Shown piece by piece: positions 1 to 64,000 of a stretch of 64,000 nt of DNA (position 1 is its first letter; each line of letters begins with the position of its first letter). The notes beneath the pieces were generated by a model. It worked only from the letters and a program-made list of their open reading frames with translations, did not search any database and was not told where the DNA came from. Source of the DNA: Undaria pinnatifida. Lineage: Eukaryota; Sar; Phaeophyceae; Laminariales; Alariaceae. The position numbers and the translations under genes were made by a program. Location: positions 9,548,381 to 9,612,380 of the forward strand of contig JABAKD010000011.1 of assembly GCA_012845835.1 (NCBI GenBank), read 5' to 3'.

Positions 1-719
1 CGAGGAGCACCCAAAATGCCTATGAAGTTAAATTATTTAACTTGCTATTCATACGCCAGCGTGAGAAACGATTTTTTGGGTGCGCAACGAGTAGGCCTAG
101 ACACCGTTACACATTGACAGTTTCGTACAACTCAATTGCAAGGAAGGGGAGTGATAAAAAAACTACTCGACCCTTCCTGTGACGCAGAGCATGTGTCTAC
201 TAATATAGGGATACGGAGAACATGACTCACTTTCTCAAACACATAGCATGTCAAACTTTGAGTTGAAAACTGGCGTTTTAGAGCAAATATGTCGCATGTC
301 GGCACTTTCACCCCTTGACAGACAGCGTGAAGGAAACTACCTTCACAGACAGCCTTGACAGAAAAAATCAGGGGACAGTATCGAAAATCCCCGCTTTATC
401 AAAAACGCCTGACAATGATGTATAAATTAGTGTGTTTTTCTGCGTTTTCCTGTTTTAGGCATCTTGATACGTTTCCGAGTCCGATCTGCAGAAAGATGGG
501 AATTGACTTGCAGAATATCGATGATCTCAAATTAGCTCATATCAAACGAGTAAAACAGCCGAACAAAAACAAAAAATATCAGGGGTTTCCACACATATTA
601 TGATTTGTTTTCTACCAGGGAGGTTAGGAATATATGTCTAGACGGCTGGATATGCATTGGCAGACAGCTTGACACTGACATGTCTCCCGACGTCTTTTAG
701 AGGAGCAAGACGGCTACGT
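1..719. other. Intergenic, nothing recognised
   Basis: No convincing gene, RNA or repeat is visible. The longest open frame (82 codons, 355-603 plus) has no recognisable motif or splice context and is probably chance. The sequence is moderately AT-rich. Confidence 0.5.
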
Positions 720-750
720 CTAAAAAAATGCAGGTGACGCGTAGCCAACA

Positions 751-882
751 TGTGAGGGGTATGGGTCGCGGTCACAAGACAGGTCACTTATGCACCGACA
801 GAGAGACTTGACGTCATGTGAGGGGTATGGGTCGCGGTCACAAGACAGGTCACTTATGCACCGACGGAGAGACTTCACGTCA
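751..882 (+). repeat. Tandem duplication, 66-bp unit x2
   Basis: Two adjacent, nearly identical 66-bp copies (751-816 and 817-882). Each begins TGTGAGGGGTATGGGTCGCG and ends at GACGTCA. They differ at only a few positions, so the duplication is recent compared with the older repeats around it. Confidence 0.9.
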
Positions 883-903
883 GCGTTGTGACGCGTGAAC
901 CTC

Positions 904-3445
904 ACTCAGCATTTTCGGTCAGACAATAGTTCGTGGTGTATGTAACAAGTACATAAACAAATGGTCGGCGGCGTTCGAAACCGTCGAAAAAAATTGGCGT
1001 GCGTGCGTCCGCATCACCGGCACGGGGTCAAAACGCATAGTAATCAAACCGCAGACGGTTCTTCTTATAAATAAAATAAGCCCCCCTCATCCGTCGTCTC
1101 AAGCGCCACCCCACCCCAGTTTCAAGAGCGACAGCACGATGCGCCTCGCGATTCTCTCAATAAACTGATGCGAAGCATCGGTGCTACTTGAGGGAAAACA
1201 CGGCGAGAAAAACCACCCTGTATTCCGCAGGTGGCGATCGAGCCCAAAATAACACGCGGCGAGTTCATATTGCAGGTTGGATGATAACAACGCAGCCCAC
1301 ACCACCGTACGATTGCTCATCATGAACCAACACCGCGCGTCATGGAACACTGGGTGTCCAAACAAAGACGAGACGCAAACTGTGTAGGATTTCCAGTAAA
1401 TCGGCGTCAAACCTTCATTCAACACGACGCGCAATTGCTAACAAAGAAGCCAGCGCTTGCAGCAATCGCCACATCAACTGAGTTTCCTTTGTCGGCATAC
1501 CGTCACTGCCAACCTCCTCGCCCCACCAACTTGACGTGCGGACAGCCATAACAAGACATCGGCAAATACAAATATAATCCATTTCGTAGAAAACGTTGAC
1601 CGCGACGGGTCAGCCGAAATTTTACGAATTGAAGGCAATCCCCACCCATTCGTCCACTACCCCATTCCCAGGGAAAAGAGCTCAGCAAGCTTGGGCGGAG
1701 CACTCCTTGCGCTCGAGTTGCACGCCAGCCCCAAACGCGTTTAGCTCCTTGGACGCGTCGAAGCACGCCTGAGCGCCAAGCGACGGAAAAGAGGGGTACG
1801 GCAGCCGTGTCAGCAGTCAGTTTGCCATGTATTCGAAGAGCGAGTATCTGCCCGGCGCATCGACAATACTAGCGAGCGGGGTCTTTCTATGCGATGTACA
1901 CGGGTGGTAAAATTAACACTCTCGTACCGCTTGCCAGCAATATGCCTACTGCCGTGGCCGTCAAAATACAGCTACTCGCCCAGCTCTGGACAACTGTTGT
2001 ACGCCCATGCAGAATTATACTACAACCTACATTGCTAGGCTCTTTCGTGTGGTTGATGCTGTAATCGTTAGTTTTCACTCAAGTTTACCCTCTGAAGAGA
2101 ATAGCTGCAAGACTTCGGTAATATTAGTGGACTACTGCTACTGCTGCAATCCTACATCATTCTGCTACGGTACTTAGAACTCAAGGTACCGTACCGGTAA
2201 GTGCTATCAGGTTTGCTCCATTTCGCGGTTGGTGCGAACTTGGAACTATAACCTACGCCTGCACTCTGCACCACTACCAGGTGGAGTTTTGGTCGACTAC
2301 AGCACTGCGCGCTACAGGAGTACAACATGGAAAACGTACAGCATTGCGCGAAACTATCGTCGTGAATATCTGTTAGTGCATACACATGAAATTAAAACAG
2401 TCGTTACATATCTGCCTTGTGTAGTCTGTGGCAGCACAAGTGTACGTATGTACCTGGTATGCATGTACGTACAACGATACCACGATTATCATACCAGTTA
2501 TGATACGTACCACTCGTAGTTACAACTACTCACGCATAGGTACATCATGCCTGGGGCCTTCCGTCATAGTGGCCCTTCTACTCACAACGGCAGCAACAGT
2601 ACCACGCTGTCAGCATCCTTCGTCTAAGCAGTGTACCTGGTGTACAGTTTTCATATGTGATACATTATTATTACGATGCGCGAGAAAAAGCTCCCCGTCC
2701 TAAAAAAAATCAATACCAAGAGGTATTGATAGTGTCATACAGGTAGGTGCGAGTACTGCTGTACTGCTGTTGAACTTGTTCCACGTATCACTATGATATC
2801 ACGTCCAGCAGCTGGCAGAGACGCTAGCACCAGTTGTATAATATAAAATGACATAGTGAGCACTATGACATGAGCCTAGTCATGTTCTACAAGTAACCCT
2901 TTACGGCTTGGTGCCAGTGCTACTGCACTGCTGCTGTACAACCAACACGTACGACTAGGGTATATGGGTCCCCTTCTAGGCTTATCCCCGTTTTCAAGCA
3001 GCTACACTCAAGTACTGGTATTATGTACCAAGTAATACTTACTCGTACTGTACTCGTACATGAAAACAAGATGGGCAACCTCTTTCCTGTGGACAAACTA
3101 CTTGAAATTAGACTGGGAATACACTACCACTTGGAATTAGAGTAAGGAAATACTAGCAGCAGTACTCGACATGACTGTGAGGGTGTGAAATGGAAGGTTG
3201 TGGCACGAGTCGAGCGGAGCCTTCACCGGGCCTTTGAACGACGCCCTACCAGCGCCAACAGCAGGTACTTCCAACCCTTACAGCAGTATAGGCATACCCT
3301 GGATCATCCTAAGTTTTACCGCAGCAGGTGTTCCTTGCGCGCGGTTCTATCTCACTCGATCCCGGGAACATAGTGCTTTGAAGTCTCCAAGCACGCAGAT
3401 GGCGGCAGGCAGCAAAAAGCAAACAAATTTCAAGGACACACGCAC
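904..3445. other. Intergenic, weak open frames only
   Basis: No gene can be supported. Minus-strand frames at 1099-1434 (111 codons) and 1503-1766 (87 codons) are open but carry no recognisable domain. 2100-3150 is rich in short GTAC/TACTG-type words and small palindromes such as GTACGTAC, without a clear repeat unit. Confidence 0.4.
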
Positions 3446-3799
3446 CTGGTTACACATGACGTTGTAGGTGTGCTGGACGCCCCTGCGCTCTGCCGTTGCC
3501 GATACGTCGTCGAAGCAGATTCCCGCGATCACAGCCGCCAAACTGGCCCCGCAAAGCCCAGGGTGTGCGCTGGCAGCCGCCTTGCGCTCCTTTGAGGACA
3601 AGCCACCGGGCAATGCCTGTGGGTGTTCCTGATGCTAGCAAACACGTCGGGCGACCGCGGTTGCGGCATCGAACGCAAATTCCCTGGTCCTGGGAGCATG
3701 GTGTTCAGCAACTTGCTTCAGCTGCTGATGGATAGCGGAAGCATCTGCGTCCTCGAAGGCTTCGAGGGCAACGACGTCGGGGTATGCCTGCTGCGCCAT
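3446..3799 (-). pseudogene. Coding-like exon with one in-frame TAG, unknown family
   Basis: Read on the minus strand from ATG at 3799, the frame stays coding-like for 118 codons and ends at a GT donor: CAG ends at 3446 and is followed by GTGCGTGTG. The start reads MAQQAYPDVVALEAFEDAD. The later part contains SSKERKAAASAHPG, then SLAAVIAGICFDDVSATAE, then HTYNVMCNQ at the splice edge. One TAG (3635-3637) interrupts the frame after ATAVARRVC, and residues before and after it have the same composition, so this looks like one exon broken by a single nonsense change. The middle resembles a helical DNA-binding or recombinase-type region, but I do not recognise the family. No downstream exon could be assigned. 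It could be a fragment of a decayed mobile-element gene or an allele-specific null. Confidence 0.4.
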
Positions 3800-5014
3800 G
3801 GTGGTGCTGGTGTGTAGAGACACAGACTGGAGCCATGTACTCGTACAGCAGCAAAAACCTCAGTTTGGAGGTTTTTGACCCCCCTTGACCACCCAAGTTC
3901 GCTTTGCACTTTATTAGACGTATTTAAGCCTCGAGGTTAGGTCTTATGTACTTCCATCTGGAAGAGCTAGGCCATTCGATATTTCGACCTAACGCATTAA
4001 AAAAACACCACATATCTAAAACTCGAAATAGTGGTCTCTTTCAGTACGCATAAAAAGAAAAGCCGAGGAAAGATCAAACTACTTGAAAATAGACTACGAT
4101 ATTTCTGCACTACTCCAGACGCAGATGGCAAGACGAGGATTTATGTCATCAGTCAGCACATGAGTGGGTGGAAACTTCGAGAAAGACCCTCCCCTGCCCA
4201 TGCTGTGCGAGCTTGAACAAACGGCCAAAACAAATAACTGGTGCCTGGCAAAAACATTGAGTGCTTCGTACTCCATACTCGCTTCATATTATGTAGGATA
4301 CCTCGCAGGCGTCTGCCGCCTTCGGTGTGCCTCAGTGTGGCAGTCAGTACAGCAGCACAGCAGGACTGGCCCTCAACCCGGTTCAATTTCCACCCTCGAA
4401 ATGTAGGCATCCGCGGGAAAGAGGCAACAGGGTTGTAAACTGCAGCAGCTCCGGCCATGCGCTACGTCGGGCACAAAAACCAAACAAAAAAAATGTGTCA
4501 TCGAAAAATTACAGCCTCTCAGGACGAGAGAGCAGGAGCACGAGCGCGCGACGAACTATGTCAGAGTCCCAGTTCTCTGACCGCAGAGAACGCCAGGGTA
4601 GGAGGAGTCTCGCGGGCGTTTTCCACCGGCTAGTTGTGCTGTAGTTGGGTTGGCTGTTGGTGTGCTGGTTGTCTGTGTATTGTGCTGTGTTGTTTTTGTT
4701 TTGTGGTGTGTTGTGTTGTGTGTGTGCGCTCGATCCTTGTGAATGAACAAGGGCTCCTTTTCAAGCAATAGTACGTAGAGGCATGCCGCTCCACGAGAGT
4801 GGGACGCCTCTGACCACCGCCAACGTTCCTGATGGTGTTGTACACGCAGGTTGATTAACCCGGGTTGGGGATACACCAAGCGGCTTGCTAGGTTGAGCGT
4901 TGCAATTGCTGCGTGGGTGTTGTGCTGTGCTGCTGCTGCAGTGTCTGATGTTGCCTCGAGCTTTTGTCGTCTGAAATGCTGTTGTTTGCTGGAAAATACT
5001 CGGAAAATTGCTTC
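3800..5014. other. Intergenic, GT-rich, no gene recognised
   Basis: 3830-4560 shows nothing. 4640-4740 on the plus strand is a run of GTTGTGTGTTGTTTTGTGG-type sequence. It makes His/Thr-rich frames on the other strand that look like low-complexity shadows rather than genes. Confidence 0.4.
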
Positions 5015-5054
5015 AAATATGCACTTGGGCCAAAATGTGCCCAAGTGCATATTT
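5015..5054. repeat. Perfect inverted repeat (16-bp arms, 8-nt loop)
   Basis: The arms AAATATGCACTTGGGC (5015-5030) and GCCCAAGTGCATATTT (5039-5054) are exact reverse complements separated by CAAAATGT. This could form a stable hairpin in DNA or RNA. No U-tract or flanking gene suggests a terminator. Confidence 0.9.
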
Positions 5055-5208
5055 TGGGAAAATCCACATCTCACCGTGGTCTGCCGTGGTCGTTAGGTCG
5101 ATAAAATATACCTATTTTTTAGACATTTAAAACACGATAGGGCTTAATTTGGTTTAGAGCCAAAAATATAGGCATATCGTCAGGCTTAAATACGTCTATT
5201 ATCCAGTC

Positions 5209-5238
5209 TAATTTGTCCCCAGATCTGGGGACAAATTA
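5209..5238. repeat. Perfect 30-bp palindrome
   Basis: The sequence from TAATTTGTCCCC through a central AGATCT to GGGGACAAATTA is a perfect uninterrupted palindrome, about 170 bp downstream of the hairpin at 5015-5054. It has no spacer, which is unusual because such sequences tend to be lost by slippage. It may be the fused ends of a small inverted-repeat element. Confidence 0.9.
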
Positions 5239-5421
5239 CCTGGAACCAGGTTTTGGGGAGTTATTTTCTATACAAAATTTGTTTCGCCGATTTATGTTTG
5301 GCCGTGCGCTTCGCAGGTCCTTTCGCTGCACGCGGCCCGACTTTGCCCCAATGAGCTTCATTCATTTATTTTTAATTTTAGGTTTGATATTTTTTTAACG
5401 ATTTTTTAGTGGGTTCTAAAA

Positions 5422-5575
5422 GGGTTAAGGAGCCCCCGTCATTTAGAAGCCATTTTCGCCAAAAAACGGTATACCTCTATTTCCGACGATTTTGGGTTAA
5501 GGAGCCCCGTCATTCAGAAACCGTTTCAGCCAAAAAGAGGTATACCTTAACACGTCCCTCTATCGTAGCACGCGT
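5422..5575 (+). repeat. REP-A dispersed repeat, copy 1 (two nested half-units)
   Basis: Contains two successive GGGTTAAGGAGCCC...GTCATT half-units. The second runs on through CAGAAACCGTTTCAGCC, AAAAAGAGGTATACCTTA and CTCTATCGTAGCACGCGT. The same string recurs at 10697-10934 and 62043-62249 (plus) and at 8608-8700 and 62545-62640 (minus), with degenerate copies at 54405-54625. No coding capacity is seen. It is probably a non-autonomous mobile element, class unknown. Confidence 0.75.
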
Positions 5576-5705
5576 TTTTTGCAAAGAAATATATATGTAT
5601 ATATATTACAACTCGTATATATGTGTGCCTACGACGTCTTATAGGACATGGGGGCCAGGATTATTTTGTTTGGCTCTTCGTACCAACTCTCCTTTTTCTC
5701 CAAAA

Positions 5706-5805
5706 CAAGGCTCCTTAACTCAACGCCTTTACAACTGGAAACCCTTTTTTTGTTTTCACATATTTGCTTGAAATTAGTATAGAGAGGGATTTTGGGGGCT
5801 CTATA
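5706..5805 (-). repeat. REP-E dispersed repeat, copy 1
   Basis: On the minus strand it reads TAGAGCCCCCAAAATCCCTC ... GGGTTTCCAGTTGTAAAGGC, then GTTGAGTTAAGGAGC. It is shared with 7650-7742 and 8353-8447 on the plus strand. Its end (GTTAAGGAGC) is the word that begins REP-A, so the two may be parts of one larger element. Confidence 0.65.
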
Positions 5806-6075
5806 AAAGCGGTAGAAGATAGGGGTTAACCCATAATCGTGGGATTTTTTTTTTTCATCAACTCTTTCGCCAAAAGTTTTCTTGTGCATAATACATACAA
5901 TTAAGATGTATATGGCGACATCGTAGTAGGACATTTATGGGATTATTATTTGGGGAGCCGTGTAGCTAGCACTTCTTTTTTCTTTTTTTACTTGTCTCCT
6001 ACTTTTTCTCCCATGAACAATAATTAGTTGTCCGGCGGGGAGGCATAGGGCTACTCAAGTGAGGATAGGAGCTTT

Positions 6076-6600
6076 TCAGAAAATACTGAACGCAACTTCT
6101 AGGTATACCGTGGCACCCGTCCGCCGTCCCAAATTGCAGTCAGTGTGTAATGCGCCCAAGGAAGAGGGGGCTTGCTCCCAGCCCGCGGGCATATCTCCAA
6201 AGCTTCGAAACTTGTAAGTAAGCCTCTCGCTGTTTGGTACTCGCACGAACGCGTTGCACCAACTGTTCTCATCTACCACAATCCATCCTCCTGTCCTTCG
6301 TGCCGAAGATTGCGCGCCGTTGGGAGGAAGCATCATAATCCGTGTAGTGCTATACAGTATATTATCTAGCGCCGGGAGGAGTCTGCGCGTGGGACGCGCA
6401 ACCCGTAGCCCGGGCCACCAGAACACGTCTGCCGCTTGCTCCGAGAAGCTTGCTGTTGCGCGCAGCGCAAACGATCGAATCCACTCTCTGATAGAAAGTC
6501 GTTTAGCTTGGCGGTGCCCGTGCTCAATCGGAAGGGCTCGGAAGGGCTCGGAAGGACCGCCCACCATCATTGGTGACGTGTTCCAAGTCCTTTTGGTCAT
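6076..6600 (-). CDS. Hypothetical open frame, 174 codons
   Basis: An uninterrupted minus-strand frame from ATG at 6600, in a region of balanced base composition where many stops would be expected. The C-terminal half includes GGWIVVDENSWCNAFVRVPN and YKFRSFGDMPAGW, which look protein-like, but no family is recognised. A second open stretch on the same strand just upstream (about 6740-6940, with VEAKVIVAKMYEACWRRVAP) could be another exon. No clear splice pair joins them. It may be a real exon, a decayed element gene or chance. Confidence 0.2.
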   Translation of the reverse strand: MTKRTWNTSPMMVGGPSEPFRALPIEHGHRQAKRLSIREWIRSFALRATASFSEQAADVFWWPGLRVARPTRRLLPALDNILYSTTRIMMLPPNGAQSSARRTGGWIVVDENSWCNAFVRVPNSERLTYKFRSFGDMPAGWEQAPSSLGALHTDCNLGRRTGATVYLEVAFSIF

Positions 6601-7185
6601 TGGACTCTGAGTTTCCTTTTTATATGTGGATTGTGTGATTCAAAACAAGCGGAAAAAATGAACAATAACAGTAGAGAAAACCAGTGCTAACCAGCATTCT
6701 CATATGAAAAAAATGGAATAATATTGTTGAATAGAGAAGGGTCGGCGGATGAGAGAGCTGAAGGAGGTCCGTTTTCCCGTATGCAAGAGGGGCGACCCGC
6801 CGCCAACAAGCCTCGTACATTTTCGCGACGATGACCTTCGCCTCGACCGCGCGGATTCGATATGGTATCCGGTGATTCGGTCCCCTTCGAGCAGTCAACG
6901 CTTGTACGACAACGCGCTTGGAGCCGTTTTGACCATTTTACGGCAACGAAAGCATCCCATACTTATTCGAAGTAGATTGTAAAAAACTAAATGCGTACAG
7001 ATCTAAAAAGGGAGCAAAACGGGTTCCGAAAAAAATCTTGGGTCGTAATGATCGGTATGGTACTTGTCTGGATTTCTTGGTGAAGCTGTAGGGCACGTAT
7101 GATGATAGGGCGAAAACCTCGTCGGTAAACGTGCCCCCATGTCATCCCTTGTCGTTGGGGCTAGCGCACAGATAATTTTAGCGCC

Positions 7186-7310
7186 CGCCCCCCCCCCCCC
7201 CCCCCTGCCTTCTTGCCAGCTACAACTCTCCCACCCCGGCCACCTCGCGCATCGCCCCCCTCCCTCCCCCCCCACCCCTCCTTCCCCTCCCCCCTCCCAT
7301 GTCTCCCTAT
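7186..7310 (+). repeat. C-rich pyrimidine tract
   Basis: Begins with a run of about 17 C (7189-7205) and continues as C-rich sequence with few purines (CCCCCCTCCCTCC type). It is low complexity, and the complementary strand is G-rich with G-quadruplex potential. It creates Pro-rich open frames that I do not treat as genes. Confidence 0.85.
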
Positions 7311-7649
7311 TCGCTACAACCTTCCCCCGCCCGACAACCGCGCGGAGGTTTGTGCGTGCATCCGTGCCAGCCATGCCTGCCGGCAAATGCAAGCACCATA
7401 TGTCAGCACGAAAAGGAGAGATAAACCATCTGGTGGGTCGCCGGGGGGGGGGGGGAGGGAGACAGTGGGAAAAACCTGAAAAAAAGAAAAGAAAAATGTG
7501 GAGGCCAGAGGCCCGTCCAATTGAACGGGGAGTTTATATGGCATCGAGGGCCTCTTTTCGTGCGTCCGAAGCATGCTACTAATTAGTACGGGGGATAGGG
7601 GTGCGCACCCACATTTTTCTGACAGGGTTTCCTTCCTCCTTCAACCCCC

Positions 7650-7742
7650 TTTAGAGCCCCAACCCTCCCTGGGGCCCTACATCAAATTCTAAGTCAATTT
7701 GTGTCCGAAAACGGGTTTCCAGTTGTAAAGGCGTTACGGAGC
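7650..7742 (+). repeat. REP-E dispersed repeat, copy 2
   Basis: TTTAGAGCCCCAACCCTCCC ... ACGGGTTTCCAGTTGTAAAG, then GCGTTACGGAGC, matching the reverse complement of 5706-5805. Confidence 0.65.
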
Positions 7743-7989
7743 ACTATTATACATACCCCACGAAAAAAACGCTTGAGCCTTGTTGGATAGAGATGAAGGT
7801 GCGATCCGACGGCCTGGCCTGGGGACGTGTGCACCGCGGTAGGGTTTGCAGCTTTTTGGGCCAAGAACAGCGCCCCAAGTGGGGGAACTAGCTACCGGCG
7901 GTTACGAGTAGTCCGATGTATTTACACTCTCAAACACATCTTGTTCTAGGGCTATCATAGCGCGCATGCATCCAGACTTTTTCGTTGGT

Positions 7990-8345
7990 CGGGTTGTTGC
8001 GCGCTTCAATGCCTCCCAAGCCAATGCCTCGGACCCGTGATGATGGCGAGATATTGAGCTCCTCGCGTTGGGAGCCCATAAAACTCACGCTGCACCCCCT
8101 ACGGCGTGGGATGACGCACGCGCGTGCACCATCTGCCTTCTGAAGCGCCTCACTAAAGGAGCCCTTATGTACCGTGTACCTCCACTAGGCCAGGAGTTTC
8201 GGTCGGGTTGCGCGATTGAATGCCTTCGAAGTGGTCCTCTTGCCTCGGAGTGAGATGTTGAGCTCCTCAGGTTGAGCTAGCTCAGAAACCTACGGTGCAC
8301 CCCTACGGCGTGGGATGATTCGTGCACCATTCGCCTTCTGAGAGG
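7990..8345 (+). repeat. REP-D repeat, two tandem diverged copies
   Basis: Copies at about 7990-8145 and 8197-8345 share GTCGGGTTG, AATGCCT, GAGATRTTGAGCTCCTC, then CTRCGGYGYACCCC or GCTGCACCCC, then CTACGGCGTGGGATGA. Weaker copies lie at 9128-9270 and 15828-15945. No open frame is conserved among the copies, so this looks like a non-coding dispersed repeat. Confidence 0.6.
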
Positions 8346-8352
8346 GTGGTGG

Positions 8353-8447
8353 CTTTAAATAGAGCCCCAAAATCCCTCCCTACTATACTACACGAACTTC
8401 AAATAAATCTGTCCCGCCGAAAAAGGTTTCCATTTGTAGAGGCGTTG
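8353..8447 (+). repeat. REP-E dispersed repeat, copy 3
   Basis: AATAGAGCCCCAAAATCCCT ... AAAGGTTTCCATTTGTAGAG, then GCGTTGGGG, directly after the second REP-D copy. REP-E/REP-D adjacency suggests they travelled together or insert into each other. Confidence 0.6.
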
Positions 8448-8607
8448 GGGGGGTAGTTACGCTTTTTCGTGGGTTAACTAATATTTCTGACCTCCTCTTC
8501 TGCCCTCTTCTGACTGACCGAGGTTGGGCTCCTCAAGAGTGTCGTCCAGAACCATCGAGAGGTGGGTATGGCAAGTTTAGGATAATGTTCTTGTGTTTAT
8601 CATGGGG

Positions 8608-8700
8608 ACGGGTGCTACGATAGAGGCAGCGCTTTTTTTCTGAGATGGTTTCTGAATGACGGGGCTCCTCAACCCCAAATCGTCGGAAAATACAAGCCAT
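8608..8700 (-). repeat. REP-A dispersed repeat, copy 2 (inverted)
   Basis: The reverse complement reads TTTTCCGACGATTTGGGG, then GAGGAGCCCCGTCATTCAG, AAACC and TCTATCGTAGCACCCGTCC, matching copies at 5422-5575 and 62043-62249. The GGTATACCTTA segment is replaced by other sequence. Confidence 0.7.
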
Positions 8701-8774
8701 TTTTTTTTCTTTGTTGTTTGCGTGGTATCTCGTTTTGTATATACCTAGGCCATGGTATTTTTTTCAATGCGGTA

Positions 8775-8968
8775 CAGTCAACCCCACTTTAAGGACGCTC
8801 GTAGAAACTCAAGGAAACTCCCCGCTTTCAGGACGACTTTTTTTTCCGGACCGAGGGGGCCGACAGACAGTATAAATACAGGGGTATACACTATTAAGGA
8901 CGAAACCCCGCTTTAAGGACGCATTTTTTCAAGAAAAAACATGTGCGTCCTTAAAGCGGGGTTGACTG
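8775..8968. mobile_element. Short TIR element (MITE), TA-flanked
   Basis: Terminal inverted repeats: the left end is CAGTCAACCCCACTTTAAGG (8775 onward, preceded by TA). The right end is the reverse complement of CAGTCAACCCCGCTTTAAGG, ending at 8968 and followed by TGTA. Internally there is another forward copy of the end motif (about 8905-8926) and a degenerate one near 8813. At 194 bp with no coding capacity and TA at the flanks, it fits a Tc1/mariner/pogo-type non-autonomous element. Superfamily assignment is inference from the CAGT terminus and TA target. Confidence 0.75.
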
Positions 8969-9127
8969 TGTATGATAGCCGTTTAGTTTTTCTCCGTGTC
9001 AGTTCTTGGGTTAAGAAGGGCGTGTCTTAACCTCCTAAAGTGAGGAGCTCCAGAAAAAAAAAAGAAGTGGTGAACCTCTATCGTAGCGCACGCGTCTATT
9101 TAAATACGACTATCAATACATGGAAAT

Positions 9128-9270
9128 GTTGGTGAGGTGTCGCGCGAGCGAATGACTTGTCGAAAAGTCGTGTTTCGGGTGAAGAAAAGTCTTGAGAGCT
9201 CTTCTCCCCATGTTAGGAGCTCAGAAAATTCTTGGAAATTTCTGCTGCGCCCCTACCGTGAGATGCTCTC
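9128..9270 (+). repeat. REP-D repeat, diverged copy
   Basis: GCGCGAGCGAATGACTTGTC ... AGGAGCTCAGAAA ... GCTGCGCCCCTACCGTGAGA corresponds to the REP-D consensus seen at 7990-8345, with more substitutions. Confidence 0.4.
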
Positions 9271-9324
9271 TTGTGTCTGTGTGTATGTATGTATGTGGGT
9301 GGGGAAGATGCGAAGGCACGCCAG

Positions 9325-9409
9325 TGTTATCAGGCTTTGTTTGGGTAAGCAATCGGTTAATCTTTTGCAAGTGGTCAAACGGGACTAATACCCCACTAAT
9401 ACCTCAACA
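9325..9409 (+). repeat. REP-C repeat, copy 1
   Basis: GTTATCAGGCTTTGTTTGGG, TAAGC, then CTTTTGCAAGTGGTCAAACG, then ACTAATACCCCACTAATACC and TCAACA. A near copy lies at 9961-10045. This one directly precedes the tRNA-like segment. Confidence 0.8.
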
Positions 9410-9411
9410 AA

Positions 9412-9478
9412 TGGCGTCGTCGGCAGGACCGTGTTTTTATTTGGAGGTCGTGGGTTCGAGTCCCACATCCACTATAAT
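9412..9478 (+). other. tRNA-like segment (possible SINE head or tRNA relic)
   Basis: The A-box-like TGGCGTCGTCGG at 9412 is followed 41 nt later by an exact B box GGTTCGAGTCC (9453). The B box sits in a perfect T-arm: GTGGG, loop TTCGAGT, CCCAC. The segment AGGTCGTGGGTTCGAGTCCC resembles the 3' half of lysine tRNAs. The 7 nt before the A box do not pair with the 3' acceptor strand ATCCACT, and the anticodon stem is poor, so this is not a functional tRNA. Position at the edge of REP-B suggests a Pol III SINE head. That reading is inference. Confidence 0.4.
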
Positions 9479-9540
9479 AAACTTTCACAAATTGCCCCCT
9501 CCCCCCCCCCCCCCCCCCCCCCCCCTCCAAACCCGCTCGC

Positions 9541-9822
9541 TTTTGATCAAAACCAGGCCCCCTTTCCCTTCACAGCTGTCAGATTTTGTCCCCCTCAGAA
9601 ACGGGTTTTATAGTTTCCGCGCACAAACTGACTAAAATCATCCTGTTGACCCTGATAGCTACACTGTAGTTGTAAGGGGAGTCGCCGACCTATATCCTTA
9701 ATGAGGACACACAACTCGTAATGCGCGCGATCGGAGTATCACACACAGCTTGCAAAGATGAGTTTCGACGAAATCTTCGATCTCACAGCTGGAGTGTATT
9801 TTCATTTTTTATAATAAACTTG
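9541..9822 (+). repeat. REP-B dispersed repeat, copy 1
   Basis: Shares long blocks with the reverse complement of 22651-22996: ACAGCTGTCAGATTTTGTCC, GGGTTTTATAGTTTCCGCGC, GTCGCCGACCTATATCCTT, CAGCTTGCAAAGATGAGTT and CTCACAGCTGGAGTGTATTT. A poly-C run of about 40 nt (9487-9526 region) lies between it and the tRNA-like segment. No open frame is conserved. Confidence 0.8.
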
Positions 9823-9960
9823 TTCAGACTTTCCCCGTGTCGAACTCGAAAAATACTCTCCCCGCCGTATAACCAGGAAATGAAACCGCTTGAATATTGA
9901 CACGTCGGCCCGTATATATCCGGCCGACCTGGTATCCCGCCGTTTCAGGGGGGGGAAAGT

Positions 9961-10045
9961 GTTATAAGGCTTAGAGTTTGGGTAAGCTATTGCTTAACCT
10001 TTTGCAAGTGGTCAAACGGACTAATACCCCACTAATACCTTAACA
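9961..10045 (+). repeat. REP-C repeat, copy 2
   Basis: GTTATAAGGCTTAGAGTTTG ... CTTTTGCAAGTGGTCAAACG ... ACTAATACCCCACTAATACC, TTAACA. It matches 9325-9409 almost base for base but is not followed by a tRNA-like segment. Confidence 0.8.
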
Positions 10046-10083
10046 CCACCCATCACACGGAAGTATTGTATGAATAGGGGGGC

Positions 10084-10395
10084 TGTTATAGACATAGGCC
10101 ACCCTCCCTCTTTGCGGGTCTCTCTACCTTTAAGGCAGGCCCCCACGTTGACCACTCGCTTGTACTAGATAAGCTCTTGTATTGGTTCCACAAGCCACAA
10201 CAAGATACACGCTCAACACGCTGCCAGTCCAAGGGGCAAATGCATCATCCCATTTTTCCTATGAAGACGCACATGCCTTCAAGGGCATGTGAGACCTTTT
10301 GATATCAAAAACTTTTTGGTATGTGAAACCTTTTGATATCGTTTCCGTATCCCAGATTTTACGCCTTGCTAGGCTTCCAGGGCAATACCATAACA
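10084..10395 (-). mobile_element. Solo LTR of a Ty3/gypsy family
   Basis: A 312-bp block that aligns end to end with the 3' LTR at 40138-40395. Shared blocks are CTGTTAYAGACAYAGGCCACC, TTGTACTAGAYAAGCTCTTG, TGCATCATCC or AGCATCATCC, ACGCACATGCCTTCAARGGC, CTAGGCTTCCAGGGC and ATRCCATAACA. On the minus strand it runs TGTTATGG ... TAACA. No internal element sequence lies on either side, so it is a solo LTR, probably left by LTR-LTR recombination. It carries a short internal duplication (TGTGARACCTTTTGATATC twice, 10288-10340), which explains its extra length. No target-site duplication could be recognised. Confidence 0.75.
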
Positions 10396-10696
10396 GAAGC
10401 GTGTTACGATAGCAGGAGGTACCAGACACGTGTAGCATTTTTTTTACCCAAAAATTGTCTCCAGGCGCCGGCCGCCGGGACTTCACAAACAAACGAGGAA
10501 GCCTCACCCCAAAAGTCCTTTTGAGTTTTAAAACCATCTTTCGTCACATATACCTGGGCTATGGATTTGCTGCTCATTTGTCGGGTTGTTTTGCGCTTTT
10601 TTTGTAAATTATCGCAGCAGGCACTAGTTTCGAACCATGCCACACGATAGTGTTTTCACCACTTTTTTTTTCTTCAAGGCTCCCCAAATTCGGGAG

Positions 10697-10934
10697 GTTA
10701 AGACCTCTCCCACAAAACCGATATGGAGAAAAACAAAACCGGAATTAGACTATACAGGATGAAAAAAATCCCATGGTGGGAGGGCCTAGCTAGCTACGAA
10801 ACGAGAATCATCATGCAAAAAACAAAATGGCCGATTTTTTTCCGACGATTGTGGGTTAAGGAGTCCCGTCATTCAGAAACCGTTTCAGACAAAAAGAGGT
10901 ATACCTTAATTTAATACTTCTATCGTAGCACGCA
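10697..10934 (+). repeat. REP-A dispersed repeat, copy 3 (long form)
   Basis: Starts GTTAAGACCTCTCCCACAAA, passes GATATGGAGAAAAAC and AAATGGCCGATTTTTTTCCG, and ends with the core TTAAGGAGTCCCGTCATTCAG ... GAGGTATACCTTAA ... CTATCGTAGCACGC. The copy at 62043-62249 has the same two-part structure, so about 210-240 bp is the better estimate of the full element. Confidence 0.75.
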
Positions 10935-11045
10935 TTTTTTTTCCCTCGAGTTGCAATTGAAATTTACTCGAAAAAGCAGTTTTGGGGGGGTGAGAGAGAT
11001 ACCATGGGAGCTCCTCAAGGAGAGAGGGGGTGAGACTCGATGTCC

Positions 11046-11490
11046 ATGCATGGCCATAGTCGTATGACCATTAGACCCTCGCAACCCTACTATGCCGGGG
11101 CGGAGCACGTCGGGTTTTCACTAACCAGGCAGGCATTGCTTGCGCCAAGCGCGAAGCACCGTGAGGTGTTCGGCGAATCACAGGAAGGGTGAACTGCATC
11201 CTTCCAAGCACCCCTCGTACGACGGATTTCGGCACCTTGAGTCTACTTTCTTGCTTATGGACGACAGAAACCGATTAGTTACTTTGTTATCTGGTGTGGC
11301 CACTCCAGAGAAAGCAACGGGTATTGCTATGAAACTGCCTCGTGGCGGGTGTCTTACCATATTCACACTACGTGAAGCGATCATTCCCCTTGTACAGTTG
11401 GAGTTAGGGTTTTCCACCTCGCACAATATGATCTAACTCGATAACCACCATGGTGTGACCGCAAAAAAAAAAAAAAGACGGTACCCAGGG
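11046..11490 (+). repeat. REP-F dispersed repeat, copy 1
   Basis: About 445 bp shared with 20811-21400 and in part with 19195-19500 and 21555-21650. Landmarks are CATGGCCATAGTC, GACCATTAGACCCTCGCA, GGAGCACGTCGGGTTTTC, GTGAGGTGTTCGGCGA, GGGTGAACTGCATCCTTCCA, TCTGGTGTGGCCACT, GTTAGGGTTTTCCACC and a poly-A near 11463. Frames are not conserved between copies. It is probably a non-autonomous interspersed repeat. Confidence 0.8.
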
Positions 11491-11494
11491 GGGA

Positions 11495-12060
11495 AGACCA
11501 GCATAGACCAGCATCAAACCAACAGGAGGAGGAGAACTGCTTTTCCCATCGCTTTATCTCGCCAAACTAAAAGCCATACATTACTCATATAATAGTGTTT
11601 TTGGTGGATGGGAAGATGGGGAGGCATTACGAGCGGCGGAGCGGGGGGGGGTGCCTCTGTATACCACTCGTTATCTCACCATAATAAGGGTGGTGTGCTT
11701 TTGTTGCTTCCTACATACAGGGAAGGGGGGGGAGAGGCCACCATAGATTACCAGCATCTCACCAACGGGATGCGGCGTGTTTTCCCACCGTTTTTTTTTG
11801 CCCTAGTTAAGACCGTACCAGGCACCAATGAATAATAACGGTGTTTTTTGTAGCCGGGGAAGATGCAGAGGCAATATGAGCGCGCGCCGCGGGGGGACGC
11901 CTCTCTACCACGTTTATCCCGTCACATTGGAACTATGTGGTGTGTGGTGCCGTTGTCTACGAGGAAGGGGAATACCAGCATCAGATCACTCCAGCGGGAG
12001 GAAGGGGGATTTTCCCACCGGTTTGTCCCGCCGCGCCATACCCCCAGTATTAGACTAAAA
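11495..12060 (+). repeat. Diverged tandem repeat, ~240-bp unit, 2-3 copies
   Basis: Units at about 11597-11835 and 11836-12060, with a partial one before 11597, share GTGTTTTT, GGGAAGATGSRGAGGCAWTA, TGAGCG or CGAGCG, GCCTCT, ACCAGCATC, AACGGGA or AGCGGGA and TTTTCCCACCG. Divergence is high, so the array is old. It starts directly after REP-F copy 1. Confidence 0.6.
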
Positions 12061-13106
12061 AAACTCCATACTCTAGGCAAGTCTTTTTTTTGTTAACCAA
12101 ATGTATCCTACTGTATGTATTCCTTTCAGAAGTGCACCCCGCTTTTTTTGGGGTCGAAACCGACCAAATGGACCTAGAGAGGCGGGGGATTTTTTTCAGC
12201 AATGTTAAATAGGTGGGGGTGATCTGGTGGAATTTTGGAGAAAATCTATCAATAATCCAAAACCGTTTATAACCCCGCCTATTATAGCCAATCTTGACTC
12301 GAGCTACATGCAGAATACCGGTGTAAAGCTCTAACAAGCAAACGTTTACGTTGGCAGCTATGGTCCTCTTTTGGAACCGACGACTCCAACGTTTGGCGGG
12401 GGCAACCACACGCTTCATCTAGACTCGGGGGTTCAAATCTCCAAATATGGAAGCTTTTTTCTCTTGCTATATCCAGACACCTACCACTGCCCCCAGCGCT
12501 TTCTAGCGCGCGTAAGCACAATCCGACGCGAGTGTGGACGAGGGAAGAAAGTGCTGACTTTTTCTCGCGATAAAAATGAAGGCGCGGGTACCGTAGTGGG
12601 GTGGGGGGAGAGAAGAGCCTGCTTGGTGATCCGGGATGATCTGAGTCCCATTTAGGGAGGGAGAGCCGAGCAAGAAGAAGCGCGAGGACAATAGATCGGA
12701 TGAAACTAAAAGTAGGCTAAGCGATGCTTGTCGGGTTAGTTAGCGCGGTGGCTAGTTAACGTTTCTCTGGTTTTCAATTACTTCTTTCAAGCCATGATAA
12801 GGCCTGGCATAGTGCGAGGCTCGTAGGGACGACGCGCCTGGGTGTTCCCCTTTTTGGCGACTCGCGGGACACACTCCCCGTAACTTCAAACGCCCATCCA
12901 CACCCCATCCGAAGGCGAAACTTGTACTGGCTTGTGGATGTACTACTAGTCTATAAGTTTTTTTTTTTTGCACTAATATAAACAGGTTTCTTAAGATGCT
13001 CCTACCGCTTTTTTTTTCTTGTTTCTGGCCATGTATTCGACAACGTGCGCACAGCAGCGTTAATGCTTCTTTGTGATACTAAGAAAAACAAGGGCTTTTC
13101 GCTGGT
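12061..13106. other. Intergenic, nothing recognised
   Basis: No gene or repeat family could be assigned. A T-arm-like GGGGGTTCAAATCTCC at 12427 lacks a matching A box or acceptor stem. Confidence 0.4.
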
Positions 13107-13252
13107 CATGACCCGATCGATCCGCGGGTCGGGCCAGGAATCTCGCGGCTCGAGCCCGGTCAGGCCCGGAGGTGTTCGAAATCTCACGGGTCGATTGGAG
13201 TCAGCCCACCCCGACACGCGAGAAGTGGCCTGACCCGCGGAAAGGCCTGAAC
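13107..13252 (+). repeat. Diverged GGGTC/GACCC repeat
   Basis: CATGACCCGATCGATCCGCG ... GGGTCGGGCC ... AAATCTCACGGGTCG ... CTGACCCGCGG. This is the same CATGACCCG...CGCGGGTCGGG architecture as the larger block at 24880-25515, more degraded. Confidence 0.6.
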
Positions 13253-13789
13253 AAAAAACGAGCTGTGTTGTCGCGAATTTTTGTAGGGTCCAGGCTCTAG
13301 GGTCGTGGTGGGGCGTACTGCGAGATGCCTTGTGTACTATTAATAGATCAAGGATTGAGTAGACGACAAATGAATCATCAAGGCTACGGTGCGGCCGGGG
13401 GGGGCTACGCCCATCTCCATGACGGGATTTGCACCACTCTTCTCACGACTGACTCTGTGTACCCTCACGGAAAAAAAACACTTTGGTTTGTTGTTTGTAG
13501 GCGAGTTGTTTTTGGTGCAGCGTAGTAGCTTTTTCAACCATCCCCTTTTAATTTTGCGGATTCCTATCACCGCAAAAAAAAATAGCATCCCATATGAGCA
13601 CGAAATCTTTGAAAAAAAAGGTCGCAAAATGACAGGGGGGTCCACTCGTGCGAGCGACTCCGAGCCGCTGCGACGAAAGGCCCCATAAATGACTCCCCAA
13701 CCGTATAATTTGTCGATACAGAGTAGGGGTTGGGACCCCAATAAGGCGATCTGGGTAAGGCGGTATCACGATATAAGGCACATAACCAC

Positions 13790-14025
13790 CAACACCAACC
13801 ACAACAACAATAACACAACAACAGATAAACAACAACGACGACGACAACAACAATAACAACAACAATAACAACAGCAACAATAACAACAACAACAACAACA
13901 GCAACAAAAACAACAACAACAACAACTACAACAATAACACAACAGTTAAACAACAACGACGACGACAACAACAACAACAACGACAACAACAACAACAACA
14001 CCAACAACAACATGACACGATACCA
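13790..14025 (+). repeat. (AAC)n / CAA microsatellite region
   Basis: About 235 bp of imperfect CAA repeats with interspersed GACGACGAC. It contains an internal duplication, since AACAACGACGACGACAACAA occurs near 13830 and again near 13952. It produces poly-Val/Leu open frames on the minus strand that are not genes. Confidence 0.9.
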
Positions 14026-14411
14026 GGTACCAAGCAATATCAAGCACAGGGCAATACCAGGTATATATATACCAGGCAACACCAGGTACCAGGTGCAGTA
14101 CTAAAGGAATATACATACGAAGCGCAGCAAGTAGTGCGGCTCGTGCCACTCCACATTTCACACCCCTTGCCTATAGCTAGCTAGCCACACACAGTATTGT
14201 CACTGTTGAAAATACAGGGCAGCGGGGCTGTGGCAATAAGTGATGATGGTGATGGTGATGATAATGCTGACGAGAAAACCATCACCCCCGTCCGTCGAAA
14301 AGATGTAGACTAAAATGACAACGCTTCCCTGGATGGAGGTGCGACAGACAACAAAACCACCACCCAGAGCCATAGACTACACACCGTTCAATATTCCATA
14401 CAATGTGGCCA

Positions 14412-14437
14412 GGGGGGGGGGGGGGGGGGGGGGGGGT
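14412..14437 (+). repeat. Poly-G tract
   Basis: A run of about 26 G. Similar runs occur at 17829-17850 and 23135-23153. These are likely length-variable and G-quadruplex prone. Confidence 0.9.
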
Positions 14438-15827
14438 CGTAAGCCACAAAAAGAGCCTTTGGTTTGCAACCTCAAATCAACAGCTCTATCATAATACTGC
14501 TGTGAATACTCCTGTTTGGTGCTTGCCCACAAAAACAACGACAAAAAGCTGTGTACAAAGCGCATCGCACTCGTACAGCACAAGAGTACGAGTATATACT
14601 TCGTCGTTAATTCTCCGGAGCATTAAATACTAAATACGTCACCGACATCCCCCCCCCACAAAGTGTTTCGTGCTCCTACACCGGGGCATGAACCAAAACT
14701 TGAAGGCTACCCCACCCACCCCTTCCCCAGCATAATTGCTCTGCACAACATCGCGCCCATCCCCCCCCCACAAATTTATTGTCCTTGCACACTTCCTCGC
14801 ACACTACTCTCTCGCTCCCTCCCAGTAGTAACCCAGACCGGGGGTCACATAGGTAGCGGGCCCATGTCACCAAAATATCCCTGAGATTAATCAAGAGGAC
14901 AAAAGAAAATGTTCGGCACGACAACACACATAGTGCAAGATAGAGGCGAACCAACAAAATACGAATACCTGGTACTGGATCAACAGCACACAAACACTTC
15001 GGATGGCAGTTCACGCTCTGCGTTCACGGCTCAAATGAATACAACATGAAGTGGGATCAGCTCCAGGTGGGATCAGATCCGGGCGGGTACAATATTTCGT
15101 AGCTGCGAAAAAAAGCGCAGCAAAACGTTTGTGGTCTACCCAGAGTGAGCGGTCTACCCAGAGGGAGCGAACATCCAGATTACGAGGATTATCACATCGT
15201 ACTTGTCGCGCCGCTCAAACATTCCAACCGCCTTCCCCCGTCCCCGTCCCCATCTCCTGCCGCGACGGGCCCAATTGCTTGCCCCCCCCTCCCCCCCAAA
15301 CCCCGCACTTCCTGATGCCGAGCCAGCCCTCCGCCCTCCACCCACACGAGACAAACGAAGCTAAATTGTACTGACGACTCGCCTCCCACGGTGGCAGGGG
15401 ATACAGTTCGTGAGCGAAACGTTTCTGACCCCGGTGACTGATTCTGCGATCTATAGCCCCTCCCCCGCCCCCAAAAAAAACTAGCGATTTTGTTTAACGA
15501 ACGTTTCATGGCTGCTCGAGACGGGGAAGGATGCTATGAAAAAACAGCCTTCTTCGTATATTGTCTTGTTTACAAAGGACTATCGAAGCATGGCGGTCGG
15601 GGTGGTGGCAAGGGGCACCGTGTTTCGGGAGACACGGCCCGGACCTGGTTCCTAAACCCCAGCTCGATTTCGCTATAAAGAAAAGTTGGGGCGGGCTACC
15701 TGGTAGAACGACTCTGAGGTACTAGTAAACTTCCTCAAGCGCGGGAGCTATCGGATATATTGGTATGATACTTTTACGAGTATCCTGTGTTTTTTAGGAC
15801 TACTATTAATAGCGCATGCCAGCAGAA

Positions 15828-15945
15828 ATGCTGGTCGGTTTGAGCGAATTGATGCCTTCGAAGTCATGTTTTGGGTGAGATGTTGAGGTTTGCGTCTCAG
15901 GATCTCAGGAACTTGTGTGCTGCACCGCTTGCGCTGGGCGACTGT
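15828..15945 (+). repeat. REP-D repeat, diverged copy
   Basis: GTCGGTTTGAGCGAATTGATG, CCTTCGAAGT, GGGTGAGATGTTGAGG, then TGCTGCACCGCTTGCG, aligning with 8197-8345. Confidence 0.5.
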
Positions 15946-18900
15946 GACGCTGGACAGCAAGAACAGTATATACACCCAATAAGAAACAGAAACGCTGGCC
16001 GAGGCTGGGTTTCTTATTAGAGATAAGGTGCGTTCTACGCTGGCTTCAGTACACCGGCCTCTCCCGAATTTTCCTCTTAGAGAGATGACTTCTGTGGTCA
16101 CAAACTGTAATTATTTTCCTTTGCGTCTCAGCCTGGCTTTCTTGTTTACCTTCTTGCGGCTTATCAGGTGGTCCTGTAATTGCAGTCTACACCAGCAGTT
16201 ATTGAAAAAAAAAACACCAGCTTCTTTTCTCTGTAAGTTGGCCCGATTGAGTGATCGATACGTCGTATTCAGCCTAATGCACGCTGCTCAGATAGTCTGC
16301 TTCAGCAAATAACGAAAAACGAAACGGACGAACACAAGTTTTCAACCGGGTTCACACGCAACTAAAACAACAATAAACTGTAGTTAATACTGCCTGTATG
16401 TACATGTCACCCCTCATCCTCAACGCCAACCACGACGAGCCATATTGACCCCCCCCGCCCACCCCTTTCCCCAAAGTCCACAATTCCAGCCGCCGAACCC
16501 TTCTACCCCTCACCTTTCACCCACAATAAGAGAAGCGAAGCTATCAATAATTACACGCACCAGGTACTCCAGCAACTAACGAAGAACGAAAATTCATACT
16601 TCGTACGAAATTTCAGCCGCGACTACACACAACAAACAAACACTGGTGCTTCAGAGTAACGGCTGTATAGACGACAAACAGAAACTGGTACATTCGAGTA
16701 ACGGTTGTACGGACAACAAAACAAAATACTGACCCACAGCTTGTGGGTTTCTCATTTGAGAGAAGGCGCGTTCCACATTAACTTCCAGTAAACCGGCCTT
16801 CGATTTTTATATTACTGAAACTGTGAGCCTGCCTTTCTTCTTAACCCTGTCTCTCGTTTCATATTAGGCGTGTCCTTTTACTGCACTACATCTTGCGACA
16901 CCCTTTCAAGTCTGTAAAGCGTATTAAATCCTCGATGCCCCTAATCCCGAATAGCTATTACAACACTGCTGCAGGTCTGTAACCAAAACACGTGGGTATC
17001 AAAAGGAGTAATTATAAACAGGTTATGTTTCGCTCGTACAGGAGGATCACCGAGGGGTCTCGTTGTCCCCGCCACAACAGAACGAAAAAGGGTATTGGCC
17101 ACGGTTCTCCTCCTAGACCTACTACCACCTCTACTCCTCCTGCTACTATTAATAACTACTATGCTGCTGCTACTACCACCTCTACTACACCACGTACAAA
17201 GCACTCTTTTTTTTTTCACCCTCCGGCGGATGAGGAAAAATAAAGCTTAAGCTCACCACACTTCCACGTATTTTCATACATGTCGTGCCAATTTAACTCA
17301 ATCGTATTCGCAATCCAGCGCTAGCTGGCGTGCCCTTTCAGCTTCCGTGGTAGCGACAGCGCGAGCTGTCCCTACCGGCGGTCGCCGGCACTCTACTCCA
17401 GCAGCGCAGGCTGCCACTGTGTACGGATGCGTGAGCATGTCGACCCGACCTGATCCTTGGGGATCAAGTACGGCGGAGACACCATAGCTATCGGGAACGT
17501 CACCCTTCCGGGTAGCGTGGGACTTGCGCAAGCTCACCCACTAACAACCCCCGCGGCCATGAGAAAACAGCCTCCCGCCGGACTTGGTCCAGTTACGGTC
17601 CACCCTACCCATTCGGGTGTTGGTCCTCGGTACGGAGTAGCATCTCCGTACAGAGTGGCATGCACGTGCGTAGCCCCCCCACGCCTCATGCCCTCAAATA
17701 CATCCGTCCTAGGGCGAATACATACCGACGAGGGCTATAATTAGGAAGGAGACAGGAGGGGGGAGTACTTATTTGCTGCGTGCCTTGGTCATTTGACCTT
17801 TGAACACGCATCCGCTTCGAGACGAAGGGAGGGGGGGGGGGGGGGGGGGGTCGGGAAAAACGAATTGAGCGGGTCCAGGAAGACTTGGAGCGCGCGCAGT
17901 GGCACAACTCCTTTCCTACGTCCTTGTAGTGGCACCGTTTTCTTTACTACTTGCTCTTAGTGTGGTAGTAGGCAAGTGGCACTTGCTTCCACACCACGGC
18001 TACGTAGGGGGATTGGTTATCTTCAGGGACCCTTTTATCAGCGACGCTCAGAGACAATTGCCCGAGTCACTTTTAGTTTTTGGTTTAATCATCACTTTTT
18101 ACTTTCCAGCTCAACTCCAAACAATCGTTACCCTCAGCTACCTCCTGGGCAAGGCATGCCGTGGTCATGGGCGTCTTCCTTCTCCCCCCCCGGTACTTGC
18201 CTTCATTATTATCGCGCATAGGGTTCATTCGGCATCCCCACTTTTCAGTGATCTTTTGTTCGTCGATTTTCATCGAATTTTGCTCACTCACGCCCTCGCG
18301 CTTTCCCCTAGTCATTTTTTTTAACGCAAGAAAAGTCCCTGCGAGCACGACTATGCACTCGGGAAGATTCGAAAGCATCATTTATTTCAGTGGGGACGAG
18401 ATTCACGCGCTACTCCACAGGGGACGCCTGCCACCTTCTTTTTTTCGCGTTTTTCGGTTTCGAGATAGTGTCCGAACTTACCATTCGTTTGTTGCTCTTC
18501 GGCGTCAAAGCATGTTTCCCCGCAATTATAAGGCTAAGAGTTCTACGGAGCTCTCTCTTTTCTCAAGTCTCTGATTATTTTTTCTCAGCCTAGCGTTTCG
18601 GGGGTAGGGTTGGCCTTGGGTTGTGACGTTCGTCGGTTTCAATACTGATCACTATATGTTTTCCTACCTAACCACATTTGGCATATCGCGAAAACACCTT
18701 AATGTTGATGACGTCATCATCTGCTAAACACGTGTGATTGGGGATTGGTCCCTCGACGACAGCGGGCTTACCCAGCGTTATGTAACGGTCGACTTTGCGC
18801 AAGGACTACTCGCTTGGTCGGGAGTGGTGTTTTCAGGCTGTACATGGACATAGACTGCCCTTTGTATACCACAAAAAAAAAATACCGGGACCGCAAAGAT

Positions 18901-19090
18901 GGTGTTTAACTCGCTTCCATGTACTTATTGAGGCTGTCCTTGAAAAGTCGCCGAAATATACCAGTGATTACTGTCATCAAAGACGTTCGCACAACAATCG
19001 TTTCTGACCGCTTGCTATAATTGATCAGGCGAAGGCTTCAACACAGCGCGCAGTCGACACGGCAAACAGCCGTATGTGTATGTGTCACAG
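15946..19090. other. Long intergenic stretch, no gene supported
   Basis: 16.0-17.3 kb is AT-rich with no feature. 17.30-17.70 kb is GC-balanced and partly open on both strands (79 codons minus, 95 codons plus) but without a recognised domain. 17899-18574 has T-rich plus-strand frames that look hydrophobic (starting MAQLLSYVLVVAPFSLLLAL), which is expected for any T-rich sequence. A CRE-like palindrome GATGACGTCATC lies near 18707. Confidence 0.4.
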
Positions 19091-19140
19091 CACTAGGATA
19101 CATACATAATACATACATACATACAAACATACATACTCAG
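19091..19140 (+). repeat. (CATA)n microsatellite
   Basis: About 50 bp of ACATACATACATA-type repeat. Confidence 0.8.
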
Positions 19141-19194
19141 GAAAAAACTATCGATTAGCATGCAGGCAAGTGGATATGCAGGCAAGCACGAACT

Positions 19195-19500
19195 GTATGC
19201 AGTGTTACTGCCTCGAGGGTGCCGTACCATATTTTCGCTACGTGGTGCGATTATTCCCTTTGTGCGGAGTTAGGGTTTTCCACCCCGCACAACATGATCT
19301 AACTCGACAACCATCATGGTGATCGCCAAAAAAAAAAAAAAAACGGCACCCTGGTTGTCAATTAATAGCTCACGCAGTGATTGGCATGTTTTACAGCGTC
19401 GTTGCCAACCGAAGCCAACCCCAAGATGCATACAATGCTTTACAGCGTCGGTGGCAACCGAGGCTAAATCTTACATATATATATTACGGAGGGGGATATG
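19195..19500 (+). repeat. REP-F repeat, 5'-truncated copy
   Basis: Begins at ACTGCCTCGAGGGTGCCGTA and runs through GTTAGGGTTTTCCACCCCGC, a poly-A of about 16 (19327), TCACGCAGTGATTGGCATGT and TTTACAGCGTCG to TATATATATTACGGAGGGGG. It matches the 3' half of the copy at 20811-21400. Confidence 0.8.
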
Positions 19501-20382
19501 TTACACGGAGGGGGGGGGCATAAACGCAAGTAGACATGCAGGCAAATAAATTAACATGCAAGAAAATAGGCATGCAATACAAGAGACAGAAACAGCAAGT
19601 AAAGTAGTAGTACCGTACGGGCCCGCCATTAAAATGCCCCAAACAGGAGGAAGACTTGAAAGAAACCTTGTCGTAGCGACACCAACCTTGAGACTTGAGA
19701 ATGGCCTTGTAGTATACGGTAGGATTGAGCGTCGTAGCGCTGGCCGCTGAGCGCGATTTTTTAATGCAAACTTCTTAGCGTCCATAAAAAAAAGGGCTTG
19801 GCATTCGTATTGCGTTATTTCTTATTCGTGGGTCTACACTGTATTCTACCTGGCATTTGCATACCGTATACGCGCGATCGCGATGATGTCAGCTCCATGG
19901 TGGCAACATGCGATACTAGTCTATCATATGCAGTTGCAGCAGCAGCAGCACAGTCAGGATCTATGCTGCAACAAGGGGGTATACTACCTACTGCGTACCA
20001 GGGGTAGAAACAACAACAGCGTAAGCATACCCGTATACCTGGTATACGGTACTCGTCGAGTAATACACAGAACACATCACATACTCTCTCTCCCGTGCTA
20101 GCACCAGCACACACCACACACAACACGTAAACAAGCCAATCCATGGTGGTTGTGGTTGGCGCATTTGTTAATCGGTGACCATTGGGCCGCCACGGCGAAA
20201 CGAGCCCGCAATCGACAAAAAAGTAGCACAACAACGTGTCAGCACATATATACGTCATGCCATGGAAGGAGCAAACGGAATACAGAGCAGTACCGTTAGT
20301 ACACAAGGTGAAAAGAAAGCAAAACTATAGTTTTTGTTGCCGTTGATACTCTGTTGGTTGAGGGGCATCAGCTTGGGTCTTG

Positions 20383-20800
20383 GGGGGGGGGGGCGGTGAG
20401 GTGGTGGTGGTGAGGGGGCGTGGTGGCATTGGGAGAGGGGGTGGTAGGGGGGGGGGAGTGGTAGGGGGGGGGGGGGGGTGGTAGGGGGGGGGGGGTGGTA
20501 GGGGGGGGGGGTGGTAGGGGGGGGGGGGGTGGTAGGGGGGGGGGGGTGGTAGGGGGGGGGGGGTGGTAGGGGGGGGGGGGTGGTAGGGGGGGGGGTGGTA
20601 GGGGGGGGGGTGGTAGGGGGGGGGGGGTGGTAGGGGGGGGGGGTGGCAGCGGGGGGGGGGTGGTAGGGGGGGGGGTGGTAGGGGGGGGGTGGTAGGGGGG
20701 GGGGGGATGGGGGGAGGGGGTAAGGGTGGGGGGGGGTGGTAGGGGGGTGGGGGGTGGTACGGGTGGGGGGGTGGTAAGCGTGGGGGGGTGGGACGGGGGT
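20383..20800 (+). repeat. G-rich minisatellite (GGTGGTAGGGGGGGGGG)n
   Basis: About 420 bp of near-pure G/T/A sequence made of GGTGGTAG(8-12) units, roughly 18-20 copies of varying length. The plus strand is extremely G-rich, with strong G-quadruplex potential and purine/pyrimidine asymmetry. The minus strand reads as a Pro-rich frame that is not a gene. It abuts REP-F at 20811. Confidence 0.95.
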
Positions 20801-20810
20801 GTACTCAGTT

Positions 20811-21400
20811 TGTGCATGGCCGTAGTCTTATGACCATAGACCCTCGCATCCCTACTATACCGGGACGGAGCACGTCGGGTTTTCGCCAACCAGGCAGATA
20901 TTGCTTGCACCAAGCGCGAGGCGCCGTGAGGTGTTCGGCGAGTCGCATGAAGGGTGAACTGCATCCTTCCAAAAACCGCTCGTATGACGGACTTCGACAC
21001 CTGGTGTCTACTTTTTTGATTATGGATGACAGCGCCAATGAGTTACACCTTGTTTTCTGGTGTGGCCACTTCAGAGACAGCAATGGGTAATACTATGTAA
21101 CTGCCTCGAGGGTGCCGTACCATATTTACACTACGCGATGCGACCATTCCCCCTGTGCGGAGTTAGGGTTCTCCACCCCGCACAATATGACCTCACTCGA
21201 TAACCGTCCTGGTGACCGCCAAAACAGAAAAATAACAAAACGGTACCCTGGTTGTCTAGCTCACGCAGTGATTGGCATGTTTTACAGCGTCGTTGCCAAC
21301 CAACGTCAACCCCAATATGCACAAATAATGATTTACACCGTCGGTGCCAACCGAGGCTAACTATTACAGATATATATATATATACTTCGAAGTATTACGG
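20811..21400 (+). repeat. REP-F dispersed repeat, fullest copy
   Basis: About 590 bp from GCATGGCCGTAGTCTTATGACC to the TATATATATATATAC / ATTACGGAGGGG tail. It contains all blocks present in the partial copies at 11046, 19195 and 21555. No conserved frame, TIR or LTR could be recognised. Confidence 0.85.
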
Positions 21401-21545
21401 AGGGGGGGGGGGTGGGAGGGGGGGGGAGTTGGTAGGGGGGGGGAGTTGGTAGGGGGGGGGGAGTGGTAGGGGAGGAGGGTGGCAGGGGAGGGGGGGTCGG
21501 AGGGGGGGGCGTAGTCATTCGTTGCTTGGGTCGCAGGGGGGGGGG
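21401..21545 (+). repeat. Second G-rich minisatellite block
   Basis: GGAGTTGGTAGGGGGGGGG-type units directly follow the REP-F tail and precede another REP-F start (21555). The order is therefore G-block, REP-F, G-block, REP-F start. Confidence 0.9.
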
Positions 21546-21554
21546 AACATTGTT

Positions 21555-21650
21555 ATCCATGGCCGTAGTCTGTAAGACCATAGACCCTCGCACCCTCACA
21601 ATGTCAGGACGGAGCATGTCGGGTTTTTACCGACCACGCTATGGGCAAAA
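21555..21650 (+). repeat. REP-F repeat, 3'-truncated copy
   Basis: CCATGGCCGTAGTCTGTAAG, ACCATAGACCCTCGCACC, then GACGGAGCATGTCGGGTTTT. It matches the first ~95 bp of the copy at 20811. Confidence 0.8.
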
Positions 21651-22650
21651 ATCGCCGTCTCGCACCATGCCGCTATCCCGCACGAACATCGGAGTATTTA
21701 GTGCTGCCGCTTGCATGTTGTGGTTCGGTAATTTTGGATTGGAGGTTCTGACCAGTCTAAAAAAAAAACGGGCAAAATGCGCGCTTTCACGGGGAGCTTG
21801 GGGGTACAAGTTTCTACCACTGAAAACCTGGTTGAATGTGCGTGATACGCACCGTTGTTGCGGGTTCTATCTCCTCGCGCATTTTTTTGCCTCGTGGTAG
21901 TCACGAGAAGCTCCCTTCTCCGCACTAGCCCTTCGGCTTTCAATGCAGGACCACCCGTGTTTCTACGCCCAGTACCTCTCAAATAGTACGGTGCCTGGTA
22001 ACTATTAATAATGCACTCCTTGTCTATCTTTACAACATAATCTACAACCTGTGCCCAGTAAATGTAAACGTTAACGCTTTCACTACTCCAAATAGTATCC
22101 CACACAAATCCAAGCAGCATGTCCCCAGAGCGAGGGAGCAGTGCTGAAATGGGTTGAGTGGAACTGCACCAACTACGTACGTTTACGTTTTCCCTTTTCT
22201 ACAACATCAGTGCTGCCGCGCAGTAAATGCGCAAGTGCATGCGCTGCACATGCGCTGCACATCGGTGGTGCCGTCGATGCGGTCCTTTCTTTCGGCTACG
22301 TAGCCTCCCGCCAAGGACTGGCAGTCCTGGCCGGCCCCAACGCCTCCCGTTCCCTTCCCCGCTTGGTGCAGTTTTTTGTTCTATATACACGAGGTATGTT
22401 CTATGTGGGGCGGAAGGCGTCCGCGGCACGGTGAAGGTCTCCCTACGTGGTCTCCCTACGTATACTATCGGTATGGGTCAGCCAACAGAACCGGCAGTAT
22501 GCCGGACACCGGCACTATTGCTCAATATAGTAGTGTAAGACTGAACGTAGGAAATCTGGGGTTTGTGGAGCGGGAATGGATCTTAATACATTTGGAAGGC
22601 ATGTTTATGAGATGATATACTACTGTACAGTATGTGATGCATACTGGTGT

Positions 22651-22996
22651 TACAATATAAAAATAAAATACACTCCAGCTGTGAGATCGGAGATTTCGTC
22701 CGAACTCATCTTTGCAAGCTGTGTATGATACTCTGATCGCGCGTATTACTGGGTGTGTGTCATCATCAAGGATATAGGTCGCCGACTCCGCTTGGAACCA
22801 CGGTGTAGCTTATACCAGAGGTTCAACAGGGCGATGTTAATCAATCTGCGCGCGGAAACTATAAAACCCGTTTTTGAGGCGGACAAAATCTGACAGCTGT
22901 GGAAGGAAATGCATCAGATAATCAAGTATATCCTGTAAGTCGTATAACCGGTGAGGGGAGGGCGGAAAAATTAATGGCGTGGGGGCCGGGGTTTGA
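22651..22996 (-). repeat. REP-B dispersed repeat, inverted copy
   Basis: The reverse complement of this block matches 9541-9822 across most of its length. The end nearest 22990 (GGGGCCGGGGTTTGAACAAG) corresponds to TTGATCAAAACCAGGCCCCC at 9542. Confidence 0.8.
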
Positions 22997-23155
22997 ACAA
23001 GAGGGAGCGGGGGACGGGGGACGGGCGGGAACTATAAAGGGGACAAATCTGAAGGTTGTGGAAGGAATGCATCAGTTTATCATGAAGTATATCCTGTAAG
23101 TCGTACAACCCGTGAGGAGAGGGCGGAGTGTTCGAGGGGGGGGGGGGGGGGGGGA
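22895..23155 (+). repeat. Local tandem duplication inside REP-B
   Basis: TGTGGAAGGAAATGCATCAG ... AAGTATATCCTGTAAGTCGT ... GAGGGCGGA (22897-22970) recurs at about 23055-23128, followed by a poly-G run. Unit spacing is about 158 bp. Confidence 0.75.
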
Positions 23156-23571
23156 GGGGGATACTGGTATTATACCAATAAAATAGTACCTGGTAAGCGT
23201 GTTCCAGTCGTGCCAAGCGATTTCACCGGTATCATACCGGCAATAGGCTCTATTCAACAGGCTCTACAATATTAGTAGCATCGCCGCGCGCGATCGCTCG
23301 TGGTAGCATGCTTAGTATATTTCTGGGGGCGCATTTATAACTTGACTACAATTTTTTTTTCAAGGACGATATCGTACAACCAAAATAGGAACAAAAGCAA
23401 AAAACAGGTAGTGGCTCCAACAACTCGGCCTCGGCGGGGGGGGGGGGTACGTTCAAACAGAAGTGCCCCCGGGGACGCATTTATCACGTTCTCGCTCGTT
23501 TTTTTACCGAAGGGCGACACAACCAAAAAAGGAGGCAAAACATGAAAAAAACTCACCTATATCGTACTCCG

Positions 23572-23650
23572 GAGTATATTGCAAGTACCAACAACGCAGC
23601 TTGCAAAGATCAGTAAGTACTTGACCCGAAATTCGTCAAACTCACGGCTG
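23572..23650 (+). repeat. REP-B repeat fragment
   Basis: CGGAGTATATTGCAAGTACC ... CAGCTTGCAAAGATCAGT ... GAAATTCGTCAAACTCACGGCTG aligns with the part of REP-B around 9730-9795. Confidence 0.6.
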
Positions 23651-24557
23651 ACGTCCTCGAAATATTTTTAGACTATATATACCAGTAGTCTATAGGAATT
23701 GCAGCAGCAGTGGATCCAACTCGCCCTATGAGGGGGGGGGGGTGGGGGTAGTTATTGGCACATGTGAAGGAAAAAGAAGGGAAGAGGGGTTGACGACAGA
23801 AAAATATCAGCAATGCGCTGTTCAACCCGAGACGTTCGTTTTTGCTTCGTACGTACAGCTGGTGAGACATCTCGGTATTATCGTACTGCTCTGCTTCTTC
23901 TGCTACTGCTGCACCAACACTGCTGTGTAACCAAGACCAACTACCGGTACCAAATACGCAGGCTGCATATTTTCTGCTGTGTGGCGGTCGTCTGTTGTGG
24001 TTTTCGGCCAAGGTTCGGGCCTGCGCAACCCGCCCATCCCGCGCACCGCGCACATCATATATATCTAGACTACAGTAGTAGTATTAATAGTAGTAGTAGC
24101 AGTAGAAGTAGTAGCTGTTAGATTGAACATGAACCTATACGCGTCATACACCGGCGCTGTATGTATGTACGTACGTACGTACCTGGTATACGATAAACAA
24201 GGGCACTCTCTCGACCCAGGAAATCAACGCTAGCCCGGGGGTCTGGTCGTGTATTAGAATGACGTTGACAAACAGAAACCGGACAGCAGCAGCAGTCGAG
24301 TCCACGCATTTTCATGTTTCACCACACGCAACGTACAGCAGGCCAACAAATACCGGTGCACCCTGGTACTTGGTGCCTCATCTGATACGATGGGATGTTG
24401 CATCAGGCTGCCAATTTGAATCTACTACTACTACCCCTCCTGTATAGTATTACGGGTACAGACAAAAGTAGTGCGAGTACGGGGTCAGCAGCAGCCAAGT
24501 AAAGTAGATCAAGAGTGAGTGTGATACATGAAATAAATATTACCAGGTATACTATTT

Positions 24558-24664
24558 TACGGGGGACCATACATAGTAAATAGGACCTACGGTACAGACA
24601 AAAACCAACATATTTCCCTATTTTGACTAACAATATTTGGTCCTATTTACTATGGTCCCCCGTA
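24558..24664. mobile_element. Short TIR element, 107 bp
   Basis: The left end TACGGGGGACCAT...AGTAAATAGGACC (24558-24587) and the right end GGTCCTATTTACTATGGTCC...CGTA (ends 24664) are inverted repeats, identical except for a 4-nt insertion in the left arm. TA sits at both outer edges. It has no coding capacity and fits a Tc1/mariner-type MITE. It differs in sequence from the element at 8775-8968. Confidence 0.7.
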
Positions 24665-24879
24665 ATACATGAAACACAAACACTGCTGAAAATGAAGCAG
24701 CAGCTGCTGCTGTGTCAACAGCAAAGCAGAGAGAGACATCTTCTTATCCTTTTCTTATTTATTTCTTGCCCACAGATTTCTGATTAGTCAGTTTTGTACC
24801 AGGTATATACACACACTAAACTGTGCTCGTATAATAGGTTGATTTCGAATGAAAAATATTGGGGCTGTTCTCGGTCGGG

Positions 24880-25515
24880 TTACTGGCCATGACCCGACCC
24901 GCGGGTTTGATCAATGTGCGGTTTTCAAATATATCGGGTTGGGTCGGGTACCGGTCAGATGTTGACAACATATTTTTTTTCGCGGGTCGGGTCCTGGGCG
25001 GGTCACCCTGGCTCGCCCGGAGTCTTGGGTCATGGGGGTTGAAATCTCTCGGGTCGGGACGGGGGTCGGGTCGGGTCGGGGGTCGGGTCGGAGGTCGGGT
25101 CGGGTCGGGTCGGGGGTCGGGTCGGGTCGGGTCGGGGGTCGGGCCGGGTCGGGTCGGGGGTCGGGTCGGGTCGGGTCGGGGGTCGGGTCGGGGGTCGGGT
25201 CGGGGTTCGGGTCGGGTCGGGGTTCGGGTCGGGTCGGGCGTCGGGCCGGGTCGGGCGTCGGGTCGCGGGTCCGGTCAGATGTCTTTGTCTTGACAATTAT
25301 TTTTTTTCGCGGGTCTGGTCGGGTCAGCATACCACCCGAGGTTACGGATCATGATCCGACCCGCGGGTCGGGTCATGAGGTTTTCAACACCTCCCGGGTC
25401 GGGTAGGGTCAGGTCGGATAGGGTCGGGTCGGGTCGGGTCGGGTCCGGTCGGATGTTGACAATGTTTTTTTTTCGCGGGCCTTGCGGTTTATTTTAAGAG
25501 ACCCGACCCGTTAAC
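24880..25515. repeat. (GGGTC)n repeat block with three spaced modules
   Basis: Dense GGGTCGGGTCGG repeats (core 25040-25270 and 25400-25450). They are punctuated by a module seen three times, near 24957, 25275 and 25449: GGTCRGATGTTGACAA-like sequence followed by TTTTTTTTCGCGGG. Palindromic GACCCGACCCGCGGGT occurs near 24893 and 25356. The poly-T/TCGCGGG junctions suggest a repeated larger unit rather than simple slippage alone. Confidence 0.85.
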
Positions 25516-25599
25516 AGCCCTGAGAAGAAAGTACCACAGCAGGTACTTTAACAACAGCAGCAGCTGCAAAAAAGCAGTACCGGCACCTGCGTACGAAAG

Positions 25600-25631
25600 A
25601 GCCAATTGGTATTGGTAACTACCAATTGGCT
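25600..25631. repeat. Inverted repeat, 12-bp arms
   Basis: AGCCAATTGGTA (25600-25611) and TACCAATTGGCT (25620-25631) with an 8-nt spacer. Confidence 0.8.
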
Positions 25632-25893
25632 TTTCTGGGCTAGAGCTAGCACCCCAACGGGTTACATCATACGTATATACCCCGATGTATCAGCAGCAAT
25701 ACAGCAGTTCTTGGAACTGCTGATGTCCTGGTGCTCTGCAGTTGCTGCTGTACTGGTACGTACACTCCTTAGATCCTGATTTTTGCGAAGTAACGTCTCA
25801 ATAAAACTGCAGTCCCATTTTTGTTTCACCGTCAATAAAAAAACACGCACCCGCAACAACCGCCGTGCCATGCAATACCTGCTCCAAAAAGCC

Positions 25894-26739
25894 TTACTCT
25901 TCCGCCTGGGACAAGAGCGCAGGCGGATGCTCCGGCTTGCTGGAACATTGAACCGAGAGCCGCGATGGCTTGGCGACATGCAAAATATAGCTGCGTTCTC
26001 TCCCACGTGATGCTGACTGTTCGTGCTTTTGGTCTGAAACGGTCATCGATAAACGTGATCTCTCTGAAAATAAACCATCCTTCTTCTGCTGCTTTGCTGT
26101 GTATCTCCGAGGTGGAGGCTCGTTCTTGTGCCTGGTAAAAAGTCGATTCGTATAAGAACATGCAAAGCGCAGTGGCAAAGCGCCAAGGCGGCGGTGGTGG
26201 TCTCGATGTCTGATGTCTGATCCTATGTTTATCCGCGCAAAGCATTCATTCATGTGCAAGTGCTGCCACCGAGTGCGATCGTAGGACTGCTCTGCCCCTC
26301 TCCAGTTTTTCTGCGATCTACGAAAATGAAAAGGGCCCTCCGAATTGCGTGGCTGGGTGCTGCGTTGTTTGTGATGAAGTGATCGAAATCGAAAACTACC
26401 TCTCACACACATGGTCTGCGGTCTGTGCTGCTGCAAATTCAAAACTGCTGTAACTCTAATCAGACAATCCCTGATCCCGATGATCGATCGATCGCACCAT
26501 GTGATACAGCCAGCTGTCCGCCAACTAGCTTTGCCTTGCCCTTTTGCCGCTTGCTTCCCTCCTGCTTCCATCATGGACAAGCTGGCAACAGGGCACCCAA
26601 TAACCATCTCGTCAGAATTTATTTTTCTAGATTTTTCCTGTGCCGCATCATCTCCAGACCCTGGCGTGTGCCCGTTCAAAAGAAGAAAATAAAAACAGAG
26701 TCTACAGCAGCAGCAGCAGCTACAACGCTCTTCAGGCAC
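25894..26739 (-). CDS. Hypothetical open frame, 281 codons
   Basis: The longest minus-strand frame outside the WEE1 exons. The product is rich in Arg, Ser, His and Cys (it starts with a run of five Cys), shows no recognised motif, and lacks the GC-rich, third-position-biased look of the two supported genes. The reverse strand is equally open in several places. I think it is more likely non-coding upstream sequence of the kinase gene than a real protein. Confidence 0.12.
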   Translation of the reverse strand: MPEERCSCCCCCRLCFYFLLLNGHTPGSGDDAAQEKSRKINSDEMVIGCPVASLSMMEAGGKQAAKGQGKASWRTAGCITWCDRSIIGIRDCLIRVTAVLNLQQHRPQTMCVRGSFRFRSLHHKQRSTQPRNSEGPFHFRRSQKNWRGAEQSYDRTRWQHLHMNECFARINIGSDIRHRDHHRRLGALPLRFACSYTNRLFTRHKNEPPPRRYTAKQQKKDGLFSERSRLSMTVSDQKHEQSASRGRERSYILHVAKPSRLSVQCSSKPEHPPALLSQAEE

Positions 26740-26759
26740 TCTTATGCTGCCGTAGGCAA

Positions 26760-27471
26760 CGGGGCTTAAGACTCAAGACGCGCAGAGCGCGTTTCATTGA
26801 ATTGGCCTGTTTGTTTTTTCATATCGTAACGCTGCCGCCCAACTGCCCAAAACGAGAAAACGAGAAAAAAATTCAAAATTCTCGCGCGCACGGAAAAGGC
26901 TACCGACGAAAATCCGCCTCGTCGAACCCACCAAAAGCAAGGGAAACCCCGTTTTTTGTTTTTTTTGCTCCTCGCTGATAATTTCCGAGGAGTAAAAAGC
27001 ACACAGGCAACAAACCAATTGCAACAAACAGCTGCAGCGCCCGGTAGCGCTGATACCGTGCGGGGCGAGGCGACCCGTGTAGAGGTATTTTACTAGTAGG
27101 TGCCTCAATCGACGCTAGGGTAGGGCGCCGGCCGATTGCTGCAGAGGCGGTTCGCGCAGCGCAAGCGACTGCGTGCGTTGTGTTTTTGGTCCCTCCCATA
27201 ATTGGCTTTTGTTGGTTACCAAGAACAGAGACACGCACAGGGGAAGCAAACAGGGGAGGAGGAGTTTTTTTTGTGAATCTCGTTGGAGCTCGTGAGGCGA
27301 GGCAGGTCTGCCTGGAGCGACGACATCGCGAGACCACTGCTGCAGCACCACGACGAGGGCGACTATAATTCGGCCAGAACGTGTCCGCTGTGAATTCGTG
27401 CAAGAGGTGGAGCTCGAGCATCGGCATTCGGGGCAGGGAAAGAGAGGATAACACACCGCGAGGGAGGGATT
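26760..27471 (+). promoter_or_regulatory. Presumed promoter / 5' UTR region of WEE1 gene
   Basis: Sequence between the last ambiguous open frames and the WEE1 ATG. No TATA box or recognised operator could be fixed. 27100-27470 is GC-richer and lies directly upstream of the start, so it probably includes the 5' untranslated region. The region is assigned by position only. Confidence 0.3.
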
Positions 27472-30400
27472 ATGCCTGCTCGGCGGACGAGCTCGAGGCT
27501 TCGTGCTGGCTTGGGTGCTTCAAGTAGCGCACCAGCTGCCGGAGCAGCAGGGGGAACGGGAGGGTCTGATGGGGAAAGCAGTGGAGGTGGCGGCGGATGC
27601 CCGCCTCTCCCGCCTTCGCCCGGAAAGCGCAAGGCCCGCAGCCCGATCGAGGAGGAGCACGCGAGGCTCACCAATCCCAACCCGGTGAGATGCATGTCTT
27701 TCCAGTCTCCCAAGAAGAAGGCGTTAGGCGGTGGTATCGGGGACAGGTTTAGCGCGCCTTACGACAAGGAGAATGAGCTGCTCTTCGGCGCAGCCGCGTC
27801 CGCCGCCGCTATCGGTGGCATCGGCAGCATGGGCAACAACAGCGGTGGCTTGCTCGCCCCGCCTTTCGGGGACGGAAGCGCAACCACCGCCTTCCGCTTG
27901 TCGGCCTTCAGCGCTTTTTCGCACCACGCGCCTAAGCCTGTGCCGGCACCAGTACCAGCACCAGTAACAACGCCAACATCAGCAGGCGGCGGCGTCGGCG
28001 GCGGTTCGCACGCGGCGCAAAAGGCGGCGGCGGGGGGAACGAGGCGACGGAACCGAGAAGAAAACGTTTCTTCGGCAGTGCGAACAAGGGCACCCCCCAC
28101 CTCCACGACCTCACCTGGCGCTCTGCCGGGATCCTCCAAGGGTTCCGTCCTACCCTTCCTCCTGGCCCCCGTGAGCGTGACGACCTCGCCGGACCTGCGC
28201 CCGAGGTCGACCCCGTCCAGCAGGCGGCTGCGGAGGAGCGGGGGCACCGTGACCAGCGGTAGTGGTGGTGGTGGCAGTGGCCTCGGCCGGAGCCGCCAAT
28301 CCAGCAGCAGCACCAGTAGTAGCACCAGCAGCAACGCCAGCGGTAGGGGAGGCGGCAGCCCTCCGGACGTGGCGTCGGCTGTGCCTTTCAGCATCGGGGA
28401 GAGCCTCCAGCAGCAGCAGCGGCAGCAGAAGCGAGCGGAGGGCGTCGTCGCCGCCCCGGCCAGCACGAGGCAGACCACAACTCCATCGTTTACACCGCGA
28501 AGGGGACGCTCTCGCTCAGCAGCGAGCAATTTCAGCACGGGTATCGGTGACGGTGGTAGCGGAGGGTGGGGGGCAACAGCGGCGGCGGCGGCGGGCCCGT
28601 CGACAGCGGCGGCGGCGGCGGCAGCGGCGGAGGCCGCGGCGAGCAACCCCACGGCGGTAACAGACACCTCCGGCGGAGGCGGCCCCGCCGGCTCCGGCAG
28701 GCGCGCGGTCGGCGGGGCTCGGCTTGGCCCCGGGGGCGGAGGGGGGGGCGACACGATGTCGGAGCCGGATTGCTCACCGCACCGGTCACCTATCTATCGC
28801 CTCACCGAGTCGCTGCAGAAATGGGACGCCGGGAGCAGGTACGCCAGCCCGCCCGAGGCGATGGGGGAGGACTACGACGGCGCCGATGTGAACGATGCTT
28901 CCGCGGATGCTGTCGGTACCGGGGGTACCGGCGGGCGAGGAGGAGGGGCAGGAGTAACTGGAAGAGGAGGAGCAGGAGGGGGGGCGACGAAGGATGTGGG
29001 CGCAAGCTGGAGCGGTCAGGAGCTGCGGCGCACGCTGGAGAAGGAGCGAGCGTCGCAGGGGCGTCGGCGCAGGCACTCGGCGGCCTCAGCGCACGACATG
29101 TACCCGACACGAGGGAGGTTCGGGGACCACTCCCCGATCTCGCCCGCTTCGAGCGTGGCGTCCATAAACCTCGGCCCGTTTGACGCGACCACCCCGGCGA
29201 GCGTGGGCCGCCCGTGGCGCTCGTCACCGAGAAGAGGGAGCGAGAACGGCGGTGGCGGCGGCGGTGGTGGCGCCGGCACAGGCACAGGCTCGGGCATAGG
29301 AAGGCGTAGTAGTGAAAGGGTTAGGGGTGGTGGTGGCGACGACGGCGGTAGTGGCGAAGGACAAGGAGCAGGAGCAGGAGCGGGAGGGGGGTCGGAAGAG
29401 CGTGCCGGGTTGGTGAGGATGGAGGGGTCGTGGTCGGACGATGAGACCGGCCCGTCGGGCGCGGCGATGAAGCTGGCCTTTTCCCCAGGAAAGACCTCTG
29501 ACAATCGAACACCGACCGGGGAAGAGTTGACGCCGGAATCGGCGGGGTCGAGGGCGGGGGCGGGGGCCGGGTCGGGAGTAAGTTTATCGTCGTCCTCGCG
29601 CTGGCACCACCCGTTCTCTCCCGTGAAGAGCCAGCTGCCGAGGGCGGATGATTTGGGGGGGCCCTCGACGCCCTCACTGGGCTCGCTTGCGCTCTCGGCT
29701 AACGGAGACGGTGCCGTGCCGTTGGTAGGGGGCTATCTGGCTGCGTCGCCGGAGCAACACTCCATGCTCTCCGTGCGCGACTTGATGGACCAGGGCACAG
29801 ATGACGAGGACGACGGCCGTGGTAGCGGCGGCGGCGGCGGGGCAGGAGCGGGGGCTACGCTAGTGAGGCGGAGGCATCGACGGCCCCGAACAGAGCTAGC
29901 TCTGCGGACCCTCGAGATGCCCGATACGATGGACGTGACCGTGGTGGAAGGAGTGACGGTGGGGGCGTTGGGGGCGACCGCGCCAACGCCGGCGGCGGGT
30001 AGCGGCGCAACTGCCTCCGGCAAGAAGAGCGCTAGGGAAGGGCGCGGGACCACCCCGAATTCGCTGGTCTCCCCCAAGCTCGTCGGCAAGGAGCTCGAGA
30101 GGGATGGGGCCGACTTCGGAAGCGCCTTCACTACGGGTTGCGCGCGATGGGAAAGCTTGGAGGAAAGCTCCGTACAGCTGGACGGGTCGTCGATTATCTC
30201 CCATGACGCGCCGGGAACGGTGGTAGGCGACGACTCTTGGATCGGAAGTCGCTACAAGGGAAAAGGCAGGGACTGGGGGCAGTCGACGTCGGCGTTTGGG
30301 GTCTTGGCGGCGGACGAGGGGCAGGATGCGACGGCCGCGCTCTCTAGGGAAAACAGCGGACTTAGCGGGGCGGATACGTCTAGCGCGTCCGATGCGTCGA

Positions 30401-33400
30401 CTTCCTTTGCCAAGTCGCGGCCTATCCCTGATCAGGTGAGATTGATGTGTATAGTTTCTTCACCGCGGCTCTCCGCGCATATGCCCGTATTGGTGAAACA
30501 TGTAGGCAAATCGACACCGCAAACGCGACGTGCAGAGAGGAGTGTAGCGGTAGTAAATGCAATAGAACTGCCAACAGGGGTGTAGCGGTACAATTAATAA
30601 CGAGCAAATAAAAATACGGGAATGAACAAACAAATATTAATTGCTGATGTAAATGTACGATATACATCGAAGACTGGCGACAGCGGGAGCGTTTGCCGAG
30701 CTCGTGATCCTGTATGTTCTGGAAAAAGGAGCTCTCTCTGGGGCCGGCGGATATCCGGCATATGTTTATTTGTGATTGTACGGTTGATTGGCAATGGGAA
30801 GTGGCGTTTTTGCTCTTTTGTCGTACACGTTCTGCTGTTTTGTTTTTTTCACGACTTGGTACCATCTGTGCATCTCTGGTCACAGAGACAGCCTCGACAC
30901 TCAGTATTCCCACACTATCATAACGTGCGCCGGCGGCGTCCCTTTGAAAGTATACCACAGCAGCAACTGCGTTGGAAGCGGTCAGTTTTTTTCGTGGCTG
31001 AGAAGGGAAGGAGTGGGGAGGGTTCGGCTTCCGTGATGTGGGACAGATACTGGAAACGGTCTTTTTTTGGAGGGGTTGAGAGTGGGGGGGTCGGGGGATA
31101 GTTCGTCTTCGTGACTTCAGGACAGGTACTACTGCACATCTCCGCGGTGTAGCGCCAATTCTTGACTCCCGTCCCAGCGCCCTTCCTCTCCTGCGTTTCC
31201 AACGCGTCCACGGTATGTAGAACGCGCCTTGACTCCGTATTTTATTCACGTTTCGTTCTGTTTTCCCTCTCCCCAGTCTGCATTCTCCTCGTCTAGGTTA
31301 AGCAAAGGTGGCGCGGGCGCTCCACACTCCCCCCTCGGCAGCAGCGGTGGTGGTAGCGGTGGCGGTCCCGCCCTGGGCCCGGGCCCTCTGTGCTTGACCC
31401 CGCGGAAATCGATCATGCGATGTCCTCCGACCCCCCAGCGAACGCCAACGTGGGACGGCCTCGAGGACAGCCTGTTGCTTGAGGGAGCGGGCAGCGGTGG
31501 GCGAGTTTGCGGTGGCGAGTCGGCGGGGATGAGCAGCCGGCATTCGTTGCGGCAGAGCAGGCTTCTGGCTAGCGGCGGCGCTGCTGGTGTTGGTGCTAGC
31601 GCTGGTGCTGGTGGTGGTGCTAGGACGGGCATGGCGATCGATGCTGGGCTTGCCAACGCTTCTGGCGATCCGTTCAGCGCCTCTATTTTGAGCGCGGCCG
31701 GAGAGGCGGGCTTTGTGAGCAGCCGCGCCGGTAGCGGGAGAGGAGCCGGCGGTCACGATGACGATGGTCGCGGGGGTGTGGACGGCGGCACCGGCGGCCG
31801 AGGCGGGAGAGGCCGGGGAGGGAGAGAGCGGTCAGGCTTCGGTGGCAGCAGCGCAGGCGATATAAGCGGCCGGGGAAACGCCGCCAAATATGCCGCCAGC
31901 CTGGGCGCCGGTGGTGCGGGCGGCGGCGCAGCCTCGGGAGGGGGGGACGACACTCTCGGGTTCAAGCACGACTTCGTGCAGATGGGCCCGATCGGGGAGG
32001 GGGGATTTTCCGTGGTGTGGAAGGTGCGAGCGCGGGGCACTGGGCGGCTGTACGCGATCAAGCGGAGCAAGAGAGAGTTCAGGGGGAGGCGGGACCGGGA
32101 TCGGTGTCTCCTGGAGGCGAGGGCTCTGCAGCGGCTGGGGGAGCACCCGGGAGTGCTGAGGTTTGAGCGCGCGTGGCAGGAGGAGGGACACTTCTGCCTC
32201 CAGACGGAGCTGTGCGAGCTGGGAACCCTCAAGGATTTCCTCGAGAGGGTGAGAGAGGGAGGGACGAGTGAAGGAGGGAGGGAGGGAGGGAGGGAGGGAG
32301 GGAGGGAGGAAGGGAGGGAGGGAGAGAGAGAGGGAGGGAGGGAGGGAGGGAGGGAGGGAGGAAGGGGCGGAGGGAGGGAGGGAGGGAAGGAGGGGCGGAG
32401 GGAGGGTAGTGGTGGCATAAAGAGGAGTGAGGTGGCTTTCGTTTCGTTTTTGTGGTGTGCTAGACAAAATTAGGTGTTTGATGCGCTGCGCGCATGTTTT
32501 GTTGCCTGCTGGCTGTATCGGCTTTCGATCCCAATTGTTTTCGCGTGTGAAGGCTGAGACCCATTGGGTTGTCTTCCTATGCGCGGTCGCAAGCAGATGA
32601 GCACCTTGCTATCAACAGAGCTGAAGTATTGGCTGTTGTCATGTGTTCTTGTTTTGTGCCCTCGAAAGTGATGCAGCATTCTGCCCATTGAAAGAGCCCG
32701 ACCTGTCGGCGTCGAGCGCCAAGCTTTTTCCACGACCACTCAACGTTACTATTGTTTTGGTGACGATCGTTCATATAATCGGTGAATCGCGAATTGCACA
32801 CCCCCTATCCGTCCTCTCTTGTATCCCTCACGCGCCTTCCATTTCCTCCCTATGGTGAAACTCCATTATGCTGCCCTTGCCGTTGCTTGTGCGCCCGGAA
32901 CAACGGAATACAGCTGCCTTCACGGAGGGAAATACCGGAGGCGGCCGTGTGGCAGGTGTTGCAAGACGTTGGGCAGGCGTTGCGGCACGTTCACGCGACG
33001 GGGCTCGTACATCTGGACGTGAAACCGGCGAACCTTCTCATCGGTGACGAAGGTGCGGACCACCACACCTCCCCTTACGCGTGGCTATTTTTTTCTCGCC
33101 GCCCGGATTCGCTTTTTTTGTTGGCGCCCGATTTTTTCGTGGCCTCCATTTTGTTAGTTTTTGCCGCTTTTGGGGGGGCAGGGGGCGGGGGGTGTTTCCA
33201 TTGCTTCGTTTTTTCGGGCGGGTGGACGGAGAGATGGGCGGGCGATCGTGCGAGCGATTTAACGATGAAAACGCTTTGTCTAAGGTAAGGGGCTTTCGTA
33301 TTTAACAAGCTCATGTTTCGGTTGGATGAAATGCCGTAGTCAGGCGGTCTTTCGTTAAACATGAAACGCCTGTGGTGTGACGGTCAGAAACCGCACGGGA

Positions 33401-35580
33401 CAGGAGTGAATGCGGCTTGATTCGTTTGGATCTCCGTTGCCGGCTTTTTACTTGTTGTAGGAGGATGAGGATGCAGAGTGTCGGCACGTTCCTTTGCCCT
33501 GTATTTCTGTATAGCGTGTATGCTGAAAGAAAGCGTGGGCGTGATGTGTGTGGCTCTTGTGCTCGTCTTACCCCTGCCGGAGATTTCTTCTTTTTTGAGT
33601 TGGAGCGTTCTTCCCTTTCGCTTGATGGTTCATTCTTCGCTTACAGCTTGTTTTATTTCCATGGGGGCCTGCTTTTTAGTGTTAGCGCCCCGTTACCGTT
33701 GGGGCCTGGCTTGTCCTTGCCGCGAATGTCGCAGCTTCTGCGGTATCTTTCCTTTTTCATCCTTCTGGACAAGCTTCGCGGTACCTCTTCCCTTCACATT
33801 TTTTGCGACTGTACGCAACTCAACGTACCTCCCTAGCTGATTTTTCCGTAATGTAACCGTCGCTGCTACTGCTACTACTCAACCCGCTCGCTGTTGCTAC
33901 TGCTACTGCTGCTGCTGCTTCGGCGTCCGATCTAACCGTGCCGAAACTACACCCCACGACCCTGTTAAGGTGGGCGGTTGAAGCTGGCGGACTTTGGCAT
34001 GGCTACGGCTTATGGCGAGGGCGTGGACGGCGTCGGTGACGGACAGGAGGGCGACACCTTGTACATGGCCAAGGAGCTTCTCTCTTCGACGGAGCGTCTC
34101 CCGTCGGCAGACATGTTCAGGTGGGTAGCCCATACATGAGAAGGGGTGGGGGCGTGGGAGAGCGTGTTACCTCATTATTTCGTTTTCGTTTCATTATGCT
34201 ACCCCCGTTTTTAAAGTGAACGCGATGATGAACGCGGGTGGTCGGGACGTATCGCACCAGCCGCAGCTGCGCGTTTCAAACTGCGAGCCAGTCGGAATCA
34301 AGGCTCTCTGTGGTAGGACTATCTCAAACTGTCGTTCGTGCTCCGTGGAAATATGATGCTGACTCTGGCTCAAATCACTCTGGCTGTGCTTGCGTGCCGA
34401 CCAAGCCCTGCGCTCTTGTTTGAATCAGTGAAGGTTAACGTTGTCAGTCACGGCCAAAGGTCCTCGCGGAGAGTTCGTCGAGCGTTCGCCGAGCATGCAA
34501 CGCGATGGTGGAAAACGTAGCGTTGGAGACCCCCCCTCGTCCGAACGTCTTTTTTGTGTCGTGTAGTTCGCTGTTTACGCACTTGTTGTTGCTCTCACAT
34601 GCGAGTCACAAGGGAAACTCCAATAAGAATGATTAATGATTGACTAAACCTATGATGACTAAGCCAGTTTCCCACGCGTGCGTGTGTTCCCATCCCTTTT
34701 TTTGTCGGACTGCCACTGCTACCGTGGCCAGCCTCGGCTTGACCGTGTTCGAAGTGGCCACCAGGACGGAGCTACCGGGAGACGGAGAGGACTGGCACGC
34801 CATGAGGGACGGGCGCTCTGTCGGCCTTCCGTCTTCGAGGTCCAAGGATCTGGGCGCCGTCTTGCGCCAGGTGAAGATTCGCTTTTTTTGGAGGGGGGGA
34901 GGAGGGTTATTTTTCTTACGTGAGCGCTCCTCTCGCCCCTCTTTGGTCCGCTCTCCTCTTGGCCCGTTTCACGTACGTTGGTTTGCGACATTTTTTTTTT
35001 CAACATTGGTTTGCGACATAAAGGGAGCTGTCGCCGCCCAATCTCCTTTTCATCTATCGTTCTCGTATCGCTTCTTGTATCTCCATTTTTTTTTGTCGGT
35101 AAAACGTTTGATCATTATCCTTCGCGCAAGAACGATCCGACATATAATCAAAACTGATAGAACAATTGATTGAGCTGTTTTTTTCCCCTTCCGGCCTGTG
35201 TTTCTGCTGTCTATCCGTGTGTCTGTCTGTCTGTCCCTTTGTGTTTTTCGTGGACGTAGTTGATGCACCCTGACCCGAGGCAACGGCCAACCGCAAGCGA
35301 GCTTTGCGACCATCAGCGCGTCGCGAACATCGTCGTCAGCAGCGACGGCACGGGTGGTGGCGGCGGCGGCGGCGAAGGCAGCAGTGGCGGTGGCGGTGGT
35401 GGTGGAGCTGGTGGCGCGGCGGCGGTAACGGTGGCGGGGCACGAGCGAGACGACTACGTGGTGAGCCAAGCGCGGGCCTGGCGAGCGGCAGAGGCGGCCG
35501 CAATGAACCACCCAAGCAGCGGCCTCCGGACTCCAACGGGCGACATGTCGACTCGCTACATCTTTCAGCAGACAGGGTAG
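27472..35580 (+). CDS. WEE1-family CDK-inhibitory protein kinase, six exons
   Basis: Exons: 27472-30435, 31277-32248, 32914-33052, 33970-34120, 34732-34870, 35260-35580. All introns are GT-AG and phases match (0,0,1,2,0), giving about 1561 aa. Residues 1-1215 are low-complexity Gly/Ala/Ser-rich with many SP/TP sites, a KEN motif at 99-101, basic GKRKAR at 51-56, and RCPPTPQRTPTW near 1035. The kinase domain runs from about 1218: GPIGEGGFSVVW loop, AIKRSK (Lys 1250), HLDVKPANL (Asp 1347, Lys 1349), KLADFG (Asp 1366), EGDTLYMAKELL and DMFSLGLTVFE. GEDWHAMRDG and LMHPDPRQRPTASEL follow. HLDxKPAN, the EGD motif and the DWH/HPDP tail are diagnostic of Wee1 rather than generic Ser/Thr kinases. Known role of the family: nuclear phosphorylation of CDK on the inhibitory tyrosine, delaying mitosis. 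The long N-terminus is probably regulatory. The start is the first ATG of a continuous frame; a further upstream exon cannot be excluded. A short Gly-rich tail follows the kinase domain. Confidence 0.93.
32249..32410 (+). repeat. (GGGA)n microsatellite at WEE1 exon 2 donor
   Basis: About 150 bp of GAGGGAGGGAGGGAGG-type sequence starts within ~25 nt of the GT donor at 32249-32250. It keeps the reading frame open into the intron, so an exon that appears to run on to 32473 is an artefact of the repeat. Confidence 0.9.
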
Positions 35581-35590
35581 CGCGCAAATA

Positions 35591-35760
35591 TGGAGGTGGG
35601 GGGGTGGGGGGGCAGGGAAGAGGGGTGTTACTTGTGGTCCTTTGTGTTCTTGGTTGAGCCTTAATAGGACGTGCGATGATGGAGATGGAGGGTAGGGGGG
35701 GAAGCGGGGTGTTATTGGTGACCTTCGTGTCCCTGGTTGAGCCTTAATAGGATAGGAGCC
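35591..35760 (+). repeat. Tandem duplication in WEE1 3' flank, ~85-bp unit
   Basis: GGAGGTGGGGGGGT ... GGGTGTTACTTGTGGTCCTT ... TTGGTTGAGCCTTAATAGGA (35591-35669) is repeated as GGAGGGTAGGGGGG ... GGTGTTATTGGTGACCTTCG ... TGGTTGAGCCTTAATAGGA (to about 35755). It lies just after the stop codon, so both copies may be in the 3' UTR. Confidence 0.7.
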
Positions 35761-38700
35761 GGTGCTTGCGTGTTTTCGGCGGGGTGGAGTGGGTCGGGGC
35801 GGAGCGGGTTCGGTCGACGAACTGCTGCTGTTTTGCGACACCCCCGCGGCGCCGCTAAAATTTGAGCTTCTGGATTTGAAAGGAGCTTGTGGCGAGTTCC
35901 GGGGTCAGTGCGGCAGCTGCCTGGTCGCAGGCCGTGAGGTTAAAGCAGTTTTTTTGTTTTGTATTTGTTTTTCAGCTGGTGAGTGGTAGTTGTTGGGTGG
36001 GTTGGGTTCAGGGGGAAGGACAGGGAGAACGGGGGAGCTGAAAAAACGGGGAAAAGGGACACAAGTGTATAGTGGAACGGGTGACTAGCCTCGTTCTCGA
36101 TTCCTATGCTTGGTTTGCCTCTCGGATAACCTGGCGTGTACCGACGGGCCAGTGAAAAACCGGTATGTTGGATTGCCTTGTATTTTTGTTTGTCTCGCGC
36201 TTGTTTTTCGCCCCAAGAGCCAACCAGAAAGCTGATCTCACAGGAGAGTTTTTTTTTTTTCGAAGACGGAGACTTCACCTCGACGAAACGTTTTCTGGGT
36301 ACGGCAGTAGGTATCTCTTATTTTTGTAGGGCCACGTTTTTTTTTGCTGTTTTTGTTTTTGTCTTGTCCTGGTCTGTATGCTTCCTTTCCCTATTGTCCT
36401 GCCGGTCGTATAAGAGTATGCGAGCAGGCGCAGGAGGCAACCCGGTTTTGCGTTTTGCGGTCCTAGATGGTCGGCCGCTCGGCAATTACAGGGGTGGGGA
36501 GAGGGGCGATGCCTGGCAGGGCAGAGGGCCACAGAGCGGCGGTAATGCGAAGTTGAGGCTAGGTTGGGTCGATCCAGCCTTGTTTGCTCGTGGTGTTGAG
36601 ATTTGGTCGTGGTGTTTCTCCCTCGATGATTATGATGTGGATGATGACGTGCGACTCGACTCGGTGTGGTTATCGTGCACGGCTACCATTACCGCATATT
36701 GTGAATTCGCCGGGTATACTTGGGTTTCCGGGTCCGGCGCTGAAATGGAATATCGGCTGGTGCTTGTTGTTGTGGTTGACTTCGTCGGGTTTGTCTTTGT
36801 CTTTGTCCTTGCCGCCATTGCTCGGCAAGGGGTGGGGGGCGGGGAAGGGTAGGGCAGGGCAGGGCGTGGATTAGAGAATTCCTTTTTGAAGTGGATGAGT
36901 CATGCTTGTGGCTGTTTATCCCCGTCTCAGGACGTCTTGAATTGTATGCTTAACGTCTATTTGGGGATTTTATGTATGTGGTATTCGATGTGGTTCCTCT
37001 GGGTAAGGGGAGGGGGGAAGAGGGAGTCACGGTCGCGGACAACAAACGCCGCTTCCCATTTCGTTGGTGCCTATGTATCCTGAAGGGGCAGCAAGCATCT
37101 CAAAGGATACACTGGCTTCTAGAGTAACGTATTGTTGCACACGGTAAATGTATGATTTGAGTAATTCGATGGAAGGCCTGACGTTCGAACTCGTTGGCCA
37201 GACAAGCCACACTCGACCTGGAAACCCGCTGGCCTCTCGTCGTGCGTTTGTGTTGGATGTGGCTGGTTGCCTTTTTCCAGTGTGGGGGAGCGGTTGGGCG
37301 GGTGGTGTGCGCTGTCAGGGCGGGCTACAGGTAAACATGGCAAGTGTCTCCATCCGCGCTTCGCCGCTCGATGCAGGCGCGGCATGGGAGTTTTGTGTTT
37401 GTCTGGGCTGCCTCCCTTCATTGCGTGGACAGCTCTATTAATCGGAGACGCGATGATCGGTCGGCTTACGTACGTAGTAGCTCTTCCGTGGTGGTCATAG
37501 CTGCCCCTCTTCCCTGCTCTGCCTCGTTTCCGTTTTCCCTCGCTCCCTTCTTTCTTTATTTTTGCTGTGCTTTGGCCTGGACGTGTTGGCGTTGTTTTTT
37601 CGTGTTCCATTGGAGGAAGGTACCTTGTCGTAGATATAATAATGTGGGTCGGCTCGGTCGTTGTTGTGACGCATGACGATCGGTCGTCGTTTGTAATGAT
37701 GTTTCAAGTATATGCTGTAGGGCGTGACATGGTCTTTGTCGCTCGCCGCCCCCCGCCCCCCCCTCCCTAAACTCTTGAACGATACGTACAGTATGCAACG
37801 TACAAGTATAGTGTTTTTTTCTCTGTTTTTTTCCTGTTTGGGTGCCGTGGCTCATGGTGGTGATGCTGCTCGATAATGATGGTGATGGTGATGTTGTTGA
37901 TTGGTTGATAATGATTGATTGATTGATTGATTGGATATGGTTGATTGGTTGGTTGATAGGTTGATAGGTTGTTGGAGAGCATGAGTTAGTTGGCTTTTAT
38001 GCGCGGCGTGCGGTCTGACGCTACTGCACACCGTGTAGGCGACCTTCCTTTTTCTCGTACTACAACAGTTATATTTAGTAGGCATACTACAGAGGCTTTT
38101 TTTGTTTCTGGCAACTTACAGTACTAGTAAGCCTTCAGATGACGAAGAAGGTTCTTTCTCCCCCTCCTCAACCGCCCCCGAGACCCGAGACGGACCCCTG
38201 GTTACTTATCATTATTCGTCGTTGTTGCTTGTTGTTGGTTTTGTTTTGTTTTTGTATCGTCTTTTTTTGCGCGGCCACATCCGCCGTGCTGCCTTTTTAA
38301 TTGCTTTCTAACGTACCATAGATAGGGGGACTGTTCATCCATTTTTTCTTGTTTTATCTTGAGAAGATCGAAACAACAAAGGCAGTGAGTGAAGTACCAC
38401 AAAATAATGATGAGCTATCATACGGTTACCCACACTCGATTAGGTGCGATCGTCACGAATCACCATCCTTCATCACCATCACGAGCTCGGTGGGGGGTGT
38501 AATGGTAGTGTTTTACAAGAGAGGGAGGAAGGACCCTGGTGGAAAGGTGGGGTGTATGCGCGTATTATGCGCGGCAAAATGTAGCACTGCTGCCGTTTAG
38601 GGCTGGCTAGATTGCTACACCCCTCCCCCCCCCCTCCCCCCCGCTTCAACTCTTAAAATCTCTTTGAGCTTTTACAAGCAGCGCGCGTACCCTATACTAA

Positions 38701-38923
38701 ACCATACCACTTACTTTAAAAATCGCTCTTCTTTTTGAGACACTCTCGGTAATTGCGCTGCTGCTGCATTGTTGCTACCCATGCCTGGTGGCACTTCCTA
38801 CGTGTAATAAAACTCCAAAGGCTGAATCCCAACTCTTAAAGCAGGCCGGGCGTGTGGCACTTATTGACCCCACGGGACATCATTAATGCATACTACACTT
38901 CATTCATACCGCCACCCCCCATC
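35761..38923. other. Intergenic, no gene supported
   Basis: GT-rich and pyrimidine-biased sequence with chance open frames (longest 238 codons, 36136-36852 plus). That frame is dominated by Phe/Leu/Ser/Val from T-rich DNA and has no motif. 37905-37970 is a (GATT)n / TTGATTGATTGG stretch. Nothing else is seen. Confidence 0.4.
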
Positions 38924-39307
38924 CTAAGACCCCAACAGCCTGGTAGCAGATAGATCGTCAATCATTTCGTCGTCACGGAGTTGCGAATGGACGTGCTGTG
39001 GTGCCGTTGCAGCAGTGCTGCACCTAGACCGCTGCTGGTGCTGGGTGGTGCGGCAGCAAGAGTAATACAAGCAGTGTTCTATAGACGGCACTCCAAGCTC
39101 TTCATTAATAAATCCGTCGCTGAAGGACGACACCTCCGATGAGCGCGAATCCACCCCGTTGAGGTTCTCTGTCTGCCTGCCGTCGCCGTCGATCCGTCGA
39201 GCAAGCAGGAGGAGGACGCCCCTGGCCCAACTTTGGCTGGGGAAGTTATCGAGCTTTGGTACGAAAGAAGTGAGGAGCAGTAGGGTAATTGTTTTGGGTG
39301 CCGTCAC
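38924..39307 (-). CDS. Hypothetical open frame, possible exon
   Basis: A 127-codon minus-strand frame ending at a TAG. The downstream two thirds (ARRIDGDGRQTENLNGVDS ... SSFSDGFINEELGVPSIEHC ... LRDDEMIDDLSATRLLGS) have a protein-like acidic and polar composition. AG acceptor candidates lie on the minus strand near 39228-39240. No upstream exon or domain is recognised. Confidence 0.25.
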   Translation of the reverse strand: MTAPKTITLLLLTSFVPKLDNFPSQSWARGVLLLLARRIDGDGRQTENLNGVDSRSSEVSSFSDGFINEELGVPSIEHCLYYSCCRTTQHQQRSRCSTAATAPQHVHSQLRDDEMIDDLSATRLLGS

Positions 39308-39849
39308 TCACACCGTGAGGAGATACAATATACTAAACCTAGTATATTACATCTATAGACGGTCGTCCTTCACCGGCCTAAACTGCCGTCTCCTGGCATT
39401 TCGTTGTGGTAGTCGGGCAATTTTAATTATTACTCCGTACTAATTCAAGACATTTTAATTAGTTTTCACCTTCGAGGCACACGATATATATGGACCTATA
39501 GGGACCAACTACTGCTATGCAGAGGTGTCTCTGGCTCTGTGTATTGGTCACTTGAAATCACGCGAGGATTTCTAGGATATTGCATCTCTGGGATTAATAG
39601 TAGTTGCTCGCTGTCCGCCAGATACCTTTTGACAGAAGGGGGGGCGGAAGTCGCTCGTTCAAGCAGGCCATAACGCCTGCCAGCCATAAACGTACCAACA
39701 CATTTTTTTTTCTCTAGTCTACCCGTACGTAGTACCCCTTTATATATCCTACCTTTTTAGCGAACACTATAGTGTAAAAATGCAGCAATAAATAGGCCCC
39801 TAGCTACATATCACACCCCGGACAACAAACAGCCTATTGAATGTGCCTC

Positions 39850-40137
39850 TAATGGTATGTCAATCTAGCTTGGGGTATTGCATATCGATACCTATTGACA
39901 CCTTCGATAGGTATGCGATTTTGTCGATCTATACCTGTTTTGCTTAGACCAATAAGTCCAGAGAAATTGGTGCAAAAGGCTTTTGTTCTTGAGATAGGTG
40001 AATCCGTCTATCGATACCTGTTTCTTCGACCAATAGGTTCTGATAAATCGGCACCTGTATGCTATTGTTCTTGCAATAAAAGTTATGTCACATTGTCGAT
40101 CGATACCTAACACTGTGATATAATAAGGTTAGGGGGC
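39850..40137. repeat. TCGATCGATACC satellite, left flank
   Basis: Diverged units around CGATAGGTATGCGATTTTGTCG, TCTATACCTG, CCAATAGGTTC and GTCGATCGATACCTA. The word pairs ATAGGTAT and ATACCTAT occur on both strands, so the units are partly palindromic. The same satellite resumes at 45173 on the far side of the retroelement. Confidence 0.75.
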
Positions 40138-40395
40138 TGTTACAGACACAGGCCACCCTTTGCAGGTATCTCTACTTGGCAGGTTCCACGTTGGTCGCTC
40201 ATTTGTACTAGACAAGCTCTTGTATTAGTTCCACACGCGCCACGGACGAACTGAAAGCGTTGCTAATCCGCGACGCGAAAGCATCATCCCCGTTTTCCTA
40301 TACGCACATGCCTTCAAAGGCATGTGAAACCCCTTTCTGATATATCCGTATCTAGATATCACGCCTTCCTAGGCTTCCAGGGCGATGCCATAACA
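40138..40395 (-). repeat. 3' LTR of the Ty3/gypsy element
   Basis: A 258-bp block; on the minus strand it starts TGTTATGGCATCGCCCTGGA and ends CCTGTGTCTGTAACA. It aligns with the solo LTR at 10084-10395 and shares its first 20 bp with the remnant at 45153-45172. Confidence 0.8.
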
Positions 40396-40624
40396 CTAGC
40401 CCACCCTAATAAGCCGCATATTGAAAAATAACGACGATTCGGGGAAGCACCGGTTCCACGGTCTAGAACATGACTCGAAGATGCGGCTCTTCAAAACCTT
40501 CTCCCACACCTCTACCCTGCGAGGCTACGAAGCCTCAGGAAAAACTCCAATAAAGCAAAAAAAAAGAAACAAACCAAAATGCGAAAGCGCTGGGGTCGAA
40601 GGCGGAAGAGTCAAAGACCTCGCG

Positions 40625-40730
40625 AGCAAAACCCCAAGCGGCCGCAAAAAAAACGTGTACCAGAACGCGCTACGCACGAAACCCAATTCACGCGCGCGCA
40701 ATGGACATCGTGCTTCACCCTGCGGGGGTG
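40625..40730 (+). repeat. Inverted copy of the element's leader and first ATG
   Basis: Matches the reverse complement of 45049-45152: AAGCGGCCGCAAAAAAAACG, CAGAACGCGCTACG, AACCCAATTC, CGCGCGCG and ATGGACATCGTGCTTCACC. The ATG at 40701 is the counterpart of the one at 45077. This puts the 5' leader in opposite orientation next to the 3' LTR. A 202-codon plus-strand frame (40421-41029) passes through it, but its remainder is antisense to pol and is not a gene. Confidence 0.85.
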
Positions 40731-40880
40731 ACGTCGGAACCGGGCGGAAAATTACCAGAAAGATCCCCCCAGGGAAACAAATAAAAAACCCAGAACAAAA
40801 ACGAATATCCCCCGAAGAAGCAAAATTCAAAACCGGGAAAACAGGATCAAATACTCGAGGGCAGTGGAGTGGCCTGAACG

Positions 40881-41156
40881 TCAACCAGCCACGTCCGCGC
40901 CTCGAGATTCATCTACGTTATTTCGAATCTCCCGTGCAACGGATCTACCCCGACGGAGTTGAAGGCACCAGGAACCTTGAACATCTCCTGTGCAAGTCTT
41001 GTAGTGAGCCGGAGAGAGCGGAAGCTTGATCGGTCCCGGGTCGTCTAGAAAACGTACCAAATATTCCCCATCGGTGGTTGTGCGAGCGCTCATTTTCCCT
41101 AGCCACCACAAGCCGCCATCGGCTTTGTACCAAAAATGGGCCCCATTGGGGGGCAC
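40881..41156 (-). pseudogene. C-terminal SH3/Tudor-like module of Ty3 pol
   Basis: The frame reads HFWYKADGGLWWLGKMSART, then TTDGEYLVRFLDDPGPIKLP, then LSPAHYKT. The spacing of W/Y, G-x-W, and Y-x-V-x-F-x-D-D resembles SH3-fold readers (Tudor/chromo-like). In chromoviruses a chromodomain sits at this position after integrase and directs insertion. Here the module sits at the same end of pol. Domain identity is inference from pattern only. Frames between it and the integrase are interrupted. Confidence 0.5.
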
Positions 41157-41589
41157 CGTGGTGCTGAAGTGCTGTAGTGGCGTAACCAGTCAGCGCGCGA
41201 CACGCAGCCGTAGTCAGGTGTCAAGAATCGTTCGCCGTTAGCATGAAAAAGCTCCCGTTATGCAGCCCCAATGCGCATCTGACGATACAGGCGGTTGGTT
41301 ACGCGGTCTTGGTTCGGAGTGCCAGCCCAGTAGAGCAAGATCTGCTGGCGTTAGAGCTGGAGGTCCATCTCTCGTTCCCACGACGGACGGGAGAGCCCAG
41401 TCCAATGCGTCTCGTACATCACCGCCATGACCCCACCCCTACCACGGACCGATTGGTGGCCATGCCGGTGGTCCTCTCCACCTCTAGCCGCTGGCGGGGC
41501 GCCGACACGTCGTCTTGGGTCACGTGATATGAGGGGGATTTCGTAAAATTATTGAGCACGTATTGCGTTAACCCATCGGGAAGGTCCTT

Positions 41590-42225
41590 CTAAAGGCATG
41601 TCGCCACGGTCGTGGGGGTTGGCGCAGGGCTTACAGCGCTCGACCGAGACGCGGAGGTGCGCATCCGCGCCGGGCATGTATGTGGGGAGGTCCAAATAGA
41701 GGAGTGTATCCCCGGGGGGGAACCGTCCGGTGTGTCGCTAGAGGAGCAGGGGCCGACAGCAAGGATCTTGTAGGGCCCCGTCCAATTCAGGGCGAATTTG
41801 GTCTTGAGCACCTTTGCATCGGTACCGGCTTTCGCGCCTTGGCGAATATAGACCGTATTATACATACAAACCCAATTACCCACAACGGAGCTGGGAACCT
41901 AGCGCAAAGAGTCCGAAAGGGCTGAGTTTCGACGTTCCTCACGGGAACCTGTTAAGGCATGCATCTCGCGAACAATATCGTTGGCGCGCTGTTGGCGTTC
42001 CGACGCCAGGTCGCAGTATGCAAGGTGGTCGCGAGCCAGGCTCTGATGGCCGGCGATCCCAGAGCGGTCGAAAACAGTGAGAGGGAGTCGCGGGAGCCTG
42101 CTCAAGTGAACCTCGTTGGGGGGCAGGCCAGTGGCGGCGCCGACCGAATTGTTGTAGGCGAACTCCACGTGTGTCAACTGCGCATCCCAATCGCCTTGGC
42201 GTTTGTTGATTACCATAGCCAGCAT
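41590..42225 (-). pseudogene. Integrase C-terminal part and GPY-like region
   Basis: Two open pieces in different frames. 42225-41899 carries DWDAQLTHVEFAYNNSV, typical of the end of the Ty3 integrase core, followed by a helical segment (HLAYCDLASERQQRANDIVR). 41883-41590 carries VLKTKFALNWTGPYKILAVG, the GPY/F motif. A frame break lies between them near 41885-41899. On intact relatives these are contiguous. Confidence 0.8.
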
Positions 42226-42800
42226 TTAGGCCAATGTGTGGTTAACGCGCTCCACACCACCATTACCGCTCGGATGGTAGGAGCTGGTGACGATTTTTGG
42301 AACACCAAGATGCTCATATACGACGTGAGAAAGCTTGGAGCAGGCCGGGAGGCCGTTGTCCTAGATGATGCTACGTGGACACCCCCAAAGGGGAATGTAC
42401 CGGTGATAAGGATGTTGGCCGTGCCTTCAGCTGTAAATCCAGCGGCGGTGACGGCGAACATGTCCGCACGACGGCTAAAGCGATCGGTGAAAAGCAAATA
42501 TAGGTGTTACCCCGGGGCGTGACCGGAAATGACCAAAAACAGTCCACGCTTACCGCAATGCCCGGTCCCGGAGAGAGGGGAATCGAAATGACGGACCATT
42601 GAACGGTCAGTTGCAGTGTCTGCCGCGCGTGGCCCTTCAAGCAATGGCACAACCGCCAGCGGGTGCATATGCTCATTCCTATCCACCAATAGAAACGCTC
42701 GAGCATGCGAAGTGTGCGTGCCGTGCCTAGATGGCAGGAAGAAGTCGAATTGCAGGCTTGCATGATCCAAGGGCGCGTGAGTAGCGGCACGTAAATACGG
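42210..42800 (-). pseudogene. Integrase zinc-binding and catalytic core, frameshifted
   Basis: The HHCC-like zinc segment includes CHLGTARTLRMLERFYWWIG, then CTRWRLCHC. The first catalytic Asp region reads SVDCFWSFPVTPRGNTYI. The continuation (LFTDRFSRRADMFAVTAA) is in another frame (42497-42210), so at least one frameshift falls in the core near 42490. Confidence 0.75.
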
Positions 42801-43506
42801 ATTGGTTCGTCCCCCAAAAGGCAAGCCGCGCGGCCCGCAGGCCGTAAGGAATAGTGGGCCGTGGTTGGATTCGGACGAGAAGGACAATGTCCTCGTCGGT
42901 AGTATGGAGGCGGCCTTTGCCAGCGAGCTCCTGGATCTCCAAGAAGGGGGGGCGCTGGTGTGAGGGGAAACGCGATGAGACTTCGGTGGGCAAGGCCAAC
43001 GGCCGGCCGAGAAGAATGTATCGTAGGGCAGCGTAGCACGTAGGCTCTGCACGTTGCCCTCTCTCCCAGTCGGCGTGCGAATAGCATGCAGCGGAATCAC
43101 CAAAGTGTAGTTCGGCAGCAGCGCCAAGGGCGTCCAAATCGGCCGAAGGGGCGGAGGGGGACTCCGAAGGGGTCGAGAGCCCTAAAAGCGGGATACCCAA
43201 AGGCTCCGCTCGGTCACGGTCAGACGGGATGGGTATCGAAATCTCGAAAATCAGTGGAGGCAAGGGGGAGCCCACCCAAGACGGCGCTATCGGGTTGGGG
43301 CACCAGCCCACCCAAGCCAATGCCGGGGACCGATGTGGAGGGGGTGAGCAGGTCGCAAGCCCCGACGAGGTGTATGGCCTCATCGTCGACAGACAGGGGT
43401 GAGGCGGCTAGAACCGCTGCGGTCGTGCTCAGTCGCCGGCTGTGGCAACCGCGAAAGGAAGTTAGCATTACAATTTTCCCTTCCCTTTCGGTGCTGTAGT
43501 GTGTAG

Positions 43507-43974
43507 TCAAACGCGGTGAGGTACTCGAGCCACCTCTGGACTCGCGCGTTGTGGCCCAACTTTTCTGATATTTTTCAGAGCCTTGTGATCCAACAAAAAT
43601 CGAAACTTCGTACGCCAAAGGCAGCCTCTGCGAAGGCGCTTGATCGCCCATACGATGCTGCCTGCTTTCGAATCGAGCGGCGTCCAGTGTCTTTCCGAGT
43701 CGAGGGTAGCGCGGCTAACATAGGCAATCGGCCTCACGGAGCCGCCGGGCTGTTCTTGCTCTAGCGTAGCGCCAAAGCCGTCAATGCTGGCGTCGCAGTA
43801 CACCCGAAAAGGGCGGGAGCCATCCTCCACGGCGTCCCAAACGGGGAAGACCAGGACCGGTGGAGCGGCGAGCTCCGCGAGCATGTCACGCACGATGGCT
43901 TCCATGCTCGGCGTGAACAAACCTTTGACGCCCTTCTTGAGGAGGGCCGTGATTGGTCGAATCCGTTTGGGCAT
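43507..43974 (-). pseudogene. RNase H domain of Ty3 pol, mutated
   Basis: FRVYCDASIDGFGATLEQEQ gives the first catalytic Asp and fold. WTPLDSKAGSIVWAIKRLRR is the second block, in which the usual catalytic Glu position reads Lys. LLDHKALKNI is the third block, with Leu in place of the usual Thr/Ser before DH. The frame is lost after KVGPQRASPEV. Confidence 0.85.
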
Positions 43975-44219
43975 ATATCAGGCAGAAACGTTCGGTAGTA
44001 CGAAAGGCCACCCTGGAGAGAGTGCAGCTGTTTCAGGTCTCGGGGCATGGGCATGAGAGTCCAAGCCGACACTTTCTCGGCGTTTGGGCGCACGCCCGCG
44101 GGCGAGATGGAGTGGCCCAGGAAATCAGCGTCCGTCGCGCCGAGTCAGGCTTTTGAGGAGGAGAGCTTGATAAGGTTGTTCTTAAGGTTCGCTCGAAGAG
44201 GGCACGGATGGTTTTAACG

Positions 44220-44809
44220 TGGGTCGACGGGTCTGAAATCGAACACGATCACATCGTCCAGTTATGCTGTAACCTGTTCCAAACCCTTGGTAACCCCGTT
44301 GATCACCTTCACACAAACCACCCAGGCGATGCGCTGCTACCCTGAGGCATAACCAGCCACTCGTAAAGGCCCGTGAGGGTGCAGAATGCCGTGAATGGAA
44401 CTGTGTCCTGGTGGGCGGTTATCTGGTGAAACCACGACACAAGGTCAAAAAGGGAGAAAACACGCCCCTTGCCCAAAGAGTTCAGGACCTGATCCACGCG
44501 CGGGATGGGCAGCTGGCTAAGTCTGCTAATGTCGTTGAGCTTCTTGTAGTTGACAGTGATCCGAGCACCGCCAGATGTTTTCGGGACGACCATCAGGGGG
44601 CTCGAGTTTGGCGAAGTCGAGTGTTGGACCAAACCGGCAGCCAGGTTCTGATTGAGGATGGCGTCCACCTGTTTAGCCAAATCGGGTTGATGCGATGTGG
44701 CCGGGAGGTGACAGGCGCACTGCCCCCCGGTACCGAAATTTCGAAGGGCATCAGAGAGCAGGAGCCCAAATCCGTTTTGGAGCTGGAAAAAACAACCGGA
44801 AATTCGCAA
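44220..44809 (-). pseudogene. Reverse transcriptase domain of Ty3 pol, inactivated
   Basis: AGLVQHSTSPNSSPLMVVPK, ARITVNYKKLNDISR, PIPRVDQVL, then VFSLFDLVSWFHQI (first catalytic Asp) and FCTLTGLYEWLVMPQG are RT blocks 1-5. Downstream in another frame the active-site box reads stop-LDD, followed by VIVFD. The codon for the residue before LDD is TAA at 44262-44264. The frameshift near 44310-44340 and this stop each suffice to kill the enzyme. Confidence 0.88.
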
Positions 44810-44819
44810 AGGTCGTCGC

Positions 44820-45077
44820 CTAGTTCTTCGATGGCCGCAGGGGTCTACTCTGGGCTATGTAAGTCGAAAGTTTTTTTGCGCAGATGCCTCGGCAGGCCGT
44901 GCCAGACGCTGCGGCGTCCAATGTCTTTCCGGAGTCGAGCGCTGCAAGCCCTGCGCCAATCCCCACGACCGCGGCGACATGTCTAAGTACCTTAGCATCT
45001 ACGGTCGCCACAGCGACGGCAGGCTCATGTTCAGCCGACGACACACTCGCCCCCGCAAGGTGAAGCACGATGTCCAT
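44820..45077 (-). pseudogene. N-terminal open frame of the retroelement (gag/protease region remnant)
   Basis: From ATG at 45077: MDIVLHLAGASVSSAEHEPA and onward for 85 codons. It is rich in Ala and Val, with no CCHC zinc knuckle and no DSG/DTG protease motif. The distance from this ATG to RT is under 300 bp, far too short for a complete Gag-PR, so most of that region has been deleted. Confidence 0.45.
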
Positions 45078-45172
45078 TCCGCGCGCGCGAATTGGGTTGA
45101 GCGTACGTAGCGCGTTCTGTTACGTTTTTTTTGCGACCGCTTGGGCTTTTGCTCCAGGGCGATACCATAACA

Positions 45173-47290
45173 GTGACCAATAGGTCCGCGAATTGTCGAT
45201 CGATACCCTATTGTTTGACTAATAGATATCAATAGGTATGCGAAATTGTCGATCGATATCTATTGTTGCTTTGGCCACAGTAGGTATAAAGCCCTGTACA
45301 TGGTCTAGTGCATACGCCTGGTGATCTGTCCACAAGTTGGTGTATTGAATATCGATATTTCTTTTTTTAACCTGTATAATACGAACATGAAAGTGTCGAT
45401 GGATACCTATAATATTTCTTCGCCCAATAGGTTCAGAGGAATTGGTATGATTGATACCCTCGCAAGAGCAATGGTGGGGGAGAGGTGTTTCTGTTGTTCA
45501 ACAACAGCAGCAGCAGCTATCGATTGAAATCCTCACAAACCTATCTATTTTTAGAACTTCTATTTATGCCAGGTATTAATTACTATAGCGTAAATCTGCT
45601 GCTGTTTTGAAATAAAAGCCAAGAAGTAGGTCAAGGTACACATATTGCTATAACCCGAGGTATGCATTCAAAAAATAGCCTAGGGTATATACGGCATATA
45701 GGTATGTCGTTCTAAGCAATAGGGTATCTAGTCTATACATTTACAAGCAGTAGTAGTAGGTGGTATCGATCAAAACCCTTGCAAATATTGTTAAGTTAAT
45801 TTATTGTCAATAATAATAGATATCTCGATCGATACGTTGCGAGCCTATTGAATTGGGCAATAGGCGTCGATCGATACCCTTGAAAACCTATTACATTGAG
45901 CAAGAGGTGTCGATCGATCTCATCGCACACTCATCGCTTTAACTAATAGGTGGTATTGCTCAAACGGTAGCCTGTCGGGAGTCATTTTCAAATCATGTTG
46001 GTGCCCACAATACCTATCTCTCGATGTACACCTTTGCGAGGATATCGGTCGAGCACAATAGGCTATTGTGGTCACTGCCCTAACCCTGCTGTTGATTACA
46101 ATACCTCCTGTCGATAGACCCCGAAGCCGAGCTATTGCGCCCCGCGATAGGTATCGATCCTCCTAATTAATTGCCAATCTATTGACCCATCGCTTCAACC
46201 AATAAGGTGGTATTGATTGGTGGCGATAAAAAGGTATTGCTCAAACGGTAGCCTGTCGGGAGTCATTTTCAAATCATGTTGTTGGTGCTCAAAATACCTA
46301 TCTTTCGATATACACCTTTGCGAGGATATCGGTCCCACAATAGGCTATTGTGGTCACTGCCCTAACCTGGTCACTGCCCTAACCCTGCTGTTGATTACAA
46401 TACCTCCTGTCGATAGACCCCGAAGCCGAGCTATTGTGCCCCGCGATAGGTATCGATCCTCCTTATTAATTGCCAATCTATTGTTGGCCCAATAGCCTAT
46501 TCGATAGCAGGGTATTATCCAGGGTACAAGAAGGAACTGAACGCTCGCAAACAGGCCGCTCTGAAACACTGCAGGCTTGAGCTTCGCATCTTACACACAT
46601 AGTAACAGTAATCACCACCTTGTTGTTGGCACCGTCCACCTTAAGCTTACCAAGACACTAGAAGGACAGGCAGCGCCGTATTCGGGGATTCTCCGCTGGG
46701 CTGGAGGGGCATGCGGCGTGGATGATGAATGGCAAACTGAAGTTACTACTAGCTATTGTACCGAGACGCGCTGTCTTCGAGCACCTTTGCTTTCCAACAC
46801 TGAAACGAAAAAAAAATGGCGAAAGGTCTTCCACGTACCGATATAGACAATAATAATAGCGAGTTGTGTAAGGTCTGCCGATACCCATCGTCAGATGAAA
46901 CAATAGTTAAAGGTCTATCGATACGTGTTTTTCCGAAACAATAGATTTGGGGTAAAACTTCTATCGATACCTAGATCGTCCAAAACACAACAATAGGTTT
47001 GGGACGATAGGTATATCGATACCTATCATCGTTAGAAACAACAATAGGTTTCGTCTCTCGCAGTCCCAATAGTATATCGTGCCCGAACAGGCATGCTCTG
47101 GAAATTCCTTTCGATAGTTATTTCTATCAACGATAGGTTTTGATAGTGCACACAACATGCATGTCAATACGATATTGGCCGAACAATAGACCAACGTTCG
47201 AAGGTGTCAATCGATACCTAATGCCTGCCATACAAAAATATTTAAAAAGTGCCTATCTATACCTATCGCAAGCAACAATAATTGGCCTCG
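45173..47290. repeat. TCGATCGATACC satellite, right flank
   Basis: About 2.1 kb of diverged repeats of CAATAGGT...ATTGTCGATCGATACCTATTG in both orientations (for example 45197, 45256, 45829, 45871, 46909, 46964 and 47212). Unit spacing is irregular (about 45-75 bp). This is the continuation of 39850-40137, split by the retroelement. Confidence 0.75.
45953..46482 (+). repeat. Tandem segmental duplication, ~280-bp offset
   Basis: GGTATTGCTCAAACGGTAGC ... TCATTTTCAAATCATGTTG ... CACCTTTGCGAGGATATCGG ... CTGTTGATTACAATACCTCC ... CCGAAGCCGAGCTATTG occurs at 45953-46192 and 46231-46482. The second copy carries an extra 20-bp duplication (TGGTCACTGCCCTAACC twice, 46349-46383). Confidence 0.9.
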
Positions 47291-48431
47291 TGTTGGGATA
47301 AGATTGTAGTGGTACTCCGAGTGGGGATGCGTGTGGTTGGCGGTGTTGGGAAGCGTGCTCCCCATGGGTTCCGGTGTCTTTGGTTGGTCTCTCCTCATGG
47401 TTCGCTGGATAGACCCAAAAGCTTATGCATTATTTCCTCTACATTGAACTCTAAAAGACAGACATAACAGGGCTGCAGGGTAGCGCCGAGTAGCGCAGGG
47501 TAGAGCAGGGTAGCGCAGGTAGTGAGACGAGGGGCGTCCTGCTTGTCCCATCATCGTCACCTACATTACCGCCCATCTATAATGGCCTTGACGTGAATGT
47601 GACATCAAATATCACGTCGTGGTTTCACCTCAACCATGACACGGTTTCACGTCGAATTTATAAACCGTCCTTCTACGGAGGGCACTCCATTACGGGATCC
47701 TTGTTGTTGTTGTTGTTGTTTGCTCACATTAACTCTTGTAAAAAATCTAGATCGATTGTCTACTCGTATATTGACCTGGAACCTATTGCCCAGGGTGGGG
47801 TCATATATAGCGCCAGTATCAGTGGACCAGCCGGGAACACCGGTACCATGGCGACAACTGGCACGACTCCTTACCCTCCACCACTGGTCGAATCCCCATC
47901 TTAAAGCGATATCACAGGCACAGCAGTAGCAGGCAGCCGGCACTACTACTAATAATACTTAACCAGCACTATTATAGAGAAAACCACCTACGATGCTGTA
48001 CCAGAGTACCGTGATTTCCACTTTGAACGGAAATTTTAAGGACCGTGTAAATTCAATATTAAAAATAATACAATCATTACATTTCAGTCCAAGGTGGTAC
48101 ACGGATGAAATTAATTGATATTTTTTGCTTTTTTTGCAAGATATTGCTTCGTACGAATAGTCTAATAGTCTAGTCTAGACTAGACTATACATGGTGTAAT
48201 AAACAAAGACGAAATTGCTGCCGTTGGACTTTTTTTTTTTTTTCCACCACGCGTGTTTGTTCTTTGAGATCTTGAGGCTGCTGTGCACACTAAAACGCAA
48301 TTTCACTTTTTCTGCGTGCCTGCCACCACCTCACCTTACGTCTCTGCTACAACAATCAGAGAGAGAGAGAGTGCCAGACACCGGCGCAACTGCAGAAGAT
48401 CTCGCATACGACAGCAGAACAGTCAGTCATC
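47291..48431. other. Intergenic upstream of second gene
   Basis: 47460-47525 is a short GGGTAGCGCAG repeat (about 4 units). 48160-48190 is a CTAGTCTAGACTAGACTA palindromic stretch. The last ~80 bp before 48432 (with GAGAGAGAGAG at 48360) is probably 5' UTR. No other feature is seen. Confidence 0.4.
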
Positions 48432-51400
48432 ATGACCACCACCATGTTCCCTTCCACCTCCAGCACTGCGTCATCTGCTCGCCTCGCGGCTGGGAACACA
48501 AAGCAAATACAGACATGGCAGGGGCGGCAGCAGGATGAAGATGCTGCGGCATCCCTTGTTGCCCTGTACGACGAGCTGGTGGAGTATCAGGTGTGGGCAC
48601 ATACTGAGAGGGGGGGTAACTAAGCTAGCCCTCTCGCGCTATAGACTAATATCCGAGAAATGGCATCAGCAACGTAGTAGATACCAGGTAGCTATTAATA
48701 GAGCAGTTTTTCGGCATCCCGAGAAGGCTCCGCACAGACTCTCAATCATATAGCAACAGGTGGATCGGTTGTAAAAGAGAGCACGGCCGGGGGTTTGTTG
48801 CCGTTGTCCTTTATGCGGGCGGTGGCGAGTGTCTCTAGCATACACCGAGCGCTGCTACTCTGCTACTATTGTAGAGGGAGGGTAGTCCTCCCACCATCCA
48901 AAAGATGAGGCATCGCGGCAAAAAGTTCAGATGGCTTTCAGTTTCGAGATCGCGAGAGAAAAGGGCTCCACGCAGATCCACACCCCTAAAGAGGAATCGA
49001 GGCTAACGAGAGCAGCGGGCGGGCGGGTCTGTCGATGTGGAAAAATCAATACTTCGAAGTACATGCATATTGTAGAGAGAGCGGTAATATACAGCTGCAG
49101 TCACGATCATTGTTGTTGCGGTTGTGCTCTTTGGGGAAGCGGTTGCAGGCGCCGCCCCTATCGTGCTACCGCTGCCGCCATGGCTCAGGTATAACAAATA
49201 ACGATTACCCCTATTAGCTTGCCTCCATGTGAATGTCATCTGCTACTACACTGCGTGCATGCAAGCGATATTGTACTGGGTGGTGTAGACAGCACAACAG
49301 ATGTGAAGAGCGCAGTCGGTACAAAGGTACTATCTGTGCTGTTGTAGCTTTTTCGACGAACAACGAGGAAACGGTAAGTACGCTTGTGCAACTGAGTGAG
49401 ATCATCATGTTTTTTTGTCTAGTTTTCTGGTTGACAAGGTGTGCGCGTATCCTTGGTGTTTTCAGTTGTTGTGCTTGTGCTTGCAGCTTGCTCCTCCCGT
49501 GTGCCCTCCAGCCCCCCCAGAAAAACTTGGGAAGCAACCGCGGCTCCCTCCCCGTCCCGCCACACCCTCACCCCCAGGAAAACAAGACCGCCCCCTACAA
49601 CAACAACCGCGGTGATAATGGTGAAGGCTCCCTCTTCGACAGTATTATGGCAGGAATCGAGAAGGAACACGAGCAGCACCTCAGCGACGAGCGGCACCAC
49701 GGGCGCCTACGCCCGCAGCACCTGCAGACGCTGCACGATCCGCATGAGGAGCAGCACCAACAGCAACACCAGCAACACCAGCAGCAGCATCAGCAAGTAG
49801 TTTCCGCCTCTGCCCCTCACGCTGACTCGTCCGAGCTTATCGGAGGCAAGCGCTCGGTGCGGCCTTCATTGCCCTCGGAGCAGAAGCAGCAGCAGCACCA
49901 CCACCTCCAGCAGTCTCCCCCCCAGGGGCAGCATCATGAGAGGGAGGAGGGGGAGAGTGGGGAGATGGATCCGCCCGCCGCCGCTGCCGTCCCTGACAAG
50001 CCGGTGGGGGGGATTTTCGGAGACAAAGCAGTGATCGACGCCTACGAGTGCGCGATGGAGAAAAGCATGAAGAACGCGGAAGACACCAAGGACGCGCTAT
50101 CTCGGATGATACCAAGGGTCATCCGAAACCAGGTGCGTGCAGTACAGTACTGGCTCTATGATAAGAACCCGTGATGTTGTATTTTAAGTTTTAATTAATA
50201 AATGGGTGCATTTCTTGTTCTTGAGAAAGGGTGCGTCGTGCACTAACTTCAGTACTATCTAACAGATGTCCAATTTCTTATTCTGAGGGACCTGTAGTTT
50301 TTTCTTTCTGCCTTTAGAAGTTTCTTGGGGGGGTCTTTACGTTAGACGGCCGGGGGTTCCCATACATCTGTAGAAATGAAGGATATAGACTATTTATATA
50401 TATATCCTACCCGGTACCAGCAAGGATGTTAGACAAAACAGCACAGGACATCTATTGTAATAAGAAATCGAAATACCGGCCCAGTCGGGGCTTCTTTTTT
50501 GGGACAGGGTGCGTTCTTCATCAACTTTGGTATGCTCTAGCGACTCCCAGATTCTTAGTATTTACCTGTCAATATCAGCCCCCCTCTCTATTTATCTACC
50601 TAATTATGATTAGTTGCCCTGCACAGTTCTTATCAATGGTGGTCCTTCGATAGGGCCGGTTGAGTAGTGCCGGTTGCCCGCTATAGTGCCTGTGAAATTG
50701 CTTGGCACAAATGGGAACAACAACAATTTCAGTAATAGATAAGAACACAAAATGAAGATATAAAACGAAAGAAAGAAAAAGAAAGAGCAAAAAACAAAGA
50801 AAAAAGAAAAAAAAGCAAATAAGAAATACGAAGCTACGTCGTAAATAAAAAAGAAAAAGGTAGATATAAAAAACAAAGAGAAAAAAAATACAACCCCGAG
50901 CATGAGGCAACATCAATATCATACCAGGTACAGCAGTGTACCGGAGACATAATGGACGCACGGGGGGAAGCAAGTCAAGGCCCCGAAAAAACAAATTATA
51001 CCGCAGCAAGCAGGAGTGTTGTATACATAGTAGATACCTGGTTGGAGTATAGCAGTACACCTACCTGTTAGCATTAGTAAACGATCACGAAGAAAGCCGG
51101 GCTGAGATTGACAGGAAGATAAGAAATTTTGGGGGGTCGTTGTACTAAGTTAGTGTAGAACGTACCCTTTCACAAAAAATAACTAATTTATTCTGGGATA
51201 GTTTTCCTGTTTCTTGCTGAGTGTCCTGTACTCCGTGCTCTGGTCTTTTCCAAGGGGCAATCAAGGGCGTCAGCCAACCACAGTTAATACTGCCGTAGGC
51301 TGCACCTGGTCCATTTTGACTCTAAAAACAGATTCATATACTTAAATCAAGTAATAAGCAGCTCACCATAGAATACGAACCACACGCAATACGCCAACCG

Positions 51401-54400
51401 ACCTCAAAGCGGAAAACGTGTTCTTGTTTCTTTTTCAATATTAGAGTGCTGCTGTACCAGCTACTACTGTCCATTGGACCAGTGCCAACAGAACCCTCCT
51501 CTTGTGTGACCCAATGACTATTCCCAATGCTTCTTTTTCGCGGTTGGTCGCGCGGTCACCTGCCCTGTGAACAGGTCGAAAATGAGCAAGGATGGAGAAA
51601 GGTAATTGGCCTCATGCACACCTCTGGCGTACAGCTCACGGCCGACAACGCCTGGCTGACGGCCGCTAACCACACCCTCCAGGCGGACAACTACGCCCTG
51701 GAGCGGAAGCTCCGGGACCTGGAGAACGGGATGACGATGGCGGTGGCTGAGCGAGACTTCTTAGCTCTTAAACTTGCGGAGTTCGGTGTTGAGTCGCCGA
51801 CCAGACACATTGGAAACTTCGACATGTGCAGCACCAACGGCAACCACGATATGAACAACAACACCCCCGGCAAAAGCAACGACAGCTACATAAACAGCAA
51901 CGCCGACGCTAACGGCAACCACGGCAACAACGACGGAAGCTGCTGCATGGATGCAGGCTACTCGAGTCCATACGACTTGCGTGCCCTCGTTTCTCTGGCG
52001 GCAACCACCACGCCTCTGCCGCCATTGGAGATGACCACGGCAGCATCCCCGAGCCCAGTGGCTCTTCGCGCCCTCGCCTCTTTGGCCGCGACCACCACAC
52101 CGCTGCCGTTGCTGGCAACCGCGACGACTACGGCAACCCCTTCAAGGAGCCCAGTGGCTATGCGTTTGCTCGCGGCATTAGCGGCAGCCACCACGCCACT
52201 GCCGTCGGCAACGACCACAACTGCGACCACGAACGCGACCACGACCCCTTCGATTAATCCAGTCGTTCTGCGGTTCCTCGCGTCGTTGGCGGCGACCACC
52301 ACGCCACTGCCAGTTCTGTCAACAACGACCGCGGCAGCCCCTGTCGCCCACGCCACGCCCACCGCCACCCCCATGCGGATGTCACCAAACGACGACAACG
52401 AAGAGCAGCAGCGCGTTAAGGGGACCAAGCGCATGCCCCCAACGCCAGTCGCCGTCGCCGCCACCCCCGCCACCTCGACCACCCCTAGCATGGTCGCCGC
52501 TACCGCCGCCCCCACCATCACCGCCGTCCCTGCCGTCCTCCCCACTCCCACCGTCGCTGCCACCCCTGCCCCTGCCACCACCGTCGCTACGCCCACCCCC
52601 ACGCGAGAGCTGTTTACCAACGAGATCCGCAGTGGAAAGGTCACGGGATACTCGAGCGGGGGGCGTGCCCCTTGGGTCGGGGTTGGGGTCGGGGGCGCCC
52701 TCTTCTCCTCGCCACTGGTCGCTTCATCGGCTGAGAAGCAAACTACTGCCGCTAGGCGCGCCGCCGCGGACACGCAGTCTCCGTTGTCGGCGATACCCAC
52801 CAATGCGATGCGCCAAGCAGTGCCGTCTACCGTGACCAAGGGGAGGAAGGCCACGGCATGCCCCGCCTCGCCTGGCTTTGCGTCTCTGATAAGGTACGGT
52901 ACTTATAGGGTATGGTTTGCCTTGTTTCAGCCGCCACGCCTACTATACGTGCTGATTTTGTTTCCTTCAAGTTAAGGCTTCTTGTTTCAAGTTTCCGACG
53001 CTGTTCGGTGAAAGGGCCAGGGAAAAGGAATTAAGATTACGATTAACGCTGCTTTTTGGCGGGCGCCATATAACTCCCGATGTCCGATACGAGACTTTTC
53101 AGTGCAATGCAGTAGGCGTACGATCGAGAGCGCGTGGTTTTCGTGACGTTTTATACGTTTCGTTTTATAAGGGTGATGAAGCGAGTGCGTGATCTTCGTC
53201 AGTCATATTCGAAGTAAATTTCAGGTGGATTTGATGAAGATTTTTACCCCCCCCTCCCCCCCCCAGCCGCCTCCCTCCTGAGCAAGACCCCTTTTATCTT
53301 CACTCCTCCTGCTCTTGCCGCTTCTAAGAAATACCTGGTACAACATATCCAATCCAACATGTAACACCTCTCCCCGATAAAACAAGCCTTGTTCACTCGC
53401 CCTCGCCCCCGGCCACCTTGTGTTTGTTTGTCGCCCTGCCTCCTCTTTTCCAGGAGCACCGAAAGTTCCAAGGCAGCGGCGAGGCCAGCAGCGGAGACGG
53501 CGGCCAAGGGGATCGTGCCCGCCTATAGGAGGGTGCAAGGAGGCCGAACTTCCGTCGCAGAGAAGGAAGGGGCGAAGCGACTGAGGTACGATGTCTTCAT
53601 AGCGCGGTGACACTGAAACAGTGCTGTGTCGCCTGTTCTATTATATGGTACCGTGCGTACGCTGATAACTAGATCATATATACGGCAGACCAGTACGCTG
53701 CGCCAAATCAATGGCGATATTTCGTTGGCTGAACGGTGATGATACTTTGTTGACTTAACGGTGACATTACTGCATCTCGATCTTTGACTCATGCCGAGAA
53801 AGGAATGCCCTTGTGTTTTGTGAGGCTGTTGACCGTGGGGAACTTTATACTTGTTGTTCAACCAAAAACTGATTGCTTGCTGCGAGCAAAACGTGAAGCA
53901 GGTTCAACGCGATGAAGAATTTTACGGGATTGCCTCTAATCTTAGTTTGCTGTCTTTGCACGTTTTGGCCAGCTCCCCCTCTTCTCGGAACTCAGACCAG
54001 GGGTCACATAGCAGGCTCGCCCCTCCCGTTCCCCCCCTTAAGGGTGCATACCTTATTTTTGATGGCGAGATGAGTTAAGATTTGTTTTTCTCGCCAACTA
54101 GCTTCGAATTTTCCATACACCCGTGCTAGTCACGTATTATCAAAAGAATTTTTCCTTGGAGATCTCCTCGAGCTCGCGAAATCGACTTCACTTAGTATTA
54201 ATATTATTAGTAGCATCAATTAATAGTATTAGTAGTTACGAGGTAATCGACGCATAGTATTAGTATTAGTAGTTATGAGGATATCGACGCATAGTATTAG
54301 TAGTATTAGTATTTATGAGGTAATCGACGCATGGTATTAGTAGTATTAGTAGTTAGGTTTTTCATCTGTGGGGTAGCAGTTAAATTTTTGTCCAAATCAG

Positions 54401-57400
54401 TTTTTTTCACCAGGAGAGATCTTAAGCTCCCCAATCGAGGAAATCTGAGGGAAAAGATGGTGCACCTCCGTCGTAGCACGCGTCAAAACCCGATGGGCAA
54501 TACCTTGACCTAGACATACAAAAGTCATAATTGAATACTAAAAAAATAGACGATTTGGGTTAAGCCCGGAAATTCAGAAAATATTTGTGCCAGGAGGTGC
54601 CACCTCTACCGTAGCGCGCGTCGTCAGTCATAAACGACCTGGCCAAAAAGAGGTACCGTACCCCTATGGTAGCAGTGACGAGGTTTACCACCAGACTAGA
54701 CGAACTGGCCACAAAGAGGTACCGTACCGCTATGGGAGCAGTGGCGAGGTTTACCACTAGACTCGACCAACTGGCCAAAAAAAGGTACGGTACCCCCCAT
54801 GGTAGCAGTGACGAGGTTTACAACTAGACTAGGCCAACTGGCCAAAAAGATGTACAGCAGTATCCCCTATGGTAGCAGTGACGAGGTTTACCACCAGACT
54901 AGACCAACTGGCCAAAAAGAGGTACCGTACCCTTATGGTAGCAGTGACGAGGTTTACCACCAGACTAAACCAACTGACCAAAAAGAGATGTCGTACCCCC
55001 TATGGTAGCAGTGACGACGTTTACCACCAGATTAGACCAACTGGCCCAAACGAGGTACTGTACCTCTATGTTAGCAGTGACGAGGTTTACCACCAGACTA
55101 GACCAACTGACCAAAAAGAGGTACGGTACCCCCCATGGTAGCGGTGACGAGGTACGCCACTAGACTAGACCAAGAAGTGACCAAAAAGAGGCACCGTACC
55201 CCTACGGAAGCAGTGACGAGGTTTACCACTAGACTAGACCGCACCCACCAGAAAGAGGTACTGTACCTCTACGGTAGTAGTGGCGAGGTTTACCACTAGA
55301 CTAGACCAACTGCCCAAAAGGAGGTACAACTACACTCCTACGATAGCAGTGACGAGGTTTACCACTAGACTAGACCAACTGGCAAAAAAAGGTACGGTAC
55401 CCGTATGGTAGCAATGACGAGATGTACAACTAGACTCGACCAACTGGCCAAAAAGAGGTACCGTGCCCCTATGTTAGCAGTGACGAGGTTTACCACCAGA
55501 CTAGAGCAACTAGCCAAAAAGAGATACTGTAGCAGTGACAAAGGTTTACCACTAAACTAGACGAACTGGCCAAGAAGAGGTATTGTACCCCCTACGGTAG
55601 CAGCGACGAGGTTTATCACTAGACGAGACCAACGAGCCAAAAAGAGGCACCGTACCCCTACGGAAGCAGTGACGAGGTTTACCACTAGACTAGACCGCAC
55701 CGGCCAGAAAGAGGTACTGTACCTCTACGGTAGCAGTGGCGAAGTTTACCACTAGACTAGACCAACTGCCCAAAAAGAGGTACAACCACACTCCTGCGGT
55801 AGCAGTGACGAGGTTTACCACTAGACTAGACAAACTGGCCAAAAAAGGTACGGTACCCCCATGGTAGCAGTGGCGAGATTCACAATTAGACTAGACCAAC
55901 TGGCCAAAAAGAGGTACCGTGCCGCTATGTTAGCAGTGACGAGCTTTACCACTAGACTAGGGCAACTGGCCAAAAAGAGATACTGCACTTTTACGGTAGC
56001 AGTGACGAGGTTTACCACTAGACTAGACCAACTGGCCAAGAAGAGGTACTGTGCCCCGTACGGAAGCAGCGACGAGGTTTACCACTAGACGAGACCAACG
56101 AGCCAAAAAGGGGCACTGTACCCCTATGTTAGCAGTGACGAGGTTTACCACTAGACGAGACCAACGAGCCAAAAAGAGGCACTGTACCCCTACGTTAGCA
56201 GTGACGAGGTTTACCACTAGACGAGACCAACGAGCCAAAAAGAGGCACTGTACCCCTACGTTAGCAGTGACGAGGTTTACCACTAGACCGGACCAACTGG
56301 CCAAAAAGAGATACTGTACCCCCTGTGGCAGCAGTGACGACGTTTACCACTAGACTAGACCAACTGGACAAATAGAGGTACTGTGCCTCTATGGTAGCCG
56401 TGACGAGGTTTATCGCCAGACTAGACCAACTGACCTACAAGAGGTACGGTACCCCCCATGGTAGCAGTGACGAGGTACGCCACTAGACTGGACCAAGTGG
56501 CCAAAAAGAGGCACCGTACCCCTATGTTAGCAGTGACGAGGTTTACCACTAGACTCGACCAACTGGCCAAAATAGGTACGGTACCCCTATGTTAGCAGTG
56601 ACGAGATTACCACTAGACTCGACCAACTGGCCAAATAGAGGTACCGTACCCCTGTGTTAGCAGTGACGAGGTTTACCACTAGACTCGACCAACGGGCCAA
56701 AAAGAGGCACTGTACCCCTATGTTAGCAGTGACGAGATTTACCACTAGACCGGACCAACTGGCCAAAAAGAGGTACCGTACCCCCTATGGTAGCAGTGAC
56801 GAGGTTTACCACCAGACTAGACCAACTGGCCCAAAAGAGGCACTTTACCTCTATGTTAACAGTGACGACGTTTACCACCAGACTAGACCAACTGACCAAA
56901 AAGAGGTACGGTACCCCCCATGGTAGCAGTGACAAGATACGCCACTAGACTAGACCAAGTGACCAAAAAGAGGCACCGTACCCCTACGGAAGCAGTGACG
57001 AGGTTCACCACTAGACTAGACCGCACCGGCTAGAAAGAGGTACTGTACCTCTACGGTAGCAGTGGCGAGGTTTACCACTAGGCTAGACCAACTTGCCAAA
57101 AAGGGGTACTATTAATACCACACTTCCACGGTAGCAGGGACGAGATTTACCACTAGACTAGACCAACTGGCCAAAAAATGTACCGTACCCCTATGTTAGC
57201 AGTGACGAGGTTTACCACTAGACTAGAGCAACTGTCCAAAAAGAGGTACTGTACCCCTACGGTAGCAGTGACGAGGTTTACGACTAGACTAGACGAAGTG
57301 GCCAAATAGAGGTATTGTACCCCCTACGGTAGCAACGAAGAGGTTTACCACTAGACAAGACCAACGGGCCAAAAAGAGGCACTGTACCCCTATGTAAGCA

Positions 57401-59850
57401 GTGACGAGGTTTACCACCCAACCGGACCAACTGGCCAAGAAGAGGTACTGTACCCCCTATGGTAGCAGTGACGAGGTTTACCACTAAACTCGACCAACTT
57501 GCCCAAAAGAGGTACTTTACCCCTATGGTAGCATTGACTACGTTTACCATTAGACTAGACCAACTGGCCCAAAAGAGGTACGGTACCCCCTATGTTAGCG
57601 GTGACGGGGTTTACCACCAGACTAGACGAACTCCAAAAAGAGGTACTGTACCTCTATGTTAGCACTGACGAGGTTTACCGCTAGACTAGACCAACTGGCC
57701 ACAAAGAGGTAGGGTACCCCCCATATTAGCAGTGACGAAGTTTACCACCAGACTAGGCCAATGGGCCAAAAAGAGGTACTGTACCCCCTATTGTAGCAGT
57801 GACGATATTTACCACCAGACTAGACCAACGGGCCAAAAAGAGGTACAGTACTCCCTATTGTAGCAGTGACGATATTTACCACTAGACTAGACCAACTGGC
57901 CAAAAAGAAATAATATACCCCCTATGGTAGCAGTGACGAGGTACGCTACTAGATTAGACCGCACCGGCCACAAAGAGGTACTGTACCCCTACGGAGGCAG
58001 TGACGAGGTTTACCACCAGACTAGAGCAAGTGGCCAGAGAGAGGTACTGTACCTCTACGGTAGCAGTGGCGAGGTTTACCACTAGACTCGACCAACTGGC
58101 CAGAAAGAGGTAGAGTACCCCTATGGTAGCAGTGACGAGATTTACCACTAGACTGGACCAACTGGCCAAAAAAGAGGTACGGTACCTCTACGGTAGCAGT
58201 GACGAGGTTCACCACTGGACTAGACCAACTGGCCAAAAAGAGGTACTGTACCCCCTACGGTAGCAGTGACGAGGTTTACCACTAGACTAAACCAACTGGC
58301 CAGAAAGAGGTACTGCACCCCTATGTTAGCAGTGGCTACGTTTACCACTAGACTCGACCAACTGGCCAAAAAGAGGTACTGTACCCCCTATGGTAGCAGC
58401 GACAAGGTTTACCACCAGACTAGACCGCACCAACGACACCGACTAGGTACCTAGCGGATAGTAGAGGAACAGCACAGGGGCATTAGGTGGGCACTTGGAC
58501 GATAATGGGTTGGTGTTTCGCTTGAACAGGCCCGTCGATTACTTTTTATAATGGAAGAAGGTACTGTCTGTATCGTAGCCTTAGCACGATTCCATCAAGC
58601 CACGAGTTTTTGTTTTTGTTTTATACAATGCTGTACTGTGCAATGGCAAGCGCGTTGTCTTCCGTCTTCTGTTTAGAGTACATTTCCTGAAGATATTCTC
58701 CCTCCGCTCTGAGCGCAACACCTCCTTCCCCTCCTCCCTCCCTCTTTTGTCACTGCTGGCCATTATACTCCACCACTGTGCTTCCGTGTACTAAACCAAA
58801 ACATACCCCACGCCCCACGGCTACACACTAACTGCTCAATATCGTGTGATGTGTGATGTGTGACGTGTGATGCGTGATGTCCTTCTTTGCTAGGGGCACT
58901 TCCGGTTCAAACGCGGTGGTGAAGCCGACCGCTGTGACGGAACCGACGGATATGGTGTCCACAGCCAGGGCCAGATCGACCGACGGCGAGAAGCAGCAAG
59001 GGACGGCACGGCGGTTGAGGTACGATATATTGTCGGGGCTTTCCTCGGTTACGGTTTTTGAAGTTAGCACATTCTCGTATTTTCCTGCGGGATCTGCTGT
59101 GGTTTCCTCGGCACTTTGAGGTATTTGGTGTATTGGATTTGGCGAGCACGGTTGTTGTTTGGGCGGGAAAACGTCACCGCGGGACTTTCCAGTCCTGTTT
59201 TGTATGGGACATCAAAAGCACGGTTGTTGCTTGGACGAGAAAGTCACCACAGAACTTGAGGGTTTTGCCAGGGCGCTCTCTCCGGTGTTCGTGCTTTATT
59301 CTGGCACCCCACAGGACAGGTCCTCCACCCGAACCGGCATGGCCGACCCCGAGAAGGCCGAAGGGATGGCAGGCGATTGAGGTGCGGGATTGATTGGTCA
59401 ATCCCTTTAGAAACACGCTCACTGGCGTTTTATGGCACACATTACTTGGAATTAGTGTAAGGTCGTTTTTCTCATTTTTAAAAGGGTGGGTTAACAGCGC
59501 GGTTACCTCGCAAATAGTATATATACCTAGTATATACAGATGGCAACAATAGTAATAACAACAACAACCGTTGGCCAGTTATTGCACACAAACCGCGTGT
59601 AAACCAGTTTCAAGCACCCTCTCCGCCGCCCTTCGCCCCCCGTCCCTAATTTACAACCGCTTGTTACTGTAGGAGCTCCGACCGGCCGAGAGACGTGGAC
59701 GCCAAGAACACCGCCCCCTCCGTCCGAGGCCAAAAGAAGGCGGGTTCGGGGACTGCTGGGGGGGTCTCGTCACGCACCCGGCAGGCGGTGGCCGCCAGGA
59801 AGGCGGCGGCGGCGGGGGGGAAGGAGGTAGCACGCAGGCGGTGGAGGTAG
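48432..59850 (+). CDS. Multi-exon gene of unknown family: coiled-coil, TTTPLP-repeat, basic-tail protein
   Basis: Best model: exons 48432-48590, 49348-49373 (26-nt microexon), 49487-50132, 51635-52893, 53454-53585, 58894-59019, 59673-59850 (TAG). All GT-AG with matching phases (0,2,0,2,2,2), about 841 aa. Without the microexon, exon 1 can join directly at 49512 or 49521 in phase 0. Parts: acidic ALYDELVEYQ start; Gln/His-rich disorder (HQQQHQQHQQQHQQ); a predicted helical or coiled-coil stretch spanning exons 3-4 (VIDAYECAMEKSMKNAEDTK, then LQADNYALERKLRDLENGM); four tandem LASLAATTTPLP repeats of about 30-36 aa; a Pro/Thr/Ala linker; and a basic Ser/Arg/Lys tail made by three short exons, ending ARRRWR. 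I do not recognise a family. The layout (coiled coil plus basic tail) recalls chromosome-associated or cytoskeletal scaffolds, but nothing proves it. A further possible exon at 59315/59320-59381 breaks the frame. Confidence 0.6.
51961..52330 (+). repeat. Coding tandem repeat, four LASLAATTTPLP units
   Basis: Within exon 51635-52893. The units contain RALVSLAATTTPLPPL, RALASLAATTTPLPLL, RLLAALAAATTPLPSA and RFLASLAATTTPLPVL. Each is followed by a variable Thr/Ala/Ser-Pro spacer ending PVxxR. Unit lengths differ by whole codons, so the frame has been kept under selection or by in-frame expansion. Confidence 0.9.
54405..54625 (+). repeat. REP-A-like degenerate copies at left edge of the satellite
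   Basis: Two partial matches: TTAAGCTCCCCAATCGAGGA ... CACCTCCGTCGTAGCACGCG (to 54482) and GATTTGGGTTAAGCCCGGAA, ATTCAGAAA ... CACCTCTACCGTAGCGCGCG (to 54621). They lie inside the intron directly before the 67-bp satellite. Confidence 0.6.
54631..58445 (+). repeat. ~67-bp minisatellite array, ~3.8 kb, inside an intron
   Basis: About 55-57 units of 64-70 bp. The consensus parts are GGTAGCAGTGACGAGGTTTA, CCACTAGACTAGACCAACTG and GCCAAAAAGAGGTACCGTAC, then CCCTA. Unit length is not a multiple of 3, so protein-like frames drift and end; none is a gene. Blocks of several units recur as higher-order repeats (for example 54990-55210 and 56780-56990, and 55188 onward against 55644 onward). It lies in the intron between exons ending at 53585 and starting at 58894. 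Confidence 0.95.
59315..59381 (+). pseudogene. Frame-breaking exon-like segment in the second gene
   Basis: Flanked by an acceptor (CCCCACAG at 59314, or CACAGGACAG at 59319) and by a donor TTGAG/GT at 59382, the same edge as the true exons ending at 53585 and 59019. With the second acceptor it starts R-SSTRTGMADPEKAEG like its siblings but meets TGA just before the donor. Read backward from the donor in the sibling phase it ends GRRLR. Its length (67 or 62 nt) is not a multiple of 3. It is either a decayed duplicate exon or a poison exon giving a truncated isoform. Confidence 0.45.
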
Positions 59851-59958
59851 AGAGATGTGTCGGCCGGCCATCTCCTACTACTTCCATATTCCCTCAAGTA
59901 TTACATAGTAAGCTTTCGGTCGCTGCTTCTAGGGATGCACATCTGACTATTTCTGCTG

Positions 59959-60036
59959 TGGGTCAGGGGTATAGAACGCGCTGCTCCTTCCTTTTATTGG
60001 CGGTTGCGCTGGGGTTCGAATCTCCGCTGGTGCGGT
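59959..60036 (+). other. tRNA-like relic (weak)
   Basis: An A-box-like TGGGTCAGGGG at 59959 and a near-consensus B box GGTTCGAATCT at 60013, in a T-arm TGGGG / CTCCG, followed by CTGGTGC. CTGGTGC is the 3' acceptor strand common in glycine tRNAs, but the matching GCACCAG 5' strand is absent and A-to-B spacing is about 9 nt too long. Probably a relic or coincidence. Confidence 0.2.
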
Positions 60037-60740
60037 GATGCTCAGGGATTTTTCTCCCTTTTTCTTTTTTCCGTCGCCGAAAGTGCGGCAGCGCGAATAC
60101 TCCATTCTTGATTTTTTTGTTTATATAGCAGAGTGTGCGCAGTTTCGGCCCTCCTTTTCTAAGTCAAGGTAAAACAAAGAAGAATGCGCGCACAATACCG
60201 GTATCTTTTTTTTGTAGTATTAATAACAGGACGAATGCAGTCACTAGGTCGGCACCCTCGATTTCGCCGTGAATACGTTGGGTGTCACGTACACCATATT
60301 CCCAATATGGACCGAAACATAGCGAGCTTTGCGGTATTGGTATGAATATCTTATAAATGGCTCTTATCGTAGCGGTGTTGATTACTATGTTATTAATGTT
60401 ACTATTAATATATGAAAAGTGCTACCCAGCACGATTACGTATAGTGGGTATGTGAGTAAGTACAGTATGGTGTTCGCAAGGTCTCTTGCGGACAGTGGGT
60501 AGGGCAATACCCCCCGCAGTCCACCTGTCTGTCTCACGCCGTACAACCTTTCGGCATTATCGTGTACTGTATCACATTGGCATACCTGGTATTACATTGA
60601 AGCGAGGATAATGGTTTTGGAGATCCATCCCGACTTTCCTCCTCCCGTGTTTTCCATCCGCACGAAGCCTCTACTGGAGGGCTGGGATCGGTGTGCCCAG
60701 ATTTTCTTTCGAGTTCTTACGTCATATTCTGTATTCAAAG
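60037..60740. other. Intergenic, nothing recognised
   Basis: T-rich 60040-60210, then AT-rich sequence without gene or repeat family. Confidence 0.4.
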
Positions 60741-60746
60741 AGCTTG

Positions 60747-60995
60747 GTGGGAATGGGGGTGATGGTGGTGATAGTGATAGTGATGGTGATGGTGATGGTG
60801 TGATGGTGATGGTGATGGTGGTGGTGATGTTGATGGTGGTGGTGATGGTGATGGTGGTGGTGATGGTGATGGTGATGGTGATGGTGGTGGTGATGGTGAT
60901 GGTGATGATGATGGTGATGGTGATGGTGGTGGTGATGGTGATGGTGATGGTGATGGTGATGGTGATGGTGATGGTGATGGTGACGGTGTTGGTGG
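60747..60995 (+). repeat. (GATGGT)n / (GGTGAT)n microsatellite
   Basis: About 250 bp of GGTGATGGTGATGGTGGT. It gives long Met/Val frames on the plus strand and His or Thr/Ile frames on the minus strand, none of which is a gene. Confidence 0.95.
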
Positions 60996-62042
60996 GTGTT
61001 AGGTGTGATCGGGTGGGGTGGCCGAAGGGGCGGGGAGGTGGGGTCGGAAGATAGTCGGGTGATATTATTAGTTGCGCATGCATCGCTTGTTTCCGCCCGC
61101 AAGTTGCCTGTGCATTTCGTTGTTTTTTTCGGGAGTTGGGTGAAAGGGGTAATACTCGTGCCGTATCCAGGGAACCTTAAAAAACTGCATCCACATATTT
61201 CATGGGACACACTACTTGGAGATAGTGTGGGATAAGCTCTGAAGCAGACAAAGGGCATAAATAATACCTAGGGCTGTCTAAATCGGAAAGGAGATATTTG
61301 TTGTTGCTGGTGGTGGTCTGGAAGTGCACATGTGCCTCGCAAACCTTGAGAGTGTCTCCCGAACAAAGCAGTGCCGGCTTTTTGGTTATCGCCTGTTGCG
61401 CCCCCGTCTGTACACAGTGGGTGTGTATGGTGTAGGATGACTGCTGCTTGCAGACAGATTCGGCGATACGATCGAACGAGCGACAAGGGGAGGATATGAT
61501 ATGATAGTAATATTATTAACATTTTCATGGAGGCGTGTTTCTTGAAGCCGCTTCTTCCCTTGCCGTATATCAGTGTTAATTGTACTCGGGGACGGATGTT
61601 ATTACTAGGTTTCTTACCGTAATCGCAGGAGGACACTCAGCGTAATTGATAGACTAAGCCGCCTGTGGTTGCCCCGTGTGGGTCCATCGGCTCTAAATAT
61701 GGTGCACTGCTGCGGTATTTGTCGGAGCACATGAGGTTGCGGAGGCGCGGGTGCTTGCCGCAACGGGGGCTGTCGTCGCAGTGCCTGTTGCTTATTATAC
61801 GTACACATGAGTCTTGGCGGTGTTTCTTCTACTGCCTCGTGCAGACTAACAATTGTACAGTTTTTTTTTTTTGTGCAATTCCAACTGCCGCGGCAAGGAA
61901 TGGCGAACGACTTACGCTTGGGATTGAAGATACCACGGAAGCCGTATGCATAATAATGAGAGGGCATACTTATAAGGTGCTGGGACGCGTGCTGCGGCGG
62001 TAGAGGTTCGCCTTTTTTCTGAGATTGACGTCAATTGGAGCT
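60996..62042. other. Intergenic, weak open frames only
   Basis: Minus-strand frames at 61268-61636 and 61614-61967 are open for about 120 codons each but have no recognisable domain or splice support. Confidence 0.35.
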
Positions 62043-62249
62043 GGAGACCTCTCCCAAAAACTGATTTGGAGAAAAAAAAAACTGCTACCGGATGACAAAT
62101 TCCATGGCCGGCCCCAGGTATACAGAGATAATATATTATAAAAAAATGGCCGATTTTTTCCGACGATTTGGGTTAAGGAGCCCCGTCATTCAGAAACCGT
62201 TTCAGCCAAAAAGGTATACCTTAACACCTCCCTCTATCGTAGCACGCGT
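62043..62249 (+). repeat. REP-A dispersed repeat, copy 4 (long form)
   Basis: GGAGACCTCTCCCAAAAACTG ... AAAATGGCCGATTTTTTCCG, ACGATTTGGGTTAAGGAGCC, CCGTCATTCAGAAACCGTTT ... GGTATACCTTAACACC ... CTATCGTAGCACGCGTCC. The most complete copy together with 10697-10934. Confidence 0.8.
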
Positions 62250-62544
62250 CCAAGGAATAGTCAATTTTAACACTGAAAAATATGTAGAGGGGGCGCTGGC
62301 GCTACCGCTCGCCTCGTGAGCACCTCCGTCGGGCTTGTTCCTCACCGGTATTGTCGAGTTTATCCCCCATGCCTTGTGTTTTTAAGTGTACACTCGAACA
62401 AATGGGTGAACCGGACTATCTTTGCCTTGATATTAGGGCTATGAAGTTTTTGGCGGTAACTCACATCGTGACGGCAAATATATTTGGCCCACACTACACG
62501 CACGTCCAGACGCCCGGGTCTACCTAGAACAGAGATGGAGAGAG

Positions 62545-62640
62545 CGTGCCACGATTGCTGAGAAAAATGTTAAGGTATACCGCTTTTGGGCGTATTCGTT
62601 TTCTGAATGATGGGGAATCCTTAGCCCAAAACCGTCGGGA
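62545..62640 (-). repeat. REP-A dispersed repeat, copy 5 (inverted, diverged)
   Basis: The reverse complement contains CGACGGTTTTGGGCTAAGGA, TTCCCCATCATTCAGAAAAC, GGTATACCTTAACA and AATCGTGGCACGC. It lies 296 bp from copy 4 in opposite orientation. Confidence 0.65.
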
Positions 62641-64000
62641 TGTTAACTCTTGGTTTTAAACATATTCCTGGTACGGATTTTTAGTATGCCCAGGCCATGG
62701 TGCCGATGAACATTGGGTTGCACTCTTTGGTCTGTACACCCCATCTACCTGGGTGATGTACAGAGCATCATCAACTGAGGGCTCCCAGGGAAACTGATTG
62801 CACCTAGCTGTCGTGAGCAATGCGTGCGGACACAGATGTCATGAAACCCCACATTCGAACTAAAAGCCATGAGCACTCGAGTAAAAAAAATGTTGTGACA
62901 GTATTTAATGTTTCCAATCGGTGGCGTTGTTGCCGTGGCTGCCTTAGGAGCCCTCGCTTAGGTCACTCGTCTCTCTCACTCTTCACCATGGCAGTCTTAT
63001 CCCACCCCTTGATACTCCATTGAGCTCTACTGCTCTCCTACGGCTCTACTAATCTAAACTAAGTAAAGCGCGTCGGCAACATATGCCATCGCCTCAGAGG
63101 CCGCCGCAATACCGCAATGTTGGTGCCTTAGGGCACAGCAAAAGTACGATTACCCACAGCCGTCACAAGAGGGGCAAGGGTCGCCACAACCGTAAACCCA
63201 ACCAACCGCAAAAAAATGGGCGTTCTCTATCCCTCCGCCGTGACCCGACCCCACCCACCCCCGCCTCCCGCCGCGCGTTCACGACCAAGACAAAGAGAAA
63301 CCTGACGGCCTCAACGACGACAACGATGAACACAGTGTGCAGCGCCCTCCACAACGAAAGCCCAATCAGACAAGCCGCATATCGGTACACATTACCAGGT
63401 ATACATATACGGTACGGTTGGCCGTATGCCCGCAAACAGAGGTGAGTCGCAACGAAATCGCGATCGCCATCGCCATCGTCAGAAATGTCACAACAACGAC
63501 CCAAATCTCAACACTACGAGCATTATACATACTATATCATATTACATAACGCTGAATCGGTCCAACCCAGCCCCCCCCCCCCCCCTCCCCCCCCCCCTCT
63601 CACGCCATTGTCGTTGCCGAGCAGCCCGACCCTATTTTGGACCGGAAACCGCAAACCACACAAACCCATGCCACCTTCTCTGCGCCTGGTCCAATACTTT
63701 TATACGACCGGCAGAGCAAGAAATATAGGGCGCAAACACAGATCAACAATGGGAAAAAAAAACAAAAACAAACAAATAAATAAAACGTGGCGGAGTGCAT
63801 AAAAAAGACGAGGGAGATGCCTGCCGCCGCATTCAGAAAACGCAGAAATGTTTCGCAGAGGTGAAGTACCTTGAAATACATAACCTTGCTTTACAAACAA
63901 AACAAAAGCGTTTTCGCCTACGTGTGCGACCAGTTTCTGGTGGGATACTGGGGAGAAAACTTGGGCGAGACAAACACAAAGATTTCCTACCATAATAGAA
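62641..64000. other. Intergenic to window end
   Basis: No gene supported. 63571-63600 is a C-rich tract. Frames at 63083-63445 (plus) and 63163-63504 (minus) overlap each other and neither has a recognised motif. If a gene lies at the right edge it is not evident. Confidence 0.4.

What the first reader, a model, noticed from the sequence alone, without database searches (positions are those of the whole stretch)
53586..58893. A 3.8 kb satellite with higher-order structure sits inside an intron of a protein gene
About 56 copies of a ~67-bp unit fill an intron of 5.3 kb whose flanking exons keep phase 2 on both sides. Blocks of units recur as larger repeats (54990-55210 resembles 56780-56990; the block from 55188 resembles the one from 55644), a pattern usually seen in centromeric-type satellites rather than in introns. 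Such an array may affect splicing, transcription or local chromatin. The array is seen directly; the intron placement depends on the gene model.
Basis: partly seen in the sequence, partly recalled or inferred. Interest (0 to 1): 0.75.

Follow-up and report, generated by a model that had tools for sequence, protein, structure and literature searches.

The report
Intron minisatellite grown from transposon end
A 57-copy DNA repeat fills one intron of a gene; the genome scans found it only there and in the same intron of two neighbouring gene copies, and about half of each unit resembles the end of a common small transposon, so it looks like a local, probably neutral repeat and not a centromere-type satellite.

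Summary
The array is real: 54639-58426, 57 copies, period 66-67 bp.

It is not a centromere-type satellite. A genome-wide scan for a 34-base stretch of the unit gave 70 matches in 511 Mb, all in three arrays within about 125 kb, all on one strand, reversed-pattern control 0. The other two arrays lie in the same intron of two tandem paralogues, 19 units each.

About half of the unit (positions 3-36) resembles the right end of an abundant ~267-bp inverted-repeat (MITE-like) element: 0 of 1000 shuffles reach its mean score over 21 copies. Two fragments of that element lie directly upstream of the array.

The intron is supported by conserved GT/AG sites, phase 2, and open frames in copies B and C; no RNA was available. 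Copy A (the window's) has a frame-breaking deletion in a later exon.

Best reading: a locus-private minisatellite seeded by a transposon end, inherited by gene duplication, reshaped by unequal exchange and A-B gene conversion; probably neutral.

The parts
51575..52893 (+). large coding exon (coiled-coil-like start, then Ala/Thr/Pro-rich), donor AAG|GT, ends in phase 2
   Evidence: open in copies A, B and C; gap columns A 3, B 9, C 15, each indel a multiple of 3 (alignment); 4.7% A-B divergence against 8.1-11.5% in introns; no Pfam match
53454..53585 (+). exon just before the array intron, phase 2 at both ends
   Evidence: 1/132 (A-B), 3/132 (A-C), 2/132 (B-C) differences; donor GAG|GTAC in all three copies
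53586..58893 (+). 5.3-kb intron holding the array (inferred; no RNA data)
   Evidence: GT/AG ends and phase conserved in copies A, B and C
54219..54355 (+). second, 40-bp minisatellite: 3.5 copies here; main arrays of 23.8 copies in copy B and 37.2 in copy C
   Evidence: genome-wide pattern scan (up to 2 mismatches) 45 of 45 matches in this intron of the three copies, control 0
54372..54484 (-). fragment of the ~267-bp MITE-like element, left end, reversed
   Evidence: E 4.85e-9 against the reference copy 61984-62250
54549..54622 (+). fragment resembling the right end of the same element, ending 16 bases before the first full unit
   Evidence: 54549-54621, E 2.69e-6 against an element end at window-based 178185-178261; end motif at 54597-54622, 4 of 26 mismatches
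54639..58426 (+). 66-bp minisatellite, 57 full units (an 8-base partial unit precedes it at 54631-54638)
55041..55309 (+). block of units 7-10, duplicated at 56826-57091
55177..55509 (+). block of units 9-13, duplicated at 55633-55965
56099..56296 (+). units 23-25, neighbouring pairs 97% identical (recent local duplication)
57896..58426 (+). last eight units, colinear with the last eight of copy B; holds a probable A-B gene-conversion tract covering at least about 58029-58294
   Evidence: sites counted in bins of 133 bases
58894..59019 (+). exon after the array intron, phase 2 at both ends
   Evidence: 10/126 (A-B), 8/126 (A-C), 6/126 (B-C) differences
59320..59381 (+). next exon; in this copy it carries a 1-base deletion relative to B and C, giving a stop
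59673..59847 (+). probable last exon
   Evidence: open in B and C, gaps multiples of 3; homologues in the three minus-strand paralogues

Best explanation
A locus-private minisatellite inside one intron. Part of its unit (positions 3-36 of 66) came from the right end of a MITE-like element, fragments of which sit next to the array (inferred from similarity, position and orientation). It was already tandem before the gene was duplicated, because the last eight units are colinear between copies A and B, and all 19 between B and C (colinearity shown; order of events inferred). The three tandem plus-strand gene copies carry it in the same intron (shown). The interior then turned over by unequal exchange or slippage: 57 units in A, 19 in B, 19 in C, with block duplications in A (units shown, mechanism inferred). 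A stretch of at least about 270 bp was probably exchanged between copies A and B (informative sites shown; direction unknown). The array is most likely removed with the intron and has no selected function (inferred).
For: Restriction to one locus: 70 of 70 pattern matches (up to 3 mismatches) in three arrays on C13, all plus strand, reversed-pattern control 0; 40 of 40 blast matches in the same arrays (four candidate regions scored). Same intron in three paralogues: the 5' and 3' intron flanks differ by only 8.0-8.8% between A and B or C, and the exons match. B and C colinear over 19 of 19 units (score 158.4, permutation maximum 51.1 of 500); A units 50-57 colinear with B units 12-19 (score 97.1, maximum 40.5). 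Conversion: at 58029-58294 A=B/not C 25 sites, B=C/not A 2; at 58428-58560, outside, 1 and 8; the last eight units differ by 4.2% A-B but 11.0% A-C and 8.5% B-C. MITE origin: mean local score against 21 element copies 26.2, shuffles 15.6 with sd 1.1, 0 of 1000 reach it; in a profile search the real unit (7.2 and 6.9 bits) outranks the best shuffle (2.5); the element family has 4614 first-look candidates genome-wide, 40 of them scored. The matching interval of the three minus-strand paralogues has no comparable array (longest TRF row 68 bases).
Against: Only about 34 of 66 bases show the MITE similarity, the profile score is low (7.2 bits), and 1 of 1000 shuffles reached the best single-copy score of 33.0; against the single reference copy the match was within shuffles (18.5 against mean 16.0, maximum 29). 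No target-site duplication is evident at the reference element (flanks). The best A-C run only equals the permutation maximum (21.2), and faster change in C could add to the conversion signal. Selection on the exons is weak: dN/dS (Nei-Gojobori) 0.62 A-B and 0.93 A-C over the first three exons, 0.60 B-C over five, and exons 58894-59019 and 59320-59381 diverge about as much as introns. RNA folding of one 200-base piece is somewhat stronger than shuffles (z -2.5, 4 of 200 as strong), so a role of structure is not excluded.
Confidence: 0.8

Rival explanations
1. A fragment of a centromere-type or other abundant satellite with higher-order repeats, placed inside an intron.
For: Tandem units of regular size with block-level duplications beyond permutations in A; a three-unit block repeated five units on is seen in B (score 32.9, permutation maximum 24.9) and in C (22.4, 95th percentile 15.8, maximum 23.6).
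Against: No match outside the three intron arrays in 511 Mb; no regular higher-order period in A; carried along in a gene duplication. Centromeric sequence may be missing from the assembly.
Confidence: 0.04
2. A functional intronic array: it offers many 5' splice-site-like motifs (GAG|GTAC, as in the donors of the exons on either side in this copy) or structured RNA and so tunes splicing or expression of the three paralogues by copy number.
For: 34 sense-strand GAGGTAC in the 3.8-kb array (9.0 per kb; 7 antisense) against 5 in the other 60.2 kb of the window (0.08 per kb); the motif is the donor core of exons 53454-53585 and 58894-59019; RNA fold z -2.5.
Against: Several MITE-like copies carry GAGGTA at the matching place, so repetition alone explains the count; unit number differs threefold between copies; no relatives available to test conservation.
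Confidence: 0.06
3. No intron: the array lies between two genes, or copy A is a pseudogene and the array is ordinary repeat in dead sequence.
For: Copy A has a frame-breaking 1-base deletion in exon 59320-59381; dN/dS is not far from 1; no protein relative at E 0.001 or better among the 7999 candidates scored and no Pfam match for three exons tried. In the minus-strand paralogues the two exons around the intron were not clearly found: only weak matches to the first (E 0.05-0.1, at two places about 3 kb apart) and none of its own to the second; a scan for phase-2 exons there returned nothing.
Against: Copies B and C read open through five exons across the array, with phase 2 kept at the junctions and GT/AG conserved; exon indels between B and C are multiples of 3; exon 53454-53585 differs at 1-3 of 132 sites where introns differ by 8% or more between A and B; the minus-strand paralogues keep the large exon and the last two exons.
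Confidence: 0.12

Closest known systems
Intronic minisatellites / VNTRs (definition recalled)
   Same: Unit of tens of bases, kilobase array at a discrete gene locus, interior turnover by block duplication and exchange, differing copy number between copies
   Different: Compared here between paralogues of one assembly, not between individuals; shared by three tandem genes
Satellite DNAs derived from MITEs or transposon ends (review PMC12628747, passages read; Xenopus Xstir and miDNA4 as described there)
   Same: Unit resembles a terminal part of an abundant short inverted-repeat element, and element fragments flank the array; the review names terminal inverted repeats of DNA transposons among satellite sources
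   Different: The two Xenopus MITE cases in those passages involve internal or captured repeats; here the array is confined to one locus and only half of the unit shows the similarity
Centromeric satellites with higher-order repeats (alpha-satellite type; recalled)
   Same: Tandem units and block-level repeats
   Different: Single locus, kilobases long, no regular higher-order period

Membership tests
Minisatellite (VNTR-type locus) | Tandem unit of about 10-100 bp in a kilobase-scale array at a discrete locus | tested here: met
   66 bp x 57, 3.8 kb; matches only in one cluster
Minisatellite (VNTR-type locus) | Copy-number change between copies of the locus | tested here: met
   57, 19 and 19 units in paralogues A, B and C; between paralogues only
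Minisatellite (VNTR-type locus) | Length polymorphism in a population | not testable with these tools
   One assembly held
MITE-derived tandem repeat | Unit shares ancestry with a dispersed short inverted-repeat element | tested here: met
   0 of 1000 shuffles reach the mean score over 21 element copies; 1 of 1000 reached the best single score; about 34 of 66 bases only
MITE-derived tandem repeat | Source element is multi-copy, short, with terminal inverted repeats | tested here: met
   267 bp; both ends of the reference copy begin GACGCGTGCT; 4614 first-look candidates, 40 scored
MITE-derived tandem repeat | Target-site duplication around element copies | tested here: inconclusive
   None evident by eye at the reference copy and its B and C counterparts (flanks); other copies not examined
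Centromeric satellite | Abundant in the genome, at centromeres | tested here: not met
   70 of 70 matches in one 125-kb cluster; centromere positions are not known here
Centromeric satellite | Regular higher-order repeat period | tested here: not met
   Identity by lag flat in A, 0.83-0.86 for lags 1-49

The most novel reading that the evidence does not exclude
The array is a copy-number-tunable splicing element: dozens of transposon-derived 5' splice-site-like motifs, sharing the core of the gene's own donors, act as decoys in one intron, and the three tandem paralogues differ in splicing or output because they carry 57, 19 and 19 units.
Probability: 0.04. Interest if true: 0.75.

Novelty: new member of a known kind. 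Interest (0 to 1): 0.3.

Why it matters
It gives a compact natural record of how a satellite may start: transposon-end fragments beside the array, colinear units at its 3' end, turnover inside, probable gene conversion between arrays about 70 kb apart, and a young retrotransposon insertion in one array. It also corrects the suspicion of a centromere-type satellite in an intron.

Tried and rejected
Rejected: centromeric satellite; coding array (one frame of the consensus is open, but 32 of 57 units are not 66 bases long and the longest plus-strand open frame inside the array is 108 residues); selection on the dyad GGTAC-N-GTACC, whose centre (position 19) is the most variable place over 94 units but not an outlier among 27 paired units (3 changes there; largest 5 at other positions).

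Led nowhere: tRNA scan, Rfam at gathering scores, protein homologues, Pfam on three exons, a scan for phase-2 exons in the minus-strand paralogues (none returned). The number of paralogues in the whole genome could not be counted. Papers: PMC7058681 and PMC12628747, passages only; all others seen only in search listings.

Full report
Observation. The window lies at G000:C13:9548381-9612380 of a 511-Mb genome in 68 contigs. TRF reports one array, 54639-58426, period 66, 57.0 copies; my segmentation gives 57 full units and a short partial one. Units differ by 16% on average. No global higher-order period exists.

Distribution. A 34-base piece of the unit with up to 3 mismatches matches 70 places in the genome, every one in three arrays on C13 between 9603050 and 9728441, all on the plus strand; the reversed pattern gives 0. 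An earlier blast search gave 40 matches in the same arrays, though it scored only four candidate regions. The 40-bp minisatellite next to it is equally private: 45 of 45 matches (up to 2 mismatches) in the same intron of the three copies, control 0. In the 264 kb examined, seven TRF arrays, overlapping rows counted once, have length at least 400 bp and period at least 10; five of the seven are these two repeats in this intron.

Gene cluster. I fetched 200 kb around the window. Self-comparison shows three plus-strand gene copies: A (window 48.2-64.2 kb), B (about 114-135.6 kb) and C (about 170-186 kb, window-based coordinates), and three minus-strand, more distant paralogues at about 85-93, 102-109 and 157-165 kb. 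All three plus copies carry the array in the same place. In the matching interval of the three minus copies the longest TRF row is 68 bases. Their exon structure there is not resolved: the exon before the array gives two weak matches in each (E 0.05-0.1, about 3 kb apart), the exon after it none of its own, and my scan for phase-2 exons returned none.

Gene model. Five exons, 51575-52893, 53454-53585, 58894-59019, 59320-59381 and 59673-59847, joined in phase 2, are open in B and C from end to end. A-B divergence is 4.7% in the large exon and 0.8% in the exon before the array, against 8.1-11.5% in introns and 9.3% upstream; the three later exons are at 6.9-8.1%, close to introns. dN/dS is 0.62 (A-B) and 0.93 (A-C) over the first three exons and 0.60 (B-C) over five. 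The gene is therefore probably real but only weakly constrained. Copy A has a 1-base deletion in 59320-59381 that brings a stop; whether this is real or an assembly error cannot be told. No RNA data were available, so the splice itself is inferred.

History of the array. B and C are colinear over all 19 units. A's last eight units are colinear with B's last eight. The first unit of B and of C is closest to A's first unit (0.955; A unit 33 follows at 0.939), but A's first unit matches B's eighth equally well, so the 5' edge is only a weak hint. The array thus most likely predates the duplication and the interior changed afterwards: 49 against 11 units before the shared 3' end. Within the shared end, 58029-58294 has 25 sites where A equals B but not C and 2 where B equals C but not A, while the adjoining flank 58428-58560 shows 1 and 8; the last eight units differ by 4.2% A-B, 11.0% A-C and 8.5% B-C, and the first eleven by 4.0% B-C. 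I read this as conversion between A and B; faster change in C may add to it. In B an LTR retrotransposon of 4,544 bases is inserted in the array: 0 of 412 compared positions differ between its LTRs, with a 5-base duplication GTGAC; C's array is uninterrupted, so the insertion most likely came after the B-C split.

Origin of the unit. The sequence upstream of the array (54372-54622) contains pieces of a dispersed family; a full copy lies at 61984-62250, 267 bases, both ends starting GACGCGTGCT, and the genome search gave 4614 first-look candidates, of which 40 were scored. Twenty further copies were fetched. In several of them the right end reads GCCAAAAAGAGGTATACC...CCTCTATCGTAGCACGCGTC, and unit positions 3-36 read GCCAAAAAGAGGTACTGTACCCCTATGGTAGCA. 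The mean local score over 21 copies is 26.2 against 15.6 (sd 1.1) for 1000 dinucleotide shuffles, none of which reaches it; one shuffle reached the best single score. Against the single window copy alone the match was within shuffles. The remaining half of the unit has no identified source.

Function. The array is rich in GAGGTAC, the core of the donors of the exons on either side: 34 sense copies, 9.0 per kb, against 0.08 per kb elsewhere in the window. A 200-base piece folds as RNA with z -2.5 and as DNA with z -1.5. Repetition of one transposon-derived unit could give all of this; nothing here demands a function.

Comparison. Intronic minisatellites and transposon-derived tandem repeats are known kinds; the review PMC12628747 (passages read) names terminal inverted repeats of DNA transposons among the sources of satellite units. 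Five paper searches listed none that by title concerns this locus, but none was aimed at it by name, so this does not show that it is unpublished.

Noticed in passing
C13:9673232-9677775 (window-based 124852-129395): LTR retrotransposon of 4,544 bases inserted in copy B's satellite array; 0 of 412 compared LTR positions differ, GTGAC duplication.
   Followed up: partly
window 60901 to window-based 97984, and 132273-169756: A duplication of about 37 kb (alignment 37,650 columns, 97.1% identity) that runs out of the window.
   Followed up: no
59320-59381: Copy A, which has the largest 66-bp array, carries a 1-base deletion and a stop relative to copies B and C.
   Followed up: partly
53454-53585, 58894-59019, 59320-59381, 59673-59847: Four successive exons end in similar Arg-rich peptides (KRLR, RRLR, GRLR, RRWR, as read in copies A or B and C) and may be duplicated cassettes; similarity is weak (best about E 0.2 between the second and third).
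   Followed up: partly
61984-62250: Full-length copy of an abundant MITE-like family (4614 first-look candidates genome-wide, 40 scored), present at the corresponding place in copies B and C.
   Followed up: yes
32998-33195: Kinase-like motif (HATGLVHLDVKPANLL); Pfam Pkinase below its cut-off (E 0.24). A WEE1-like kinase is recalled, not tested.
   Followed up: no
54639-58426, unit position 19: The centre of the dyad GGTAC-N-GTACC is the most variable place of the unit (46% of 93 units of the three arrays differ from the commonest base).
   Followed up: partly
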